This document shows, one piece after another, positions 1-64,000 of a stretch of DNA of 64,000 bases. Numbering within the stretch: the first letter of the stretch is position 1; every line of letters begins with the position of its first letter. Both the position numbers and the translations under genes were made by a program. This DNA comes from an uncultured bacterium (GTDB lineage: Bacteria; Bacteroidota; Bacteroidia; Bacteroidales; Bacteroidaceae), in contig CAMHUC010000001.1 of assembly GCA_946188155.1 (NCBI GenBank), positions 62,001-126,000 on the forward strand, read 5' to 3'. The notes beneath the pieces are model-generated. The model was given only the letters and a program-made list of their open reading frames with translations. It did not search any database and was not told the origin of the DNA.

Positions 1-2
1 GT

Positions 3-524
3 CAACAGAAGGCCAAGGCCCTGGCCGACGGTATCAAGGCCGTCATGTGTGTCAGCGACGTCACCGTCGCCAAGACCGACACCGTGCGCCAGAACGATGC
101 CAAGGGCAAGGAGCTTACCTATATCATCTATCAGGCGAAAGATGCCCAGGGCGAGGATCTCGGAGCAGCTGTGGAGTCTACCACCGGAGGATTCGGTGGC
201 GACCTGAAGGTGCTCGTAGGCTTCGACCCCGACGGTAAGATTCTCGGCTACACCCTCTTGGAGCATGCTGAGACCCCAGGTCTCGGCGCCAAGGCCGACA
301 AGTGGTTCCAGAAGGGAGAGAAGGGCGACATCATCGGCAAGGACCCCGAGGAGCCCCTCACCGTATCGAAGGACGGCGGACAGGTGGATGCCATCACCGC
401 CTCTACCATCACCAGCCGCGCCTTCCTGCTCGCTGTGAACAATGCCTATAACGCCTACAAGGCTACGCCCGCGGCCGATGCCGAGACCGGAGCCACCAAA
501 CAAGAAGAAGAAAAGGAGGACTAA
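3..524 (+). CDS. rnfG: RnfG, electron transport complex subunit G (5' partial)
   Basis: The reading frame is open from the left edge, so the N-terminal membrane anchor is missing. The visible part is an FMN-binding domain with the conserved GGFGGDLKV and ETPGLGAKA segments. The flavinylation motif reads DAITASTITS; in this family FMN is attached by ApbE to the second Thr of the S/T-x-A-T-x-T/S type motif. RnfG is the periplasm-facing flavoprotein of the Rnf complex, which couples ferredoxin:NAD+ electron transfer to Na+ or H+ movement across the inner membrane. The C-terminus has a charged Glu/Lys-rich tail. The gene ends 3 bp before rnfE, consistent with one operon. Confidence 0.93.
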   Translation, partial: QQKAKALADGIKAVMCVSDVTVAKTDTVRQNDAKGKELTYIIYQAKDAQGEDLGAAVESTTGGFGGDLKVLVGFDPDGKILGYTLLEHAETPGLGAKADKWFQKGEKGDIIGKDPEEPLTVSKDGGQVDAITASTITSRAFLLAVNNAYNAYKATPAADAETGATKQEEEKED

Positions 525-527
525 CGT

Positions 528-1109
528 ATGAATGCAATACAGATTATCAAGAATGGCATCATCAAGGAGAACCCCACGTTCGTCCTGATGCTCGGTATGT
601 GCCCCACGCTGGCCACTACCACCTCTGCCCTGAACGGCATGTCGATGGGACTGGCCACGATGGCCGTGCTCATCTGCACCAATGTCGTCATATCCTGTCT
701 GAAGTCAGTGACGCCCGACAAGGTGCGCATCCCCGTGTTCATCGTCGTGATAGCCGCATTCGTGACTATCCTGCAGATGGTCATCAAGGCCTTCCTGCCC
801 GACATCGATGCAGCCCTCGGACTCTTCATCCCGCTGATTGTGGTCAACTGTATCATCCTCGGGCGCGCTGAGGCCTTCGCTGCCAAGAACTCACCCATCG
901 ACTCACTCTTCGACGGTATCGGCATCGGACTCGGATTCACCCTCGGACTGACCCTGCTCGGCATCTGCCGCGAGCTGCTCGGCTCGGGTTCCGTATTCGG
1001 ACTGGCACTGCTGCCCGAAACGTGCAACATCCTGCTCTTCGTGCTGCCTCCGGGTGCCTTCATCACCCTGGGCTACCTGATTGCTATCGTCAACAAGATG
1101 CGCAGTTAA
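528..1109 (+). CDS. rnfE: RnfE, electron transport complex subunit E
   Basis: A 193-residue, strongly hydrophobic protein of the RnfE/RsxE family. It starts with the family signature region (KNGIIKENPTFVLMLGMCPTLA) and has about six membrane helices, including the conserved cytoplasmic loop LGRAEAFAAKNSP. It is an integral inner-membrane subunit of the Rnf complex and pairs with RnfA, to which it is homologous. The ATG lies 3 bp after the rnfG stop, so translation is probably coupled. The length fits the family (about 195-230 residues). Confidence 0.95.
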   Translation: MNAIQIIKNGIIKENPTFVLMLGMCPTLATTTSALNGMSMGLATMAVLICTNVVISCLKSVTPDKVRIPVFIVVIAAFVTILQMVIKAFLPDIDAALGLFIPLIVVNCIILGRAEAFAAKNSPIDSLFDGIGIGLGFTLGLTLLGICRELLGSGSVFGLALLPETCNILLFVLPPGAFITLGYLIAIVNKMRS

Positions 1110-1145
1110 CTAACGTTATAACGAAATATCGAAATATCGAAAATT

Positions 1146-1748
1146 ATGGAATATATACTGATTTTCATTAGCGCCATCTTTGTGAACAACATCGTGTTGT
1201 CGCAGTTCCTCGGCATCTGCCCCTTCCTGGGCGTATCCAAGAAGATTGACACATCGCTGGGCATGTCGGCAGCAGTGGCTTTCGTGCTTACACTGGCCAC
1301 TATCGTCACCTGGTGCGTGCAGCGCTATGTGCTCGACGCCTTCGGCCTGCAGTATCTGCAGACCATCGCCTTCATCCTCGTCATCGCATCGCTCGTCCAG
1401 ATGGTCGAGATTGTGCTCAAGAAGGTATCCCCGGCTCTCTATCAGGCACTGGGCATCTTCCTGCCTCTGATCACCACCAACTGCGCCGTGCTCGGTGTGG
1501 CCATCCTCGTCATCCAGAAGGACTACTCGCTGCTGCAGTCTGTGGTCTATGCCTTCTCCACGGCCATCGGCTTCGGACTGGCACTGACCGTCTTTGCCGG
1601 CATGCGCGAGCAGCTGGAGCTGGTCCGCATCCCCAAGGGCATGCAGGGAATGGCTATCGTGATGCTCTCGGCAGGACTCCTCTCACTGGCTTTCATGGGA
1701 TTCTCGGGCGTTGACGGCGGTCTGAAGGTACTCTTCGGCCTCGACTGA
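1146..1748 (+). CDS. rnfA: RnfA, electron transport complex subunit A
   Basis: A 200-residue membrane protein of the RnfA/RsxA family. The N-terminus (FVNNIVLSQFLGICPFLGVS) and the loop LPLITTNCAVLGVA are characteristic, and six membrane helices can be traced. RnfA and RnfE carry Cys residues that in studied Rnf complexes bind an intramembrane Fe-S cluster; the matching Cys are present (FLGICPFLG and TTNCAVLG). It is the last Rnf gene here, giving the order G-E-A. The next gene starts 14 bp downstream and may be co-transcribed. Confidence 0.95.
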   Translation: MEYILIFISAIFVNNIVLSQFLGICPFLGVSKKIDTSLGMSAAVAFVLTLATIVTWCVQRYVLDAFGLQYLQTIAFILVIASLVQMVEIVLKKVSPALYQALGIFLPLITTNCAVLGVAILVIQKDYSLLQSVVYAFSTAIGFGLALTVFAGMREQLELVRIPKGMQGMAIVMLSAGLLSLAFMGFSGVDGGLKVLFGLD

Positions 1749-1761
1749 TTCTGCGCGCCTT

Positions 1762-2268
1762 ATGAAGCTTGTAGTAGCCACATTTATCATTGGGCTGTTG
1801 CTCTCCGCTTGCGGCGGAAGGCAGCAGCCCAAGGCTTATACATCCCAGCTCACCAGCGACGACAGCATGACCATCCGCATGGGCCAGTGGCAGCTGATGC
1901 GCTATCACAGCGAGCGCCTGGGATTTGACATCAACTATCCCTCCTTCCTCGTTCGTCAGCCGTTACCCGAGGCTGCGGGGGCGCAGGAGGTGTTTATGAT
2001 GGACGACATCTCCATCTCCGTCATGTCTGAAAACGTGGACAGCATGCTTCGCAGTCCGGGACAGACGATGATGGGCATGGGTGCCGACCTGACCGAAGTG
2101 GGCGACCGCTACACTATCCAGGAGGGTGCCGACGACAAGTGGGACTACTTCGGCAAGGTGATTGACGACTCCACGCGCCTCGTCACCGTCATGCTCCGCT
2201 ACTATCCTGAGCACACGGAGGCCGTGGAGCCTCTGAAAGAGTGGGTGAGGGCCTTCGATGTCAGATAG
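1762..2268 (+). CDS. small exported lipoprotein, function unknown
   Basis: A 168-residue protein with a lipoprotein signal peptide (MKLVVATFIIGLLLSAC, Cys17 as lipidation site). The mature part contains QLMRYHSERLGFDINYPSFL and a C-terminal YYPEHTEAVEPL stretch, a pattern resembling small Bacteroidetes lipoproteins that precede DUF-type stress proteins, but I do not recognise the family. It follows rnfA by 14 bp on the same strand, so it is probably the last gene of the transcript; whether it has any link to Rnf is unknown. The long inverted repeat at 2344-2414 lies 76 bp downstream. Confidence 0.8.
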   Translation: MKLVVATFIIGLLLSACGGRQQPKAYTSQLTSDDSMTIRMGQWQLMRYHSERLGFDINYPSFLVRQPLPEAAGAQEVFMMDDISISVMSENVDSMLRSPGQTMMGMGADLTEVGDRYTIQEGADDKWDYFGKVIDDSTRLVTVMLRYYPEHTEAVEPLKEWVRAFDVR

Positions 2269-2343
2269 CCGCATGCTGATGGCTTGACGGTTTACGCTCA
2301 GGGCATTCTTCGGACACTGTTTTTACCATAGTTGTTATATATT

Positions 2344-2414
2344 GAAAACATGTGTGCCATCTGTACCATCTGACACAGGGTGTGGCAGATGGTACAGATG
2401 GTACACATGTTTTC
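2344..2414. repeat. Long inverted repeat (29-bp arms) with internal 9-bp repeats
   Basis: Arms 2344-2372 and 2386-2414 are complementary at 28 of 29 positions around a 13-nt loop that can itself pair (ACAC with GTGT). Within each arm a 9-bp unit is repeated (CCATCTGTA type). It lies between two convergent genes, so it could terminate transcription in either direction. Just to its right is an alternating purine-pyrimidine run (2435-2447). Confidence 0.85.
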
Positions 2415-2521
2415 TGTGATTCCTATCTATATATGCGCGCACGCGCGTGAAATAACATGCAGGCTCCTGTCGGATGCAGAAGCCCTCCTGGCATTTTGGG
2501 GGATGATGCGCATGACGGTTA

Positions 2522-2572
2522 GGAGCCTTTACGGAAATGCGCGGAGCCTTTACAGAGTTGCGCGGAGCCTTT
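2522..2572. repeat. Three copies of a 21-bp direct repeat
   Basis: GGAGCCTTT recurs at 2522, 2543 and 2564 with a strict period of 21 bp and similar intervening sequence. The block lies in the 361-bp gap between the plus-strand lipoprotein (ends 2268) and the minus-strand thioredoxin gene (ends 2630). An open frame runs through it (2380-2637), but its sequence is that of the repeats and I do not regard it as a gene. Confidence 0.7.
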
Positions 2573-2629
2573 GGATGAAGCGTCCAGGCTCTGGAATTCT
2601 GACTATTACTGTCTTTGGCGTGAGGCGGA

Positions 2630-3193
2630 TTACTTGAAGAGGCTGTCGAGCAGTGTGTAGAACCGTGGGTCCTCGCCTACGATCTGCTCCACCACCTGCC
2701 CCTTGGGGTCGATGATGATCTTTGTGGGGAATCCCTCGATGCCATAGTCCTCAAGTATCTTCGAGCTGCTGCGCGGGCAGTAGACGTGAAGCCAGGGCAG
2801 CTCGAGCTGTTCGACGGCGGTACGCCACTTCTGCTCAGGGTCGTTGCAGTCTACGCCGAGAATCTCGAACTTGCCGGCATACTTCTTGTAGTACTCCTTC
2901 ATCTTGGGGAATCCCTTGATGCACCAGGGGCACCACGACCCCCAGAAGTCGAGCACGACATACTTGCCGCGCAGGCTCGACAGGGCGAGGGGCTTGCCGT
3001 TGATGTCGTTGAGCGTGAAGTCGGGGGCTGCCACCGCTTCGTATTCGGGTTCCTGTTGCGACTGGGCTGCGGGCTGCTGTGCCGTGGCCTGCTCCTCGTG
3101 AGTGTCGGCAGCGGCTGTCTGCTGCTTGTTGCCCGCTGCGGTGCAGCTGGCTGTGATGGCGATAAGTGCCATGCTGACAAATAGTTTCTTCAT
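2630..3193 (-). CDS. TlpA/ResA-like thioredoxin-fold lipoprotein
   Basis: A 187-residue protein read from the Met at 3193, which gives a lipoprotein signal MKKLFVSMALIAITASC (Cys17); an upstream Met at 3214 is possible but would bury the signal. After a Gln/Ala-rich linker comes an AhpC/TSA-type thioredoxin fold (PDFTLNDINGKPL, LRGKYVVLDFWGSWCPWC) with redox Cys88 and Cys91 in a CPWC motif. The family reduces disulfides or takes part in cytochrome c maturation and oxidative stress response outside the cytoplasm. A Bacteroidetes-type promoter is visible at 3237-3268. Substrate unknown. Confidence 0.88.
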   Translation of the reverse strand: MKKLFVSMALIAITASCTAAGNKQQTAAADTHEEQATAQQPAAQSQQEPEYEAVAAPDFTLNDINGKPLALSSLRGKYVVLDFWGSWCPWCIKGFPKMKEYYKKYAGKFEILGVDCNDPEQKWRTAVEQLELPWLHVYCPRSSSKILEDYGIEGFPTKIIIDPKGQVVEQIVGEDPRFYTLLDSLFK

Positions 3194-3236
3194 TGTCTTG
3201 AGGGTCTTGTTCATTGCTTGTTTCTTTTATTCCCGG

Positions 3237-3268
3237 CAAAGGTACACAAAAAAGTTGTAACTCTGCAA
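3237..3268 (-). promoter_or_regulatory. Bacteroidetes-type promoter for the thioredoxin lipoprotein
   Basis: Read on the minus strand: TTG (3266-3268), 21 bp, TACCTTTG (3237-3244), matching the Bacteroidetes TTG / TAnnTTTG consensus. It lies 44 bp before the ATG at 3193. Confidence 0.6.
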
Positions 3269-3274
3269 CATTTT

Positions 3275-3383
3275 GAAACAAATTGGCACAAATTGCCACA
3301 AATTCCATCCACGAATAATAGCTAATGTCTGAACAGCTTATATTCGTGAGCAAAATTTGTGGCAATTTGCGCCAGTTTGTTTC
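3275..3383. repeat. Long inverted repeat (43-bp arms) with 10-bp internal repeats
   Basis: Arms 3275-3317 and 3341-3383 match at 36 of 43 positions, all differences being transitions. Each arm contains a repeated unit of about 10 bp (ATTGGCACAA / ATTGCCACAA). The right arm ends 38 bp beyond the stop of the LytTR gene on the minus strand, so it probably forms the 3' end of that transcript. Confidence 0.85.
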
Positions 3384-3421
3384 CGAGCCTCTCCTTGCCG
3401 ATTGATACTTGGGCTGTAGAC

Positions 3422-4171
3422 TTATTTTCCCAGGAACTTGGTGTTGAGGTATTCGTTGAAGGCCTCGCGGTAGTTGTCGCCGATGGGCAGGAAGGTGTCC
3501 TGGTCCATGATGACGCGGTTCTTGTTGACCTCCTGTATCTTCTTCAGGTTGATGATGTAGGAGCGGTGGATGCGCATGAAGTATGGCGGCAGGTACTCCT
3601 CCATCTTCTTCATCGAGAGCAGGGTGACGATGGGCTTCGGCTGGCTCTCGAGGTGTATCTTGAGGTACTCGCTCATGCCCTCCACGTAGCGTATGTCGCT
3701 CACGGCGAGCTTCACCACGCGGTAGTCGGTCTTGACGAAGATGGTGTCGTCGGCTTCAGAGGGGAGTGGTGAGAGGGGAGAGGTGAGAGGAATGTTCTGC
3801 TGCTGCTGGCTCGCTCTCTCGCACCGCTCCTGCAGACGGTTGGCGGCGCGGCGGAAGTCGTCGAGTCCGAAGGGCTTGAGCAGGTAGTCGACGGCATCGA
3901 CCTTGAAGCCCTCCACGGCGTATTCGGAGTAGGCGGTTGTGAATACCACGAGCGGCGGGGCTGCGAGAGACTTGACGAAGTCCATGCCGTTGAGGTCGGG
4001 CATGTTGATATCGCAGAAGATGGCGTCGATGGTCTCGCTGTTGAGGATTTCCTTGGCCTCGATGGCACTCTGGCACTCACCGGCGAGTTCGAGGAATGGA
4101 ATCTTGCGGATGTAGGCGACGAGCTGCTGCAGTGCCAGTGGCTCGTCGTCGATGGCTAATACTTTAATCAT
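3422..4171 (-). CDS. LytTR-family response regulator
   Basis: 249 residues. Residues 1-120 form a receiver domain (AIDDEP at 6-11, acceptor Asp54 in IFCDINMPDLNG, then FTTAYSEYAVEGF and a KPF Lys). Residues about 140-245 form a LytTR DNA-binding domain (FVKTDYRVVKL, RIHRSYIINLKKI). It overlaps the upstream kinase gene by 4 bp (ATGA), so the two make a two-component pair. The linker PLTSPLSPLPSE is encoded by a GA-rich short tandem array (3758-3790) of the type seen elsewhere in this half. The output genes are unknown; the neighbouring beta-helix genes are candidates. Confidence 0.95.
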   Translation of the reverse strand: MIKVLAIDDEPLALQQLVAYIRKIPFLELAGECQSAIEAKEILNSETIDAIFCDINMPDLNGMDFVKSLAAPPLVVFTTAYSEYAVEGFKVDAVDYLLKPFGLDDFRRAANRLQERCERASQQQQNIPLTSPLSPLPSEADDTIFVKTDYRVVKLAVSDIRYVEGMSEYLKIHLESQPKPIVTLLSMKKMEEYLPPYFMRIHRSYIINLKKIQEVNKNRVIMDQDTFLPIGDNYREAFNEYLNTKFLGK

Positions 4172-5532
4172 TTGATGGGTATTGTTAGTGTTACGGTGTA
4201 TGTATCTTGCTGGTCTTGGATGTCGAGCGTGTAGCGGTCGCCGTAGATGAGGTTCAGGCGCTGACGGACGTTGGCCAGTCCCACGCCGCCGTGCTTGTCC
4301 TCCTCCTTGGGTATCTTGCTGTTGCGGCAGGTGAAGGTGAGGTGACTGTTTGCAGTTGACGGTTTACTGTTTACAGTTGACGGTTTACTGTTTACGGTCA
4401 GCTCAATCTCGATGAATGACGGCTGTCGGTAGCTGACGCCGTGCTTGAAGGCGTTCTCTACGAATGTGATGAACATCAGCGGCGGCACCTCGTTGTTGGG
4501 CAGCGAGGGCGGCACTTCGACCTGTATTCGCACGCGGTCGGTGTAGCGCAGCTTCATCAGTGTGATATAGTTCTGCAGGAAGGCAATCTCGCGGTCGAGT
4601 GGCACGCCCTGCTTGTTGCCCTCGTAGAGTACGAAGCGCATCATCTTCGACAGTTCGAGGATGGTCTGCTTGGCCTTCTCGGGGTCGATGTCCACCAGGG
4701 CGTGGATGTTGTTGAGCGTGTTCATGAAGAAGTGTGGGTTGATCTGATACTTCAGGTACTCCAGCTGCTGTTCGAGGTTCTGCTTCTCGAGCTGCTGCAT
4801 CTTCAGACGGTCGCCACGCTGGCGGAAGTAGAGCTTCACGCCGAGGTTCATGCCCATCATGAGGATGAGGATGACGAGCGAGACGAGGTCGTGCTGGCCG
4901 AACATCAGTGGCGGGCGGAAGTCGCGGTCTCTGCGGCGGTCGCCGCCGGGGCCCCAGCGGCGGTCGGCGCCTCTGCGGAAGGGGCGGGGGCGGTAGTCGC
5001 GGGGGGTGTACTGGGCGATGGCGGTGCTGTCGCTCAGGGGAGAGGCTTCGGGGGGAGCCGGGGGGGCCGGGCTTTCCGGGTTTTCCGGGTTTTCCGGGCT
5101 TTCCGGGTTTTCCGGATATTCCGGGCTTTCCGGGTAGTCCGGGCGGGCGAAGCCGCTGTCGCTGGCGCGGGGCATGGGGGGGCGGCTGCCTTCGGGGCGC
5201 ATCTCCGTGCGATGCCGCCAGGCCTCCCGGAAGTTGGGGCGGTGGTTGGTCTGCCAGATATGGAAGATGACCATCAGTGCGATGCAGCCAGCGAAGTAGA
5301 GCCACTTGCGCTGACGGTAGATGAGCTGAGGAGCCATCAAGTGGTTGTGGATGAGGAACACGATGAAGAATGGCAGGAACTCCTTCCACACCATGAGCAC
5401 CTCGCTCCAGTTGAATGACTCGTTGCTGTTGGCTATACGCACGCTGAGACTGATCACCGGGGCTATGAACAGCATGGCCCATAGCCCCAGGTAGATCAGT
5501 GTCTCTTGCCGGTGTTCTTTCTTGAAACTCAC
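4168..5532 (-). CDS. LytS-type sensor histidine kinase
   Basis: 454 residues. Three membrane helices lie near 12-33, 45-66 and 78-95, and a fourth near 215-236. A Pro/Glu/Asn-rich linker (about 132-165) is built from PESPEN-type repeats encoded by a 9-bp DNA repeat. The His_kinase domain has the acceptor His267 in INPHFFMNTLNN, and the ATPase part has N-box Asn360 (ENAFKHG) and a G-box near 414-420 (KHGGVGLAN). An insertion of NSKPST repeats at about 381-397 is encoded by an imperfect tandem array (4345-4397) and sits inside the ATPase domain. It is co-translated with the LytTR regulator. Signal unknown. Confidence 0.93.
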   Translation of the reverse strand: MSFKKEHRQETLIYLGLWAMLFIAPVISLSVRIANSNESFNWSEVLMVWKEFLPFFIVFLIHNHLMAPQLIYRQRKWLYFAGCIALMVIFHIWQTNHRPNFREAWRHRTEMRPEGSRPPMPRASDSGFARPDYPESPEYPENPESPENPENPESPAPPAPPEASPLSDSTAIAQYTPRDYRPRPFRRGADRRWGPGGDRRRDRDFRPPLMFGQHDLVSLVILILMMGMNLGVKLYFRQRGDRLKMQQLEKQNLEQQLEYLKYQINPHFFMNTLNNIHALVDIDPEKAKQTILELSKMMRFVLYEGNKQGVPLDREIAFLQNYITLMKLRYTDRVRIQVEVPPSLPNNEVPPLMFITFVENAFKHGVSYRQPSFIEIELTVNSKPSTVNSKPSTANSHLTFTCRNSKIPKEEDKHGGVGLANVRQRLNLIYGDRYTLDIQDQQDTYTVTLTIPIK

Positions 5533-5538
5533 CTTTGG

Positions 5539-5580
5539 GATTTACTATTTGACGATTTACTATTTACTATTTGACGGTTA
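5539..5580. repeat. Short tandem array (TTTACTA / TTTGACG units)
   Basis: The 53-bp gap between the beta-helix gene and the kinase gene is almost entirely imperfect 7-bp units such as TTTACTATTTGACGATTTAC. This is one member of the dispersed array family described in the findings. No promoter is visible here, so the kinase genes may be read from the operon upstream. Confidence 0.8.
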
Positions 5581-5585
5581 GCTAT

Positions 5586-7535
5586 TTATCGGCCTCCGGG
5601 ACGGTTGCCGCCGCCACCCATGCCGCCCTGGCCTCCGGAGTAGCTGCTGAGGCTGACATTGCTGCCGCTGCTGACGGTGCCTCCAGCATTACCCATGCCG
5701 CCGAAGAGTGTTGTGCCGCCGCTGACGGTGACACCCGACTGCAGGGTGGGGGTGGTGGCTGCTGATACCACGATGCCGCTGCCGCCGCTCTGCGGGGTCT
5801 TGAAGGCGAAGGTGTCGCTGCCCACGGTGAGGGCATACCAGGTGTTGCGGTTCCATGAGGAGGCCTGATAGCACGTCTGGCTGAGGCTGGCACCGTTCTC
5901 CAGTCCGCCGATGGCCACGATGGTGCCTCCCGTGACGTAGAGCTTGTAGCCGCCCTCGGTGTTGGCGTCGAGTGCCACCTCGGGCTGCCCGGAGCAGATG
6001 GCGTAGACGGTGCCTCCCTTGATGTACATGTTGCCGTTGGAGTCGATGCCGTCGTTGCCTGTGGAGTAGCCCATCACGTAGCCGCCGCTGATGGTCAGGT
6101 GGCTGGCGGCGTTGATGGCGTCGTCGCTGGCCGTGACGCTCACGGTGCCTCCGGTGATGTCGATGGTCGACTTCGACTCCAGCCCTTCGTGGCTGGCCGA
6201 GCTGATGGTGATGTCGCCGCCGCTGATGGTGATGGCCCCGTCGGCCTTGACGCCCTTGGCATACTTGTGGTTGCTTGAGGTGGATGAGCCTCCCCAGCCT
6301 CCGGGACGGTTGCCGCCGCCACTCGATGAGCCGTAGTTGGAGCCTTTGGCCTGGGCGGTGATGGTGCCTCCCGTGATGTCGAGCGTGCCGTCGGTGTTGA
6401 TGGCGCGTCCGCCCTGTCCGCTATTGGTGAAGGTCATGGTGCCGCCACTGATGGCTACCGATGCGTCGCCCTTGATGCAGGCGCTGGCCTTCAGGTCGCT
6501 GCTGTCGCTGGTGTCGGTGCCGCCGCTGGTGGTGACGGTAATGAGGGTGGGCGTGTCGCTGGAGGCTTCGCTGATGGTGAGTGCGCCCTCGGTCTTCAGA
6601 CCCTTGGAGCCTGCTGCCGTGTTACTGATGGTGATGTTGCCACCGGTGATGGTCAGGGCACCGGTGTTCTCCTCTTCTTCTGAGAGGGGGATGATGTTGT
6701 CGTCGTCGTCGGTCTCAAAGCTCACCTGCAGTCCGTCGTCGCCTACGCCCGAGATGTTGAGCGTGCCGCTCTCCATGGTGAAGTGCTGGTTGACGTTGAT
6801 GCCGTCCTTAACGGCACCGAGGATGTTGAGCGTCAGGTTCTTCACTTCGAGGAACTCCTTGCCCCAGAAGGCGTTGGCCGAGTTGCCGGTGATGGAGAGC
6901 GTGCCCTTGCCCTTGAGCTCGGTGTGCCCCTTGATGCGCACGGCGCCCTTCCAGTCGCCGCCGGTACCGTCGGCCAGGGTGTTCTCTGTATCTTTCTTCA
7001 CGCTGATGTTGATTTTCTTGCCGTTGTCGATGTAGAGGGCCGGGCCGCTGGGGTTGGTCAGCGTGAGGCCTGCCAGCGTCATGTCCATCTTATAGCTGCC
7101 GGCCAGGTAGAACTGTCCGTCGCTGCTCTCGCCGCTGAGGGTGTACTCCACCTTGCCGGTGTCGTCGCCGATGCCTTCGCCCTGGTTGATGCTCACGTGG
7201 GCTCCGCTGACGGTGGCCGACACGTGCTGGGCGATGTTGCCTGCGATGACCACCTGGGCCTCCGAGCCGTTGTAGCTGACGCTGACGGCATTGTCGGCAA
7301 TAGCCTCGTCGGCCGTGGTGTATATCTTGGTGATGTTGCTGACGGCGTACTGCTTGCCGCCGACGGTGAGTGTGGTGCCGCCGTCGGTATAGGCCATCTC
7401 ACCGGCCTGGACGGCTGTGTACTGGTCTGTCACGCTGCCCTGCACGATGTTGAGTGTCTGGGCTGTAGCAGTGAATAGTGAACAGTGGATAGTGACGAGT
7501 GCAGCGATGGCTGCTTTTATGCTGTAGTGTTTCAT
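5586..7535 (-). CDS. Cthe_2159-type beta-helix (carbohydrate-binding) exported protein
   Basis: 649 residues with a signal peptide ending near TATAQ. The body is made of right-handed beta-helix coils of the Cthe_2159 family (recurring TLNISG, ADGAITISGG and TGGTVSVTA units; YTLSGESSDGQFYLAGSY; GPALYIDNGKKINI). The founding family member binds polygalacturonate, so cell-surface carbohydrate binding is a reasonable guess. The C-terminus is Gly-rich (GGQGGMGGGGNRPGGR). It overlaps the upstream paralogue by 4 bp. The signal-peptide segment TIHCSLFTA comes from a GTGAATA-type tandem array (7466-7500). No catalytic residues are evident. Confidence 0.85.
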   Translation of the reverse strand: MKHYSIKAAIAALVTIHCSLFTATAQTLNIVQGSVTDQYTAVQAGEMAYTDGGTTLTVGGKQYAVSNITKIYTTADEAIADNAVSVSYNGSEAQVVIAGNIAQHVSATVSGAHVSINQGEGIGDDTGKVEYTLSGESSDGQFYLAGSYKMDMTLAGLTLTNPSGPALYIDNGKKINISVKKDTENTLADGTGGDWKGAVRIKGHTELKGKGTLSITGNSANAFWGKEFLEVKNLTLNILGAVKDGINVNQHFTMESGTLNISGVGDDGLQVSFETDDDDNIIPLSEEEENTGALTITGGNITISNTAAGSKGLKTEGALTISEASSDTPTLITVTTSGGTDTSDSSDLKASACIKGDASVAISGGTMTFTNSGQGGRAINTDGTLDITGGTITAQAKGSNYGSSSGGGNRPGGWGGSSTSSNHKYAKGVKADGAITISGGDITISSASHEGLESKSTIDITGGTVSVTASDDAINAASHLTISGGYVMGYSTGNDGIDSNGNMYIKGGTVYAICSGQPEVALDANTEGGYKLYVTGGTIVAIGGLENGASLSQTCYQASSWNRNTWYALTVGSDTFAFKTPQSGGSGIVVSAATTPTLQSGVTVSGGTTLFGGMGNAGGTVSSGSNVSLSSYSGGQGGMGGGGNRPGGR

Positions 7536-8542
7536 TTGATGATGACTTTTTTCGTGGTATTTCCTTTCTTGATAATGTATATTCCCTTGTTGAGTGTGCC
7601 AGTTATCTGACGGCCCTTGAGGTCGTAGACGGCATCGGCCTGGCTGAGGCTGATGGCCTCGCTGTCGGTCTGCAGGCTGCTGATGGCCGTGGCTGTGTTC
7701 TGCTCGGTGTCGCTGGTGCTGAAGTCCTGTGTGCCGCCGCTGTAGGTGATGGCGCCGTCGGCCTTGATGGCCTTGCCGCCGTAGCTGGCTATGGTGAGCG
7801 TGCCGTCGGTCATGTAGAAGTTGCCGGTGTCCTCGTCCTCGTGTTCATCGTCGGTGGCTGCCGTGGGTGTGGTGCCGTCCATCTCCACCTGTATGCCGTC
7901 GTCGCCGGTATTGCTGATGCTGACGTTGCCACTCTCCATGAGGAAATATTCCTTGCAGTGGATGCCGTCCTTCTGTGCGCCGAGGATGTTGAGCGTCAGG
8001 TTCTTGATTTCCACATACTCCTTGCTGTAGACGGCGTGCTTCGAGTTGCCCGTGATGTTGAGGGTGCCCTTACCGGCAAACTCGGCGTGGCCCTTGCAGT
8101 GCAGACAGCCGTTGTAGTCGTCGTTGGCACCGTCGCTGAGGGTGTTCTCTGTGCCGTTCTTGGCACTCACCTTGATGCGCTTGCCGTCCTGGATGTTGAT
8201 GGCAGGGCCGCTGGGGTTGCTCAGCGTCAGGCCTGCCAGCTGTATGGTGGCCTTGTAGCTGCCTTCCATCAGGAACTCGCCGTCGGTGCTGGTGCCTGAG
8301 AGACTGTAGATGATCTCGCCCGTGGTGTCGTCGCCTACGGTGGATGCCTGTACGAGCTTGACGTGTGAGGATGTGCCGCTGGAGCATGTGACGTAGCTGC
8401 TCAGCTCGCTGGGGATGGTGACGGTGGCCGAGGAGCCGTCGTAGCTGACGCTGACGGTGTAGTCGGCAGCCTGGGCAGTGAATAGTGAACCGTGAATGGT
8501 GAACAGTGCAGCGAATGCTGCCTTCAGTATGTTGCGCTTCAT
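7532..8542 (-). CDS. Cthe_2159-type beta-helix exported protein with C-terminal sorting-like domain
   Basis: 336 residues, paralogous to the downstream 649-residue protein (shared YSLSGTSTDGEFLMEGSYK, NPSGPAINIQDGKRIKVSAK and KNLTLNILGAQKDGIH). It is shorter and ends in a YDLKGRQI ... GIYIIKKG module, which resembles the C-terminal domains used for type IX secretion in Bacteroidetes. The signal peptide contains TIHGSLFTA, again encoded by a short tandem array (8478-8513). Both flanking overlaps are 4 bp, so the three genes are translationally coupled. Confidence 0.82.
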   Translation of the reverse strand: MKRNILKAAFAALFTIHGSLFTAQAADYTVSVSYDGSSATVTIPSELSSYVTCSSGTSSHVKLVQASTVGDDTTGEIIYSLSGTSTDGEFLMEGSYKATIQLAGLTLSNPSGPAINIQDGKRIKVSAKNGTENTLSDGANDDYNGCLHCKGHAEFAGKGTLNITGNSKHAVYSKEYVEIKNLTLNILGAQKDGIHCKEYFLMESGNVSISNTGDDGIQVEMDGTTPTAATDDEHEDEDTGNFYMTDGTLTIASYGGKAIKADGAITYSGGTQDFSTSDTEQNTATAISSLQTDSEAISLSQADAVYDLKGRQITGTLNKGIYIIKKGNTTKKVIIK

Positions 8543-8934
8543 CTTACCTGGATTTTTTTAGTGGTGTTACCTTTCTTAATAATATAGACGCCCGGACGGA
8601 GCTGGGCATCGGTGGACAGCTGTCGGCCGTTGAGGTCGTAGACAGCATCGGCGTCGCTGAGGCTGAAGTCGGTGTCGGCTTCTGTCGGCGAGCTGATGGC
8701 CGTGGTGCTGCTGACGGACTCGTTGGAGAACTGCATCGCGCTGAGTTCCGAGAGCAGGATCTTCTTGCTCCCGGTCACCAGGTAGCCGTCGGCGAAGGTG
8801 ATGGTGGCCTCAGTGGCCGGCAGTGAGATGCCCGTGCCGTCGGCCTTCACGATGTTCAGGTAGGCATAGTCGTCGGCACTGGCTGTCAGTGCGGTACCGA
8901 GGAGCATGGTAATCAATAGATTCTTCTTCATCAT
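8539..8934 (-). CDS. small exported protein with sorting-like C-terminus
   Basis: 131 residues with a signal peptide (MKKNLLITMLLGTALTASA). The mature part has one short domain (IVKADGTGISLPATEATITF, KILLSELSAMQF) and then a C-terminal YDLNGRQL ... GVYIIKKGNTTKK module almost identical to that of the next gene, so the two tails share an origin. It is first in the operon and has a strong upstream promoter match (8967-8998). It may be a small partner or carrier of the same secretion signal; function unknown. Confidence 0.78.
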   Translation of the reverse strand: MMKKNLLITMLLGTALTASADDYAYLNIVKADGTGISLPATEATITFADGYLVTGSKKILLSELSAMQFSNESVSSTTAISSPTEADTDFSLSDADAVYDLNGRQLSTDAQLRPGVYIIKKGNTTKKIQVR

Positions 8935-8966
8935 TGCTATTATTATTTAAAATTATTAATCATCTG

Positions 8967-8998
8967 CAAAAGTAGCCATTTACAACGAACGGGGCAAA
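8967..8998 (-). promoter_or_regulatory. Bacteroidetes-type promoter for the beta-helix operon
   Basis: Minus-strand TTTG (8995-8998), 20-bp spacer, TACTTTTG (8967-8974), a full match to the consensus, 33 bp before the first ATG at 8934. It could drive the three exported proteins and, by read-through, the LytS/LytTR pair. Confidence 0.75.
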
Positions 8999-9039
8999 TC
9001 TGTTCAACGAATCCCCTCATTATTTAAGCGAAAAAGGAA

Positions 9040-9123
9040 AAGTGAAAAGTGAAAAATTTGCTACCGTTGTCCTTGCCAATGGAATGTGAGGCAGAGCGGT
9101 AGCAAATTTTTCACTTTTCACTT
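9040..9123. repeat. Perfect 27-bp inverted repeat with heptamer-like arms
   Basis: Arms 9040-9066 and 9097-9123 are perfectly complementary, with a 30-nt loop. The outer half of each arm is an AAGTGAA-type tandem repeat. It ends 15 bp past the stop of the minus-strand lipoprotein gene at 9138, as expected of a transcript 3' end. Confidence 0.88.
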
Positions 9124-9137
9124 ATCACTTTACCTTG

Positions 9138-9734
9138 TTAGATTCCCAGGGCCTTCTTGGCCTTGTCGGCAGCAGCGTCGACAGCCTTGCCTGCCTCTTC
9201 CTTGGCAGCGTCCTTGGCCTCGTTGGCCTTGTCCTCAACAGCCTGCTTGGCATCATCCACGGCACCGGCGGCAGCGTCCTTGGCAGCGTCAACAGCGCCA
9301 GAGGCAGCATCCTTGGCACCGTCGAGAGCCTGCATCAGTCCGTTGGCGATGCTCTCTGCAGGAGCCTCTGTCAGGGCGCTCACGGCAGCCGAGACGGCAG
9401 CATTGTCGCCAGCGAAGGCCTTGATCTTGTCGGCATTCTCCTTCAGGAAAGCCTGAACCTTAGCGATGTACTCCTTGGCAACCTCGGGGTTGGAAGCCAG
9501 GATTTCCTTGATCTTCTCCTGAACGGTGGCGAGCACCTCCTGCAGCTTCGAGGCATCCTTGGCCTCAATCTGCTCGGTGAGCTGGCTGATGGTGGCGGCG
9601 GCTTCGTCGTCGGCGTTGTAAACTACAGCTTCTACTTCCTCGGCGGGAGCCTCGGCGGGAGCCTGTGTCTTGTTACCGCAAGCGGTGAATCCGATAGCCA
9701 TGGCGGCCATCACTGCAAACACGATTTTCTTCAT
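9138..9734 (-). CDS. Ala/Lys-rich helical lipoprotein
   Basis: 198 residues with a lipoprotein signal (MKKIVFAVMAAMAIGFTAC). The mature protein is almost entirely predicted amphipathic helix. The last third is built from AKDAA/ADKAK-type repeats, as in LEA-like or apolipoprotein-like proteins. The role is unknown; such proteins are often abundant envelope or stress proteins. A weak TAAATTTG match (9788-9795) lies upstream on the minus strand, back to back with the sulP promoter. Confidence 0.8.
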   Translation of the reverse strand: MKKIVFAVMAAMAIGFTACGNKTQAPAEAPAEEVEAVVYNADDEAAATISQLTEQIEAKDASKLQEVLATVQEKIKEILASNPEVAKEYIAKVQAFLKENADKIKAFAGDNAAVSAAVSALTEAPAESIANGLMQALDGAKDAASGAVDAAKDAAAGAVDDAKQAVEDKANEAKDAAKEEAGKAVDAAADKAKKALGI

Positions 9735-9814
9735 AATGCTTTCTTTTTATAGATGATTAATAATGAATGGTTCTTGATTTTCGGCAACAAATTTAGGAGT
9801 TTTTTGAATATGTT

Positions 9815-9840
9815 GTTAAAAACGTTTTGCTGTTTTTAAC
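9815..9840. promoter_or_regulatory. Inverted repeat GTTAAAAAC-N8-GTTTTTAAC over the sulP promoter
   Basis: Two perfect 9-bp arms (9815-9823 and 9832-9840) enclose the -33 TTG of the sulP promoter. The position suits an operator for a regulator of sulP; a weak terminator is the alternative. Confidence 0.4.
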
Positions 9841-9856
9841 TTTTTTCTTAATTTTG
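9827..9856 (+). promoter_or_regulatory. Bacteroidetes-type promoter for sulP
   Basis: TTG (9827-9829), 19 bp, TAATTTTG (9849-9856), 27 bp before the ATG at 9884. Confidence 0.7.
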
Positions 9857-9883
9857 CATCAGTTTTCAAGATAATTAACAGTA

Positions 9884-11599
9884 ATGACGGCATTAGAGTT
9901 CAAACCCAAGCTGTTTTCGACACTGAAGCACTACGATCGGAAACAGTTCACTACCGATTTGCTGGCGGGCATCATCGTCGGCATCGTTGCCCTGCCGCTT
10001 GCCATCGCCTTTGGCATCGCCTCGGGTGTCACTCCCGAGAAGGGCATCATCACCGCCATCGTGGCGGGTCTCATCGTATCCGTGTTCGGAGGTTCGAAGG
10101 TGCAGATAGGAGGCCCCACGGGCGCGTTCATTATTATTATATATGGCATCATCCAGCAGTATGGCTTCGAGGGACTCACCATCGCCACGCTGCTGGCAGG
10201 CGTGTTCCTCATCCTTTTCGGCGTGCTCCATCTGGGCACCATCATCAAGTACATCCCCTACCCGATAGTGGTGGGGTTCACGTCGGGTATCGCCCTGACC
10301 ATCTTCACCACGCAGATCAAGGACCTGCTGGGGCTGACGATGGCCTCGGTGCCCAGTGACTTCATAGAGAAGTGGATAGCCTACGTCGGGGCCTTCCCCA
10401 CCATCGATGCGTGGAGTGCTGCCGTGGGCATCGCGAGCGTGGTCATCATTGCCTCGTGGCAGAAAGTGTCCTCTTTCCGCTTCCCTCTTTCCTCTTTCCT
10501 CAGAAAGCTGCCCGGCTCGCTGATAGCCATCATTCTGATGACCGTCGGCGCCCTGCTGCTCAAGCAGTATGCCGGCATCACCACCATCGAGACCATCGGC
10601 GACCGGTTCTCCATCTCCAGTCAGCTGCCTGGGGCACAGGTGCCTGAGCTGACGTGGGATGTCGTCAAGGCCCTCGTCTCGCCAGCCATTACCATCGCCA
10701 TACTCGGGGCCATCGAGTCACTGCTCTCGGCTACGGTGGCCGACGGTGTCATCGGCGACCGTCATAACTCCAACACAGAGCTGATAGCCCAGGGAATAGC
10801 CAACCTGGCCAGCCCCATCTTCGGAGGCATTCCCGCCACGGGAGCCATCGCCCGCACCATGACCAACATCAACAACGGCGGGCGCACACCCGTGGCAGGC
10901 ATCGTGCATGCTGCTGTTCTGCTGCTCATCTTCCTCTTCCTCATGCCGCTGGCGCAGTACATCCCGATGGCCTGTCTGGCTGGTGTGCTGGTCATCGTGG
11001 CCTACAATATGAGCGGGTGGCGGTCGTTCTTCTCCATCATGAAGAACCCCAAGAGCGATGTCATCGTGCTCTGGGTGACGTTCCTGCTGACGGTCATCTT
11101 CGACCTCACCGTAGCCATCGAGGTGGGGCTCATCTGCGCTTGTCTGCTCTTCATGCGCCGTATGGCAGAGACTACCGACGTGAAGGTCATCTCGCAGGAA
11201 ATCAATCCCGAGGAGGAGTCGAGCGACTTCCAGCTGGGCAACCTGGAGCACCTGACCATCCCCGATGGTGTGGAGGTGTACGAGATCAACGGCCCCTACT
11301 TCTTCGGTGCGGGCAACAAGTTTGAGGAAATCATGGGAGCCCTGCGCCACCAGCGCCAGAAGCCCCGTGTGCGCATCATCCGCATGAGGAAGGTGCCGTT
11401 CGTCGACTCTACGGGTATCCACAACCTCACCAACCTCTGCCTTATGTCGCAGGGCGAGGGCATCCAGGTGGTGCTCTCGGGTGTCAACCCCAAGGTCGAG
11501 GCCGTTCTCCATCGTGCAGGGTTCGACAAGATGCTCGGCCATGAGAACATCTGCTCGCATATCAACGAGGCACTCGAAAGGGCGCGTCAGCTGTCGTAA
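9884..11599 (+). CDS. SulP-family anion permease with STAS domain
   Basis: 571 residues. The N-terminal two thirds form a SulP (SLC26-type) membrane domain: AGIIVGIVALPLAIAFGIAS, GSKVQIGGPTGAF and ATGAIARTMTNINNGGRTPV are family signatures. Residues about 455-565 form a cytoplasmic STAS domain (VPFVDSTGIHNL). The family transports sulfate, bicarbonate or other anions; the substrate cannot be told from sequence. The segment FRFPLSSFLRKL is encoded by a CTTTCCT-type tandem array (10471-10502) inside the membrane domain. A B3/B4-domain gene follows 22 bp later. Confidence 0.93.
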   Translation: MTALEFKPKLFSTLKHYDRKQFTTDLLAGIIVGIVALPLAIAFGIASGVTPEKGIITAIVAGLIVSVFGGSKVQIGGPTGAFIIIIYGIIQQYGFEGLTIATLLAGVFLILFGVLHLGTIIKYIPYPIVVGFTSGIALTIFTTQIKDLLGLTMASVPSDFIEKWIAYVGAFPTIDAWSAAVGIASVVIIASWQKVSSFRFPLSSFLRKLPGSLIAIILMTVGALLLKQYAGITTIETIGDRFSISSQLPGAQVPELTWDVVKALVSPAITIAILGAIESLLSATVADGVIGDRHNSNTELIAQGIANLASPIFGGIPATGAIARTMTNINNGGRTPVAGIVHAAVLLLIFLFLMPLAQYIPMACLAGVLVIVAYNMSGWRSFFSIMKNPKSDVIVLWVTFLLTVIFDLTVAIEVGLICACLLFMRRMAETTDVKVISQEINPEEESSDFQLGNLEHLTIPDGVEVYEINGPYFFGAGNKFEEIMGALRHQRQKPRVRIIRMRKVPFVDSTGIHNLTNLCLMSQGEGIQVVLSGVNPKVEAVLHRAGFDKMLGHENICSHINEALERARQLS

Positions 11600-11621
11600 C
11601 TCATCATCGTAACTTCCGTCT

Positions 11622-12284
11622 ATGAAGATTGTCGTTTCGCAAGAGATCGCCTCCGTATGCCCCCAGTTTGCGGGAGCATCTGTCGAGGCACGAGTTGTCA
11701 ATTCTGCCTTCTGCCAACCCCTATGGGACGAGATCAACGCCCTGGGCGAACAGCTGCGCCAGCAGCTTACCACAGAGAGTCTGAAGGAGCTGCCGGGCAT
11801 TGCCGCCACGCGCCGAGTCTATAAAGCCTGCGGCAAGGATCCTTCGCGCTATCGTCCTGCCAGCGAACAGCTCATCCGCCGCATGCTACAGGGGAAGGCG
11901 CTCTATCAGATAGACACGCTGGTAGACCTGGTCAATCTGGCCAGCATCGCATACGGCTACAGCATCGGCGGATTCGATGCCGACCGTTTCGTGGGCGATA
12001 CGCTCACACTGGGCATCGGCCGCGAGGGAGAACCCTATGAGGGTATCGGCCGTGGCATGCTCAACATAGCTGGCCTGCCTGTCTACCGCGATGCTGCGGG
12101 TGGGGTAGGAACGCCTACCAGCGACAATGAGCGCACCAAGATGACGATTGAGACGACCCACCTCATGGTGCTCATCAACGGCTACGACGGCGACCGTCAG
12201 CGCGTAGCCGACAATGCCGCCTTCATCCAGCAGCTGCTTTGTAAGTACTGCCAGAGTGATGGCGGCATCGTCACTCACTATTGA
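11622..12284 (+). CDS. B3/B4 (PheRS-beta-like) domain protein
   Basis: 220 residues matching the B3/B4 domain of bacterial phenylalanyl-tRNA synthetase beta chains as a stand-alone protein: VYKACGKDPSRYRPASEQLI, then IDTLVDLVNLASIAYGYSIGG and a GDTLTLGIGREGE stretch. In PheRS this domain edits mischarged Tyr-tRNA(Phe); free-standing versions are widespread, and their role (editing of a tRNA or other ligand) is not settled. It is probably co-transcribed with sulP. It converges on glmM with only 28 bp between stops and no clear terminator. Confidence 0.85.
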   Translation: MKIVVSQEIASVCPQFAGASVEARVVNSAFCQPLWDEINALGEQLRQQLTTESLKELPGIAATRRVYKACGKDPSRYRPASEQLIRRMLQGKALYQIDTLVDLVNLASIAYGYSIGGFDADRFVGDTLTLGIGREGEPYEGIGRGMLNIAGLPVYRDAAGGVGTPTSDNERTKMTIETTHLMVLINGYDGDRQRVADNAAFIQQLLCKYCQSDGGIVTHY

Positions 12285-12312
12285 GATATTTGTTGTGGTA
12301 TAGTCAGGGACT

Positions 12313-13707
12313 TTATTCCTGCATATCGTAGACCACCTTCATCAGGCGCTTGGCCAGTTCATCGGCCTGGGCCATCGTCTGGGCCTCGCTGTATACGCGG
12401 ATGATGGGCTCGGTGTTCGACTTGCGCAGATGAACCCACCGGTCGGGGAAGTCGATCTTCACGCCGTCGATGTCGTTGACAGTGGCCGAGGGGTCATGTG
12501 CGAACATCTCCTTCACCTTGACGAGAATGGCATCGACATCGGTATCCGGGGTGAGGTCGATGCGGTTCTTGGCTATCTGGTAGTCGGGGAAGGTGGCGCG
12601 CAGCTCTGAGGCCGTGCAGCCCTTCTGTGCCAGACTGGAGAGGAAGAGCACGATGCCCACCAGTGCGTCGCGGCCGTAGTGGCTCTCGGGGTAGATGACA
12701 CCGCCGTTGCCTTCGCCGCCGATGACGGCGCCCACCTCCTTCATCTTCGTGGTGACGTTCACCTCGCCGACGGCGGCGGCTGTGTAATGGCCTCCGTAGC
12801 GCTCGGTGACGTCGCGCAGGGCGCGGGTGCTGCTTAGGTTCGAGACCGTGTTGCCCGCAGTGTGGCTCAGCACGTAGTCGGCCACAGACACCAGGGTGTA
12901 CTCCTCGCCGAACATCATGCCATTCTCACAGATGAATGCCAGGCGGTCGACGTCGGGGTCAACCACTATGCCCAGGTCGAAACCGCCCTGGCGCATCTTG
13001 TCCATGATGCCCTGCAGGTTCTTCTCCAGCGGCTCGGGGTTGTGGGCGAACTGACCGTTGCACTCGCCGTTGAGTATCTCATAGCTGATGCCGAGGGCAT
13101 CGAAGAAGCGGGGCAGGATGCGACCTCCGACGCTGTTGATGGTGTCGGCACAGACGCGGAACCGGCGCTTGCGGATGGCTTCCACGTCGGCAAGTTGCAG
13201 CTGTAGCACGGCATCGATGTGGCGCTGGTCGTAGCTGTCGTCCTCGCAGTGGCTGCCCAGGTGGTCTACGTCGGCATAGTCGAAGTCCTCGCAGGCGGCA
13301 ATGTCGAGTACTTCGGCACCGTCGGCAGCCGTAAGGAACTCTCCCTCGCTGTTGAGCAGTTTCAGGGCGTTCCACTGGCGGGGGTTGTGCGAGGCGGTGA
13401 TAATGATGCCGCCGTCAGCTCCGGCCATGCGCACGGCGAGTTCGGTAGTGGGGGTGGTGGCGTAGCCGATGTTGACAACGTCGCAGCCCATGCCCATGAG
13501 GGTACCGCAGACCACATTCTTCACCATCTCGCCGGAGATACGGCCGTCGCGGCCCACAACGATTCTGAGTTGAGAGTTGCTCGTCTTTCTTTTAATGAAA
13601 GTAGCGTAGGCGGTGGTGAACTTGACGATATCAAGCGGATTGAGCGTATCGCCTGTAGGGCCTCCGATGGTTCCTCGGATGCCAGAAATGGATTTAATCA
13701 ATGACAT
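12313..13707 (-). CDS. glmM: Phosphoglucosamine mutase
   Basis: 464 residues of the alpha-D-phosphohexomutase superfamily: N-terminal SGIRGTIGG, catalytic phosphoserine Ser106 in TASHNP, Mg-binding DPDVDR, sugar-binding GGEGNGG, and C-terminal RKSNTEPIIRVYSEA phosphate-binding loop. Family choice follows GlmM-type Bacteroidetes proteins, which convert glucosamine-6-P to glucosamine-1-P for UDP-GlcNAc synthesis; phosphomannomutase activity cannot be excluded. It lies 37 bp downstream of the DUF4827 gene on the same strand, with a short repeat array between. Confidence 0.9.
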   Translation of the reverse strand: MSLIKSISGIRGTIGGPTGDTLNPLDIVKFTTAYATFIKRKTSNSQLRIVVGRDGRISGEMVKNVVCGTLMGMGCDVVNIGYATTPTTELAVRMAGADGGIIITASHNPRQWNALKLLNSEGEFLTAADGAEVLDIAACEDFDYADVDHLGSHCEDDSYDQRHIDAVLQLQLADVEAIRKRRFRVCADTINSVGGRILPRFFDALGISYEILNGECNGQFAHNPEPLEKNLQGIMDKMRQGGFDLGIVVDPDVDRLAFICENGMMFGEEYTLVSVADYVLSHTAGNTVSNLSSTRALRDVTERYGGHYTAAAVGEVNVTTKMKEVGAVIGGEGNGGVIYPESHYGRDALVGIVLFLSSLAQKGCTASELRATFPDYQIAKNRIDLTPDTDVDAILVKVKEMFAHDPSATVNDIDGVKIDFPDRWVHLRKSNTEPIIRVYSEAQTMAQADELAKRLMKVVYDMQE

Positions 13708-13710
13708 GAT

Positions 13711-13744
13711 GGATATTTACGATTTACGGATTTGGATTTACGAA
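13711..13744. repeat. Short tandem array (GGATTTACGA-type units)
   Basis: The glmM/DUF4827 gap is made of imperfect ATTTACG / GATTTGG units, another member of the dispersed short-repeat family. Confidence 0.65.
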
Positions 13745-14371
13745 TTATGCTTCGCGTTCGAAGGTGATGACGTAATAGTAGGGTACTACGTTGCTTGAGG
13801 CAGAGGTGTGTCCCTGAGTGTGGGGCACAATAAGGCGCACCTTTGATATCTCGTCGCTCATCGATTGGGGACGGCCTACCTTGACATAACTCAGGGGAAC
13901 GAGCCAACCGGAAGGTACCGACGGCGAGCTGTAGGCCAGCGACATGAGTCCCGTGGTGAACGAGGCTGTGAATGTGCCGCTGGTGCGGGTGACGCGCATC
14001 ACGTCGGGATTGGAGGCGAGAATGTCGGTATCGTTCCAGAGGTAGAGCGAGTCGCCCAGGATGTTGTACTCCCGGAAGCGGCAGCACAGGTTTACCGACT
14101 CTCCGTCCTTGATCATCTCGCCGCAGCCCTCACGCACGATTTGCATGTATATACCGCTCTTGTCGAGCTTGACGAACTCGTTGCGCTTCAGGTCGGTTTT
14201 CTTTCCCTGCTGCACAAACTGGTCTTCGGAGATGACCGTGATACTGGAGTCGGCAATAAACTTGGAGATGGCGTTGCGCTCCTTCTCCTTCATGTCGCCG
14301 TAGGTCTCGTAGTCGTTGCAGCTGGCCAATACGGCAATGGCGGCTATGATAATCAATAGAAACTTCTTCAT
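13745..14371 (-). CDS. DUF4827 lipoprotein (FKBP-like fold)
   Basis: 208 residues from the Met at 14371, chosen because it gives a lipoprotein signal (MKKFLLIIIAAIAVLASC). The mature part matches the DUF4827/FKBP-like pattern: a helical lead (MKEKERNAISKFI), then IYMQIVREGCGEMIKDGESV and LGDSLYLWNDTD, as in FKBP-type peptidyl-prolyl isomerase relatives. Activity is untested. In Bacteroidetes this family commonly sits with glmM and the DHH phosphoesterase, as here. A TATCTTTG box at 14380-14387 would leave almost no 5' leader. Confidence 0.8.
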   Translation of the reverse strand: MKKFLLIIIAAIAVLASCNDYETYGDMKEKERNAISKFIADSSITVISEDQFVQQGKKTDLKRNEFVKLDKSGIYMQIVREGCGEMIKDGESVNLCCRFREYNILGDSLYLWNDTDILASNPDVMRVTRTSGTFTASFTTGLMSLAYSSPSVPSGWLVPLSYVKVGRPQSMSDEISKVRLIVPHTQGHTSASSNVVPYYYVITFEREA

Positions 14372-14412
14372 TTCGGTTGCAAAGATAAGAAAAAGAATTG
14401 ATTCCCGAACAA

Positions 14413-14477
14413 AAATCTTCAAAAATCTAACACAAATTATATCACGGGAATGATTTTTGTCGGATTTTTGAAGATTT
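14413..14477. repeat. 15-bp inverted repeat with internal repeat, 3' of the DHH gene
   Basis: AAATCTTCAAAAATC (14413-14427) pairs with 14463-14477; an inner ATTCCCG/CGGGAAT pair (14401-14407, 14445-14451) is also present. The right arm ends 29 bp past the DHH stop, so it probably marks the transcript end. Confidence 0.65.
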
Positions 14478-14505
14478 ATGTTACTTGGTAAGCCCGAAAG
14501 TGCAT

Positions 14506-15540
14506 TTATCTGAGCTGCTTGGCGAAGGCTTCTATGGCTTTGTGTACCTGTTGCTCGGCATCTTGCATGGTGCCCATGATGCGGCCGCCGGAGGCATTCA
14601 GATGACCGCCGCCGTTGAAGAACTGCTCGGCCATCTCATTGCAGGGGAAGTCGTCGACAGAGCGTAGGCTCACCCATACGGTATTGTTCTTCTCCGTGTC
14701 CTCGCGCAGGGATATGGAGAGGCGCAAGCCTTTGATCTGCTGTGGAATGTTGACCAGGCCCTCGGCGTCGCCCTTGATGAAGTTGAAGCGTCGCTGCTCC
14801 TCCCTGGTCAGCGTGTAATAGGCGGCGTGATAGTTGGCCATGTACACCAGCTTCTGGTACATCACGTAGCCCATCAGCCGTATGCGGCTCTCTGAGTAGT
14901 TGTGGTAGACGTTGCGGTAGATCTTGTCCTTGTCGATGCGCTTGGTGAGCAGTTCGGAGATGATGAAGAAAATCTCCGGGCGGTTGCTGTTGAAGGTGAA
15001 GCCCCCTGTGTCGGTCATCATGCCGCAGTAGACGGGGATGGCGAAGTGCTTGGTCTGCTTTTCAAAGGCTCCCATCTGCCACACGATGCGGAACACCAGC
15101 TCGCAGGTGCTGCTGGCCTCCGGATGGGATATGGTGAGCACGGCAGGCACGTCAGGACTCAGGTGGTGGTCGATGAGCACGCGGTCGGCCTCGGTGCCAA
15201 GCAGGGCGGCAGCCATCTCTTCGGTGCGGCTGGCGGTGTTGAAGTCGAGGCAGAACACCAGGTCGGCAATCTTGAAGAGCATGTCGCACTTGTCCTTATG
15301 TTTGTCGTAGCGCACAATCTTTTCCGAGTTGGGCAGCCATTGTAGGAAGTCGGGGTACTGGTCGGGCACGATGACAGTCGGGTCTTTGCCCTCGGAGCGC
15401 AGGAATTCAGCCCAGCCGAGGCATGAGCCGACGGCATCGCCGTCGGGACTGCGGTGGCAGGTGACGATGATGTTCTTTGATTTGGAAATCAGCTGGCTCA
15501 ACTGAGCCAGCTGATCATCAGTCAGTATGTTGATGTCCAT
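14506..15540 (-). CDS. NrnA-like DHH/DHHA1 phosphoesterase
   Basis: 344 residues. The DHH domain has HRSPDGDAVGS (His29, Asp33, Asp35) and VLIDHHLSP; the C-terminal DHHA1 domain has GGGHLNASGG. This is the layout of bifunctional oligoribonuclease/pAp phosphatases (NrnA), which degrade nanoRNAs and recycle 3'-phosphoadenosine 5'-phosphate in the cytoplasm; c-di-AMP-type activity is possible in relatives. It starts directly (0 bp) after the nucleotidyltransferase stop on the same strand. Confidence 0.9.
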   Translation of the reverse strand: MDINILTDDQLAQLSQLISKSKNIIVTCHRSPDGDAVGSCLGWAEFLRSEGKDPTVIVPDQYPDFLQWLPNSEKIVRYDKHKDKCDMLFKIADLVFCLDFNTASRTEEMAAALLGTEADRVLIDHHLSPDVPAVLTISHPEASSTCELVFRIVWQMGAFEKQTKHFAIPVYCGMMTDTGGFTFNSNRPEIFFIISELLTKRIDKDKIYRNVYHNYSESRIRLMGYVMYQKLVYMANYHAAYYTLTREEQRRFNFIKGDAEGLVNIPQQIKGLRLSISLREDTEKNNTVWVSLRSVDDFPCNEMAEQFFNGGGHLNASGGRIMGTMQDAEQQVHKAIEAFAKQLR

Positions 15541-16482
15541 TTAGAAGAGTTTATTGGGATATATGCCTTCGTCGACGAGACGCTGGATGCGGTCCACGGT
15601 GTCCTGACGGTCGGCGGCGTATGTGACGCCGAACCATTTCGAGGTGGTGTCGAGCACCTCGCAGGTGGCCGTGCCCTCGGTGATGAGCTTGTTGACCATC
15701 AGGGGGATGAAGAATTCGGCCTTCAGGTTCTCCATGTTTTTCGGGTCGCTGAGGAACTCGCGGAAGTAGGCCTCTGAGTAGTCGAAGTAGTCGGGCGTGA
15801 AGCCCCACATATTCATCGACACGGGGACGTTCTCCTCCAGTGCCTGCCACTGCCCCTGCTCGTCCTTGTAGCGGATGGGCTGGTCGGCAGCACCGGCCTG
15901 CGAGCCGTCGGCGGCACAGCGCACAATCTCGGTACGCTCCACGACGTCGGTCAGGTGGCGCTTGTCGTTGTAGGCGCATACGCCACGGGCAACGGTGCCG
16001 TTCTCCGAGAGGGTGTTGCACACGCGGAAGCCCACCATGGCATACTGGTTCTTGGCTCCCTCTGGCAGGTTGCTGAGAAACTTGCCGATCTGCATGAAAG
16101 CGTCGCGGCCGTAGAAGTCGTCGCAGTTGATCACGCAGAAGGGCTCGCGGATGATGTCCTTGCCCATCAGCACGGCGTGGTTGGTGCCCCAGGGCTTCTG
16201 GCGGCCTTCGGGCACGGTGAAGCCTTCGGGCAGCGCGTCGAGTGCCTGGAAGCATAGCTCGCAGGGTATCAGCCCCTCGTATTTGGAAAGGATCTGAGTG
16301 CGGAACTGCTCCTCGAAGTCCTTGCGGATGACCCATACGATCTTGCCGAATCCGGCCTGGATGGCGTCGTAGATGCTGTAGTCCATGATGGTCTCGCCGT
16401 TGGGGCCCAGCCCGTCGAGCTGTTTCAGGCCTCCGTAGCGGCTGCCCATGCCTGCTGCAAGCAGGAAAAGAGTTGGTTTCAT
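15541..16482 (-). CDS. Sugar-phosphate nucleotidyltransferase family protein
   Basis: 313 residues with the NTP-transferase signature LAAGMGSRYGGLKQLDGLG near the start, the acceptor INCDDFYG (metal-binding Asp) and a C-terminal SKWFGVTYAADR. The family makes NDP-sugars or related activated compounds; this subgroup is usually annotated only to family level, so no substrate is assigned. It is first of the nrnA-like operon; a TACCTTTG box lies at 16519-16526 on the minus strand without a clear -33 element. Confidence 0.85.
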   Translation of the reverse strand: MKPTLFLLAAGMGSRYGGLKQLDGLGPNGETIMDYSIYDAIQAGFGKIVWVIRKDFEEQFRTQILSKYEGLIPCELCFQALDALPEGFTVPEGRQKPWGTNHAVLMGKDIIREPFCVINCDDFYGRDAFMQIGKFLSNLPEGAKNQYAMVGFRVCNTLSENGTVARGVCAYNDKRHLTDVVERTEIVRCAADGSQAGAADQPIRYKDEQGQWQALEENVPVSMNMWGFTPDYFDYSEAYFREFLSDPKNMENLKAEFFIPLMVNKLITEGTATCEVLDTTSKWFGVTYAADRQDTVDRIQRLVDEGIYPNKLF

Positions 16483-16536
16483 AAGCTATTATTTATTAAG
16501 TTAGGATAAATCTGAGTGCAAAGGTAATAATTTTAA

Positions 16537-16648
16537 TTAAGAATTAAGAGTTAAGAGTTAAGAAAATTTGTCTCATCACCCATTTTTCTCAATTCTTAAC
16601 TCTTAACTCTCAATTCTTAACTCTTAACTCTCAATTCTTAACTCTTAA
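16537..16648. repeat. Long inverted repeat inside an AAGAGTT/AACTCTT tandem array
   Basis: Arms 16537-16564 and 16593-16620 match at 27 of 28 positions with a 28-nt loop. The right side continues as further TTAACTC units to 16648. It lies directly 3' of tamL (stop at 16650) and upstream of the nucleotidyltransferase promoter region. Confidence 0.88.
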
Positions 16649-16649
16649 C

Positions 16650-19130
16650 TTAGAAAGGGTATCCCACGGCGAAATGCAGGGTATGCATGTCGCGCCAGCT
16701 TTCAACGTTGAAGAAGTAGCGTGAGATGCCGTTGTCGCAGGGCTGGTGGATGGCCAGGCCCCAGTCGAGACGTATCACGAGGAATCCCAGGTCGTAGCGC
16801 AGGCCCAGACCGGTGCCGATGGCGATGTCTTTCAGCAGTCGCGAGGGCTTGAAGAGCATCTGGTCTGTCCACGCCTTGTTGGCGTCATACAGTTCCTGGG
16901 CTGTAACTGTCTCGCCGATGCCCATGCTTAAGGCATCCGCTTCTTCCTGATAGTCCTCCACGGAGCCGATGTTCAGTGGTCTGAGTCGCCAGGTGTTGCC
17001 CATGTCGAGGAATACGGCACCCTTGAGGTTGCCCCAGATGGGGGTGCGCAGTTCCAGGTTGGCCACAAATTTCAGGTCGCCGTTGCGCAGCAGATAGAAC
17101 AGTTGTCTGTCATAACGGTCTTTGAGGCCTAAGTCGCTGAATGCCCCCGGGCCGATGTCGCGAACGGCGAAGGCTCGGATGCTGTTGGCACCGCCCACGT
17201 AGAACTGCTCGGTGAGGGGCGACTCGATGGTGTTGCCGTAGCAGAGCAGCACGCCGGCGTTGACATGGCCAACGAGACTCGAGGCGCTTCCCACGGCCCA
17301 GGTCTTGGTGAAGTTGGTCTCCAGCTTGACGAACTGCGAGTATGTGTTTCTGAACAGCTCTTTCCCCACCTGGCTGAAAGGCTTGCCGCGTAGCTTGTCG
17401 AACACGGATATCAGGTTGCCCGACTCCTCGATGGTGATGTCCCAGCGTATAGGGTTGAGAAGGGTTGAGGGGCTGTTATAGGTGTAGCTGTAGCGTATCT
17501 TGGGTATGAAGTAGTCGCCCATGGTGCGCACCAGATAGGGATGTACGGCCATCACGGAGTCGAACTTGGCTGAGACAGAACTCTTGAACTGGTATTTCAG
17601 CGTGAGTGGCGACAGCTCGTGGCTGCTCTGCTGTGAGGTCTGCCAGCGGTAGGTCCACTCGCCGCTTACGATGCGCATCTTGTAGTACTCCGGGCGTCGG
17701 GCAATGTCCATCGACACCTTGGCAAAGGTTGTCGGGGTAGAGTAGAAGCGCCGCCGGCGTATGATGCGCCCGTCCTTGCCGCGCCGGATGCGGTCGCTGT
17801 TGTAGAAGGGTGCTATGATGCGTGGGAATTCGATGCTCACGTCGGCACCGTATTGATAGGTGGTTCTGTTGCCGCCGCCGCCTCGCTGCCACTCGAACGA
17901 GCCGTGCAGGTTGACGTCGAGCTTCTCGCCGGCCCTGAAGGCATTGCGGCGGGTGACGCCCAGTCGGAGCTCCGGGCCGTAGCGGCCGTTAGTGCGCCCG
18001 TTGAAGATGGTCTCTACGTAGAAGTCGTAGGGCTTGTCGAACACGCAGTTGAGCGACAGGTCGAGCGTGTCGGTGCCTGGACGCGGGGTGAACACGAAGT
18101 CGGTGCTGGAGAATACGCCCGTGGCGTTGACCTTGGCAGCCGACTCCATATAGTTGTCATAGCTATACAGCTGGCGCGGGCGCATTCGCAGGTTTCTCAG
18201 GATGACTGAGGGGCGTATGGGGGGCTTCTTGCCGTTGAAGTGCATGATGAGATGGCGGCGGCGCGTGCTGTCGGTAAGCTGTTCGCGCATGGTGCGGCGG
18301 AAGCTGACGTCGATATTGCCCACATACCATTTCGACAGGGCCTCTGGTGGCAGACCGTCGGCCAGCTGCAGCCTCAGCTGCGACTTGTCGGCGACCATCG
18401 TGGTGTCGGCCAGATAGGAGGTGTAGCTGGGCGAATAGTAGTAGTAGCCGTTGTTGCGGAACAGCTGGCTGAGGCGGCTGCGCTCGCCGTCGAGGTTGCC
18501 TAAGCTGAATGGCCGCCCCTTGGCGATGAGGGCCTCGCTGGCGGTGGAGTCGATGAGCTCGCCGAGACTGTCGGTGAAGCCCACGTATGCCACGCTGTCG
18601 AGGGTGAACAGGCTGTCGAGGGTGACGGTGTACCTGATTTTGCTCTTCTTGGGATTCTTCTGAGGCACCACCTCGTAGCCGACATCGCCGCGCAGGTAGC
18701 CGTTGTTGCGCAGCACGCTGCGGGCCACCGAGGCACGCAGCGCCGGGTTCACCTGGCTCATCAGCACCGGGGCCTTGCCGAACGACTTGGTCATCCAGCG
18801 GGCAAAGCCCGACTCTCGCTGCGAGAAGCGGTTGTAGACCCACAGGTGCCACGACCAGGGCACGGTGTAGTAGCTGCTGCCGAAGAGTGAGCCGTTGGGC
18901 TTCGTGGCCAGGGCGGCCTCCACCTCCTCCTTCGTCGTTGCCAGGTGGGCGCTGTGCTGGTCCTCGCGGTCGTCGGTATACTCTATCTTCTTCAGGCCGG
19001 TGAACAGTTGGTCGTCGTCGGGGATGCCCTTTGTCATCGAGCAAGCGGTGATCAGCAGGATGAGTGAGAGGTAGGAGGTGAGCGGTAAGAGGTGAGAGGC
19101 GAGAGGTGAGAGGTAAGAGAAATGTTTCAT
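16650..19130 (-). CDS. tamL: TamL, BamA-like outer-membrane lipoprotein
   Basis: 826 residues. The start at 19130 gives a lipoprotein signal ending LITAC and overlaps tamB by 4 bp; the open frame continues further upstream only as an out-of-frame reading of tamB. N-terminal POTRA-like region (LFTGLKKIEYTDDRE; RSVLRNNGYLRGDVGYEVVP), then an Omp85-type 16-strand barrel ending HFAVGYPF. In Bacteroidetes TamL is the lipidated TamA counterpart that works with TamB at the outer membrane. The signal segment LSPLASHLLPLTSYLSL is encoded by a GAGAGGT-type tandem array (19067-19120). Confidence 0.9.
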   Translation of the reverse strand: MKHFSYLSPLASHLLPLTSYLSLILLITACSMTKGIPDDDQLFTGLKKIEYTDDREDQHSAHLATTKEEVEAALATKPNGSLFGSSYYTVPWSWHLWVYNRFSQRESGFARWMTKSFGKAPVLMSQVNPALRASVARSVLRNNGYLRGDVGYEVVPQKNPKKSKIRYTVTLDSLFTLDSVAYVGFTDSLGELIDSTASEALIAKGRPFSLGNLDGERSRLSQLFRNNGYYYYSPSYTSYLADTTMVADKSQLRLQLADGLPPEALSKWYVGNIDVSFRRTMREQLTDSTRRRHLIMHFNGKKPPIRPSVILRNLRMRPRQLYSYDNYMESAAKVNATGVFSSTDFVFTPRPGTDTLDLSLNCVFDKPYDFYVETIFNGRTNGRYGPELRLGVTRRNAFRAGEKLDVNLHGSFEWQRGGGGNRTTYQYGADVSIEFPRIIAPFYNSDRIRRGKDGRIIRRRRFYSTPTTFAKVSMDIARRPEYYKMRIVSGEWTYRWQTSQQSSHELSPLTLKYQFKSSVSAKFDSVMAVHPYLVRTMGDYFIPKIRYSYTYNSPSTLLNPIRWDITIEESGNLISVFDKLRGKPFSQVGKELFRNTYSQFVKLETNFTKTWAVGSASSLVGHVNAGVLLCYGNTIESPLTEQFYVGGANSIRAFAVRDIGPGAFSDLGLKDRYDRQLFYLLRNGDLKFVANLELRTPIWGNLKGAVFLDMGNTWRLRPLNIGSVEDYQEEADALSMGIGETVTAQELYDANKAWTDQMLFKPSRLLKDIAIGTGLGLRYDLGFLVIRLDWGLAIHQPCDNGISRYFFNVESWRDMHTLHFAVGYPF

Positions 19131-22100
19131 CGTGTGGCCTCCTTTCTGGTACTGTCTGTTGTTGTCGTGTCGCGCCGCATGGCGGGCTGCATGGTGCGCG
19201 GTTGCATCATCATGGGCTGCTGGTCCGACTTCCAGAAGCGCAGGAAGTCCCAGAAGTTCTGGGCCTTGCGGCGCCACACGAAGCCCACGCCGTAGGCATT
19301 GGTGTAGCCGTCGAGCCAGTCGTACACGTTCTGCTGGTAGAACAGCTTCACGTTCTGCGTGGCGTTTTGGTTCAGCCGGTACTCCATGCTGATGTTGTCG
19401 AAGAACGACTTCTTCTGCCCCAGTGCCTCGTTGGCTCCCGACGACACCTTTCCGCCGAGTTCTATCTTCAGCCGGTTGTTGAGGAACCGCTTGGCGAACT
19501 TGAAGGAGTAGTCGGTGTACATATTGCCCGTGGCGTCGGTGGCGTTGTCGATGCCCACGCTCAGGTCGAGGGTCTTCAGGGCCGAGCCGGCGATGTTGTT
19601 GATCTCGCTCTGCAGGAAGGAACTCAGGGCGGAGTTCATGGTGAAGTTGTTGGTGTTGCCGTTGGCCAGGTACATGCCCGTGGTGAGCATCGTCACGGCC
19701 ACCTTGCCGCGCTCCTCGACGCTCATCGTGGCCAGCTCGCCGCTGATGTTGTTGTCCTCGGGGGCATCGATGATGAACTCCAGGCCCATGTCGTTGAGCG
19801 TCTTGGTGATGATGACACCGCAGTCGAAGGCGACGCTGCGCGAGGCTCCGCTCTCGTCGTTGACGGTGGCCTTGGTGCGTTCCGTGGCGGTGATGTTGAG
19901 CTTCGGGTTTGTGGCGTCGCCGGTGAACTCCACGTAGCTGCCGTCCTTGATGGTGAAGGTCTTCAGCGGTATTACGGGCAGCGAGTACTTCATCTCGCCG
20001 CTGTTGAGCGTGTAGCGCCCCGTCAGGTTGATGCCTTCCGAGCCGTACTTCATGCGCAGGTCGCCGCCGCCCATCAGATCCACGTAGTTGGTCTGCTCGG
20101 CGTTCAGGTCGCACACGATGCGTGCGCCCTGCGACACGCTGATGGTCAGGTCGGCCTCGAAGCCTGTGGGCGTGGGACGGGTCACCACCACCTTGGCGGA
20201 GTCGCTGAAGTCGGTGAACTTCACCAGCTCGTCAAGCCGGTTGTCGGTGGATAGAGGGGAGTCGAGCAGCATGTAGGTCATGTTGGTGGAGCCAAGCACG
20301 TCGATGCGTCCGCGCATCTTGAGCATGTCAAGCGGACCCTGCATGCGGGCGAAGAGGTTGACGAAGGCCTTGCCGAACGTGATCGACTTCTGCTCCTGCC
20401 GGGCATTGATGAGCTGTAGGTTGCGGGCCCGCATGCGCAGGTCCATAGCGAGGTGCTCGGTGTCGCTGAAGTCGATGTCGCCCATCAGGTTGAGCGGCTC
20501 GTCGTTGTGGGCGTAGAGTCCGAAGTTCTCCAGCAGCAAGTGGGAACCCACGACGCGCAGGGGGTCGCTGTCGAAGCGCATCCTCACGCCGTAGGGGATG
20601 CTTACGAGATAAGCCGAGTCGACGTATACCTCGCCGTCGACCAGCGGGTGGCGGGTGGTGCCCTTGACGCTGAGGCTGCCCTCGCCGTAGCCTTCCAGAC
20701 CGACTATCTGGTCGGGTATGAAGCCGTTGACGAGCGACAGCGGCATCCGCGTCATGTCGAAGGTGGCGTCGATGTCTCCTTCTCCTTTATTATAATAGGT
20801 GCCTCTCAACAGTCCGAACTCTTCTTCGTCGAGCATCAGGCGGGCTTCGATGGCATGGGCGTCGGCTTCTTTCTGCAGGTATACCAGCTCGGTGCTGATG
20901 TTGCCTACGGGCGACCCCTCGTAGGTCATGCTCTTCACGCCCATGTCGGAGGCCACGGAGAACCGCTCCTGCTGATCTTGCAGTATGTGGAAGTCGCCGT
21001 TCAGATGGCCGGTGATGCGCGGCATGTAGGGCAGCACCGAGGTCAGCTCGCCCAGGTTGATGCGGTTGAGCGACAATGTCAGGTCCTGCAGCATGGTCGA
21101 GTCCTGGTTCTCGGTGTAGATCTTAACACCCGTCTTGTCGTCGGCGATGAGGTCTACCTTGGCCTGGATTTTCCTGTCGCTCCTGAAGAAGATATAGTTG
21201 TCCTTGTTCAGGTTGAACTCCTTGTAGCCGATGGTGGGCCTCTCGGGCATCAGGTGCAGGCGCAGGCCTTGGGACTCCATCTCGGCCGTGGCACCGATTC
21301 TGACGCCCATGCGGTCTTTGTCGTCGTAGTAGCGCAGGCCGGCCAGTGCGCCGTGCTCATGGAAGTGTCCGTCGACGAGGGCGTTGAACACGAACTGCGG
21401 GTTCTTCCGGTTGTTGCGTATCTGGCCGTTGTAGGTCAGCCGCTCGCCCTTCTGCGCCAGGTTCAGGCGGATGGTGTCGATGCGGGTGCTGTCGTAGACG
21501 AGCGAGAAGAAGTGGCTCCGCCCGTTGATGCCCGTCAGCGGCGAGGTGTCCAGGTCTATCTCCATCTCCTTGAAGTCGATGCCCATGGCCCTGAGCAGGT
21601 TGGCCACGGGGTTGTTGCGCTTGCTCTCCAGGTGCAGCTTCAGCGTGGGCAGCAGGCGCTTGATGGCAGGCTGGTCGATCACCTTCTGCTCGAACTTCGC
21701 CGTCACCGAGTCGGCCAGCAGCGACGCCTGTGCCAGCAGCCGCTCGTAGCCGCCGCTGCCGTCGAGCTTCAGTATGAAGTCGCCGCTCTGGGCTCTGACG
21801 TACGTGGTGTCGGATGTGGTCTTCAGCAGCACGCCCAGTCTGCCCGGAGTGTAGGTCTTCGTGCTGTCCCTGACGTAGACGTCGTCCATCAGTCCGCTCA
21901 GGTAGTGCGTCTGCTTCAGGTCGGAGTGTACCTTCAGGCTGCCTCGCATGCCGATGGTCAGCTGCCTCTCGGCCAGTCGCAGCTGGTAGAGGTCGGCCTT
22001 GGTCAGATTGGTATCGATGGTGCCCTCTATGCGCTTCGTGTTGAGCAGCAGGTCGGCACCAAGCGAGCCGTCGATTACCCTGTTGCTGCCGTTGATGGCC

Positions 22101-23893
22101 ACCTGTCCGCGACCGTCCTTCAGTGTGGCGGTGGCCGTCAGGTTGTCCAGGTTCATGTGGCCGTACTTCAGCAGCCTGACCTGTACGTCGGCATCCAGCC
22201 TGCTGCGGCTGGAGAGCAGGTCGGTGCCGTAGCCCTTGGCCTTGATGTCGGCCGAGAGGGTGTAGATGGAGTCCTTCGGCAGGTAGTGGTGTACATTCAT
22301 TCGGTCGATGCTGATGTCGGCATCGTAGCTCATAAGCTGCGTGGCCGGGCTGCCCTTGGCATCGAGTGGTATCTGTGCGTAGCCCTTCAGGCGTATGTTG
22401 CCGTCACCCTCGCTGGCTGTCAGGTCGGCATTGTAGCGGGTGCCGTCGGCCGTCAGCCGTCCTTTGAGGCTGATGCCGTCGGGAATGCTGTAGGTGCCGC
22501 TCATCTTCGGGTCGATGAGTGCGGTGAGGAAGTTCAGCTGCTTGCTCTTGGCGTCGAGGGTGATGTCGGCCTTCATGCGGCTCAGGTCGGTCACGTTGTC
22601 GAGGGTGCCCTTGAGTCTGGTGTCAAGGGCGGTGGCCAGGTTGATGTCCAGGCCGGTGATGTTCAGGTGCCGCAGGTTGCCGTCGGCAGAGCCTCTGATT
22701 ACCAGCGGACGGTTGGGGAACCGCTCCATGAACTTCTGCGGCAGGTCGCCGTAGATGCGGAACAGGTCCTGCTTGCCCAGCTGTGCCAGCAGGCGCACTT
22801 TTAGTGCGGGGGAGGAGGGCTTCTCCTTCCTCCTTCCCCCTTCCTCGTTCCTCGAAACAAATTCGCTCCCCCGTACATCGAACGCCCTGAAGTCGATGTC
22901 AGCCTCGGCCGCAATGTTCGAGTCGGGTGTGCGCAGCGTCATCTGCGGCAGCTGTAGCCGGTTGAAGGTGGAGTCCATCTTCACGCCGCCCGTCAGTTCG
23001 GTCACTTCGATGCCGCTCTTCTCCCTCAGATGGCTCTGGCGCACTCTTAGCGACAGGCCGTCGGGGGTATAGCTGATGTGGTCGATGCCCAGTCGGATGT
23101 CCGAGAGTGCCAGATGGCTGTAGTCCAGACCGCTGGTCTCGGGTGCCGAGCGGTCGTCGTAGCTCAGTCGGCCGTCGTGCCAGTCGAGGCTTGCCACCTT
23201 GTATGTCTTTCGGCCCAGGTCGATGTCGGCCTGTCGGGCTACGGCCCTGCCCAGCCAGCCGCCCACCTGTAGGGTGTCGCCGGGCAGGTGCAGGCTTACT
23301 GCCGTCTGGCTGATGGTGAGGCTGTCGGCCACGATTTTCCACCTGACGTCGCTCTTGGTGGTGTCCACCGCCGCCGTGTCGCTCAGGGCGATGGCTATGC
23401 GGCTGTCCTTCAGAAGCGCCCCGTTCACCTCCACCGTCTCGCCGTCCAGGTCGATACCGTGCGAGGAGAGCCACAGCTCGCCCACATCGCCTCTGATCTG
23501 CAGGTCGCTGATCAGTCCGTCGGTATTGATACGGGCATCATGCAGCGACAGCTCGTTGATGACCACCCGTTTCTGCAGCAGAGGCCACAGCTGCACGTCG
23601 GCCACCAGCCGGCCCACGTCGGCCAGCGTGTCGCTGTACTCGGTGGCGCGGGGCGACGGTGGCGCCCCGTGCCCCCGCACCACGCGGAAGCCGTCGATGC
23701 CTAAGTCGAAGGGGAACTCCAGGTCTACATGCCCGACGGTGATTTCCATCCCCAGCTTTTCTGAGGCGATGGCAGTCACCCGCTGCACCGCCCAGTTCTG
23801 CACCGGCGGACAGTAGAGCAATGCGGCGAGTATGGTGAACAGCAGAATGGGTGTCAGCGCCGCTATTCCCACCCATTTCAGCACTTTCTTCAT
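19127..23893 (-). CDS. tamB: TamB, translocation and assembly module
   Basis: 1588 residues with an N-terminal membrane anchor (WVGIAALTPILLFTILAAL), a long AsmA/TamB-like beta-rich body, and the conserved C-terminal TamB (DUF490) domain (about 1150-1530; SVEERGKVAVTMLTTGMYL, LGGKVSSGAN). It bridges the periplasm and is implicated in outer-membrane protein assembly or phospholipid transport. It is the first gene of the pair with tamL. The segment RNEEGGRRKEKPSSP (around residue 350) is encoded by a CCTTCCT-type array (22808-22855), a repeat-derived insert in the periplasmic body. A TACTTTTG box is at 23919-23926. Confidence 0.93.
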   Translation of the reverse strand: MKKVLKWVGIAALTPILLFTILAALLYCPPVQNWAVQRVTAIASEKLGMEITVGHVDLEFPFDLGIDGFRVVRGHGAPPSPRATEYSDTLADVGRLVADVQLWPLLQKRVVINELSLHDARINTDGLISDLQIRGDVGELWLSSHGIDLDGETVEVNGALLKDSRIAIALSDTAAVDTTKSDVRWKIVADSLTISQTAVSLHLPGDTLQVGGWLGRAVARQADIDLGRKTYKVASLDWHDGRLSYDDRSAPETSGLDYSHLALSDIRLGIDHISYTPDGLSLRVRQSHLREKSGIEVTELTGGVKMDSTFNRLQLPQMTLRTPDSNIAAEADIDFRAFDVRGSEFVSRNEEGGRRKEKPSSPALKVRLLAQLGKQDLFRIYGDLPQKFMERFPNRPLVIRGSADGNLRHLNITGLDINLATALDTRLKGTLDNVTDLSRMKADITLDAKSKQLNFLTALIDPKMSGTYSIPDGISLKGRLTADGTRYNADLTASEGDGNIRLKGYAQIPLDAKGSPATQLMSYDADISIDRMNVHHYLPKDSIYTLSADIKAKGYGTDLLSSRSRLDADVQVRLLKYGHMNLDNLTATATLKDGRGQVAINGSNRVIDGSLGADLLLNTKRIEGTIDTNLTKADLYQLRLAERQLTIGMRGSLKVHSDLKQTHYLSGLMDDVYVRDSTKTYTPGRLGVLLKTTSDTTYVRAQSGDFILKLDGSGGYERLLAQASLLADSVTAKFEQKVIDQPAIKRLLPTLKLHLESKRNNPVANLLRAMGIDFKEMEIDLDTSPLTGINGRSHFFSLVYDSTRIDTIRLNLAQKGERLTYNGQIRNNRKNPQFVFNALVDGHFHEHGALAGLRYYDDKDRMGVRIGATAEMESQGLRLHLMPERPTIGYKEFNLNKDNYIFFRSDRKIQAKVDLIADDKTGVKIYTENQDSTMLQDLTLSLNRINLGELTSVLPYMPRITGHLNGDFHILQDQQERFSVASDMGVKSMTYEGSPVGNISTELVYLQKEADAHAIEARLMLDEEEFGLLRGTYYNKGEGDIDATFDMTRMPLSLVNGFIPDQIVGLEGYGEGSLSVKGTTRHPLVDGEVYVDSAYLVSIPYGVRMRFDSDPLRVVGSHLLLENFGLYAHNDEPLNLMGDIDFSDTEHLAMDLRMRARNLQLINARQEQKSITFGKAFVNLFARMQGPLDMLKMRGRIDVLGSTNMTYMLLDSPLSTDNRLDELVKFTDFSDSAKVVVTRPTPTGFEADLTISVSQGARIVCDLNAEQTNYVDLMGGGDLRMKYGSEGINLTGRYTLNSGEMKYSLPVIPLKTFTIKDGSYVEFTGDATNPKLNITATERTKATVNDESGASRSVAFDCGVIITKTLNDMGLEFIIDAPEDNNISGELATMSVEERGKVAVTMLTTGMYLANGNTNNFTMNSALSSFLQSEINNIAGSALKTLDLSVGIDNATDATGNMYTDYSFKFAKRFLNNRLKIELGGKVSSGANEALGQKKSFFDNISMEYRLNQNATQNVKLFYQQNVYDWLDGYTNAYGVGFVWRRKAQNFWDFLRFWKSDQQPMMMQPRTMQPAMRRDTTTTDSTRKEATR

Positions 23894-23968
23894 TATGGCG
23901 TCTTTCGTAATGACGGCACAAAAGTAGCAAAAAGATTTGAGGCTACCCCCTCCCCGTGGCAGTTTTTC

Positions 23969-25813
23969 TTACTCCTTGTGTATTTTTAACATCTTTTCCT
24001 GCTGTGTCTGTTTGTAATACTCGTCCATCATCTTGCCCAGTGCTTCGATGTCGTAGAACGACTCGGGGTGGTTCTTCCGGTCCAGCAGCTTGTGCGGCTC
24101 GATGCCAGGGTCGACGCTTTTCCCGCCGTCATAGGTGATGTGGGATCGGAACGACGATATGCGATAGTCCAGGCCGTTGGCTGTCGACATGTGTTGGATG
24201 GCACACGAGCCTCCTCCCGACGCCTCTCCGATGACGAGTGCGCCGAGTTCCTTCATTCGGGCAGTAAAATAGTTGCCGCATGACCAGGTGCAGGCACTGC
24301 ATAGCACACCTACGTTCAGACGGTTTTTCACCTCCTTGTCTTTCTCGTCGTATTGGCCGTCGAAGTTGCGGTCCACGTCGTAGAGGCAGTCGCTGCGTTG
24401 ACCGGTCATGGTGTTCTCGTAGCGCAGGTGGCTGTCATCGTAGAGTATCGAGGTGAAGGCTGTCGCGATGTCAGAGGAGCCTCCCATGTTCGATGAACAG
24501 TCGATGATGAAGTGCTCCACCTCAGGGTCGGCCTGTGCGCGCTGCCAGCCGTCGAGGAATACCAGCAGTTCGTCGTCGGGCGTATTCTCCAGCGTGGGCT
24601 TAGGGCCTCCAGAGTAGTAATTGAGCCAGCCGCCCCAGTCGAGTTCACTAAAAGTCAGTATCACGCACAGCGCTGTATTGCCCTTCTTGAAATAGCGCCC
24701 CTTGCCGAGCACTTTCTCGCGGAGTGCGTTCATCTCTTCTTCAATTTTGAACTTCTGCGTTGTCATCTTCACACCCTCGTCGGCCAGCCGTGCTGCTATC
24801 GGGTAGGCGCTGCGGGCCTTCTCAATGCGCTGGTTGACGCTGGGCAGTATGGACTTCGGGCAATAGCGGGTGATGTTGACCCAGGTGTGTCCGCCGTCGT
24901 GGACGTAGTACTGCAGTGCCTGCATGCCCAGTACGAACTCTGCCGTGTTGGTCGACTGCAGGAGCTGCCTCACGGTCCGGCCCTCTTCGCCCTGGGCCTC
25001 CAGCGTGTGGTCTATGCCGTTGGCAATCCATTGCGCCTCGTATGGAGAGCGTTCCGTGTGACCTAAGAGATTGTCGATGGTGAAGCAGAGGTCCTGATAG
25101 CGGTATTTGGCCAGGTCGGCGGGTATCGACTCGCGCTGGTAGTTGGCTATGATGAACGTAGAGTCGACCACCTGTATCGGACTTCTGTTGGGATTGACGC
25201 AGATGACGATTCGCTCGCCGTTGAATCCGGTTGTGCGAAGGTTCAGGTCGGAATAGAGGTCGTTGACGAGGGTGAATGGCAGATAGACGTCCTGCTCGTC
25301 GCCACGCAGGTCGATGCCGTACTTGTGGAAGTTGAGTGTCACGTGAGCTGTCTTTGGCGTAATATCCACGCTTTTGAACCGCACGAAGCCCGTCTCGTCG
25401 TATCCCACATTAGGCAGGTCTTGGCCCGTGAGCGACTGCATGTTGGTGAATGCCTCGAAGTTGTCGCTTGAGAAGGTGTCGCTGCCGATGTCCACCGTGG
25501 CCTGTCCGTCGCGTGACTTGAGTTCGTAGCTGTTGCCGTTTCTCTTGACGGCCAGCTGCTGGTGGGGCAGCATCATGTGGTGGAAGTTGCGGGCCGAGAT
25601 GTAGGCCACGTTGGGCTGGTCGCTGTAGAAGCGCAGCGTCACCTCCTCGGCAGGCTTTCCGTCGCGGTTCACGGGTACAGCTCTCTCTGTATAGCCGATT
25701 CTGCTCCCTGGGTCGTCGATCTCTACACTCCCGTTGTTGTCTCTGTTTGAGTCAACGCATGCCGTCAGCACCATAGCTGCCAGCACGCAGCAAGTCATTG
25801 TCTGTTTCATCAC
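23969..25813 (-). CDS. S41-family peptidase-like lipoprotein
   Basis: 614 residues with a lipoprotein signal (CCVLAAMVLTAC). The C-terminal third is an S41 (tail-specific/CtpA) domain: FIIDCSSNMGGSSDIATAF, then GVLCSACTWSCGNYFTARM, where the Ser lies in the position of the nucleophile, and LGALVIGEASGGGS. The N-terminal part is a beta-rich domain of unknown role. Processing protease activity is inferred from family. A 46-residue ORF ends 6 bp upstream, and a short CACTATT array separates them. Confidence 0.85.
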   Translation of the reverse strand: MMKQTMTCCVLAAMVLTACVDSNRDNNGSVEIDDPGSRIGYTERAVPVNRDGKPAEEVTLRFYSDQPNVAYISARNFHHMMLPHQQLAVKRNGNSYELKSRDGQATVDIGSDTFSSDNFEAFTNMQSLTGQDLPNVGYDETGFVRFKSVDITPKTAHVTLNFHKYGIDLRGDEQDVYLPFTLVNDLYSDLNLRTTGFNGERIVICVNPNRSPIQVVDSTFIIANYQRESIPADLAKYRYQDLCFTIDNLLGHTERSPYEAQWIANGIDHTLEAQGEEGRTVRQLLQSTNTAEFVLGMQALQYYVHDGGHTWVNITRYCPKSILPSVNQRIEKARSAYPIAARLADEGVKMTTQKFKIEEEMNALREKVLGKGRYFKKGNTALCVILTFSELDWGGWLNYYSGGPKPTLENTPDDELLVFLDGWQRAQADPEVEHFIIDCSSNMGGSSDIATAFTSILYDDSHLRYENTMTGQRSDCLYDVDRNFDGQYDEKDKEVKNRLNVGVLCSACTWSCGNYFTARMKELGALVIGEASGGGSCAIQHMSTANGLDYRISSFRSHITYDGGKSVDPGIEPHKLLDRKNHPESFYDIEALGKMMDEYYKQTQQEKMLKIHKE

Positions 25814-25819
25814 TATTCA

Positions 25820-25960
25820 CTATTCACTATTTATTTTCCCTTCATTCCTTAGAATGACTCTTGCCAACAGATTATACAAGCTTCTCTCCTTGTCCCATTC
25901 AACAGCCGTCGAGAGTGCTCCTCTTGCTGACGCTCTGCGCAATGGTCTTATTGTTTTCAT
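25820..25960 (-). CDS. possible 46-residue small protein upstream of the S41 gene
   Basis: ATG at 25960, stop at 25820, 46 residues, basic N-terminal half (MKTIRPLRRASARG) and an amphipathic second half (ERSLYNLLARVILRNEG). A good promoter (25996-26025) is placed to transcribe it together with the S41 peptidase, whose ATG is only 6 bp after this stop. No signal peptide. It could be a leader or regulatory peptide, or simply a readable 5' leader; I do not recognise a family. Confidence 0.4.
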   Translation of the reverse strand: MKTIRPLRRASARGALSTAVEWDKERSLYNLLARVILRNEGKINSE

Positions 25961-25995
25961 AACTTTTCGGCTTTTTGTTTTGGGATATGTCGGTG

Positions 25996-26025
25996 CAAAG
26001 ATAAGCAAATAATCTGAATTAACAA
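25996..26025 (-). promoter_or_regulatory. Bacteroidetes-type promoter for the small ORF and S41 gene
   Basis: Minus-strand TTG (26023-26025), 19 bp, TATCTTTG (25996-26003). The predicted transcript starts about 175 nt before the S41 ATG. Confidence 0.65.
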
Positions 26026-26162
26026 AAGATAAGGGCAAAAAAGCTCCTGAGTTCGGCGATGCGTCAGCCAAATCGTTCTTCATGACAATATAAGTTTTTT
26101 AAGAAAAATCCTGTATAGTTTGAAATGTAGAATCCGGAAAGAGAACAAGGAGGGCACCGAAA

Positions 26163-26199
26163 AAAGCGGGCCACCTACCAGATGTAGGCGGCCCGCTTT
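26163..26199 (-). terminator. Intrinsic terminator of the frameshifted gene
   Basis: AAAGCGGGCCACCTAC (26163-26178) pairs with 26184-26199 with one mismatch and a 5-nt loop. On the minus strand the stem is followed by a run of T. It lies 28 bp after the stop at 26227. Confidence 0.9.
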
Positions 26200-26226
26200 G
26201 TCGGGGGTGAGAGTTGTGATGGGCGG

Positions 26227-28234
26227 TCAGATGGTCCAGCCCCTTCTCTGCATGATGCTTACGAAGAGCTCGCTCAGACGGGCCATGTCGGCGGCACTGG
26301 CGGTGGGCTTGCGGCCCATGGTGCTGCGGAACTGCTGTATGGCATTGGTGTAGCCACGGCCGGCCTCGTCGCCGTACTTGTCGAAGTAGGCCTTGTGGGT
26401 CTCCATGAAGGTGGACTTCATAGTGTCGGAGGTGTCCTTGCGCTGCTGCTCGGCATCCTCCTTGGCCTTCTGGTCGGCGGCATCCTTCTCCTGACCGTCG
26501 ATGAAGGCGGTGTACTTCACGGAGAAGAGCTTCTGGAAGCGGCTGCTGATCTCGCTGTTGCAGGTCTCAGGCTGCGACTGATGGTCGTGTACGTAGTCGA
26601 GGTAGGCCTCCCTGGCAGCCTCCTTGGCGATGGTGGCGTTCTTGCGGAACGACGACTGGTACTGGCGCTGCAGGCTGGGGAGCACTACGCCCTCGAACAC
26701 CTCCTCGTTGAAGCCTACCTGGAACTGCTGGTAGTAGGCCCAGTTGTAGATGTGCTGCTTCAGCCAGTGGAGGTCGTCGGCGTTGGCCTTCGAGGGCTCG
26801 CGGTTGAACTCGCCCACGAACATCTTGTGCAGCTCGTCGCTGATGCTGAGGAGGAACTTGGGGCTATCGCCGGTGATGCCGCCCTGGATGAGCGTCTCGA
26901 TGAGGTCTTCCCAGTTCATGGCGCTCATGGTCTTGGTGTCGCCGCTGGTGGCAGCCTTCTGGAACAGGAAGTCGCGGTATTGCTTCTCGATTTCGCGGCA
27001 GATTTCGCCCATATCGCCGCTGAGGATGAAGTACATGCTGGCATCGGGTTCGCGGTAGTGACCTGTCTGCAGGCGGGTGATGATCATCTCGCGGGCCTTG
27101 GCATCGTCGCAGCCGTTGATCTCCTTATACATCTTGATGGCCTCCTGCATGTATTCGTTGAACGCCAGTCCGTAGTCGCAGGCGCTGATGGCCTTGTAGA
27201 AATTGGGCCACTCCTTCACTGCGGGGGCTGCCTGCTTCACGCCGTCGGTGTCGCCCACCTTGTGCTCAGTGCCGTCGCTGGGATATTTCTTGATGATCCA
27301 CGGGCCGGCCATGGGGATGATGATTTCCTTCTCGGCTACAGTGTAGCCCAGCACCTCGAGCTTGGCGCCCAGCACGGCGTTGATGTCGAGTCCCACCTCA
27401 ATGTTGAGGTCCAGCAGGTCGGATACCTCCTTGGCCTTGAAGGGAGATGACACGGCCTCGATCTTGGCGCCCAGGTGCGGACCGACGGCAAACTTAGGGC
27501 CGGCAACCTTGTAGAGCTTGACCTCGGCACCCAGAAAGATGCCCATACCGAAGGTGAGTTTGAACTTGGCGGTGGCAGGGGTGATGTCGAACTTGTTGGC
27601 CGTCTCGCGGAAGTAGCCGATGCCCTCCCTCGTCCTCGGTGTGATAGCCCTTGTCGTAGCCGTAGGGGTCGGTCATGTGGATCACGGCGGGGTGGATCAC
27701 GTTGTTGTCGTCCACATACTTGGCGGCATACTCGGGGATATTGTCGCCGGCGGCACGGGTCTTCACGGCGCTGGCGTCGTCGTTCACGTAGATGTCGGTC
27801 TGTAGGTTCACCTTCTTGTTGCCCATGATCTCGGCCACGGTGGCCGGCACGACGTCGACGATGTAGCGGTCGCCAACGACCTTCTCGCCGGTGGCCTTGA
27901 TGATGTAGGGCAGGTTCTCCTTCTTGTGCCATACACCCATCGGGTGGTTCACAAACGACTTGATGCCCATCTTCTCGGCGTAGGCCTTGCTGATGCTCAG
28001 CTGGGTGGTGTCGGCATTGACGATCATCACGTCGTCGGCCTTGTCGAAGTTCTGGTAGGTCAGGCCGTAAGCCTCGAGCAGCTCGGTCTGGGTGCCTCGT
28101 GGTGGCGTCTGGCTGTCGTTGCCTGCGTTGATACTGTCGGTCTCGTCGGTGCAAGATGCGAAACTCATTGCGATGATACCTGCGGAAAGGGTGCTCATGA
28201 GCACCTGCTTTACGATAACTGAAATTTTCTTCAT
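26227..28234 (-). pseudogene. Exported lipoprotein gene split by a frameshift
   Basis: Two frames join into one protein of about 668 residues. The first (from 28234) starts with a lipoprotein signal (STLSAGIIAMSFASC) and is coherent through YGYDKGYHTEDEG. It then reads nonsense, while the next frame takes over with GIGYFRETANKFDITPATA and runs to the stop at 26227. The break is within a CCCTCCCTC tract at about 27622-27632 and is explained by one extra base; this could be a real mutation or a sequencing error. The C-terminal part is helical and charged. No family recognised. The gene has its own promoter (28426-28456) and terminator. Confidence 0.8.
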
Positions 28235-28425
28235 AATTGTATTTCGTTTTAATTTGTTTGTACTTTATTTTATTATAGGGGGAATGTTGTTTCCTGCCCT
28301 TTTCTGGTTAAGCCAGGGCAGAGGGCTTGCAAGGTAATCAGCTGTAAACTGTAAACCGTAAACTGTATACTAAAAATTGTCTGTCTCAGTAAGTCAAAGA
28401 ACGTTGTTTTGTCTGATTGACGATG

Positions 28426-28456
28426 CAAAGTTACGGCGATTTGCGGCCCGCAGCAA
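28426..28456 (-). promoter_or_regulatory. Bacteroidetes-type promoter for the split lipoprotein gene
   Basis: Minus-strand TTG (28454-28456), 20 bp, TAACTTTG (28426-28433). The roughly 185-nt leader downstream contains a GTAAACT-type array (28344-28374) and a CTGG/CCAG hairpin (around 28299-28322). Together these account for most of the 437-bp gap between this gene and the CapA-like gene. Confidence 0.7.
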
Positions 28457-28596
28457 GAAATGTGATGCTTTTCGCTCCGAGTCCTTGCGACACTCGGCTG
28501 ATATTGCGACAAAGCGGAAATACGGCATCCGGATTTGTCGCAAAGGCGGGAACAAAGGGTCAAAGAATGGGTGGGGGAGGAATTCTAATGGCTATA

Positions 28597-28703
28597 ATTG
28601 TCTAAGGAGAAAAGGAGAAAAGGAGTAGGCACTACGTGCCATTTCGTTGCCTGGCACATCGGCACAGCGTGTCACTCCGATTCTCCTTTACTCCTTAGAC
28701 AAT
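28597..28703. repeat. Inverted repeat with AAGGAGA-type arms at the CapA gene end
   Basis: ATTGTCTAAGGAG (28597-28609) pairs with 28691-28703, and GGAGAAAA / TTCTCC repeats extend the match inward. The loop includes a GGCACTACGTGCC palindrome. The right arm lies inside the end of the CapA-like coding region, so its last residues (YCLRSKGESE) are encoded by the repeat. Confidence 0.75.
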
Positions 28704-29604
28704 AAGAAACCGTGGGTACGCAATGGCGTATCTCTATGGGGATGGTCTCCACGCCAAGGCTGTCGGCTGTGATGTGGAGGCTGACGATGCAGGCTCTGGA
28801 GTTGATGGGGCGGGGCTGGTCGAAGATGAAGTTGCCCAGGCTGTAGCAGATGGTGCGGCCGTGATACTGCTCGATGGTCTGTAGCGTGTGGGTGTGGTGG
28901 CACACGAGGATGTCGGCTCCGGCGCGGATGAGGCTGTGGGCTTCGAGGCGCTGGCGGGGTACGGGCTGAAGGGTATGCTCGCCGCCCCAGTGGAGCGAGA
29001 CGATGATGACGGCGGTGGAGTCGGCCCGCCGTAACCGGCTGATGCGCTGCAGCAGCGAGTTCATGGGTTCCTGGCTGACGCAGGGGAGGTCGGGCAGGTA
29101 GGCATAGTTCTCAAGGGCCAGGCGTAGCGAGGGCACGAGCCACACGCGGCGGGGCTGCTTGGCCAGCAGCACGGGCTGGGCGGCCTCGGTCATGGTGGCT
29201 CCGGCGCCGATGGGCGTGATGCCTGCCTGGAGGATGTTGCGGCGGGTGTCCATCAGCCCTTGGCGGCCCTGGTCGATGGCGTGGTTGTTGGCCAGGTTGA
29301 GGTGGGTGATGCCGTGCTGTCGCAGGGTGTCGAGCCACTCGGGTTCGGCTCGGAAGATGAAGCGCTTCTGCACCGGGGCCTGAATCTTGGTGGCGGGGCA
29401 CTCGAGATTGCCCACTACGACCTGGGCGGAACGGAACACGGAGTCGATGCCATCCGAGAAGAGATGGCCGACTCCGCGTCGTTCTATCACCCGGCGCACC
29501 CCGCGGTCGAGCAGGATGTCGCCGGTGAGCACTACGCTCAGTGTATCGGCGCCATGCGCCGACAGGCCGAGGCTAACAGCCAGAGCTATAGAATACCTCT
29601 TCAT
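28672..29604 (-). CDS. CapA-family (PgsA-like metallophosphatase fold) exported protein
   Basis: 310 residues with a short signal peptide (ALAVSLGLSAHGA). The CapA signatures are present: SVVLTGDILLDRGV, VVGNLECPATK, NLANNHAIDQGRQGLMDT, VSLHWGGEH and CHHTHTLQTIEQY ... YSLGNFIFDQ. CapA/PgsA proteins have a calcineurin-like fold and act in poly-gamma-glutamate or capsule production; the activity here is inferred. It overlaps the upstream DUF3160 gene by 32 bp. Its C-terminus runs into an inverted repeat. Confidence 0.9.
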   Translation of the reverse strand: MKRYSIALAVSLGLSAHGADTLSVVLTGDILLDRGVRRVIERRGVGHLFSDGIDSVFRSAQVVVGNLECPATKIQAPVQKRFIFRAEPEWLDTLRQHGITHLNLANNHAIDQGRQGLMDTRRNILQAGITPIGAGATMTEAAQPVLLAKQPRRVWLVPSLRLALENYAYLPDLPCVSQEPMNSLLQRISRLRRADSTAVIIVSLHWGGEHTLQPVPRQRLEAHSLIRAGADILVCHHTHTLQTIEQYHGRTICYSLGNFIFDQPRPINSRACIVSLHITADSLGVETIPIEIRHCVPTVSYCLRSKGESE

Positions 29605-32011
29605 TGGGCTCAGGCTCCTTGTTGAGCGGCACGATGATGCGCTTCATCCATTCGGGCACGCCCTTGCGGGGATTCTTCTCCAGCTGCTGCTGCCACTCCT
29701 CATCGGTCAGGCGGGGTTCGTTGAGGGGCTGGATGAACTCGCGGTAGCTGAAGGCAGCGCCGCGCGTCAGATAGAGGTAGCCGCCGATCTCTACGACCAC
29801 GTAGATTTCGTCGGCATCGCCGACGGCCTCGAAGAGGACGGACTTCTCAGGATTGTTGTCGGCGTTGGAGGTGTAGACATCAGCCACAACGGCAATCTTC
29901 TTGTCGGCGCCCTGCACCAGGTCCCAGGAGTAGAGGTCCTGATTCGGCTCGCGCAGCAGGTCGAGGCTGATGTTCTCGAACGTGGCACCGATGTATTGTA
30001 TCTGGTCGTACTCCTCGTCGGTGAGCTCCTGGCCCTTCAGCTCCTTCTCGCTGCACCGTAGCAGGAACTCGGCCTCCTCGCGCAGACGCTCGGTGGCCCC
30101 CTCTATCTTCTCGGTCATCAGCTTCTCGTCGGCCAGTAGCTTGGCGGTGGAGTCGAGCAGCCGGACGGCCTGGCGCCAGAAGGGCACGTTGGGCTCTACA
30201 TATCCCTTGATGATAGGCTCTGGGGGACCGCCACCGCCGCACTCGGCACCGGCGGGCTGCTTGGCGTAGAGGATGGCGTCGTGCTTCAGCTCGGCCCAGG
30301 AGGCGAGGGCGGCGTTGAGGTCTTTCCTGGACCACTCGGGGGTGAGCATGAAGTAGGGCAGACGGGCCTCCTTGTCCTGCGTGTTGAGCACCTTCAGCGC
30401 CTGCATCCACTGGGTGACGACGGTCTCCTGCCAGTCGATCTGACCCATGCGCCGCTTCATGCTCTTCAGGCTGTCGGCGAAGGCCCGCCACTCGGTCTTC
30501 TCCTCCAGGAGGATCTGCTCGGCTGCGGTGACACCCATGGCGGCGAAGAAGTCGAGGCCACGGGGCACGGCGCGCTTGGTGGGCTGGCTGTCGTAGTCCA
30601 CCATCTTCAGCAGCACCTCGCCGTCGGGCTGGTAGCGCTGCGGCATGACGCATATCTTGTTGTGGCTCGTGTGCTCGTAGGCCGGGCGGATGCGGGTCTG
30701 CTCGTTGCCGGTCTTTTCCAAGGCTGCCTTCACGCGGGCCATCGCCTGGTCGTTGTGCAGCAGCTCCTCCATCTCGAGGCCGCTCTTGTCAACCTCGGCC
30801 AGCACCTGTGGCAGGCTCAGGTTGTCGGGCTTGCCCATGAGGAAGGTGATGAAGTGGTTGAGCCGCTCGTATCGGGCGAGCATGTCCTTGTTGCGCTTCA
30901 GGGCGCAGGCCATCATCACGGCCTGCTGCACCTCCTCCTGGTGGTCCATGCCGAAGGGCACGGTCTGCAGCCACATCATGCCCCGGAAGTAGCGCTGCAG
31001 GGCGTCGGTGCGGGTGTAGTGGCCTCGCGGGCGGAACAGGCTGTATGGGAACTGTACTTCCCGGTAGTCCATCATGAAGCGGCTCTCGCTGTTCTCGGCA
31101 TTCATGGCATGGCTGACCTCCTCGGCCACCACGCTGCCCGGCTCGGGCTGGCTGATGTAGCGGCCGGTGAAGAGGCGGTAGGCGATGTTGTAGTAGTCGG
31201 CATTGTGCCTGGCCAGCCGCTCCACGAGCTCGTCGCCGCCAGCCCAGCGCTGCATGTTGTACGACAGGTCGTACATGCCGCGCGAGAAGTCGGTCATCAG
31301 CTGTAGCATCTTGTGCTCCTCCAGCTCGCGCAGCATGCAGTCGATGTAGAGATGATAGAGCTGCAGGTAGAGGTCGGTGGTGACGAAGCTGGGGAACTCC
31401 TGGTAGTCGTTCTGTTCGTAGACCTGGAAGAGCTGGCTCTTGCGGGCGGGCACGATGCCGAAGCCGTCCTTGGCCAGCTGCTGGCTGAGCAGTGGGTCGA
31501 ACTCCTTGAGCTGAGTGGGGTTGGTCAGGTTGGCCACGTTGACGCGCAGGCCCTTGTCCACCATGAAGTTCTGCTTCCGCAGCTGATCCTCGCGCTCCTG
31601 CAGTCGGCTGATGAACTGCTTCTCCTCGTCGGTGTAGTTCAGCAGGTGGGCGCCTTCCACCATGCGGTCGTAGCGCTCGTAGATGGTCTCGTCGTCCTTG
31701 CCGGGGTATTCCTCCCAGGGCATATTCTCGTCGAAGGCGTACATCAGCGAGTCATACCAGGTGGTGGTCAGGAAGAGGCCTCGGATGTAGGAGTCCTTGA
31801 AGGGATAGCCGCGCTGGGCGGCGGGGGCGTTGCGGAGCGTGCGGATGTCGGCCAGCGAGAGGGCCGACACGTCCATCGAGTAGTCGATGCTGTCGCGGAG
31901 CTGCTCCACGTTGATCTGCGACGGGGGCACTGTGACCACGGCAGTCTGTTTCGGGCTGCAGGCCGCTATCAAGCCAGCCGTGCAGACCATCAGTAATAGT
32001 TCTTTTTTCAT
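29573..32011 (-). CDS. DUF3160 lipoprotein
   Basis: 812 residues with a lipoprotein signal (MKKELLLMVCTAGLIAAC). It matches the DUF3160 family: FPSFVTTDLYLQLYHLYIDCML in the first third, HTSHNKICVMPQRYQPDGE, and FENISLDLLREPNQDLYSWDLVQGADKKIAVVADVYT near the C-terminus (family motif regions). Its biochemical role is unknown. It overlaps the small exported protein upstream by 4 bp and the CapA gene downstream by 32 bp, so the three form one unit. Confidence 0.88.
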   Translation of the reverse strand: MKKELLLMVCTAGLIAACSPKQTAVVTVPPSQINVEQLRDSIDYSMDVSALSLADIRTLRNAPAAQRGYPFKDSYIRGLFLTTTWYDSLMYAFDENMPWEEYPGKDDETIYERYDRMVEGAHLLNYTDEEKQFISRLQEREDQLRKQNFMVDKGLRVNVANLTNPTQLKEFDPLLSQQLAKDGFGIVPARKSQLFQVYEQNDYQEFPSFVTTDLYLQLYHLYIDCMLRELEEHKMLQLMTDFSRGMYDLSYNMQRWAGGDELVERLARHNADYYNIAYRLFTGRYISQPEPGSVVAEEVSHAMNAENSESRFMMDYREVQFPYSLFRPRGHYTRTDALQRYFRGMMWLQTVPFGMDHQEEVQQAVMMACALKRNKDMLARYERLNHFITFLMGKPDNLSLPQVLAEVDKSGLEMEELLHNDQAMARVKAALEKTGNEQTRIRPAYEHTSHNKICVMPQRYQPDGEVLLKMVDYDSQPTKRAVPRGLDFFAAMGVTAAEQILLEEKTEWRAFADSLKSMKRRMGQIDWQETVVTQWMQALKVLNTQDKEARLPYFMLTPEWSRKDLNAALASWAELKHDAILYAKQPAGAECGGGGPPEPIIKGYVEPNVPFWRQAVRLLDSTAKLLADEKLMTEKIEGATERLREEAEFLLRCSEKELKGQELTDEEYDQIQYIGATFENISLDLLREPNQDLYSWDLVQGADKKIAVVADVYTSNADNNPEKSVLFEAVGDADEIYVVVEIGGYLYLTRGAAFSYREFIQPLNEPRLTDEEWQQQLEKNPRKGVPEWMKRIIVPLNKEPEPNEEVFYSSGC

Positions 32012-32484
32012 TGGCTAAAGGTTTTTATTGCGGTTTCTCGGTTTACACCTTTGATGATAAATCGCTCGAACGTCATGCCGAAGCCGCCCCAGCGGTAGTC
32101 GGAGACGACGTAGAGCGAGTCGGCGGTGGACTCCAGAGCTCGTATCTTTCCGTCGACGAATCGGAAGTCCTCCAGAATTCCACCCAGCTTGGAGCCCAGC
32201 CACAGGGGGCGCACCTTGCCGTTCACCTGCTTGAAGATGAACAGTCGGCGGGCCTTCTCGGGATAGAAACGGGTAGACTTGATGACGCCCACCATGGCAT
32301 CCTCAGAGCCGTTGCCGTCTACGTCGCCCGTCTGGAACTGGTAGACGGGGTAGGGTAGGCGCCAGTCGTTGAGCCAGTAGAGGCTATCGTGCTCGCAGCG
32401 TAGCTCGAAGGCCTGTGCGCTGACGGTGAGGCTTAGCACCGTGAGGCAGAGTGTGATGGCGTATCGTAAGGTTCTTAGTGGCAT
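32008..32484 (-). CDS. small exported protein with FG-GAP/VCBS-like segment
   Basis: 158 residues, signal peptide ending near VSAQA. The mature part contains QTGDVDGNGSEDAMVGVIK, a Ca-loop of the FG-GAP/VCBS type, followed by a beta-rich region (FIFKQVNGKVRPLWLGSK). It is co-translated with DUF3160 (4-bp overlap), suggesting a joint envelope function. No defined family recognised. Confidence 0.75.
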   Translation of the reverse strand: MPLRTLRYAITLCLTVLSLTVSAQAFELRCEHDSLYWLNDWRLPYPVYQFQTGDVDGNGSEDAMVGVIKSTRFYPEKARRLFIFKQVNGKVRPLWLGSKLGGILEDFRFVDGKIRALESTADSLYVVSDYRWGGFGMTFERFIIKGVNRETAIKTFSQ

Positions 32485-32506
32485 GGCGGTTGAAGCGTTA
32501 GGTTGT

Positions 32507-33175
32507 TCAGCGGGCGAATGCTTGCCAGAGAGGGTCGCGAGGCAGGGGTGCCTCGACGGTGATTGCTTCCTTGGAGACAGGATGGACGAACTCCATGCGG
32601 CGCGACATCAGCGAGATGGAGCCGTCGGGGTTGGAGCGGGGTGCACCGTATTTCAGGTCGCCCTTGATGGGACAGCCCATCGCTGCCAGCTGGCAGCGTA
32701 TCTGGTGATGGCGGCCTGTGAGCAGCTGCACTTCCAGCAGCGTGTAGCGGTCGCTATGGCCGATGGTGCGGTATTTCAGAATGGCCTTCTTGGCATTGGG
32801 CTTCTCCGACGGGTAGGCGTACGACTTGTTCTGCTGCTCGTTGCGCACCAGCCAGTGCTCCAGCATTCCTTCGGGTTCACGGGGGGCATTACCGACGATT
32901 GCCCAGTACGTCTTGTGTACCTCGCCCTGGGCAAACATCCTGTTCAGGCGGGTCAGCGCTTTCGAGGTACGGGCGAATAACACCAGACCGCTCACGGGTC
33001 GGTCCAGGCGGTGAACTACGCCGAGGAACACGGCACCCGGCTTCGCGTACCTTATTTTAATATAGTCTTTCACAATGTCAGAGAGGGGGCGGTCGCCAGT
33101 CTTGTCGCCCTGTACGATCTCCCCGCTCTGCTTGTTGACGATGATGATATGGTTGTCCTCGTAAACGACCTCCAT
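32507..33175 (-). CDS. RluA-family RNA pseudouridine synthase
   Basis: 222 residues. The catalytic motif GVVHRLDRPVSGLVLFART contains the conserved Asp of HRLDxxTSG-type sites (Pro replaces the usual Thr). Later motifs are HKTYWAIV, LLTGRHHQIRCQLA and HPVSKE. It isomerises uridine in rRNA or tRNA; the exact target cannot be told. It lacks an S4 domain, as do many short RluA members. It lies 22 bp upstream of the FG-GAP-like gene on the same strand. Confidence 0.92.
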   Translation of the reverse strand: MEVVYEDNHIIIVNKQSGEIVQGDKTGDRPLSDIVKDYIKIRYAKPGAVFLGVVHRLDRPVSGLVLFARTSKALTRLNRMFAQGEVHKTYWAIVGNAPREPEGMLEHWLVRNEQQNKSYAYPSEKPNAKKAILKYRTIGHSDRYTLLEVQLLTGRHHQIRCQLAAMGCPIKGDLKYGAPRSNPDGSISLMSRRMEFVHPVSKEAITVEAPLPRDPLWQAFAR

Positions 33176-33190
33176 CTTTAATCTTTTTTT

Positions 33191-33332
33191 GGTTTATAGT
33201 TTAGGGTTTATAGTTTATAGATGAATACCCTGCATGCCATCTGCCTGCGAATGTAATCAACTATAAACTATAAACCATAAACTATAAACTGTAAACTATA
33301 AACTGTAAACTATAAACTGTAAACTATAAACT
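33191..33332. repeat. Long inverted repeat in a TATAAACT/GTAAACT tandem array
   Basis: 33191-33220 pairs with 33261-33290 (28 of 30 positions) around a 40-nt loop, and ACTGTAA/ACTATAA units continue to 33332. It fills the gap between rluA-like and fabG and lies directly 3' of fabG (stop 33337). Confidence 0.88.
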
Positions 33333-33336
33333 CAAT

Positions 33337-34083
33337 TTACATATTCATGCCGCCGTCTACCTGAATCACCTGTCCGCTGACGTAGCTCGACATGTCGGAG
33401 GCCAGGAAGGTGGCCACGTTGGCGATGTCCTCCACCTGTCCGCCACGGCGAAGGGGAATCTTCTTCTTCCACTCCTCGCGCACCTCGTCGGGCAGCTGAG
33501 CGGTCATGGCCGTCTCAATGAAGCCGGGGGCGATGGCGTTGGCACGAATGCCCTTCGGCCCCATCTCCTGACCGATGCTCTTGGCGAGTGCTATCAGGCC
33601 GGCCTTCGACGCGGCATAGTTGGCCTGGCCGGCATTGCCATGCACGCCCACGACGCTGGCCATATTGATGATGGAACCGCTGCGCTGGCGCATCATCACT
33701 GGCACGCACGCATGGATGAAGTTGAAAGCCGATTTCAGGTTGACGGCAATCACGGCATCCCACTGCTGCTCGGTCATGCGAAGCATCAGGCCGTCCTTGG
33801 TGATTCCGGCGTTGTTCACCAGGATATCGATACTGCCGAATTCCTCCTTGACGGCCTTCACCACCGCCTCTGTCTGCGCAAAGTCGGCGGCATTTGAGGC
33901 ATAGCTCTTGGCCTTCACGCCCTTGGCGGCGATTTCCTTCTCTGTATCCTCGTTCACCTCCAGGTCGGTGAATGCGATGTTAGCGCCTTCCTCGGCGAAC
34001 TTCAGCGCGATAGCTTTTCCGATACCGCGTGCAGCACCTGTGATCAGGGCTGTCTTTCCTTGTAATAATTTTGTTGTGTTCAT
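33337..34083 (-). CDS. fabG: 3-oxoacyl-[acyl-carrier-protein] reductase
   Basis: 248 residues, classical short-chain dehydrogenase: cofactor motif TGAARGIGKAIA, NNAG at about 90, catalytic Ser in INMASVVG, YAASKAG (Tyr/Lys pair) and the FabG-typical C-terminal SSYVSGQVIQVDGGMNM. It reduces 3-oxoacyl-ACP with NADPH in fatty-acid synthesis. No promoter consensus is visible in the 59 bp between its ATG and the prophage's first gene, so its native promoter may have been separated by the integration. Confidence 0.95.
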   Translation of the reverse strand: MNTTKLLQGKTALITGAARGIGKAIALKFAEEGANIAFTDLEVNEDTEKEIAAKGVKAKSYASNAADFAQTEAVVKAVKEEFGSIDILVNNAGITKDGLMLRMTEQQWDAVIAVNLKSAFNFIHACVPVMMRQRSGSIINMASVVGVHGNAGQANYAASKAGLIALAKSIGQEMGPKGIRANAIAPGFIETAMTAQLPDEVREEWKKKIPLRRGGQVEDIANVATFLASDMSSYVSGQVIQVDGGMNM

Positions 34084-34142
34084 AAGTCTTTTATTTTCAA
34101 TTATTTATATTGTCTGATTTTGATTTGCTGAAAATTTGCTGA

Positions 34143-34715
34143 TTACTCTATAGTAAAGTCATAGACCCCGCCAAAGCCATTTGTACCGTTTGCCACGAAC
34201 ATAAAGCAGTATTCGCCGGGCTTACCTGATACCGTAATATCATAGACCTTTGGCCGCGTTTCGGTAACGGTTACGCTCAAATCGTCGGCAGCGGAAACGC
34301 CTACCGAAGAGCCGAGCAAAGACGCGCTTACGCCTGTTAGGGTACGAGCGTTTTTCTTCACGTCGAATCGGGCTACCTCAAAATCCTTTGCCGAATAGTT
34401 CGCCGTGAATTGGTACAACTTTACTAAATCCGTGGTTTGAGGCGCACCAAAGTACATACGGAATACCGCAGTACCTTTGAAATGGTTTGGGCTTGTATTG
34501 CCTTTGAATTGCAACTTAGATTTTATCTTAGCCATACCGAAAGTAGCAGCAGAGGCCAAACCGCCACTACCTTTGATAGCGTTGTGCGTTATCTTATCCA
34601 TTCTAATTGCTTTTCCGTCCATCATGGCAAAGATACCTACCGAATCAGTAGGCGTTTGGGCGTTGGCCGTCATGGTGAGCAAGGCCAACGCAAATACTAA
34701 ATAAATCCTTATCAT
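34143..34715 (-). CDS. exported beta-rich protein in the lysogeny operon
   Basis: 190 residues with a signal peptide (MIRIYLVFALALLTMTANAQ). The mature protein is predicted beta-rich (AVFRMYFGAPQTT, TVTETRPKVYDITVSGKPGEYCFMFV). Its start is 19 bp after the repressor stop on the same strand, so it should be made in lysogens from the repressor promoter. That position is typical of lysogenic-conversion genes, for example superinfection exclusion or surface change; the function is inferred only from place and export signal. Confidence 0.7.
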   Translation of the reverse strand: MIRIYLVFALALLTMTANAQTPTDSVGIFAMMDGKAIRMDKITHNAIKGSGGLASAATFGMAKIKSKLQFKGNTSPNHFKGTAVFRMYFGAPQTTDLVKLYQFTANYSAKDFEVARFDVKKNARTLTGVSASLLGSSVGVSAADDLSVTVTETRPKVYDITVSGKPGEYCFMFVANGTNGFGGVYDFTIE

Positions 34716-34734
34716 ATACGCGGGTACATTTTAA

Positions 34735-35112
34735 TTATCCTACATTCCTTTTTTGTTCAGGCAAAGCCGCCTCTAATTCCTTTATTCGATTTTTGTAGCC
34801 TGTTATCCTGTCTAACAGGGTTTCAACGGTGCTTTCTAACCGGGCTATTTCGGCATCTTCCGGGCTATCCAAGCCATCGGGCAAAGTACGCATATCACCA
34901 ATACCGCGCAACAGCCATTCAGCCGATACGTCGGTATGCTTATTCAGGATAAGCAGCAAAGTATCTACCGTTATTGCCGCCCCATCGTCAGCGAGTTGGC
35001 GGTTTAGACGTTTTTGGGTAGCCTTATCACCACCGGCAAAACTATTTTGGGTATAGCCAAATTCGGCTAAAACCGCTGAAATCCTTTGTCTTACGTCGTT
35101 TTCTGTTTGCAT
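34735..35112 (-). CDS. CI-like phage repressor (XRE-type HTH)
   Basis: 125 residues from the Met at 35112 (a Met at 35139 is also possible). The N-terminal half is an XRE-type HTH: VRQRISAVLAEFGYTQNSFA and VDTLLLILNKHTDVSAEWLL, the SAEWLLRG phrase being typical of Bacteroidetes phage repressors. The C-terminal half is a coiled coil (ESTVETLLDRITGYKNRIKEL) that could dimerise; there is no LexA-type peptidase domain, so release is not by self-cleavage. It faces the early genes across the operator region at 35143-35322. Confidence 0.85.
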   Translation of the reverse strand: MQTENDVRQRISAVLAEFGYTQNSFAGGDKATQKRLNRQLADDGAAITVDTLLLILNKHTDVSAEWLLRGIGDMRTLPDGLDSPEDAEIARLESTVETLLDRITGYKNRIKELEAALPEQKRNVG

Positions 35113-35149
35113 ACGCTTAGAGTGCAATTTGTTAAACAATGTTATAAGT

Positions 35150-35196
35150 TAGACGTTTTCGCCTAAAAAGTTTGGTAGATTACCCGAAAACGTCTA
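35150..35196. promoter_or_regulatory. Mirrored operators TAGACGTTTTCG / CGAAAACGTCTA
   Basis: Perfect 12-bp arms at 35150-35161 and 35185-35196. The right arm overlaps the -7 box of the early promoter and the left arm lies upstream of its -33, as expected for sites at which the adjacent repressor would block early transcription. Confidence 0.7.
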
Positions 35197-35202
35197 TCTT
35201 TG
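35171..35202 (+). promoter_or_regulatory. Phage early promoter (toward the replication genes)
   Basis: TTTG (35171-35174), 20 bp, TATCTTTG (35195-35202), followed by GCACCCGA. TATAAGT (35143-35149) sits 28 bp upstream of the TTTG, as in two other phage promoters (58624 and 60285). Confidence 0.8.
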
Positions 35203-35285
35203 CACCCGATATGAGTAAGTAACTAACTCAAAGCGGACATAAGAAAGGCTGTCGGACATCTAAGCCCAACTATCGTAAATAACTC

Positions 35286-35314
35286 AACTGCAAAGATACG
35301 GCAGTTTTTCTTTT
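35286..35314 (+). terminator. Terminator-like hairpin in the early leader
   Basis: AACTGC (35286-35291) pairs with GCAGTT (35301-35306), followed by TTTTTCTTTT. It lies about 80 nt after the early start site and before the first early gene, so early transcription needs read-through, an attenuator or an antiterminator. Confidence 0.6.
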
Positions 35315-35322
35315 CCGCCAAA
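35291..35322 (-). promoter_or_regulatory. Promoter for the repressor/lysogeny operon
   Basis: Minus-strand TTTG (35319-35322), 20 bp, TATCTTTG (35291-35298). Transcription runs through the operators into the repressor gene, giving a leader of about 170 nt. Its spacer overlaps the early terminator hairpin. Confidence 0.7.
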
Positions 35323-35367
35323 GATATAAGTAAGTAAATAAGTAATTTTAACTAAAATTTGGCAGTT

Positions 35368-35631
35368 ATGGCAGAAAAGAGCACTAAAAACGGAAAATAT
35401 GCAGTCAGGGAGTTACCCGCTTTGCGAGCAAAGATTAACCGGGAGTTCCTGATTAGATTGCAGCCTAAGAACGGCAAAAGCCAGTTAGTAGGCTTTACCC
35501 GTCTTTGCCTTATGATTGGCGACCTACACGCCGAGCATTACGCCAAGAAAGCGTTAAGCAGCATGGCCGACGTGCCTTGCTTTAACCTCAAAGGCCAACA
35601 GGCTATGCGCTTAGTGTTCTTTCCCCGGTAA
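35368..35631 (+). CDS. small early phage protein, unknown
   Basis: 87 residues from the ATG at 35368 (an upstream in-frame TTG is unlikely). Basic; contains INREFLIRLQPKNGKSQLVG. It is the first gene of the early operon, a position often held by Cro-like or other small regulators, but no HTH can be recognised. Confidence 0.65.
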   Translation: MAEKSTKNGKYAVRELPALRAKINREFLIRLQPKNGKSQLVGFTRLCLMIGDLHAEHYAKKALSSMADVPCFNLKGQQAMRLVFFPR

Positions 35632-35666
35632 GGCAAACAAGTATTAACAATAACGAAGTACACAAC

Positions 35667-35873
35667 ATGAAAGTAAAAGTAGAAAAAGTGACACGCGAAG
35701 AATTGCGTAACATGGAGTTTGGAGAAAGCCGGGAGTTTGAACTACCAAACGCCCAGGCTTGCGACAACGGCAAATCCGTTGCCTACCAAATGCAGAATCT
35801 TTTAGGGTGTAAGTTCAGCGTTACAACTGACTACCCTACTAACACACTCACAATTACTAAGAACGCTATATGA
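35667..35873 (+). CDS. small phage protein, unknown
   Basis: 68 residues (KVTREELRNMEFGESREFEL, then SVAYQMQNLLGCKFSV), predicted mixed alpha/beta and compact. It overlaps the next gene by 4 bp (ATGA), so it is translationally coupled to the HTH protein. No family recognised. Confidence 0.7.
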   Translation: MKVKVEKVTREELRNMEFGESREFELPNAQACDNGKSVAYQMQNLLGCKFSVTTDYPTNTLTITKNAI

Positions 35874-36076
35874 TAATCGACAAACCGATAGTAAACCCTG
35901 ATGGCCTGTATAATCAGAAACAGGCAGCGAAAGCCCTACACGTAGACCGGCACACCATAGCCCGCTACGAGGCCGACGGCTCAATAAAGTTTCGCATCCG
36001 TAAGGCGGGTAAAGCCAAGGTTACTACCGGGGCCGAGATTATCAAGTGTTGGCAAGGTATGTATGTAATCAAGTAA
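35870..36076 (+). CDS. excisionase/AlpA-like HTH protein
   Basis: 68 residues with a MerR/Xis-type HTH: LYNQKQAAKALHVDRHTIAR, followed by a wing-like strand and an AEIIKCWQGMY end. It is clearly paralogous to the protein at 62075-62278, which sits at the other end of the phage segment seen here. Such proteins act as excisionases or activators; which role applies here is open. Confidence 0.75.
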   Translation: MIIDKPIVNPDGLYNQKQAAKALHVDRHTIARYEADGSIKFRIRKAGKAKVTTGAEIIKCWQGMYVIK

Positions 36077-36089
36077 TCAGTTTAAGAGT

Positions 36090-36194
36090 ATGGCACAGAT
36101 TATCACAACTACGATTTTTGCCGCTTTGTGCGTAGTATGCACGATTATTTTGGCAAAGGACATTAAGGCGTTAGCCGAAGAAATGAGTAACTAA
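36090..36194 (+). CDS. 34-residue single-span membrane peptide
   Basis: ATG at 36090, stop at 36192-36194. One hydrophobic segment (IFAALCVVCTIILA) is followed by a charged tail (KDIKALAEEMSN). It lies between coding genes on the same strand with 13-15 bp gaps. A nine-G tract (36195-36203) begins directly after the stop. Confidence 0.55.
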   Translation: MAQIITTTIFAALCVVCTIILAKDIKALAEEMSN

Positions 36195-36209
36195 GGGGGG
36201 GGGTAGGAC

Positions 36210-36446
36210 ATGGCAAAGTATGACCCAAATAAAGAACGGTTAGGCAGTCAGGCAATGGCCTTACAGCGAATGGCGAGAGCCTACCCCGACGAATACAAGA
36301 GAGTTAGCGCAATGCGTCAGGCACACGGCATCTTATACAAGTTACCCGCTGACCAATTCGACAAAATTTGTGTGGAAGCCTTGCACGGCTTAGTACGTGA
36401 GGGCATTTGCAAACGCCCACAGCAGATTAGTTTCAATCAAAGATAA
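36210..36446 (+). CDS. small phage protein behind a G9 tract
   Basis: 78 residues, basic and helical (KERLGSQAMALQRMARAYP, QFDKICVEALHGLVREGI). Its ATG is 6 bp after a run of nine G (36195-36203), which covers the ribosome-binding position, so expression could vary if the tract slips. No family recognised. Confidence 0.65.
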   Translation: MAKYDPNKERLGSQAMALQRMARAYPDEYKRVSAMRQAHGILYKLPADQFDKICVEALHGLVREGICKRPQQISFNQR

Positions 36447-36462
36447 TTAAGCACTATTAGTT

Positions 36463-37050
36463 ATGAAAACAGATTTTAGCATTAACGTAAACGTCAGTAT
36501 TGGAGTAACGCCCGAAGTCGTAGCGTTGGTTACGTCTATCCTGACAAAGAAGCCGACGGCCACCGTTGAGGCCCCGGCAAGTGAGCAACCCGCAGCCGAA
36601 GCACCCGGCGACGCAGCACCGGCCCCGGCAGCACCAAAGCGAGGCCGTAAGGCTAAGACACAGACCGCAGAAGCACCCGCCAATGAGCCAGAGCCACAGG
36701 CAGAGGAAGCCGCAGCACCCGCAGGGGATAACGCAGAGGCCCCGGCAAGTGAGCAACCCGCAGCCGAAGCACCCGCAGAGGGTAAGGCCCTGACCGTCGA
36801 AGATGTACGCGAAGCAATGAGACGCGCCCGCGTCAGAATCGAGGGCGAGGATTGGGAAACGAACACACCCGGCGAGGGCTACACCAAATACCACCGTCAG
36901 TTAAACGCCACGTTTAAGAATATTGCCGCCCTGTTAGGCAGCGATAAGCCCAGCACTCTTTCGGAAGATAAGTTTGCATCGTTCATTCAGCAATGCGACG
37001 AACTGATAGTAGGCGCAGACGGAACTATAACAACTAAATGCCCTTTCTAA
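36463..37050 (+). CDS. Ala/Pro/Glu-linker phage protein
   Basis: 195 residues. A short N-terminal beta domain (TDFSINVNVSIGVTPEVVALV) is joined by a low-complexity Ala-Pro-Glu linker (about 35-105) to a C-terminal helical domain (VEDVREAMRRARVRIEG, YHRQLNATFKNIAALLG). The linker includes a 40-bp exact DNA repeat at 36568 and 36736, coding for EAPASEQPAAEAP twice. It may tether two binding activities. The downstream nuclease-like gene starts 1 bp later. Confidence 0.7.
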   Translation: MKTDFSINVNVSIGVTPEVVALVTSILTKKPTATVEAPASEQPAAEAPGDAAPAPAAPKRGRKAKTQTAEAPANEPEPQAEEAAAPAGDNAEAPASEQPAAEAPAEGKALTVEDVREAMRRARVRIEGEDWETNTPGEGYTKYHRQLNATFKNIAALLGSDKPSTLSEDKFASFIQQCDELIVGADGTITTKCPF

Positions 37051-37051
37051 T

Positions 37052-38224
37052 ATGCCCGGACAACACGCGATATTAAGCCCAAGTGCAGCCCACAGGTGGA
37101 TGAATTGCACAGCCGCGCCCCGGTTAGAGGAACACGCCGAGGATAAGGGTAGTACCTACGCCGAAGAGGGTAGTTTGGCACACGCCTATTGCGCCCTGAA
37201 ACTTAAAAAGTTCATGCGCTACGACTTTGCCGAAGAGGAAAAGGAGATAGCCGAACTAAACGAGAAGTACCACACGGGCGAAATGGACGAGTACACAGAT
37301 ACGTACTACACTATCGTAATGGAAAAGTTCAACGCAGCCCGACAAAAGACCCGTGACGCTAAGTTATTGGTTGAAGTACGGTTGGACTTTACTAAGTATA
37401 TCCCGGAGGGTTTCGGCACAGGCGACGCAATTATTATTGCCGATGGTTGCTTAGAGATTATCGACTTTAAGTATGGCAAAGGCGTTAAGGTGTCGGCAGT
37501 CGAAAACCCGCAAATGAAGATTTACGCTTTAGGTGCTTACGAAGCCTATAGTTTTGAATACAACATAGACCGGGTTAGAATGACTATTATACAGCCCCGT
37601 ATCGACAATCTTTCGGAGTTTGAAATTACCGTAGCCGATTTGCAGAAGTGGGCCACCGACGAACTACAGCCAAAGGCGCAGGAAGCATTTGGCCCCAATG
37701 GAAAGCAAGCCCCCGGCGAATGGTGTCAATTCTGCAAGGTGAAAGCCAGATGCAAGGCGTTGGCCGCTACGAGCATTAAGACGGCCACCGAACACGCCGA
37801 CCCTAAGTTAATCAGCGTCGAGGAAATGGCAAGTATCGTATTACCGCAGTTGGCCACTATTAAAACATGGCTAACAGGCGTTGAGGAATACGCACTACAG
37901 CAAGCCTTAGACGGTACGAAATATCCCGGATATAAGATTGTGGCAGGGCGCAGCGTAAGAAAGATTACCGATGCAGAAGCCGTTATGCAGCTTTTGGCCG
38001 ATAATGGCTTTACCCGTGAATCCTACGTTAAGCCCACGGAACTACGAAGTATTACCGACCTTGAAAAACTGATTGGTAAGAAACGCTTTGGCGAATTGTG
38101 CAAAGATTATATCGTTAAGCCGCAGGGCAAACCGACGTTAGCACCTGACAGCGACAAACGCCCGGCTTTCAACGCAGCGGCAGACGATTTTAGCGGTATC
38201 AATCTTAACGAGGATGGCGAATGA
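37052..38224 (+). CDS. DUF2800 PD-(D/E)XK nuclease-like protein
   Basis: 390 residues of the DUF2800 family, related to Cas4/RecB-type PD-(D/E)XK nucleases: N-terminal LSPSAAHRWMNCTAAPRLEE, a GTGDAIIIADGCLEIIDFKYGKG core (metal Asp and D-x-K), and Cys residues (CQFCKVKARCKAL) that in Cas4-type relatives bind an Fe-S cluster. It is part of the common phage block DUF2800-DUF2815-DNA polymerase and presumably processes DNA ends during replication or recombination. Confidence 0.85.
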   Translation: MPGQHAILSPSAAHRWMNCTAAPRLEEHAEDKGSTYAEEGSLAHAYCALKLKKFMRYDFAEEEKEIAELNEKYHTGEMDEYTDTYYTIVMEKFNAARQKTRDAKLLVEVRLDFTKYIPEGFGTGDAIIIADGCLEIIDFKYGKGVKVSAVENPQMKIYALGAYEAYSFEYNIDRVRMTIIQPRIDNLSEFEITVADLQKWATDELQPKAQEAFGPNGKQAPGEWCQFCKVKARCKALAATSIKTATEHADPKLISVEEMASIVLPQLATIKTWLTGVEEYALQQALDGTKYPGYKIVAGRSVRKITDAEAVMQLLADNGFTRESYVKPTELRSITDLEKLIGKKRFGELCKDYIVKPQGKPTLAPDSDKRPAFNAAADDFSGINLNEDGE

Positions 38225-38351
38225 GATTTACAAACTAAGAACGTGGGCGACGATATTACAAGACATCATTAAGGAGTACCCCGGTAGGACTATTGAAAAC
38301 GTCTTAGGCAATATCGAAGCCCGCATAAAAGAAAAGAGCAATGAGAAGTAA
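38214..38351 (+). CDS. 45-residue overlapping small protein
   Basis: ATG at 38214 lies inside the end of DUF2800 and the stop at 38351 lies inside the start of DUF4494, both in a different frame. 45 residues, helical (LRTWATILQDIIKEYPGRTI). It fills exactly the gap between its neighbours, as translationally coupled phage genes often do. Confidence 0.5.
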   Translation: MANEIYKLRTWATILQDIIKEYPGRTIENVLGNIEARIKEKSNEK

Positions 38352-38820
38352 AACAGCAAATTGGTTTATCTGCAAAATCCGCTATGAGAAAACGCCGGAG
38401 GACGGACTACAGAAGAAAGTAACGGAATCCTACGTAGTGGACGCTGTTAGTTTCGGAGAGGCCGAAAGCCGGATAATCGAAGAAATGCAAGCGTACATTA
38501 GTGACGAGTTTGAGATAATCGACATTAGCCGGGCGGCGTTTAAGGAAATTTTCTTTAGCGACGAAGAGACAGCCGACAGATGGTATAACGCCAAATTGGA
38601 GTTTATCACCACTGACGAAAAGACCGAAAAGGAAAAGCGTAGCGCAGTTGTTTACTTAGTCCAGGCAGGAACTTTCGACAACGCCCTGAAGAACGTAAAC
38701 GAGGTTATGGGCGGTACGATGATAGACTACGTAACGGCCAAAATCGAAGAGACTAAGTTAATGGACGTTTTCGAGTATGCTAAGAAAGAGCAAGCCGAGA
38801 ACGCCGAGGAATCAGAGTAA
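38341..38820 (+). CDS. DUF4494 phage protein
   Basis: 159 residues matching DUF4494 (NWFICKIRYEKTPEDGLQKKVTESYVVDAVSF, SFGEAESRIIEEMQ). The family is common in Bacteroidetes phages and mobile elements; function unknown. The C-terminus is charged. Confidence 0.8.
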   Translation: MRSKTANWFICKIRYEKTPEDGLQKKVTESYVVDAVSFGEAESRIIEEMQAYISDEFEIIDISRAAFKEIFFSDEETADRWYNAKLEFITTDEKTEKEKRSAVVYLVQAGTFDNALKNVNEVMGGTMIDYVTAKIEETKLMDVFEYAKKEQAENAEESE

Positions 38821-38838
38821 CAACTAAAACGTAAGATT

Positions 38839-38991
38839 ATGCCTACAGAGAATGAAATTAACAACGTGCTTAACGAATGTTCAGAGCGCGAGGAATTGGG
38901 AGAAACAAAGTACCCCGGTATGACCTACGAGCAGGGCGTAAAAAACGCTATCGAATGGCTACAGGGCTACGGTGAAAACCCGATGGAGTAA
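38839..38991 (+). CDS. 50-residue phage protein
   Basis: ATG at 38839, 50 residues, acidic (MPTENEINNVLNECSEREEL; TYEQGVKNAIEWLQG). It is a clean frame between DUF4494 and DUF2815 on the same strand. Unknown function. Confidence 0.55.
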   Translation: MPTENEINNVLNECSEREELGETKYPGMTYEQGVKNAIEWLQGYGENPME

Positions 38992-39033
38992 GAGATTATT
39001 AACAATAATATTCACTATTAAAATTTTAAGTTT

Positions 39034-39591
39034 ATGATTACACCACAAGTTAAAGAAAACAAGGTAATTTTTGGGCCGTGCCGTTTGTCGTACACCCACG
39101 TTTTCAACCGCTACAATCCTGATGGCGACCAGGCCGATGGTAAGTACATGACTAACGTACTTATCCCCAAGGATGAAAAAGAGACCATCGAGGCCATTAA
39201 CAAGGCTATTGCAGAGGCCAAGAAACAGGCTATCGTCAGCAAGTGGGGAGGCAAAGAGCCTAAGAAGTTGGATATGCCACTACGTGACGGCGACGAAAAG
39301 GACGATGAAAACTACGAGGGCCATTTGTTCGTAAACGCCAAGAGCAACACGCGCCCCGGCATCGTAGACCGTAAGAAAGTGCCTATCGTTGATGAAGAAG
39401 AGGTTTACAGCGGCGTTTGGGCTATTGTGTCGGTTACGTTCTTTGGCTATGACAAGAATGGTAACAAGGGCGTTGCTTGCGGCCTTAACAACATTATGAA
39501 GTTTAAGGACGATGAACACTTTGGCGGCAGGGTATCGGCTGAATCTGACTTTGGCGACGTTGATTTGGGCGACGAAGACGACGACCTGTAA
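39034..39591 (+). CDS. DUF2815 (ssDNA-binding-like) protein
   Basis: 185 residues, DUF2815: KENKVIFGPCRLSYTHVFN, YMTNVLIPKDEKETIEAI, WAIVSVTFFGYDKNGNKGVACGLNN. It ends in an acidic tail (DVDLGDEDDDL) reminiscent of SSB tails but without the terminal PF. It probably coats single-stranded DNA for the phage replication module. Confidence 0.85.
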   Translation: MITPQVKENKVIFGPCRLSYTHVFNRYNPDGDQADGKYMTNVLIPKDEKETIEAINKAIAEAKKQAIVSKWGGKEPKKLDMPLRDGDEKDDENYEGHLFVNAKSNTRPGIVDRKKVPIVDEEEVYSGVWAIVSVTFFGYDKNGNKGVACGLNNIMKFKDDEHFGGRVSAESDFGDVDLGDEDDDL

Positions 39592-39631
39592 GCGATTTCT
39601 TTTCTAACCATACGAATTGATTGTAAGACGC

Positions 39632-39665
39632 GCACCGGCTACCGGGAAGATGTGGTAGCCGGTGC
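39632..39665. repeat. Perfect 12-bp hairpin upstream of the small membrane protein gene
   Basis: GCACCGGCTACC (39632-39643) pairs with 39654-39665, with a 10-nt loop. There is no T-run, so it may be a weak terminator or an mRNA processing/stability element between DUF2815 and the next genes. Confidence 0.65.
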
Positions 39666-39691
39666 AGCAAAAGAAACAAAAACAAAGAATC

Positions 39692-40021
39692 ATGGTAACA
39701 GCAGTAACAATAATAGGAATACTGATAGCAGCGGCGGTAATAGCGGCAGCGTATTTCGCAAACCGCGAAAGGCGTAGGAGCGTCAGGGAGTTTAACCGCC
39801 GACACGCAAGTACCTACAGGCTTAACCGCCTCAATCAGCAGACCTTTAACAAGGCTTTCAACATCGTTTCGGACTTAGTAAAGAACGACGGGGCCGATAT
39901 TGAGGTGATGTTTGATAATCAGGTAGTCTTTAACGGCTACACAGACATAACGGAGTTAGGCGAGCAACCCCAATTCTGGTATAACAAAGCCCTGTTAGAC
40001 AAATACGGAATCGAATACTAA
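39692..40021 (+). CDS. single-span membrane protein, unknown
   Basis: 109 residues from the ATG at 39692. One N-terminal membrane helix (TIIGILIAAAVIAAAYF), then an Arg-rich stretch and a soluble domain (FNIVSDLVKNDGADIEVMFD). Possibly anchored to the inner membrane facing the cytoplasm. Confidence 0.65.
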   Translation: MVTAVTIIGILIAAAVIAAAYFANRERRRSVREFNRRHASTYRLNRLNQQTFNKAFNIVSDLVKNDGADIEVMFDNQVVFNGYTDITELGEQPQFWYNKALLDKYGIEY

Positions 40022-40027
40022 AGCATC

Positions 40028-41983
40028 ATGCAGGAATTAGGAATAGACATAGAGACTTACAGCAGTAACGATTTGGTTAATTGCGGCGTTTACAAATACG
40101 TTGAGGCCCCGGACTTTACGATATTGCTATTTGCCTACGCTATTGACGGTGGGCCGGTGCAATGTGTGGACTTAGCAAGCGGCGAAACCCTACCCGACGA
40201 AGTATTTGCAGCCCTGACAGACCCGGACGTTATCAAGACGGCATTTAACGCGGCCTTTGAAAGAATCTGTATTAGCGTCTATTTCTTTGGCGGCAAACTC
40301 TTAGACCCCGCCCAATGGCGTTGCACGATGGTATTAGCCGCCCGCATGGGCTTACCGCTTTCGTTGGGGCAATGTGGTGAGGTGCTACACTTAGCCGAGG
40401 GCAAAATGAAAGAGGGCCAGGCCCTAATCAGGTACTTTAGCGTACCCGCCCCCAAGACAGGCAAACGGCATCTACCCGCAGACGCGCCGGATAAGTGGGC
40501 TACGTTCAAGGCGTACAATATCCGAGACGTGGAGGTAGAACAGGCCATTTTGAAAAAGGTACGCCGGTTAAAGCCCGCAGCCTTTGACGAAGATTTGTAC
40601 GTAGCCGACCAAGAAATTAACGACCGGGGCGTTATGATAGACCGCGTTTTGGTAGATGCAGCCGCCCGTTTTGACGAAGAGTATAAGGCCGAGTTACTGA
40701 AAGAAGCACAGACGCTAACAGGCATGGAGAACCCCAACAGCCCCGCCCAAATTAAGGAGTGGCTACACAAGGTTACAGGCTTTAGCGTCCAGAGCCTCAA
40801 CAAAAAGAACTTAGACGATTTGGATAAGCAGCTTATCTATTGGCCGAAAGCCCAAAAGGTTTTGGGCATCCGTAGGGAAATGGGTAAGACATCTAACAAA
40901 AAGTACGTCGCTATGCAAAAATGCGTTTGCGCTGATGGTAGAATACACGGACTTTTGCAGTTTTGCGGCGCAGCCCGCACAGGCCGTTGGGCGGGTAGAT
41001 TGGTACAGGTGCAGAACCTACCGCAAAACCATTTGGAAAGTTTGGACTATGCCCGTAACTTAGTACGTCAGGGCAACTTAGAAGAGTTTGAAATGAACTA
41101 CGACAACGTGACGTTTGTACTTAGCGAACTGATACGTACCGCGTTTATTGCAGCCCCCGGCCACACTTTCCACGTTTGCGACTTTTCGGCCATCGAGTGC
41201 AGGGTTATAGCATGGTTAGCCGGTGAAGAGTGGGTATTAGACGTATTCAGGAGTAACGGCGACATCTATTGCGCCAACGCCTCTAAGATGTTCAAAGTAC
41301 CTGTAGAGAAGCACGGACAAAACGCGGAACTACGGCAAAAAGGCAAAATCGCTACTTTGGCTTTGGGATATGGCGGCGGCGTATCGGCTTTGGAAGCAAT
41401 GGGCGGTAGCCGGTTAGGACTGACCGAAAGCGAAGAAAAACAGATTGTGACCCTTTGGCGTGAGAGCAACCCGCGTATAGTGAAGATGTGGGCAGTAGTC
41501 GAAAAAGCGGCCATGACCGCGTTAAAGACCGGGCAGAACGTGACCGTTTACCGAAATATCGTAATCGGCAAGCGTTGGGGTATGCTTACTATTACTCTAC
41601 CGTCAGGCCGGACTATCTGTTATCCACGCGCAGAAGTTGGCGTAGAGTATAACGACGGGTGGAGAGGCGACCACGAAATTATAGAGTACGAGGGCCTTAA
41701 CCAAACTACGAAGAAATGGGAAAAGGTACGTACCTACGGCGGTAAACTTACCGAGAATATAGTGCAAGCCGTAGCCCGTGACATCTTAGGCATCGTGATA
41801 CTACGCGCAAAGGCCGCAGGGCTTAACGTGGTTTTCCACATACACGATGAAATAATAGTTGAGGCTACACCCGACCAGTCTTTGGCCGACGTTGAGGCCC
41901 TATTTAGTACCCCGATTGATTGGTGCAGAGACCTACCCCTAAAAGGCGCAGGGTACACTACACCGTATTATCTGAAAGACTAA
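40028..41983 (+). CDS. Phage family A DNA polymerase
   Basis: 651 residues. N-terminal DEDD-type 3'-5' exonuclease domain (GIDIETYSSNDL). The polymerase domain has motif A near 384 (HVCDFSAIECRVIAWLAGE), motif B near 435 (RQKGKIATLALGYGGG) and motif C near 604 (HIHDEIIVE). It is the replicative polymerase of this phage. It co-occurs with a phage-encoded sliding clamp at 44390. Confidence 0.93.
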   Translation: MQELGIDIETYSSNDLVNCGVYKYVEAPDFTILLFAYAIDGGPVQCVDLASGETLPDEVFAALTDPDVIKTAFNAAFERICISVYFFGGKLLDPAQWRCTMVLAARMGLPLSLGQCGEVLHLAEGKMKEGQALIRYFSVPAPKTGKRHLPADAPDKWATFKAYNIRDVEVEQAILKKVRRLKPAAFDEDLYVADQEINDRGVMIDRVLVDAAARFDEEYKAELLKEAQTLTGMENPNSPAQIKEWLHKVTGFSVQSLNKKNLDDLDKQLIYWPKAQKVLGIRREMGKTSNKKYVAMQKCVCADGRIHGLLQFCGAARTGRWAGRLVQVQNLPQNHLESLDYARNLVRQGNLEEFEMNYDNVTFVLSELIRTAFIAAPGHTFHVCDFSAIECRVIAWLAGEEWVLDVFRSNGDIYCANASKMFKVPVEKHGQNAELRQKGKIATLALGYGGGVSALEAMGGSRLGLTESEEKQIVTLWRESNPRIVKMWAVVEKAAMTALKTGQNVTVYRNIVIGKRWGMLTITLPSGRTICYPRAEVGVEYNDGWRGDHEIIEYEGLNQTTKKWEKVRTYGGKLTENIVQAVARDILGIVILRAKAAGLNVVFHIHDEIIVEATPDQSLADVEALFSTPIDWCRDLPLKGAGYTTPYYLKD

Positions 41984-42118
41984 AAGTTGAACGATAAAAC
42001 TATAGAAATGACGTAGGACGCAAGAAAACGAGTTGGCCGATAAACTATAAGGCGGCAACCCGAAACGCGCTTAGAGCGAGAATTTAACAAAATATTAACA
42101 CTTAAAGCACTTACAATT

Positions 42119-42412
42119 ATGGAAGTAAAAGAGATTGAAAGCAAGATTAGCGAGATTGACGGTAAGATTAGCGGCTTACGAAGTCAGAAAGCCGACCTTA
42201 TGACCCAATTAAGAGACGCTAAACAAATTGAGTTTGAGACGAAGCACGGCGTTAAGTCAGGCGACAAAATGACTACTAAGGTTGGCGCTACTTATTTCTA
42301 CGACCGGCTTATTATTACAGCCTACGGCCATATACTTGTTTTGTGCCACCCGGTTAAGAACGATGGCACGGCAAGCAAGGCCGACCGACACATAGACGAA
42401 GAGGATTTTTAA
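42119..42412 (+). CDS. coiled-coil small phage protein
   Basis: 97 residues, N-terminal coiled coil (IESKISEIDGKISGLRSQKA), then a small beta domain (GATYFYDRLIITAYGHILVL). It follows a 135-bp gap in which I see no gene or clear signal. Confidence 0.65.
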   Translation: MEVKEIESKISEIDGKISGLRSQKADLMTQLRDAKQIEFETKHGVKSGDKMTTKVGATYFYDRLIITAYGHILVLCHPVKNDGTASKADRHIDEEDF

Positions 42413-42488
42413 CCTCAAATTCACAAATCGGCGATAAAATGACCCATTTGCCGCCGATATAACAATTTCAAAATATAAAAATGTTATT

Positions 42489-42671
42489 ATGACTTACGTA
42501 ATTATTTTATTAGTATTACACATCTTAGGAATTGGTATTGTGGCCGCAAAGCACGGAGAACCAAAAGATGGTAAATACAACGTCTTTATAACTCTAACAG
42601 CGGAGGCGTTAGAGTTGTGGCTTTTATACAAAGCCGGATTGTTTAGCGGTTTGTTGGCGATTATTAAATAG
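42489..42671 (+). CDS. 60-residue two-span membrane protein
   Basis: 60 residues with two hydrophobic segments (YVIILLVLHILGIGIVAA; FITLTAEALELWLLY ... GLFSGLLAII) and a short KHGEPKDGK loop. It could be a small inner-membrane phage accessory; unknown. Confidence 0.6.
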   Translation: MTYVIILLVLHILGIGIVAAKHGEPKDGKYNVFITLTAEALELWLLYKAGLFSGLLAIIK

Positions 42672-42678
42672 TTGACAA

Positions 42679-43584
42679 ATGGAAACGATATACTGCCCCA
42701 ACGAAGAGCATACGCGCCGTTTGTTTTACGGCAATCGCTCAAAAGCAAGGTGCATTGGTTGCGAATGTGAAAAGACATGCAAATATAAGGCAGAAGTTGA
42801 GGCTAAACAAGTCGCCCGTTACATGAGTAAAATAAATATCGAAATTAAACAAATTGAAACTATGACAGAGAAAGAAATTAAGATGCAGCTTTTAGATAAG
42901 TTTGCAAACATCGAGAAGCCGGAAACGGTAGATTTTTGCCGCAAGGCATACGAGTTTATCACAGAGGGCGAGACGAAGCAAGCCCCGGCCCCTGTAGTGG
43001 CACAACAAGCCGTTAGCGGATTTCCCAACGGTATTTACCTTATCCTGAATGATGGCAAGGAAATGACCGACTTTGTGCTTTTCGCCCCGGACACCAAAGA
43101 CAGCATTAGTAAGGAGCAGATTAACGCCTGTACCGGCATAGGCGTTAAGCAAGGCGATTGGGCGTTAGTAGTGGCTTTGCACGACGCGGCAAACGGCGAA
43201 GAAATTACCCTGACAGCCAAGAAAGACACTACCAACTACGCCGGTTACATTGATAACTACGTAGACGCGGTAGCGAATTGGAACGGCAAGGCCAATACCG
43301 AACACCTGAAAGCCATTGGCCTTAACAAAGGCATTGAACTTAAAGACGGGCAGTATATCCCCGCATTGGGCGAAATGTACTTTGTCTATATGAATCTGAA
43401 AGCCATTAACGCGGCTTTGGAGTTTGTAGGCGGTACACCGATTGAAAGAGATTGGTATTGGGTAAGTACAGAGTTCAGCGCGACGAACGCCTGGGGTCTG
43501 TTCCTCCCCTACGGCTACGCCTACGGCAGCACTAAGGCGTCGACCACGGGTCTCGTTCGGCCCGTCTCAGCATTTATTTCTTAA
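42679..43584 (+). CDS. C-type-lectin-like protein, candidate DGR variable protein
   Basis: 301 residues. The N-terminal 60 residues carry a Cys cluster (CIGCECEKTC). The middle is a DUF1566/formylglycine-enzyme-like C-type-lectin fold (GFPNGIYLIL, DGQYIPALGEMYFVYMNLKAI). The end, from YWVSTEFSATNAWGL to GLVRPVSAF, is the pattern of variable regions of diversity-generating retroelement targets. Codons in this segment are largely NNC/NNT (for example TTC CTC CCC TAC GGC TAC), consistent with AAY-rich template mutagenesis. They differ from the TTA/CTA-rich phage style. A GAAA-loop hairpin follows. No reverse transcriptase or template repeat is in the window. Confidence 0.7.
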   Translation: METIYCPNEEHTRRLFYGNRSKARCIGCECEKTCKYKAEVEAKQVARYMSKINIEIKQIETMTEKEIKMQLLDKFANIEKPETVDFCRKAYEFITEGETKQAPAPVVAQQAVSGFPNGIYLILNDGKEMTDFVLFAPDTKDSISKEQINACTGIGVKQGDWALVVALHDAANGEEITLTAKKDTTNYAGYIDNYVDAVANWNGKANTEHLKAIGLNKGIELKDGQYIPALGEMYFVYMNLKAINAALEFVGGTPIERDWYWVSTEFSATNAWGLFLPYGYAYGSTKASTTGLVRPVSAFIS

Positions 43585-43611
43585 TCTTTACACTTTAGTT
43601 ATTAAACTTTA

Positions 43612-43631
43612 AGCCCGGCGAAAGCCGGGCT
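43612..43631. other. GC-rich hairpin with GAAA tetraloop after the variable gene
   Basis: AGCCCGGC-GAAA-GCCGGGCT, a perfect 8-bp stem, 27 nt after the stop at 43584, without a T-run. DGR variable regions characteristically have a GC-rich hairpin/cruciform of this size just downstream, needed for retrohoming in phage BPP-1. Confidence 0.6.
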
Positions 43632-43649
43632 ACTAAAAAGCAAAGCGAC

Positions 43650-43934
43650 ATGAAGATAATAAACCAATTCAGACGTAAGGCCCGCGTAGTAGAATCTACT
43701 ACCGATATGAAGCAAGTAGCAATAGCCGCGCAGCAGCAAGCCGAATACTACACGCCACTTTCGGAAGATGAATACCCGGTTATCCTGACTATCAGCGTAC
43801 AGGTTAAAGTATGCTTTGTTTGGGTTACGGTATGGGCTGAAAGTTGCGACGTATCAGACGGCGACACCCGCCCGCACATCGAGAAGAGAGCAAGACGTTT
43901 GGTTAAAATATTGGAGGGCAAAGAAAATGGATAA
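43650..43934 (+). CDS. small phage protein, unknown
   Basis: 94 residues (FRRKARVVESTTDMKQVAIA; a beta stretch VILTISVQVKVCFVWVTVWAE). It overlaps the next small gene by 8 bp. No family recognised. Confidence 0.6.
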   Translation: MKIINQFRRKARVVESTTDMKQVAIAAQQQAEYYTPLSEDEYPVILTISVQVKVCFVWVTVWAESCDVSDGDTRPHIEKRARRLVKILEGKENG

Positions 43935-44046
43935 TCAGAACAAACGCCCGGAATGGGTGCAGTTAGAATTATTCCCCGAAATGAACGCCTCAAAGGGGGG
44001 GGGGGAGCAGTCAGTAACCAATCAAAGTAATACAGCCAATGGATAA
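43927..44046 (+). CDS. 39-residue protein with a G11 tract
   Basis: 39 residues (RPEWVQLELFPEMNASK, GGG, EQSVTNQSNTANG). The Gly run is encoded by 11 consecutive G (43995-44005). Slippage by one base would truncate the protein within a few codons and uncouple the overlapping downstream gene at 44039, so this is a candidate phase-variable or translationally coupled switch. Confidence 0.55.
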   Translation: MDNQNKRPEWVQLELFPEMNASKGGGEQSVTNQSNTANG

Positions 44047-44221
44047 TGAACTTTGCGGCACTTGCTTATCTTACGACCCGGATAAAGAGACACAGGGCTT
44101 TGGCGAGTGCATAGTATCAGGTTGTCAGGTGAGCGAGTGCCAACAAAGTTGCATAGATTGGCGTAATAGTGGAGGGCCTGACTATGAACGAAAAGAAAGA
44201 CTTTTGCGTAACGGCGATTAA
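44039..44221 (+). CDS. Cys-rich small phage protein
   Basis: 60 residues with six Cys (CGTCLSYDP, GECIVSGCQVSECQQSC), a pattern suited to zinc binding. Overlaps its neighbours on both sides. Confidence 0.65.
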   Translation: MDNELCGTCLSYDPDKETQGFGECIVSGCQVSECQQSCIDWRNSGGPDYERKERLLRNGD

Positions 44222-44393
44222 CCGCCTTACGGGTGAGCGCGAAAGAATATCAGGGCATTTGACTAAGAGTAAAGCCGAATCAGAACGCGCCCGCCTGGTG
44301 ACGATAAGGCCAGAGAAACGGCCCTACATCTACCCGCTTGTAGCGGAGTACCCGAAACAACTTAATTTATTTTCAAACAATTTAGACGTATGA
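44184..44393 (+). CDS. small phage protein, unknown
   Basis: 69 residues from the ATG at 44184 (NRLTGERERISGHLTKSKAE, then PYIYPLVAEYPKQLNLF). It overlaps the clamp gene start by 4 bp (ATGA). Confidence 0.6.
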   Translation: MNEKKDFCVTAINRLTGERERISGHLTKSKAESERARLVTIRPEKRPYIYPLVAEYPKQLNLFSNNLDV

Positions 44394-45580
44394 AATTCAA
44401 AGTAGACAGAAACAAACTTTTAGAGGCTATGCAGAAAGCAAGCCAAGCAATAACGGGCAAAAGCAGCCGTTTACTTAGCGAGATTTGCCGATGCTTTGTT
44501 TTCAAGGCAAGAAATGAAAGTCTAACCGTCATGGCTACCGACGGCGAGATTTTTATTAGTACATGGGTAGGCATCGAAAACACCGATGGCGATAAAGACT
44601 TTGCCCTGTACGCGCCTAAATTCCTGAAAGCCATTAAATCGGTAGACCCACAGGAACTAACGATAGAGGTTTTGGAGTATCAGGTTATTGTTACGCATGA
44701 GGTAGGCAGCTTTGCACTACCATTAACGGATATGAGCCAAGTACGCTACCCGGAAGCGGACAGCAAAACGGTATTGGACTACAGCCGCGTACACCGACAC
44801 ACCTTTGAGGCCCCCGGCTTGCTTTCCATCCTGAATAAGTGCAACTATGCAATGGCCGAAGATGAATTGCGCCCGGTGATGAACGGCGTAGTTATGAGCG
44901 TCAAAGAAACCCACACCGATTTTGTGGCATCCGACGGGTATAAGTTAGTACGCATCCGCAAAGCCTCAATTACTGACAGCCGCCCCGCAGACTTTATTTT
45001 TCCCAAAAAGGTAGTCAATATCCTGTTAAAGATATTGCCTAAGACGGGATTTGTAGATACGTGGTTTAATGAGTATGCAGTTGATTGGAAGAGCGAGGAA
45101 CACCCCGGAGAGCAAACGCCAAAGTCGGGCTGTCTTATGAGCGTTGAGGGTACGGAAATTCTGTTTAAGCCCATACCGGGCCGCTACCCGAATTACAACA
45201 ACGTAATACCCACTACGTTTACTAAGGAACTTATCATAGACCGCAAACAACTTTTGAAGTCGCTACAGCGTCTTAGCCAGTTCACAGCGAAAAGCGGGCT
45301 TATTAGATGGAATCTTAACCCTACCCGCCTGATGCTACAGGCCGAAGATACCGATTTTTCGGTAAATGGCAGCGAGACTTTGCCCTGTACGTACAAAGGT
45401 GAGGTTTGCCGGTTGGGATTTAAGGACTATTCGTTTGTTCAGACCCTACAGAATAGTACAGCACCCGAAATCGTAATGAAAGGCAGCGGAGTTACTACCG
45501 CGTTTATTATCGAGCCTATCCCACAGCCGGATAACGAAGAAGTGACTATGCTACTTATGCCAATGCTAATAAATGACTAA
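44390..45580 (+). CDS. Phage DNA polymerase sliding clamp (DnaN-like)
   Basis: 396 residues, beta-clamp fold of three similar domains: MKFKVDRNKLLEAMQKA at the start, RPVMNGVVMSVKETHTDFVASDGYKL, GRYPNYNNVIP, and a C-terminal EVTMLLMPMLIND matching the MPMR-type end of DnaN. It would replace or supplement the host clamp for the phage polymerase; a phage-encoded beta clamp beside a family A polymerase is an uncommon pairing. Confidence 0.88.
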   Translation: MKFKVDRNKLLEAMQKASQAITGKSSRLLSEICRCFVFKARNESLTVMATDGEIFISTWVGIENTDGDKDFALYAPKFLKAIKSVDPQELTIEVLEYQVIVTHEVGSFALPLTDMSQVRYPEADSKTVLDYSRVHRHTFEAPGLLSILNKCNYAMAEDELRPVMNGVVMSVKETHTDFVASDGYKLVRIRKASITDSRPADFIFPKKVVNILLKILPKTGFVDTWFNEYAVDWKSEEHPGEQTPKSGCLMSVEGTEILFKPIPGRYPNYNNVIPTTFTKELIIDRKQLLKSLQRLSQFTAKSGLIRWNLNPTRLMLQAEDTDFSVNGSETLPCTYKGEVCRLGFKDYSFVQTLQNSTAPEIVMKGSGVTTAFIIEPIPQPDNEEVTMLLMPMLIND

Positions 45581-45585
45581 GAGGT

Positions 45586-45741
45586 ATGAGAAAGATAGAC
45601 AGAGACCACGAAAGGTATATGCGAGACCGGGAAAACAGATTGGCGCACCAAGCCGAATACTACAAGGTCAACCGCGACGCTATCCTGAATAGAAAGCGCA
45701 ATACCGGCAATATGAAATATGGAAGTTTACGAAAAAGATAA
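45586..45741 (+). CDS. 51-residue basic phage protein
   Basis: ATG at 45586, 51 residues, very basic (MRKIDRDHERYMRDRENRLA; YYKVNRDAILNRKRNTGNMK), like short pieces of HNH-type basic helices. Overlaps the next gene by 23 bp. Confidence 0.5.
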   Translation: MRKIDRDHERYMRDRENRLAHQAEYYKVNRDAILNRKRNTGNMKYGSLRKR

Positions 45742-48337
45742 TAGCGATATGGAATATATAGATTTTCTACGTTCAAAAATGGCTATCAGCAGCCAAGACG
45801 GATTTGAGATTAGTGAGAGCGAACTCACACCCACACTATACCCGCACGTCAAAGATACGGTACGATGGGCGGTACGCGGAGGTTGCCGCGCTATCTTTAG
45901 CAGTTTCGGTATGCAAAAGACCGTATCACAACTGGAGATACTACGTATTATCACCGTCCACAAAGGCGGCAAGGCACTTGTAATTTGCCCGAAACGCGTT
46001 ATTGTGGAGTTTACGACGCAGGCCAAAAAGCACCTCAATATGAATATTGCCTACGTCCGCAATATGGCAGAGGTAGAGAAAGCAGCGGGAGAGTACGACG
46101 TGATGGTTACTAACTACGAGCGCGTCAGAGACGGCGAGGACGGCGTTAGGATTAACCCCGCCTACTTTATTGCTACGTCACTTGACGAGGCAAGTTGTCT
46201 ACGTGATTACGGCTCAAAGACCTATCAGGAGTTTTTAGCCCTGTTTGCCAACACTCCTTATAAGTTTGTAGCCACCGCCACGCCGTCACCTAACAACTAC
46301 GTGGAAATGATACAATATGCCGGGTATTTGGGTATCATGGACACAGGCCAGGCAATACAGCGTTTCTTTAAGCGCGACCAGACTAAAGTAAACAACCTGA
46401 CTTTGTACCCGCACAAGGTAGATGAGTTTTGGACGTGGGTTAGTACGTGGGCGTTGTTCCTGACCAAGCCGAGCGATTTAGGCTATGAAGATGTAGGCTA
46501 CGAGTTGCCGCCGCTTAACGTCTATCAGGAAGTGGTAGCCGCCGACAACTCCACAGCCGGGGCAGAGGCAGACGGGCAGAAGAAACTATTCCGTGACGCG
46601 GCTATAGGACTGAAAGACGCGGCCAAGGAACGCCGCGACAGCATCCCGGCAAAGGTAGAAAGAATAGTAGAGATACTTAACCGCCCGGAGAACGTAAACG
46701 ACCATTTCATTATTTGGCACGATTTGGAGGCAGAGCGCGAGGCCATTTGCAAGGCCGTTGATGGCTGCAAAGCCGTTTACGGTAGTCAGCCGGACGATGA
46801 GGCCGACAAGATAATAGACGATTTCAAGGAGGGCCGGTTAAAGTACCTTGCAGCCAAACCCGTAATGTTGGGCGAGGGCCTGAATTTCCAATACCATTGC
46901 CACAAGGCCATAATACTTGTATCTTATAAGTTCAACGACGGCGTGCAGGCAATAGCCCGCATATATCGTTTTATGCAGAAATACCCGGTAGATTTGTACA
47001 TAGTCTATGCCGACAGCGAACAGGAGATTTACAAGTCGTTTATGGCTAAGTGGGCCAACCACAAGGAAATGGTAGAGCGCATGACCGATATTGTACGCAA
47101 GAACGGATTAGCCACTACCAACGCCACGGAGAAACTAAAGCGTTATTTCTTCTCGCAGCGTCAGGAGAAACGCGGGCAGCTTTGGCGGGCTATCAATAAC
47201 GACAACGTATTAGAGTGCCAGACGATGCCGGATAATTCGGTAGGGCTTATCGTTACGTCTATCCCGTTCAGTAATCAGTACGAATACACGCCGTCTTACA
47301 ACGATTTCGGGCACAACGAAGATAACAGCAAGTTCTTTGAACAGATGGACTACTTAACGCCCGAATTGCTTAGAATCCTACAGCCCGGGCGTATCTTAGC
47401 CGTACATGTCAAAGACCGCGTAGTCAGCGGCTTTGTTTCGGGTGCAGGATTTCAGACCGTCGTACCGTTCAGCGACTTGTCGGTATTGCACTATATCAAA
47501 CACGGATTTCAGTACGGCGGGCGCATTACGATTGATACCGACGTAGTGCAGGAAAATAACAAGTCGTACCGATTGGGCTATACTGAAATGTGCAAGGACG
47601 GCAGTAAGATGTCGGTTGGTTGCCCCGAATATATCCTGATATTCCGCAAAGTACCGTCAGACCGTAGCAACGCCTACGCCGACGTACCCGTAGTAAAGAA
47701 TAAGAGCGAATACTCATTGGCACGATGGCAGATAGACGCGCACGGCGATTGGAAGTCAAGCGGTGACCGCCTGTTAGACTACGAGGACGTTAAGAACATG
47801 AACTTAGAGGGCATACGCGCCTATTTCCACAAGTTCAGCAAAGAACACCTGTATAACTACGAAGCCCACGTAGCGTTTGCCGAGGGATTGGAAAAGGCAA
47901 AACGTCTATCCAAGCAGGATATGATAGTAGCCCCGGCGAGCCACAGCGATATGATATGGGATTTGTCGGAGTACCAACGCGCCAAAACGCTTAACAGCAA
48001 GCAGGCACGGGGTAATAAGATGGTGCATATTTGCCCGCTACCCATCGACTTAGTAAACCGCTGCATCGAGCGTTGGAGTAACAAAGGCGACGTAGTGTTT
48101 GACCCGTTCGGAGGCATCCAGACCGTACCCTATTGCGCCGTACTGAAAGGCCGCAAGGGACTTAGCACGGAACTTAACCCGGACTATTGGCGAGACGGCA
48201 CGGCCTACCTGATGGACGCAGAGAGAGAGGTATCTACGCCTACGCTGTTTGACCTTTGGGCTAACGGCGGCTTAGAGGAATACAAAGCCGCTGAAGCCAA
48301 GAAAACGAAGCGAACCAAAAAGGCTACTGCAAAATGA
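45719..48337 (+). CDS. SNF2-like helicase fused to a DNA methyltransferase
   Basis: 872 residues. The N-terminal half is SNF2-like: a degenerate Walker A (IFSSFGMQKTVSQLE, near 62), a DExx-like LDEAS, TATPSPNN and a helicase C-terminal segment (VMLGEGLNFQYHCHKAIILV, IARIYR). The C-terminal half is an amino-methyltransferase: motif IV near 512 as TSIPF instead of the usual S/D-PP-Y/F, and motif I near 794 (VFDPFGGIQTVPYCAVLKGR, ELNPDYW). It may methylate adenine or N4-cytosine in phage DNA while moving along it; the altered motif IV leaves activity uncertain. A separate canonical SNF2 protein is encoded at 51835. Confidence 0.85.
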   Translation: MEVYEKDNSDMEYIDFLRSKMAISSQDGFEISESELTPTLYPHVKDTVRWAVRGGCRAIFSSFGMQKTVSQLEILRIITVHKGGKALVICPKRVIVEFTTQAKKHLNMNIAYVRNMAEVEKAAGEYDVMVTNYERVRDGEDGVRINPAYFIATSLDEASCLRDYGSKTYQEFLALFANTPYKFVATATPSPNNYVEMIQYAGYLGIMDTGQAIQRFFKRDQTKVNNLTLYPHKVDEFWTWVSTWALFLTKPSDLGYEDVGYELPPLNVYQEVVAADNSTAGAEADGQKKLFRDAAIGLKDAAKERRDSIPAKVERIVEILNRPENVNDHFIIWHDLEAEREAICKAVDGCKAVYGSQPDDEADKIIDDFKEGRLKYLAAKPVMLGEGLNFQYHCHKAIILVSYKFNDGVQAIARIYRFMQKYPVDLYIVYADSEQEIYKSFMAKWANHKEMVERMTDIVRKNGLATTNATEKLKRYFFSQRQEKRGQLWRAINNDNVLECQTMPDNSVGLIVTSIPFSNQYEYTPSYNDFGHNEDNSKFFEQMDYLTPELLRILQPGRILAVHVKDRVVSGFVSGAGFQTVVPFSDLSVLHYIKHGFQYGGRITIDTDVVQENNKSYRLGYTEMCKDGSKMSVGCPEYILIFRKVPSDRSNAYADVPVVKNKSEYSLARWQIDAHGDWKSSGDRLLDYEDVKNMNLEGIRAYFHKFSKEHLYNYEAHVAFAEGLEKAKRLSKQDMIVAPASHSDMIWDLSEYQRAKTLNSKQARGNKMVHICPLPIDLVNRCIERWSNKGDVVFDPFGGIQTVPYCAVLKGRKGLSTELNPDYWRDGTAYLMDAEREVSTPTLFDLWANGGLEEYKAAEAKKTKRTKKATAK

Positions 48338-48394
48338 GAAAGATAGATATTAACCGCCGTTATAGGAGTTGCGCAATATATTGCGTAACGATAG

Positions 48395-48496
48395 GCCGTT
48401 TCAGAGACACAGCAATACAAGATGTTGGGTAACGGTTGGACGGTTGAGGTTATTAAGCACATACTTTCATTTTTACCCGATGAACTTAAAAAGTAA
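48395..48496 (+). pseudogene. C-terminal remnant of a C5-cytosine methyltransferase
   Basis: After a TAG at 48392-48394, one frame reads VSETQQYKMLGNGWTVEVIK and on to LSFLPDELKK then stop. That is the conserved C-terminal end of Dcm-type C5 methyltransferases (VSxTQRYKxLGNGxTV). Nothing of the catalytic domain precedes it, so the bulk of the gene has been lost, apparently replaced by the upstream fusion gene. Confidence 0.65.
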
Positions 48497-48503
48497 TACG
48501 GAT

Positions 48504-48707
48504 ATGAGCAAGGAAATTTTTAGTCAGATGGTGAGCGCGTCGATGAACGCCGGATTTGTCAAAATCCTACAGGACAAATTAGCCGATGAAGAAAACCCGT
48601 TTGAAATGAGAATGAGACGGATAGTTAAAGGCATTTGGGAAGTGGAGATTTACACCGACAAAGAGCATTTGCCATATTTCAAGAACCTATTAAACAATCT
48701 GGTATGA
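48504..48707 (+). CDS. small phage protein, unknown
   Basis: 67 residues from the ATG at 48504 (MSKEIFSQMVSASMNAGFVK; IVKGIWEVEIYTDKEHLPYF). It overlaps the VapE-type gene by 4 bp. Function unknown. Confidence 0.65.
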   Translation: MSKEIFSQMVSASMNAGFVKILQDKLADEENPFEMRMRRIVKGIWEVEIYTDKEHLPYFKNLLNNLV

Positions 48708-51151
48708 GCGTACAGGAGTTAAGCCACGATTTCACTTTGGATATAGCCACGGCCCACAGCCGACTATCTAAGAAGTGGAAAAACAAAAAGTGGCAATGGA
48801 AAGACTTAGTTAAGCGTTGCAGCGAGACGAAGCGAACCGACGAAACGGTAGGCGAATACCTGAAAATGACAAAACAGGAGCAAGCCGACATTAAAGATGT
48901 TGGCGGCTTTGTTGGCGGGTATCTTTCAGGAGGTACACGCAAAACGCCTAACGTGATGTGGCGTAGTGTGGCCACGCTTGATATTGACTACGGCACGGTT
49001 AATGTGTGGGATGATTTCACAATGCAGTTTGACTTTGCCGCTATGCTTTATAGCACCCATAAGCACACCCCGGAGAAACCGCGCTTACGTCTGGTTTTCC
49101 CGTTGAGCCGAAACGTAAAGCCTAACGAGTATGAGCCACTTTGCCGTAAGATTGCCTACGCTTTGGGTATAGACCTATTCGACATAACTACGTATCAGTT
49201 ACCCCGGCTTTTCTATTGGCCGAGTACGAGCCGGGACGGTGAGTTTGTTTTTGAGGTGCAGGACGGCCCCGCTTGTGACGTGGACGCGATACTTAGCACC
49301 TACGTAAACCCGCAGGACGTTAGCGAATGGCCGATGGGTAGCCGTGAGACCGAAGCCGTAGCCCACGAACTACGCAAGGCAGGCGACCCGTTGGAAAAGC
49401 CCGGACTTATCGGGGCATTTTGCAGGGCGTACACCATTGAAGATGCTATAGATACTTTCCTTACCGATGCTTACGTAAAGACCGCCAACGATGGCCGATA
49501 CACCTACAAGATGGGCAGCGTAGCCGGTGGCCTGGTATGCTACGAGGGGAAATTTGCCTATAGTCACCATGAGACAGACCCGGCAAGTATGCAGCTTTGC
49601 AACGCTTTCGACCTTTGCCGAATACACCTGTTTGGCGTACACGACGAGGGTAGCCGCGTAACGGATATTACCCGTTTGCCGTCGTACCTGAAAATGCAGG
49701 ATTTCGCGGCCAAAGATAAGACCGTGCGCGTTTTGCTGACAAAGGAACGCAGGGCAGACGCGGAAAGCGACTTTGCCGACGTGGATTTGGACGGCGACGG
49801 CGAGACACCCGCAGAGGCTAACACGGATTGGATGGCCGATTTGGAGTACGACCGCAAAGGGGCCATTAAGTCAACGGCCAAAAACATTATCTGTATATTG
49901 GAGAATGACCCCGGACTATCAGGGCATCTTTGGCACGACCTGTTTAGCGGCTTTGATTTGGTTAAGGGCGGTTTGCCGTGGGATAGGAAAGCGACCCAAT
50001 GGGGAAACCGCGACGATGCTAACTTACGCATATACCTTGATGAAACCTACGGCGTAACCGGAAAGGATAAGATTAAGGATGCAAAAGACGCGGTACTGAC
50101 ACGCCACAAATTGCACCCGATACGTGAGTACCTAAACGGCTTAGTGTGGGATGGAACGCCCCGGCTTGACACCCTGATTATAGACTACTTAGGCGTAGAA
50201 GATACGGCACTTAACCGGGCAATGACACGTAAGCACTTTGTCGCAGCCGTAGCCCGCGTAATGAATCCCGGTTGCAAGTACGACTATTGCCTGATTGTGA
50301 CCGGGGCCGAGGGCATAGGCAAATCTACCCTCTTTAGTGTGATGGGTGGCGAATGGTTTAACGACAGCCTGGTAACGATGGAGGGCAAAAGCGGAATGGA
50401 GCAAGCCCGTGGAGGTTGGGTTATAGAGTTGCCCGAATTAGGCAGCATCAAACGAAGCGACGTTGAGCAGGTGAAAGCCTACATTAGCCGACAGGATGAT
50501 ACCTACCGCCCGGCCTACGGTACGGTGACGGAAAAGCACCCGCGCCAATGCGTTTTTTGCGGCACGACCAACGAAACGTATTTCCTGAAAGGCGACACGG
50601 GAAACCGCCGCTTTTGGGTAATGGCCGCTGATGCTGACAGGCGTAAGCATACCGACGTAAAAGCAGACTTGACGGCAGAGCGTAACCAAATGTGGGCCGA
50701 GGCCGTAGAGCGTTGGAAAGAGGGCGAAACCCTGTATTTGCCTAACGACCTTGAAACAGAGGCAAGGCAGAGGCAAGCCGAGTATAACGACGAAGCCGAC
50801 GACCCAATTAAAGATATGCTAATAGCATATCTCGACATGAAGTTACCGGGAGAGTGGCCGACGTGGGATTTGAAACGCCGACGCGCATATATCACAGACC
50901 CCGACCCGTTAGACCAGACAGGCACGGAAGAGCGTACAAGGGTATGTGCAGCGGAGTTTATTTGTGAGCGTTTGGGCCGTGACATGGGCGATAAGGAATA
51001 CAAATACTTAGCCCGTAAGGTTGGCCGCATGATGGACGATTTACCCGGTTGGGAGCGCATGGGAGTATCAAGACACGCGCAAGCAATCTACGGCGTACAA
51101 AAGTCGTTTAGGCGGGTACTCAACATCGAAGAAAACGACGATGATATATGA
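48704..51151 (+). CDS. VapE-type primase-helicase
   Basis: 815 residues from the ATG at 48704. The N-terminal part contains a prim-pol-like region (VATLDIDYGTVNVWDDF, KPRLRLVFPLSR). The C-terminal part is the virulence-associated E (VapE) ATPase with Walker A near 535 (VTGAEGIGKSTLFSVMGG), Walker B VIELPELG and an arginine-finger-like GDTGNRRFWV. It primes and unwinds the phage DNA. The next 250 bp hold a repeat cluster that may be the origin. Confidence 0.88.
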   Translation: MSVQELSHDFTLDIATAHSRLSKKWKNKKWQWKDLVKRCSETKRTDETVGEYLKMTKQEQADIKDVGGFVGGYLSGGTRKTPNVMWRSVATLDIDYGTVNVWDDFTMQFDFAAMLYSTHKHTPEKPRLRLVFPLSRNVKPNEYEPLCRKIAYALGIDLFDITTYQLPRLFYWPSTSRDGEFVFEVQDGPACDVDAILSTYVNPQDVSEWPMGSRETEAVAHELRKAGDPLEKPGLIGAFCRAYTIEDAIDTFLTDAYVKTANDGRYTYKMGSVAGGLVCYEGKFAYSHHETDPASMQLCNAFDLCRIHLFGVHDEGSRVTDITRLPSYLKMQDFAAKDKTVRVLLTKERRADAESDFADVDLDGDGETPAEANTDWMADLEYDRKGAIKSTAKNIICILENDPGLSGHLWHDLFSGFDLVKGGLPWDRKATQWGNRDDANLRIYLDETYGVTGKDKIKDAKDAVLTRHKLHPIREYLNGLVWDGTPRLDTLIIDYLGVEDTALNRAMTRKHFVAAVARVMNPGCKYDYCLIVTGAEGIGKSTLFSVMGGEWFNDSLVTMEGKSGMEQARGGWVIELPELGSIKRSDVEQVKAYISRQDDTYRPAYGTVTEKHPRQCVFCGTTNETYFLKGDTGNRRFWVMAADADRRKHTDVKADLTAERNQMWAEAVERWKEGETLYLPNDLETEARQRQAEYNDEADDPIKDMLIAYLDMKLPGEWPTWDLKRRRAYITDPDPLDQTGTEERTRVCAAEFICERLGRDMGDKEYKYLARKVGRMMDDLPGWERMGVSRHAQAIYGVQKSFRRVLNIEENDDDI

Positions 51152-51306
51152 GTAAACCAAAAGGCGTAAACGGAACGGTTACAAAAAAGGTTTGGTTTAC
51201 ATTTTCCTGTAAACGTAACCAAACGAAAAAATTTGGTTTACACCGTTCAGTTTACAGCCAAAGGCCGATAAACAAAGGGAAAATAAAGAATGTAAACTAA
51301 GTAAAC
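51152..51306. repeat. Eight GTAAAC/GTTTAC repeats, candidate replication origin
   Basis: GTAAAC occurs at 51152, 51166, 51209, 51292 and 51301, and GTTTAC at 51195, 51236 and 51250, i.e. eight copies in 155 bp. They lie in the 250-bp gap directly after the primase-helicase gene, along with AT-rich stretches and a GC-alternating patch (about 51361-51378). This arrangement suits an iteron-type origin or regulator sites. Confidence 0.6.
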
Positions 51307-51401
51307 TAAGAGTATATAAAAGAGTTTGTAATAATAGAATAAAACGGGAATAAGAGAACTAACGCGAGCGCGTGCGCGAGACGAAACTATATTTACGTAT
51401 A

Positions 51402-51830
51402 ATGTTAGAGCGTTGCGGTTACAAGTTACACCCGGTTAAAATTGAAGATATGAAACAGAGCATAAAGAACATAGTAGAACACGCCGAAGTTTCGGAAAAG
51501 GAGATAGAGAAATATTTGTGCAAGCGAATGAAAGAAATTGGTTTGCCTTGCATAAAGTATTCAAACGCCAATGAAACGGGCTACCCTGATAGGCTGATAG
51601 TCCTACCGGCAAGTCAATGTATGTGGGTAGAACTGAAAAGCAAGGGCCGCAAGCCCAGCAAGGTACAGCAAATCAGGATTGCCGAACTAAAGAAACAGAA
51701 GCACGTCGTTTGGGTGATAGACAATAAGCCGTTAGTCGATGAACTGACAGAGGCCCTAACGAAATGGTTAGCCGATAACAAAGAAGAGTTTGAGGCATAC
51801 GAGACAAACAAAATACAAACCCAAAATTAG
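51402..51830 (+). CDS. VRR-NUC nuclease
   Basis: 142 residues from the ATG at 51402. The VRR-NUC core is KYSNANETGYPDRLIVLP (PD), then MWVELKSKGRKPSKVQQIRI (E-x-K) and HVVWVIDN. These small nucleases resolve branched DNA in phage recombination/replication. The upstream in-frame GTG at 51372 is a less likely start. Confidence 0.88.
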   Translation: MLERCGYKLHPVKIEDMKQSIKNIVEHAEVSEKEIEKYLCKRMKEIGLPCIKYSNANETGYPDRLIVLPASQCMWVELKSKGRKPSKVQQIRIAELKKQKHVVWVIDNKPLVDELTEALTKWLADNKEEFEAYETNKIQTQN

Positions 51831-51834
51831 AGTT

Positions 51835-53220
51835 ATGATTTTCAAACCCTACGAGTATCAGCAAACAGCAATAAGATGGATTTTGAAGAATCCACGTTGC
51901 GGCCTTTTCCTTGATATGGGATTAGGTAAGACGGTTAGCACCCTGACAGCCGTACAACAACTAATGGACGATTGCGAGGTAAGCCGTACCTTAGTAGTGG
52001 CCCCGAAGAAAGTAGCCGAAACCACCTGGACTACGGAGGCCGAGAAGTGGGAGCACCTGAAAGCCCTACGGGTTGTTAAGGTGATGGGTACGGAGAAACA
52101 ACGCAAATTGGCGTTGGCATCCAAGGCAGACGTTTACGTTATCGGCAGGGATAGTTTCGTTTGGCTTGTTGGCCTCTACGGTGGAAACCTACCCTTTGAC
52201 GTTCTGGTAATAGACGAACTAACGAGTTTCAAAAGCAGTAAGTCGAATCGGTTTAAGGCAATGCGCATGGCGACACCGACGGTTAGCCGCGTTATCGGAC
52301 TGACAGGAACACCGGCCCCCAATGGCCTGATAGACCTTTGGGCGCAAATGTATTGTATAGACATGGGCGCAAGGTTGGGAAAGTCAGTAACTAAGTACCG
52401 GGAAACCTACTTTGAGACCTACCAAAGAAACAACATCGTAATACGTTGCGACGTGAAGAAAGGTTGCGACGAAATAATAAGAAGCAAGATTGCCGATATA
52501 TGTTTGTCTATGCAAGCCAAAGACTATTTGCAGTTACCCGACTTACTGACACATACGGTTAAGGTGCAGCTTACGCCGTCAGTCATGGCCGCGTACACGA
52601 AGTTTGAAAAGGAAAAGGTTTTGGAGTTTCAGGAAGAACACACAGGCGAGGCCGCGAACATCTTAGCCAACAGCGCAGCGGGCCTTATGAACAAACTAAG
52701 TCAATTTGCCAACGGTGCAATATACGACGAAGATAGAAACGTGCATGAGGTACACGACGAGAAGTTAGACAGGTTGGCCGAGATTATAGAGGCCGCAAAC
52801 GGTAACAGCGTTTTGGTATTCTACCAATTCAAACACGACATAGACCGCATAGCAAAGAAACTGAAAGGCTACCGCGTTAAGGTGTATCAGGGCGAAGCCG
52901 AGTTGAAAGAGTGGAACGCCGGAAAGATAGACGTACTATTAGCGCATCCGGCATCTACGGCGTTTGGCCTGAATATGCAAGCCGGTGGCCACTATATAGT
53001 TTGGTACGGTACAGGTTGGAACTTAGAACTATACCAACAGGCTAACGCCCGCCTACACCGTCAGGGCCAGCAGTACCCGGTACAAGTCTATAAGTTGGTT
53101 TGCGCCAACACCGTAGACGAAAGAGCCGAAGCCGCGTTGGATAACAAGAAAGGCGTACAACAGAGTTTGTTAGACAGCCTTAACTACCTGTTACGAAAGC
53201 ATGGTGCAATAACTGATTAA
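51835..53220 (+). CDS. SNF2-family DEAD-box helicase
   Basis: 461 residues from the ATG at 51835. Canonical SNF2/SF2 motifs: GLFLDMGLGKTVSTLTAVQQ (near 26), VIDELTSFK (near 127), GLTGTPAPNG, and a C-terminal VLVFYQFKHDIDRI ... QQANARLHRQGQQYPVQVY. It completes the common phage cassette VapE/VRR-NUC/SNF2. It starts 4 bp after the nuclease stop. Confidence 0.93.
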   Translation: MIFKPYEYQQTAIRWILKNPRCGLFLDMGLGKTVSTLTAVQQLMDDCEVSRTLVVAPKKVAETTWTTEAEKWEHLKALRVVKVMGTEKQRKLALASKADVYVIGRDSFVWLVGLYGGNLPFDVLVIDELTSFKSSKSNRFKAMRMATPTVSRVIGLTGTPAPNGLIDLWAQMYCIDMGARLGKSVTKYRETYFETYQRNNIVIRCDVKKGCDEIIRSKIADICLSMQAKDYLQLPDLLTHTVKVQLTPSVMAAYTKFEKEKVLEFQEEHTGEAANILANSAAGLMNKLSQFANGAIYDEDRNVHEVHDEKLDRLAEIIEAANGNSVLVFYQFKHDIDRIAKKLKGYRVKVYQGEAELKEWNAGKIDVLLAHPASTAFGLNMQAGGHYIVWYGTGWNLELYQQANARLHRQGQQYPVQVYKLVCANTVDERAEAALDNKKGVQQSLLDSLNYLLRKHGAITD

Positions 53221-53232
53221 CGATAAAGAGAT

Positions 53233-53607
53233 ATGGCAAAAGACAAAGACTATAAGCGACTAATCGGTACGGCCCGTTGGTTGAGGCTACGAAAGGCCAA
53301 ACTAACGGCAAACCCTACGTGCGAGAGGTGCAAGGAAAACGGCATACTAAGACCCGCTACCGAGGTACACCACGTCGTACCCGTTGAAGATGGACTAACG
53401 GTTAGGGAGAAAGAAACCCTTATGTACGATTTCCACAATTTGCGGAGTTTGTGCCACGATTGCCACGTATTGACCCATACCGAAATGGGCCGTAGTGGTA
53501 AGGCTTACGCCAAACGACACGCAAAGGAGCAGTTAGCCCGATTTGTCAAGAAATTTTCAGTATGTTTAATTTTGTTAAAAATGTTAAAGGGGGCGGGTGT
53601 TTTTTAA
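53233..53607 (+). CDS. HNH endonuclease
   Basis: 124 residues, HNH fold with paired Cys (CERCKENG, SLCHDCH) binding zinc and the catalytic EVHHVVPV and HNLRSLCHDC motifs. In phages of this organisation HNH proteins precede the terminase and assist packaging. Confidence 0.9.
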   Translation: MAKDKDYKRLIGTARWLRLRKAKLTANPTCERCKENGILRPATEVHHVVPVEDGLTVREKETLMYDFHNLRSLCHDCHVLTHTEMGRSGKAYAKRHAKEQLARFVKKFSVCLILLKMLKGAGVF

Positions 53608-53711
53608 CAGACGGGAGTAGGCGGTAAACCTCGCCCAAACCTTTCTCCATACGCGAGCCATCTTTTAGGCCGTTGGGGGGTAAGCCCGATTTACTTAGGT
53701 ACGATTTTGAT

Positions 53712-54503
53712 ATGATACGGAAGAAAAGAAGAGATAGTAAAACCGACGTTTCGGTTATGGCCGTCGAAGAGATACAACTACAGGCGTTAGACTTTGGCGA
53801 CGTTGGGTTAGAGTTGAAAGACCTTAACCTAAACTACTTTGACGTGAACGCCAAACAGAAGTATTCAGAGGAAACCCGGTATATGAAACCGAAAGTGTAT
53901 GTTAAGCCCAAAGGGTTTTACGCCTACGACAACGCCCTGAAACTTGCAAAGGAATTACGCTTAGACTTTGGAGAGAGGGCCGACGTAGTGGTTAATGGCA
54001 GTTTCATATTTGGCGACTTTATAGAAGCCTACCTGTTGGCGCAAAAGGCAATCTGCAAACGCATGATAGTTTCTACTTTGTCGCTGTCTGAAAACAACGT
54101 CGATAGTTTTCATAACCTGATGGCGAAAGGTTGGATAGAGCAGTTAGACTTAGTGATTAGCCACTATTTCTATAGCCATGAGCGATACAAGTTAATACCC
54201 TACGTCTATAAACGCCTGGACTTAGACGATAAATTTCAAATGGCCGTTGCTTTCGTACATACTAAGGTTATCGCCTTTGAGACCAAAGGAGGCCGTAAGA
54301 TAGTTATACACGGTAGCGCAAACTTACGCAGCAGCGGCAACGTAGAGGCTTTCACAATAGAGGAAAACCCGGAGTTGTTCGATTTCTACGTAGGCATCTA
54401 CGACGGTATATTAGAACGGTATGCCACCGTTAATAAGGCTTCTACCCGCCGGGAGTTATGGCATGAGATAGGAGGCGGTAAGTTAAACAAAAAAAATCCG
54501 TAG
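53712..54503 (+). CDS. PLD-like phage protein
   Basis: 263 residues from the ATG at 53712. The C-terminal half has VHTKVIAFETKGGRKIVIHG (near 182) and GSANLRSSGNVEAFTIEENP, a PLD-superfamily HxK and GSAN pattern, as in phage proteins of this kind, but only one clear HxK half is present. It may be a nuclease or DNA-binding protein; it sits between HNH and terminase. Confidence 0.65.
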   Translation: MIRKKRRDSKTDVSVMAVEEIQLQALDFGDVGLELKDLNLNYFDVNAKQKYSEETRYMKPKVYVKPKGFYAYDNALKLAKELRLDFGERADVVVNGSFIFGDFIEAYLLAQKAICKRMIVSTLSLSENNVDSFHNLMAKGWIEQLDLVISHYFYSHERYKLIPYVYKRLDLDDKFQMAVAFVHTKVIAFETKGGRKIVIHGSANLRSSGNVEAFTIEENPELFDFYVGIYDGILERYATVNKASTRRELWHEIGGGKLNKKNP

Positions 54504-54508
54504 AGCGT

Positions 54509-54625
54509 ATGAGCAATCAAACAGGAAACGGCCACACGGGAAGCAACGGCAGCGGTACGGCAGCGTCCGACCGCTACGACGATATGCCGTGGGCCGACAC
54601 TGGAGGCGGCGATTTGCCATTCTAA
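54509..54625 (+). CDS. 38-residue peptide ending in an SSB-like tail
   Basis: 38 residues, Gly/Ser-rich first half, then DRYDDMPWADTGGGDLPF. The last four residues DLPF match the DxPF C-terminal tip by which bacterial SSB recruits partner proteins. There is no OB domain. Possibly a free SSB-tail mimic or a leftover SSB C-terminus. Confidence 0.5.
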   Translation: MSNQTGNGHTGSNGSGTAASDRYDDMPWADTGGGDLPF

Positions 54626-54636
54626 GAGCCTCACGC

Positions 54637-54661
54637 GCACGGGCGCATGAGCCGCCCGTGC
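54637..54661. terminator. Hairpin after the early region
   Basis: GCACGGGCG (54637-54645) pairs with CGCCCGTGC (54653-54661), followed by TTAAAA. A weak intrinsic terminator separating replication and packaging genes. Confidence 0.6.
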
Positions 54662-54695
54662 TTAAAAAGGAAATTTTCAGCAAAAATAAAGGAAT

Positions 54696-55484
54696 ATGAC
54701 GAAACGTAAGATGAACCCTAATAGTTTGGCGAATCTTGAAAAAGGGAAATTCAAGAAAGGCCAGATAACGAACCCCAAAGGCAGACCCCGAAACCGCGTA
54801 CCTGAATACCGGGCAAAGTTAATGGGGCCTGATAAGGCAAAGGAATTTCAGGGAATCAGCCGCGACGAATATTATTCGTGGTACGAAACCCTGTTGGCAA
54901 TGGACTTAGACGAACTGAAAGCCTTAGAGAGCGACACCGAAGTACCCATGTTTGTTAAGACCTACGCCCGCGCAATGGTAGCCGACATGAACGCCGGGCG
55001 CACTACGACGGTTGATAAGATGGTAGACCGCATTAACCGACGTTCAGAGCAGAACCGGGCAAAGGAGGGCGGCAGCGTCGATTTGGCTTACGATACCGGG
55101 GCAACGGAAACAACCGAGGCCATACAGAAGCGTATCAAGTGCAAAAAAGACTATATCGTTAAGTTGCTCAAAAAACAAGGCAAATATACGGTTGAATTGT
55201 CTATGCAGGCCACCGTTACGGCGCAGTTGATGGTACGTACAGAGATATTGGCAGAGGAAATATTTAGCGACGGCCATAAAGCCGTAAACGTGGAGATTTC
55301 TCGCGAGGGTAACAGCCGGGAGAGTATCAGCCCCAAGGAAAAACTATACCTGGCCCTGACCACCCAGACGCAAAGGGCGTTAAAGGCTTTAGGCATGAAC
55401 ACCGATAGCAAAGACCGGCCCAGCAGCGGCGACGATGAATTTAGTAAGTTTATGAAAGAATTTAGTAACGATAGCGACGATTGA
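54696..55484 (+). CDS. Phage terminase small subunit (P27-like)
   Basis: 262 residues. An N-terminal basic NPKGRP segment, a helical middle, and a C-terminal P27-like part (NVEISREGNSRESISPKEKLYLALTT, ALKALGMNTDSK). It recognises phage DNA for packaging and hands it to the large subunit at 55858. Confidence 0.75.
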   Translation: MTKRKMNPNSLANLEKGKFKKGQITNPKGRPRNRVPEYRAKLMGPDKAKEFQGISRDEYYSWYETLLAMDLDELKALESDTEVPMFVKTYARAMVADMNAGRTTTVDKMVDRINRRSEQNRAKEGGSVDLAYDTGATETTEAIQKRIKCKKDYIVKLLKKQGKYTVELSMQATVTAQLMVRTEILAEEIFSDGHKAVNVEISREGNSRESISPKEKLYLALTTQTQRALKALGMNTDSKDRPSSGDDEFSKFMKEFSNDSDD

Positions 55485-55486
55485 CT

Positions 55487-55861
55487 ATGAAGAAAATATA
55501 TATTAGTGGCCCCATGAGCCATTTAGAGAGAGAAGAGTATTTGGCACGTTTCGCAAAGGCCGAGATACTACTAAGCGAAAGAGGCTACCGGGTAGTAAAT
55601 CCTACTAAGTTCCTGTTTTGCCGTTGGCCGTGGCTTTACAAGTTAGTTGGCTATAATGCCGCGTTGTGCTACGACCTTTGGCGGCTTTCGCGTTGTGAAT
55701 ACATCTACCTTTTGCCTGATTGGAAAGAGAGCCGGGGCGCAACCGTTGAAAGTTTCTTTGCATGGAAGATTGGCGTTTACCGCCTGACTGAAAAGGAGCG
55801 CAAAGAAATAGACCTGAAATTAGCCAAGTGGATAGACAAACGGGAATCTAAGCGAGTATGA
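55487..55861 (+). CDS. DUF4406 nucleoside deoxyribosyltransferase-like protein
   Basis: 124 residues from the ATG at 55487. DUF4406 family, related to nucleoside 2-deoxyribosyltransferases: KIYISGPMSHLEREEYLARF, GYRVVNPTKF, YLLPDWKESRGATVE. In phages it may act on nucleotide pools or DNA modification. Overlaps the large terminase gene by 4 bp. Confidence 0.75.
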   Translation: MKKIYISGPMSHLEREEYLARFAKAEILLSERGYRVVNPTKFLFCRWPWLYKLVGYNAALCYDLWRLSRCEYIYLLPDWKESRGATVESFFAWKIGVYRLTEKERKEIDLKLAKWIDKRESKRV

Positions 55862-57603
55862 CAGAGGAAGAGAAGATAAGGAAACGGCAGCTTAAAGCCG
55901 ACACAGCGGCAGAACTACAGGCTAACCGCGATAGTTACCTGACTAAGTACCGTTATGCGCTTTCAGATACCGACAAACGCCTTACAGAGTATGTAACGGC
56001 GGTAATCGACAACCCGGAGGCGCATAACCTGTACGAGTTATTGAAGATAAAGCGTTTTTTCCAAATGCTCGATAGATGGGATTGGAGGCCGAAGCGGGTA
56101 AAGAAGAAAATACGCCTGTACGAGAGTTTGAAGTTTAGCGGAACGTCAGGGCGCAGACGCTACCGCCTAACCACCGTGCAAGTCTTTCAGATGGCTAATA
56201 TTTTCGGCTTTGCCCGGCCCGATGGCCGTAGGCTTATCCGGGTAGTCTATATTTTTGTACCGCGAAAGTTCAGTAAAACGACCTTTGCGGCGTTTTTGGC
56301 CGTTGACGATATGCTGTTTGGTGATTATAACGCGGAAGCCTACGTAGGGGCCAACGCCTACGACCAGGCGAAAAAATGCTTTAACGAGATACGCCTAATT
56401 ATGTTCGACTTAGACCCCCGGCAAAAGCATTTCAAGATTAACCGCGAAACGGTGACGTTCAAAGACCACGCAAGGGAGAGTTTGGCGCAATGCCTTACGT
56501 CCAATGCACAGACCAAAGACGGCCTGTTTGCATCGTTGGCCATAATAGACGAATATTCACAGGCAAGAGACACGGCCAACAAGAGCGGCGCAGACCTAAA
56601 GAATACGCTTACATCGTCTATGGGGCCGCGTCGTAATCCGCTAACGGTGGTTATCACTACTGCAAGCGACGTGATAGACGGGCCTTGCTATAACGAACTG
56701 GAGGGCGTTAAAAAGGTGCTGGAGGGCGAGAGCGAAAACGACTATATGTTTGCCGACTTGTTTATGCCTGACGTTGACGATTGGGAGGGCGACCCGCAGA
56801 CGTGGGCCAAGGTGCAGCCCCATTTAGGCGTAACCATTCAGTCCGACTACTACGAAATAGAGTGGGCCAACGCCCAACTATCAGCCGAAAATATGTTGGT
56901 TTTTCGTACCAAGTTGCTTAACATCTTTACCATCAACGAAGTTAAGACGTGGTTTAGCCTTGAAGATGCTACCGCCCTGATGGGCGACTTTGATATAGAC
57001 CATGTAACCGGGCATCCTGAATGTGCCGTAGCCTTTGACCTATCCGTGCATGATGATTTCAGCGCAGTAACCTATACCGTCTACAGCAAGAAAACTAAGA
57101 AGTTCTACAGCCACACAGACTACTATTTTCCCATTGGCGCGTTAAAGGGGCATCCCAACGCAGAATTATATAAGATATGGCACGAGGCGGGCCACCTGAT
57201 ATTTACCAAGGGCAAGCGCATAGACGTTAGACGGATTGCCGACGATATACTACGGCGTACTAAGTTGGTTAAGATTATCCGTATAGGCTACGACGGCTAC
57301 AAGGCAAAGGACTTAGTAAACATCTTAGCCACCGCCGGGGCCACCGGCGTACTGATACCCTACGGCCAGACTTATGGCAATTTCAATCTACCCGTAGAAT
57401 CGTTTGAAATGCTTGCTTATGACGAACCGCCTAAGATTGTGTTTAACAACAACCCTATTAACGTCTATTGCCTGACTAATTGTGTGATAGACGAAGACAG
57501 GTTGGAAAACAAAAAGCCAATGAAGATTTCGCAGTACCGCAAAATAGACGGTACAATTACTATGCTTATGACGTTAGGGCAGCTTTATTCGTTTGAGAGG
57601 TGA
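55858..57603 (+). CDS. Phage terminase large subunit
   Basis: 581 residues. Walker A-like FVPRKFSKTTFAAFL (near 132), Walker B ASLAIIDEYSQ (near 230), coupling motif VVITTASD, and a nuclease domain with VAFDLSVHDDFSAVT (near 391). It packages DNA using ATP and cuts the concatemer. The portal would normally follow, but an island of about 4.9 kb is inserted first. Confidence 0.9.
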   Translation: MTEEEKIRKRQLKADTAAELQANRDSYLTKYRYALSDTDKRLTEYVTAVIDNPEAHNLYELLKIKRFFQMLDRWDWRPKRVKKKIRLYESLKFSGTSGRRRYRLTTVQVFQMANIFGFARPDGRRLIRVVYIFVPRKFSKTTFAAFLAVDDMLFGDYNAEAYVGANAYDQAKKCFNEIRLIMFDLDPRQKHFKINRETVTFKDHARESLAQCLTSNAQTKDGLFASLAIIDEYSQARDTANKSGADLKNTLTSSMGPRRNPLTVVITTASDVIDGPCYNELEGVKKVLEGESENDYMFADLFMPDVDDWEGDPQTWAKVQPHLGVTIQSDYYEIEWANAQLSAENMLVFRTKLLNIFTINEVKTWFSLEDATALMGDFDIDHVTGHPECAVAFDLSVHDDFSAVTYTVYSKKTKKFYSHTDYYFPIGALKGHPNAELYKIWHEAGHLIFTKGKRIDVRRIADDILRRTKLVKIIRIGYDGYKAKDLVNILATAGATGVLIPYGQTYGNFNLPVESFEMLAYDEPPKIVFNNNPINVYCLTNCVIDEDRLENKKPMKISQYRKIDGTITMLMTLGQLYSFER

Positions 57604-57607
57604 CAAA

Positions 57608-57638
57608 CCGGGGCAGCGTTACCACAACGCCACCCCGG
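57608..57638. terminator. Convergent hairpin between terminase and HU-like gene
   Basis: CCGGGG (57608-57613) pairs with CCCCGG (57633-57638) and an inner GCGTT/AACGC stem. It could end both the packaging transcript and the minus-strand HU-like gene. Confidence 0.5.
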
Positions 57639-57667
57639 CCAACAAAAGAAGCATGAAAAAAGAGCAT

Positions 57668-58120
57668 TTAATCGCCGTCGCCGTCAGTATTGGCGGTTTC
57701 GCCGTCCGGCTCGTAGTAGTTTCCGTCTCCGATATACTTGTCGGCCTCCTTGAATTTTGCATCGGCCTTGAGGTTGCGGGCGTAGAAACGCTTACCCAGA
57801 TGCAGATTAAGGCGCACGGCCTTGATGTCGTCGGCGGTAAAGTCGGCAGACGAATTTTTGCCCGCTGTCTCCAGCCCGACGCGGAAGATACCCAAATCAT
57901 CGAAGCGCACGGCCTTGCCCTCCAGCAGCATCTCGCGCAGGCAGACTTCCATCTCGATGAGTACGCCCCTGATGGTGCCCTCACTATAGACGCAGTGGTG
58001 CTTTGCCATGTGCTCTACGAACTCGTCGAACTCCATCAACTCATGCACGGCGCGACCGTACCACTTCCCATAGCAGGAAGACTTCATGTTAATGTTTTTG
58101 TACTTTTTGTAGTGAATCAT
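57668..58120 (-). CDS. HU-like DNA-binding protein (Bacteroidetes type)
   Basis: 150 residues of the HU/IHF-like group common in Bacteroidetes and their phages: CYGKWYGRAVHELMEFDEFVE, GTIRGVLIEMEVCLREML, KAVRFDDLGIFRVGLET. A Glu/Asp-rich tail follows. It should bend or coat DNA. It is on the minus strand, opposite to neighbouring packaging genes, with its own TACCTTTG promoter box (58164-58171). Confidence 0.88.
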   Translation of the reverse strand: MIHYKKYKNINMKSSCYGKWYGRAVHELMEFDEFVEHMAKHHCVYSEGTIRGVLIEMEVCLREMLLEGKAVRFDDLGIFRVGLETAGKNSSADFTADDIKAVRLNLHLGKRFYARNLKADAKFKEADKYIGDGNYYEPDGETANTDGDGD

Positions 58121-58163
58121 AACGGTGTTAGTTTATTAGGGTTTTGTGGCACTATTGCCGATG

Positions 58164-58197
58164 CAAAGGTACGCCGGGAGATTGGCGGGAATCCCGC
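58164..58197 (-). promoter_or_regulatory. HU-like gene promoter box with a palindrome
   Basis: Minus-strand TACCTTTG (58164-58171). At its -33 region lies the palindrome GCGGGAATCCCGC (58185-58197) rather than a good TTG, suggesting control by a bound regulator. Confidence 0.5.
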
Positions 58198-58246
58198 TTT
58201 TGCACCTTATGGCCTGTTATGGCTTGTTGTATGCCGTAACAAATCC

Positions 58247-58275
58247 TTTTGTCTCGCAGATTTTGAGTAACTTTG
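58247..58275 (+). promoter_or_regulatory. Weaker phage promoter for DUF4248 gene
   Basis: TAACTTTG (58268-58275) followed by CACCCGA, as at two other phage promoters. The TTTTG upstream is only 16 bp away (58247-58251), so the -33 is poor. Confidence 0.5.
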
Positions 58276-58291
58276 CACCCGATTACAGCGT

Positions 58292-58510
58292 ATGGAGAAT
58301 TTCAGAATCAGAGAATACGGACGAATGGAGTTGGCACAGATGTATTGCCACACCATCATGCCTGAATCCGCGTGGCGAAAGTTCAAGCGGTGGATGCAGC
58401 TTTACCCCGGCCTGATGCAGCGGCTTACCGCCATTGGCTACACCGACCACAGCCGCAGTTTCACGCCCGCCCAGGTACGTCTTATCGTCGAGGCTTTAGG
58501 AGAGCCGTAG
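58292..58510 (+). CDS. DUF4248 protein
   Basis: 72 residues matching DUF4248: FRIREYGRMELAQMYCHTIM, SAWRKFKRWMQLYPGLMQRL, GYTDHSRSFTPAQVRLIVEALGEP. It is commonly next to HU-like genes in Bacteroidetes; function unknown. It starts about 17 nt after the expected transcription start. Confidence 0.85.
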   Translation: MENFRIREYGRMELAQMYCHTIMPESAWRKFKRWMQLYPGLMQRLTAIGYTDHSRSFTPAQVRLIVEALGEP

Positions 58511-58511
58511 G

Positions 58512-58572
58512 AAAATCATATAGGTTTTGCCCGGTAATCATATACATTTTCGTCCAAAACCTATATGATTTT
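58512..58572. repeat. Perfect 18-bp inverted repeat with an extra inner copy
   Basis: AAAATCATATAGGTTTTG (58512-58529) pairs with 58555-58572. The 25-nt loop carries a third ATCATATA. It begins directly after the DUF4248 stop and ends 23 bp before the upstream motif of the next promoter (58595). A terminator or a cluster of three protein-binding sites are both possible. Confidence 0.8.
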
Positions 58573-58623
58573 GGCCGCTTTATTGTTAAATAGGTATAAG
58601 TAAGTAACTTTTTAAGGAAATTA

Positions 58624-58655
58624 TTTGGATAATCTAAGTAAAATCCTTAATTTTG
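58624..58655 (+). promoter_or_regulatory. Phage promoter for the paralogous small genes
   Basis: TTTG (58624-58627), 20 bp, TAATTTTG (58648-58655), then GCACCCGA. TATAAGTAAGTAACTTTTT lies at 58595-58613, 29 bp start to start before the TTTG, exactly as at 60285. Confidence 0.8.
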
Positions 58656-58684
58656 CACCCGAACATCAGAATCTTAGAATCAGT

Positions 58685-58903
58685 ATGTGCACAGTAACGG
58701 AAGAAATGGTTTTGCGTGCTAACGACCGTTTGTCGCAGAACATGAAGAAAGGGTTGCACCGTCAGGCAGTTGTCGGTGAGGGTATCGTTATGCCTGTAAA
58801 TGTGTTCGGTATGACCGTCTACCGTACAATGCCGATGGAAAGAGTTAATCAGATTTATGGCGAAGCCCGTAGAAAGGTGATGGCTGGCAATGGAAGTTTA
58901 TAA
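58685..58903 (+). CDS. small phage protein, paralogue A
   Basis: 72 residues from the ATG at 58685: MCTVTEEMVLRANDR, GEGIVMPVNVFGMTVYRTMP, ERVNQIYGEARRKV. It is paralogous to the next protein (both MC, V/R-RAN-D/E-R, PME-K/R-x-N and A-R). The start codon follows the promoter by about 25 nt. Function unknown. Confidence 0.7.
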   Translation: MCTVTEEMVLRANDRLSQNMKKGLHRQAVVGEGIVMPVNVFGMTVYRTMPMERVNQIYGEARRKVMAGNGSL

Positions 58904-58912
58904 TCGAACAAT

Positions 58913-59137
58913 ATGTGCAGAATATCATTAGAGACAGTGAGAAGAGCCAACGAGCGCACTATCAGGCGTTTGTCAGCAGGCGGGAATTTACCCAGTCGGC
59001 GGTTGGGTGATGACATTGTCGTTTCCACCCGCTATAACGGTAAGATTTTCGAGCAGAGAATACCGATGGAGAAAATAAACAGGGCTTTTGCCCACGCACA
59101 GCGGATTGCAGACAGCAAATATGGCAAAAGACTATAA
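58913..59137 (+). CDS. small phage protein, paralogue B
   Basis: 74 residues: MCRISLETVRRANERTIRRL, GDDIVVSTRYNGKIFEQRIP, EKINRAFAHAQRIADSKYGK. Paralogue of 58685; the tandem pair overlaps a membrane protein gene by 17 bp. Function unknown. Confidence 0.7.
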   Translation: MCRISLETVRRANERTIRRLSAGGNLPSRRLGDDIVVSTRYNGKIFEQRIPMEKINRAFAHAQRIADSKYGKRL

Positions 59138-59711
59138 TAACATATACAGGCTGTTGGTAAAAGACAAAAGCGATACGATAGGGCGTATCGCTTATTCGTT
59201 GTATAAGGAAGAGAAGATAGTTTGGATAAGAGCGTTCAGGGCTAAAGAGGGAAGAAAGCCGACAGACGATGAGGTGGAGAAACTGTTTCACGAGCCTCAC
59301 CGCCAAAAGGATTGCTTAGACAGATACAGGCTACACGCTGAGAGCATCCTGCAGGAGTTTACCGACGCGGCATTGGAGGAAACCACTACACAGATAGAGG
59401 CCGAATGTTACGGGAAGATAGATGAAAGGTTGAATGTGGCGTTAGCGTCATTCTCAAATCAGTGGCCCCGGCAGGAAAGCCTTGTGGCCCGATATGGTCA
59501 CGGCATAGCACAAAGCATTTTGGCCGCGATAATCCTTGCTGTTGTCATTTGGCTTTTGATTGCCGTAGTTGGCAAGTTCTCTATAGGCGACTTGCAAATA
59601 GAGTTCAAGAAGAAAGAACCGCAGACGGAGCAGGTGCAGAAACAGCCACAGAAGCATATACCAGAGTTCAGGCCCGCCCCAAAGCAGAATAACAGCAGCC
59701 GCCCCGAGTGA
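59121..59711 (+). CDS. single-span membrane protein with helical N-domain
   Basis: 196 residues from the ATG at 59121. An N-terminal helical domain (YNNIYRLLVKDKSDTIGRIA; HEPHRQKDCLDRYRLHAES), one membrane helix (SILAAIILAVVIWLLIAVV) and a charged C-terminal tail. It may be an inner-membrane exclusion or signalling protein, but this is only from its layout. Its stop lies inside the terminator hairpin. Confidence 0.65.
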   Translation: MAKDYNNIYRLLVKDKSDTIGRIAYSLYKEEKIVWIRAFRAKEGRKPTDDEVEKLFHEPHRQKDCLDRYRLHAESILQEFTDAALEETTTQIEAECYGKIDERLNVALASFSNQWPRQESLVARYGHGIAQSILAAIILAVVIWLLIAVVGKFSIGDLQIEFKKKEPQTEQVQKQPQKHIPEFRPAPKQNNSSRPE

Positions 59712-59725
59712 GGCGGCTGTTTGCG
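59696..59725 (+). terminator. Intrinsic terminator overlapping the stop codon
   Basis: CAGCCGCC (59696-59703) pairs with GGCGGCTG (59712-59719), followed by TTTGCGTT. The preceding gene's stop (59709-59711) is in the loop. Confidence 0.7.
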
Positions 59726-59773
59726 TTATTTGCGTACTGTCTTTCATCTTGCTTCACTTTATTTCATTTTTCG

Positions 59774-59804
59774 TTTGTACTTTGGTTATATTTTCGTATC
59801 TTTG
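59774..59804 (+). promoter_or_regulatory. Promoter for a 34-residue membrane peptide
   Basis: TTTG (59774-59777), 19 bp, TATCTTTG (59797-59804). The ATG at 59809 is only 4 bp after the box, so the mRNA would be leaderless or nearly so. Confidence 0.7.
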
Positions 59805-59808
59805 CGGC

Positions 59809-59913
59809 ATGAAAGCAAAGCAGTCAAAGTGGCCTGCCTTTGGTTGGCGGGAGGTAATTATTATCGTAGTGAGCGTAACCCTTAGTCAGATTGTACTGCA
59901 CTTTATCCGATAA
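59809..59913 (+). CDS. 34-residue single-span membrane peptide
   Basis: 34 residues with a basic start (MKAKQSKWPAFGWRE) and one hydrophobic segment (VIIIVVSVTLSQIVLHFIR). It has its own promoter and sits between a terminator and a convergent gene, whose 3' end overlaps by 11 bp. This is the layout of small toxic or regulatory membrane peptides; function unknown. Confidence 0.5.
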   Translation: MKAKQSKWPAFGWREVIIIVVSVTLSQIVLHFIR

Positions 59914-60229
59914 GCAGTCCGACAATGGCAGAGAGGGCGACACTGAGCACTACCAGGAGAATGTCGGCAAGCGTTTTCCTGATTTTCTCTTTGTGCTCAT
60001 TATCTTCCGCGCCCTGATACCCGCCTTTGTCGTAGAAGTCACGCCCGGCGGCTGTCATGCGTAAGTTACGCGGCCACCCGTCCAGATATTTGTCGGCGAC
60101 AAGCGAGGCCACGATGCCGAGTGTCCGATTGTCGGTAATCTGTATCGGCTTGTTACGGTAGGCCAGTTCCAGTATTTCGTCTTTCTGCTTTGCCGTATAT
60201 TTGCCCTTTTTCTTCATAAATAGTGCCAT
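59903..60229 (-). CDS. winged-helix-like protein with C-terminal membrane span
   Basis: 108 residues (a start at 60217 would give 104). The N-terminal part looks like a winged helix (TAKQKDEILELAYRNKPIQI, RNLRMTAAGRDFYDK); the end is a membrane helix (LADILLVVLSVALSAIVGLLIG). A minus-strand TAATTTTG box (60237-60244) precedes it. Possibly a membrane-tethered regulator. Confidence 0.55.
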   Translation of the reverse strand: MALFMKKKGKYTAKQKDEILELAYRNKPIQITDNRTLGIVASLVADKYLDGWPRNLRMTAAGRDFYDKGGYQGAEDNEHKEKIRKTLADILLVVLSVALSAIVGLLIG

Positions 60230-60284
60230 TTCCGGGCAAAATTACAAAAAAATGGTATAAGTAAGTAACTTTTTCCCGAAAAAA

Positions 60285-60316
60285 TTTGGTAGTTTTGGGT
60301 AAAAACCGTAATTTTG
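60285..60316 (+). promoter_or_regulatory. Phage promoter for the rha leader
   Basis: TTTG (60285-60288), 20 bp, TAATTTTG (60309-60316). TATAAGTAAGTAACTTTTT at 60256-60274 lies 29 bp start to start before the TTTG. Confidence 0.8.
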
Positions 60317-60319
60317 CGG

Positions 60320-60543
60320 CGTTCAACAATCAGATGGGCGGGCGATGAAGAGCCTGCCGGCACAGACGAGCAGGCTGTTTTTATGTCCTGACTTGCGGTA
60401 GCTACGTAACATAGATTACGGCTGTCTAACCCCGTGTGGAGCGTTAATGCGCCCACAGCCCATCTGAGGTGTTGAACGACGGGAAGTGGACAGCCGTATT
60501 TAATTTGTCCTGTTACGCCAAATACGTTCAATATTCAGATGGC
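60320..60543 (+). ncRNA. Candidate c4-like antisense RNA leader of rha
   Basis: The leader of about 220 nt holds three related elements. A (60320-60339) at the RNA 5' end and A' (60525-60542) spanning the rha start codon are similar copies. B (60458-60478) is complementary to both: 19 bp with A, and 18 bp including two G-U and one bulge with A'. B lies in the loop of a perfect 10-bp stem (60417-60426 with 60489-60498) followed by TTTAATTTG. The stem-loop with exposed antisense element, and two targets of which one covers a start codon, is the arrangement of P1/P7 c4 RNA and its antirepressor target. Function is inferred. Confidence 0.6.
60351..60383 (+). terminator. Terminator-like hairpin early in the rha leader
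   Basis: AGCCTGC (60351-60357) pairs with GCAGGCT (60370-60376), followed by GTTTTTA. If used, it would release an RNA of about 64 nt containing only element A. Confidence 0.6.
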
Positions 60544-61528
60544 GACACAGACTTTAGAAAATCCTGTCATTCAGGTCAGCGGCACGGCTACGGTAGAGCC
60601 GAGCGTTGAGGTGGCTAACCTTTGCGAAATAAAGGACGGCCAGGTAGTAACAACATCATTGCGCGTTGCGGAGATTTTCAGCAAGGAGCACAATCATGTT
60701 TTACGAGCAATCCGGGAGTTGGATTGCAGCGACGATTTCCGAGCGTCCAATTTTGGACAGTCGTTTAGAATCAGGCAGTTACCCAACGGAATGGGTGAAC
60801 GCCAAGACCCCTACTATTTGATTACCCGCGACGGCTTTGTATTCCTTGTGATGGGCTTTACGGGCAAGACCGCCGCGAAGTTCAAGGAGGCGTATATCAG
60901 AGCCTTTAACGTGATGGAAGAGCGTTTGCGCCGTATGCAGAGCAGCCCGCAGTACACGATGGCCGATGCGCCCCGCCTGGTGCATGAGCATCTGGAGCGC
61001 ATGGAGGCCGAGGAGCAGCCGATAGTGGAGAGCTACGGACAGCAGCGTGTCGTATCGACCGTGACGCTTGCACGGCTTACCGGGCGAAAGCATGAGAACA
61101 TTTGCGCCAGCGTGCGCCGCATGTTCAAGCACACCCTACGACCCGCCCGTCTCTTCATCCGCACCGGGCGCACCGTGCGCCGTGGTTTCGGACGCGGCTA
61201 CGACAGCGAGGGCGTGCAGTACCTTATCACGATTGAGGGTTTTCGCGTGATGTGTACCCATGCCGAGGGATTGAGTGAGGACGTGCAGAAACTCGTAATG
61301 TCGGAGTTCTACAAGGCCAAGGGCAAGAACCGTCCCGGACAGCCCAACCCCTCAACGCCCAAGATGCCGCCCACGCCACCCGACGAAGAGCCGACGGCCA
61401 CCGCAGCGGGGCCGACGATGCCCAAGGACGCAGCCGACATGATGCGCCGGATGGTGCAGGCTATGGCCGCGCTGATGGGCGTAGATGTAAACGAGGTGTC
61501 TAACTTAATCAGCGGAGGGCGTAAGTGA
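60539..61528 (+). CDS. Rha-family phage regulatory protein
   Basis: 329 residues. The N-terminal third is a Rha domain (TTSLRVAEIFSKEHNHVLRAI, YYLITRDGFVFLVMGFTGKT, AFNVMEERLRRM). A second DNA-binding-like region follows (STVTLARLTGRKHENICASV, QYLITIEGFRVMCTHAEGL), then a Pro-rich linker and a helical tail. Rha and related proteins act as phage antirepressors or lytic-growth regulators. The start codon lies within leader element A', so translation may be RNA-controlled. Confidence 0.8.
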   Translation: MATQTLENPVIQVSGTATVEPSVEVANLCEIKDGQVVTTSLRVAEIFSKEHNHVLRAIRELDCSDDFRASNFGQSFRIRQLPNGMGERQDPYYLITRDGFVFLVMGFTGKTAAKFKEAYIRAFNVMEERLRRMQSSPQYTMADAPRLVHEHLERMEAEEQPIVESYGQQRVVSTVTLARLTGRKHENICASVRRMFKHTLRPARLFIRTGRTVRRGFGRGYDSEGVQYLITIEGFRVMCTHAEGLSEDVQKLVMSEFYKAKGKNRPGQPNPSTPKMPPTPPDEEPTATAAGPTMPKDAADMMRRMVQAMAALMGVDVNEVSNLISGGRK

Positions 61529-61815
61529 TGGAGAAAGATATGTTTGCAGGTGTGCAGCTCATGGCCGTAAAGCCGGAAGAGCAGAAGCGTGAGAAAGTAA
61601 TTGTGATGCAGCAGAAGAAAGGCAATGTACCCGCCTACGACCCGCAGGCCCTGAAAGATGCACTGGAGGCACTACGCGACTTTGTGGCCTTTGACATGGC
61701 CGCAGAATTGAGTACCGAGGCGACCATAACGGCATGGCGGCTATCGTCGGAACTGATGCCGCTTGACTATCTGATACGCGAAGTTGAATTTAAGGAAGTG
61801 GAGGTGTTGGTATGA
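61525..61815 (+). CDS. small phage protein, paralogue of the next gene
   Basis: 96 residues (NVPAYDPQALKDALEALRDF; ELMPLDYLIREVEFKE). It shares a PxY-QAL/T-DA-x-x-R core and a helical end with the following 88-residue protein. Overlaps rha by 4 bp. Unknown function. Confidence 0.65.
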   Translation: MMEKDMFAGVQLMAVKPEEQKREKVIVMQQKKGNVPAYDPQALKDALEALRDFVAFDMAAELSTEATITAWRLSSELMPLDYLIREVEFKEVEVLV

Positions 61816-62078
61816 GACAGACGGTAATAGAAATCAGAGACCGCGACGGCGTTATGCCCTATAGCGCACAGACGCTTACCGATGCCGTCAGGGGAACGCG
61901 CGAGTATCTCCGCCACCTGCTGAGTACCTACCCCGCCGACATGCCGTTGGTGGACGCGCTGGAGCGCGACGAACAGTTGAGCCTACGCAGCACGGCCAAG
62001 GCCTTTGAGCCGCTCAACTGGCTGTTAGAGGATGCCGTTATTACCGACCGCATAGAGGAGAAAGGAGGTGAGGCATGA
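61812..62078 (+). CDS. small phage protein, paralogue of the previous gene
   Basis: 88 residues (DGVMPYSAQTLTDAVRGTRE; AFEPLNWLLEDAVIT). Similar layout to the preceding 96-residue protein; both begin with 4-bp overlaps, so the block is co-translated with rha. Confidence 0.65.
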   Translation: MRQTVIEIRDRDGVMPYSAQTLTDAVRGTREYLRHLLSTYPADMPLVDALERDEQLSLRSTAKAFEPLNWLLEDAVITDRIEEKGGEA

Positions 62079-62278
62079 TTACGACCACGCGCCCGGACGT
62101 TGACTATAAGGGCAACTACACACAGACGCAGGCCGCAAAGGCTTTGGGAGTTGACCGCCACACCGTAGCCCGCTACGTTAAGAAAGGTTTTCTGAAGTGC
62201 AAGGTACGGCGTTTCGACCAAAAGACCGTCATCCCCGGCAGCGAGATACTGAAGCTATGGGGTGGCATGTGCATATAG
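62075..62278 (+). CDS. excisionase/AlpA-like HTH protein, paralogue of 35870
   Basis: 67 residues with the HTH NYTQTQAAKALGVDRHTVAR, a wing (VRRFDQKTVIPGSEI) and the same LKLWGGM end as the early-region copy. It closes the rha block. Confidence 0.75.
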   Translation: MITTTRPDVDYKGNYTQTQAAKALGVDRHTVARYVKKGFLKCKVRRFDQKTVIPGSEILKLWGGMCI

Positions 62279-62296
62279 ACTATCGTAAATAACCGT

Positions 62297-62339
62297 CAGG
62301 GCGGGAGCGCAGGCCAGCGGGCCGCGCCCCTGCCTTTAT
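62297..62339 (+). terminator. GC-rich hairpin after the HTH gene
   Basis: CAGGGCG (62297-62303) pairs with CGCCCCTG (62325-62332), then CCTTTATC. The rest of the gap to 62456 shows no gene. Confidence 0.5.
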
Positions 62340-62456
62340 CGGGCAAATCGGAGAGGTTTTGCCCAGAATTGTCGTACCCGTGAGAAACAAAAAACTTAAT
62401 AAACTCAAAATTGCGCCAAGGTTAGCCAACGTGCGCCACGATGCACCCTAACCGAT

Positions 62457-62487
62457 TTTGAACGCCCGTAAAATAGGTGTATCTTTG
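62457..62487 (+). promoter_or_regulatory. Promoter for the portal/head genes
   Basis: TTTG (62457-62460), 19 bp, TATCTTTG (62480-62487), 20 nt before the portal ATG at 62507. Confidence 0.75.
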
Positions 62488-62506
62488 CGGAAAACAACTT
62501 GCAAAG

Positions 62507-63772
62507 ATGAGGTTCTTTCCAGGTATATTTGGCCGCAAGCACCAACGCGAGGCCGCGACTGACACCACACCGACACAGGCCGATACCGGCGCGAAAAACG
62601 TCGTGGAAACGTCTGTTGTCGGTGTTTCCACGTCGCTTATCCGAATCAAGGGCGACGATGCTTTGAAAGTCATGGCCTACAAACGCGCCTTGAACATCTT
62701 AGCCGGGAGCGTAGCCCGATTGCCGCTACGCTACATGAAGCAGAAAGATGGTATCTACGTGGACTTTGAGGCCAGCCCCTTGCACTACCTGTTAGGCACA
62801 CAGCCGCAAAGCCGGTTATCTGCCTACTATTGGAAATATCAGTTAGTTTGGCAGGCTTTCCACGACGGCGACGCTTACGTATGGCCCCGTATCATTGACG
62901 GCGAGGTAGTGGAATTGGTGCTATTGAACCGCCACACTTGCAGTCTCGACGATACCAACGGCACGTACTACGTGAGCGACGAATATAACGGCGTTTACGG
63001 TACGTTCAAGGAAAGCGAGATACTGCATATATTCTTTAACAGCCACAACGGGCGCAGAGGTACGCCGCTTTGGAAAGAGGGCAACCGCGCCCTTAATATC
63101 ATGGCCACCGGCGACAACGAGACCCTTAACCGCTTTGTCAACGGCGGCAACGTCAGGGGCTTTATTACCAACGACAAATCGGTAGTGGGCTTTGGCGAGT
63201 ATGCCGACGAACAATTAGAGCAGTTGGCGCAGAGCGTAAGAGACGATTTCCGTAACGGCGTAGGCATTACGAGCCTACCCGGACAGGCGCAGTTTCAGCA
63301 ACTTTCGCTATCGTCTACCGATATGCAGTTTTTGGAAACGCGCAAGTTTGCCGTATTGGAGATTTCCCGCCTTACGGGTGTACCGCCCATCTACCTGTTT
63401 GATATGGTAGGCGGTAACTACAAGATACCCGAACAGGCCGACACCGCTTTCCTGACACAGACACTTGACGGCATTTTGTTGGCTATAGAATCGGAGTTTA
63501 ACCGCAAGTTGGTGAGCCGTTCAATGTGTTGCAAACGTACATTCAGTTTTGACCGCAAACGGTTATTCTCTATGGACTTGCTTTCAATGGCTAACTATGA
63601 AAGCAAGATGATACAAAACGGCACATTCAGCATTAACGACGTGCGCCGTATGGAGAATCAGCCACCCGTAGAGGGAGGCGATACTATCTACCTAAGTACG
63701 AACACCGCCGTAATGGGTAGCAGTAAGATGACAGGCGAGAAAGAAGATAATAACGATAATAACCAAAAATAG
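62507..63772 (+). CDS. HK97-type portal protein
   Basis: 421 residues from the ATG at 62507 (an upstream GTG lies in the promoter). Portal signatures: VARLPLRYMKQKDGIYVDFE, HYLLGTQPQSRLSAYYWKYQ, LEISRLTGVPPIYLFDMVGG, AFLTQTLDGILLAIESEFNR. It forms the dodecameric DNA channel at one vertex of the head and receives DNA from the terminase. Confidence 0.92.
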   Translation: MRFFPGIFGRKHQREAATDTTPTQADTGAKNVVETSVVGVSTSLIRIKGDDALKVMAYKRALNILAGSVARLPLRYMKQKDGIYVDFEASPLHYLLGTQPQSRLSAYYWKYQLVWQAFHDGDAYVWPRIIDGEVVELVLLNRHTCSLDDTNGTYYVSDEYNGVYGTFKESEILHIFFNSHNGRRGTPLWKEGNRALNIMATGDNETLNRFVNGGNVRGFITNDKSVVGFGEYADEQLEQLAQSVRDDFRNGVGITSLPGQAQFQQLSLSSTDMQFLETRKFAVLEISRLTGVPPIYLFDMVGGNYKIPEQADTAFLTQTLDGILLAIESEFNRKLVSRSMCCKRTFSFDRKRLFSMDLLSMANYESKMIQNGTFSINDVRRMENQPPVEGGDTIYLSTNTAVMGSSKMTGEKEDNNDNNQK

Positions 63773-63784
63773 ACAGGTATTGTT

Positions 63785-64000
63785 ATGAAAGAAATTCAGA
63801 AAAGAACGTTGGTACTGCCTGTTTCCCTGCATTTGAGAGAGACAGGCGAGGGCGAAGCCGAAAGCCGCATATTGGAGGGCTACGCCATGAAGTTTGGCAC
63901 GCGCTCTTTGCTTATCGGTTACTACTACCCGTTCTACGAGATATTAGAGCCGGGTTGCATTACCGAGGAAATGCTACGCGAACAGCGCATTTACTTTACG
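63785..64000 (+). CDS. Prohead protease (3' partial)
   Basis: 72 residues before the edge: TLVLPVSLHLRETGEGEAES, ILEGYAMKFGTRS, FYEILEPGCITEEML. HK97-type prohead protease, which matures the capsid. Its order after portal is standard. Confidence 0.88.
   Translation, partial: MKEIQKRTLVLPVSLHLRETGEGEAESRILEGYAMKFGTRSLLIGYYYPFYEILEPGCITEEMLREQRIYFT

Follow-up and report, generated by a model that had tools for sequence, protein, structure and literature searches.

C4 RNAs have been described from Proteobacteria and their phages, according to PMC2864571 and PMC5320573. In the record of P1 phage, the a1/b1 sites are located at 48255-48276, the c4 RNA at 48343-48419, and the a2/b2 sites at 48423-48459, followed by icd from position 48470, with icd and ant both placed behind c4. 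The P1 C4 RNA acts in trans, as stated in PMC8546580. A second system of this kind is IsrK (Rfam RF01394) from the Salmonella prophage Gifsy-1, presented in PMC4825925 as a short, terminator-ended 5′ RNA complementary to the downstream part of the read-through mRNA, by which a small ORF and an antirepressor are controlled. In that work, IsrK was shown to activate anrP translation in trans, and the processed downstream RNA was named STnc1160. Termination of the type exerted by P4 CI was raised as a possibility by the authors, and one experiment failed to support it; extra STnc1160 in Salmonella made the IsrK-driven growth arrest more pronounced, not less, which argues against simple attenuation in Salmonella. 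Nowhere does the main text of PMC4825925 use the term C4 RNA. The paper also describes the CI RNA of satellite phage P4 with seqA and seqC, an antisense RNA that pairs on both sides of itself and leads to premature termination. The P4 CI RNA blocks replication genes, and its likeness to the leader studied here is one of description only.

We compared with these systems the leader of the rha gene in the window, that is, the whole stretch of 64,000 nucleotides that was analysed. This gene (60539..61528, + strand) encodes a protein of 329 aa for which the first-pass annotation of this DNA had proposed a Rha-family regulator, an assignment borne out by matches to PF09669 (E 3.1e-30) and TIGR02681. 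Genes for a terminase large subunit (55858-57603) and a portal protein (62477-63772) were found on either side of the leader region, which for this reason resembles a prophage, and the window also has an HU-HIG gene. The parts of the leader are the following:

60256..60268, + strand: candidate operator motif TATAAGTAAGTAA, 13 bp, just 5′ of the promoter, of putative function
60285..60316, + strand: predicted promoter of the Bacteroidota type, read from the sequence, with TTTG at 60285-60288, 20 bases, and TAATTTTG at 60309-60316
60320..60339, + strand: tag (a1/b1 position), complementary to the guide over 19 bp, where the transcript is predicted to begin
60337..60358, + strand: hairpin A, candidate antiterminator, GGCGGGC at 60337-60343 and GCCTGCC at 60352-60358
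60351..60382, + strand: terminator-like hairpin AGCCTGC/GCAGGCT, arms at 60351-60357/60370-60376, and T5 at 60378-60382
60417..60498, + strand: C4-like RNA core, with outer stem P1 (60417-60428/60487-60498) and inner stem (60431-60435/60479-60483), then the T-rich TTTAATTT
60436..60456, + strand: hairpin P2 of the core, two-sided changes in 5 of 8 pairs in 46 sequences
60457..60478, + strand: guide, the antisense element, its left half in the loop of the small hairpin P3 (b′ position)
60525..60542, + strand: target (a2/b2 position), near-copy of the tag across the rha start codon (60539)

The order of these parts (a1/b1, structured RNA, a2/b2, gene) is identical to that of P1 c4 (RF01695; targets RF03163, c4-a1b1), with one complementary site upstream and another where the controlled gene begins. 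Comparison by eye with the C4 alignment revealed that the fold is also common to both: outer stem P1 closes the structure, in the rha leader around an inner stem of 5 bp and the two hairpins P2 and P3, b′ lies in the P3 loop, and a′, represented here by the single-stranded right half of the guide, precedes the 3′ strand of P1. In addition, both have an operator or operator-like motif upstream, and the icd and ant genes of P1 find their parallel in the antirepressor-type genes behind leaders of this kind, predicted to belong to the same transcript. On the other hand, the rha leader differs from P1 c4 in its core sequence, its Bacteroidota-type promoter, and the position of the target on the start codon, and it presents a T-run past stem P1 where RNase P is given for P1 phage in PMC5320573. 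The first-pass annotation had named the Rfam C4 models as a check on its c4-like reading; RF01695 gave 68.8 bits on P1 phage and did not match the window (E<=5), the core (E<=10), or 8 related loci (E<=10). Rfam scans of the window, core, and relatives returned chance-level matches only. In the reverse test, none of four P1-type loci scored above 9.5 bits with our covariance model R1, and that best match overlapped only the 3′ part of C4. A search for RF01695 in 198 genomes of the phylum gave no match, and neither did its 14 controls, so this search shows nothing. Altogether, order and fold of the proposed c4-like layout stood and the Rfam match did not; the reading is supported overall, with the rha leader as a C4-like variant rather than a member, since the Rfam C4 model fails to match it. 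Among the literature matches listed, none describes an RNA of this kind from Bacteroidota, and an unnamed entry in supplementary motif lists is possible.

Relatives of the leader were collected until 44 distinct guides, including that of the window, were available from 42 sources. Viral contigs contributed Rha relatives at 7 loci, the stretches picked up by two pattern scans for the conserved P2 hairpin (28 in one and 51 in the other, with L057, L065, L068, L069, L073, and L077 left out of the 51 as coding or chance matches), and 3 stretches from a scan with a pattern of the divergent type; genome searches with model R1 supplied others. This model matched 10 of 395 genomes of a phylum sample at E<=0.01, three of them strongly (66-87 bits: the genome of the window itself, G238, and G245 twice); the other seven matches, at about 20 bits, were rejected by eye as not being such leaders. 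The genome of the window holds one true copy, a second R1 match of 17.7 bits being no such leader by eye. In a class sample, 3 of 395 genomes were matched at E<=0.001, and one of these matches (L084, 24 bits) is a diverged leader in which tag, guide, and target suit each other by eye. A Prevotella strain (Prevotella sp. OH937_COT-195, L011) encodes a Rha protein 70% identical to that of the window, with the same leader type in front; together with the promoter type and the HU-HIG gene, this points to Bacteroidota. L006, L082, and L083 have a second type of core (CCGTGTCGGGTAGTG...), which shares the layout and was missed by model R1.

Several contigs or genomes contain more than one leader copy with differing guides (L017, L019, L020, L079, L082/L083, and L043/L051). 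When four such copy pairs were tested, cross-pairing was far weaker than own pairing in three, L082/L083 being the exception. The copies of L079 at 2432-2516 and 4893-4977 differ in their guides, much else being near identical by eye.

Covariation in homologous leaders, on which the first-pass annotation had made its reading depend, was observed at both levels, as tag, guide, and target change together and the core stems covary. Of 44 guides, 39 paired best with their own tag (22 of 23 in the first set), with mean energies of -32.0 kcal/mol for own and -16.9 kcal/mol for other tags, a result equalled in 0 of 10,000 permutations. The five remaining guides were those of L014 and L017, near-identical to another, of L012, with a long loop, and of the divergent-type L082 and L083. 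A Watson-Crick run of at least 7 was found at the own start codon for 38 of 44 guides, compared with 64 of 1,892 swapped pairs, and none of 10,000 permutations came up to the own sums; this test favours own pairs, because the start codon was picked partly by guide fit. The target test was run without L038 and L063, for which the contig has no start codon, and with duplicates merged. A cleaner test at the own start region gave such runs at 21 of 23 loci, compared with 15 of 506 swapped pairs; 18 of its start codons were taken from ORFs, and those of L008, L019, L020, L031, and L033 were chosen manually with knowledge of the target. A whole-region duplex test, in which the own downstream region was the best for only 6 of 23 guides, was replaced by the start-codon-limited one, since the 145-base stretch that it covers offers many chance partners. 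In several loci the target starts at the ATG (MLNT, MTNT, MSST, MHST, and MLYT), and codons 2-3 therefore track the guide. Short complementary runs are common, which would speak for chance complementarity; this reading is refuted by the permutations for the tag and likewise for the target, and we assign it a practically negligible probability. The change of the guide in step with two complementary sites makes a C4-type antisense RNA likely.

The three elements change much faster than their surroundings. Between the window and L004, differing columns amounted to 27 of 61 in the elements, 4 of 163 in the other leader positions, and 11 of 164 in the rha start. The corresponding values were 31 of 61, 22 of 164, and 15 of 165 for L008, and 27 of 65, 45 of 166, and 38 of 159 for L007. 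At the level of these alignments, a simple exchange of modules would not explain how three short elements change between near-constant bases in L004. Strong selection on specificity may stand behind this fast change.

The structure of the core was examined in an alignment of 46 model matches, in which 99.5% of cells were paired and 7 of 16 pairs presented two-sided change; this alignment was fitted to the model and therefore leans toward the structure. Cells with two-sided change numbered 34 vs 5.0 in shuffles, and slid structures were paired in 38-52%. Outer stem P1, with 26 distinct versions recognised by the parser, was too variable for the model. At least 5 T among the 8 bases past this stem were counted in 39 of 44 loci, with a parser that misreads the divergent type, and because of this T-run a separate terminator-like end is probable for the core.

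Together, tag and guide make up an inverted repeat of 20 bases, which might also be read as a feature of the DNA, either an invertible promoter or operator sites for a protein. Invertible promoters are used by Bacteroidota. We rejected this reading, and consider it very improbable, in view of the single orientation of the segment relative to the gene in the leaders compared (by eye), of the strong differences between elements where the phage flanks are near identical, and of the covariation of stems P2 and P3 as RNA pairs.

By its resemblance to the consensus, we take the TTTG/TAATTTTG pair to be a putative promoter of the Bacteroidota type. This predicted promoter ends at 60316, so the tag would lie at the 5′ end of the transcript; a TTTG ended 3-5 nt 5′ of the tag in 43 of 44 leaders. 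The computed guide:tag duplex of the window has 19 bp, a 2/1 internal loop, and an energy of -32.3 kcal/mol, and the pairing of the guide with the rha start region reaches -24.4 kcal/mol. Both pairings had been described in the first-pass annotation, the former with the transcript 5′ end and the latter with a near-copy at the rha start codon, and its coordinates were correct; the terminator-like hairpin beyond the first copy was likewise recovered, with its arms and T5. In a control with 3,000 random 25-mers of the window, the mean was -10.3 and the best value -27.7 kcal/mol, so the guide:tag pairing beats every one of them. The fold of the leader was better than 200 of 200 shuffles (z -5.4). 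The element had also been placed in the loop of a perfect 10-bp stem: the stem is indeed perfect (60417-60426/60489-60498) and grows to 12 bp with one G-U, but the minimum free energy fold of the whole leader pairs the guide to the tag in cis instead of holding it in the stem. Two folds would therefore compete.

This cis pairing, together with the location of the three elements on a single predicted transcript, is what would be expected from a switch within the mRNA alone, in which the tag:guide pairing exposes the rha start, or the guide hides it, with no free antisense RNA involved. The T-runs past stem P1 point instead to a 3′ end proper to the core, the divergence of guides between copies of one genome would not be needed for pairing in cis, and both P1 C4 and IsrK act in trans according to PMC8546580 and PMC4825925. 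We thus regard a purely cis-acting switch as improbable and favour C4-type antisense control.

Behind the tag we recognised a chain of elements that might link the antisense RNA to transcription termination. In the window, hairpin A has its 5′ arm built partly from the last 3 tag bases, and its 3′ arm shares bases with the 5′ arm of the terminator; across loci, 2-5 tag bases are taken, and the overlap with the terminator-like 5′ arm was of at least 3 bases in 21 of 24 loci analysed with the parser (23 plus P1 phage), a later hairpin having been picked in the other three. Shuffles as good as hairpin A of the window were 0 of 500 in one run and 3 of 300 in another. A terminator was recognised by the parser in every leader except L082 (43 of 44). 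In 34 of these 43, hairpin A beat 95% of shuffles of the tag end and spacer (p<=0.05), and in nine (L012, L024, L030, L031, L042, L043, L067, L078, and L083) it was unsupported. The same shuffle test was passed by 4 of 5 P1-type leaders (P1, D6, SJ46, and ECO95), P7 standing at 0.073. Among 30 distinct leaders of other C4 loci in viral contigs, 23 had a terminator, and 16 of these 23 passed; the 35 loci behind these leaders (L086-L120) all match Rfam C4. Since the loci are related, combined p-values overstate their independence.

In the equilibrium ensemble of the window, the terminator arm had a probability of 0.80 with the tag free and 0.80 with the tag blocked. Blocking the tag in 23 leaders (22 plus P1 phage) raised the terminator arm by at least 0.10 in 11, produced less or no rise in 9, and lowered it in 3. 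With an effect that is mixed at equilibrium and absent in the window, attenuation would need co-transcriptional timing. Furthermore, transcription reaches the guide only after the tag and terminator, from which we infer that only the guide of earlier transcripts could act on the tag. In the plasmids pT181 and pIP501, pairing of an antisense RNA to the leader frees a terminator, and that RNA is transcribed from the opposite strand; the likeness lies in antisense-driven attenuation, with the difference that the guide of rha is part of the leader itself, on the same strand.

The short RNA ending at this terminator would be the positional counterpart of Salmonella IsrK. Rfam isrK was found directly 5′ of C4 in 5 of 35 C4 loci (L086, L089, L098, L107, and L113), and IsrK thus seems to represent the 5′ tag RNA produced by a C4 locus; positions 59000-62000 of the window gave no match to isrK (RF01394) at E<=5. 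The 5′ RNA of the rha leader has, by sequence and fold only, the terminator end and the complementarity to the downstream leader, whereas for IsrK an effect, activation in trans, was measured, as reported in PMC4825925. An RNA acting solely as an IsrK-like activator is therefore another reading to be weighed: the terminated tag RNA would open the read-through mRNA in trans, and the core would be an inhibitory part of that mRNA, with a guide that exerts no attenuation. The isrK-C4 neighbourhood, the activation of anrP translation in trans by IsrK (PMC4825925), the terminators of 43 of 44 leaders, and the indifference of the window's terminator to its tag are all consistent with it. However, a plain terminator would not need the tag-hairpin A-terminator chain that beats shuffles in 34 of 43 leaders, and the core has a terminator-like end of its own. 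We consider activation of this kind alone possible, and clearly less probable than C4-type antisense control.

The genes behind the leaders were surveyed in a protein-family scan that took in 67 of 85 first or second ORFs. An antirepressor-type gene was first at 6 loci and second at 3. Rha was found behind the leaders of the window, L004, L006, and L007, AntA behind L030, and P22_AR_N as the second gene behind L027. KilA-N was the first gene behind L078 and the second behind L018 and L079, and KilA-N/ANT also occurred among relatives. In many relatives, small ORFs of no known family follow the leader. A SymE_toxin gene (PF08845) lies behind both L043 and L051, which belong to one genome and have differing guides, so that the same RNA could possibly be used there as an antitoxin. 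In the SymE/SymR type I toxin-antitoxin system, SymR is encoded on the strand opposite SymE, whereas in L043 and L051 the antisense element is within the leader. In a further SymE relative (L085), no leader of this kind was present in the stretch that was read, and the model gave no match. The occurrence of the leader before other genes and the antiterminator/terminator chain are additions beyond the first-pass annotation.

Motif TATAAGTAAGTAA was found in the window as exact copies at 60256-60268, 58595-58607, and 35325-35337, with one mismatch at 35210-35222, and with two mismatches at 44939; 0 of 100 shuffles reached these five matches at two or fewer mismatches. In Rha relatives, TATAAGTAAGTAA is also present 5′ of rha, in either orientation. 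The copies at 35.2-35.3 kb lie between an ORF that looks repressor-like by eye (34735-35139, - strand) and rightward ORFs; this ORF had no Pfam, NCBIfam, or PDB match above the cut-off. We infer that TATAAGTAAGTAA may be an asymmetric prophage operator, in parallel with the C1 operator at P1 c4. A copy of the rha promoter block, 78% identical, was seen at 58588-58656, before another operon and with the TATAAGTAAGTAA copy at 58595, and a third, weaker copy is present on contig C3 of the same genome.

Altogether, these data make it quite probable that the rha leader exerts C4-type antisense control, which would keep rha off. Transcription would start at the tag, and those transcripts that pass the terminator-like hairpin would yield the core RNA, released probably at the T-run past stem P1 or otherwise by cleavage. 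The freed guide could then pair in trans with the start region of rha mRNA, blocking its translation, and with the tag of new transcripts; the latter pairing would use up the 5′ arm of hairpin A, so that the terminator would be favoured. The terminated short 5′ RNAs might in turn soak up the guide, much as IsrK is reported to bind the read-through mRNA in Salmonella, and the balance between tag RNA and guide RNA would thereby set rha on or off. The likely purpose would be to keep an antirepressor-like product of the prophage in check, with a specificity proper to each phage, and a role in the choice between lysis and lysogeny, as suggested in the first-pass annotation, may follow.

A more general proposal, plausible but which we hold only tentatively, is that a circuit of three RNAs (tag RNA, guide RNA, and target) is common to phages of Bacteroidota and Proteobacteria, the guide breaking a tag-based antiterminator, blocking translation, and being soaked up by the terminated tag RNA. 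If true, this circuit would unite P1 C4, Salmonella IsrK, and the Bacteroidota leaders in one scheme and would explain the role of the 'putative' a1/b1 sites of P1 phage; the three-part element would then be a fast-changing immunity barcode, also placed before SymE-type genes. The tag-antiterminator-terminator chain, present too at P1-type and other C4 loci, suggests a role for a1/b1 and links C4 with IsrK. From their sequences, the leaders appear to form a distinct, covarying, C4-like family in phages and genomes of apparent Bacteroidota, unmatched by Rfam where tested. Their three-part barcode, which between the window and L004 changes far faster than its surroundings, would make the immunity groups of the phages of this phylum readable from sequence.
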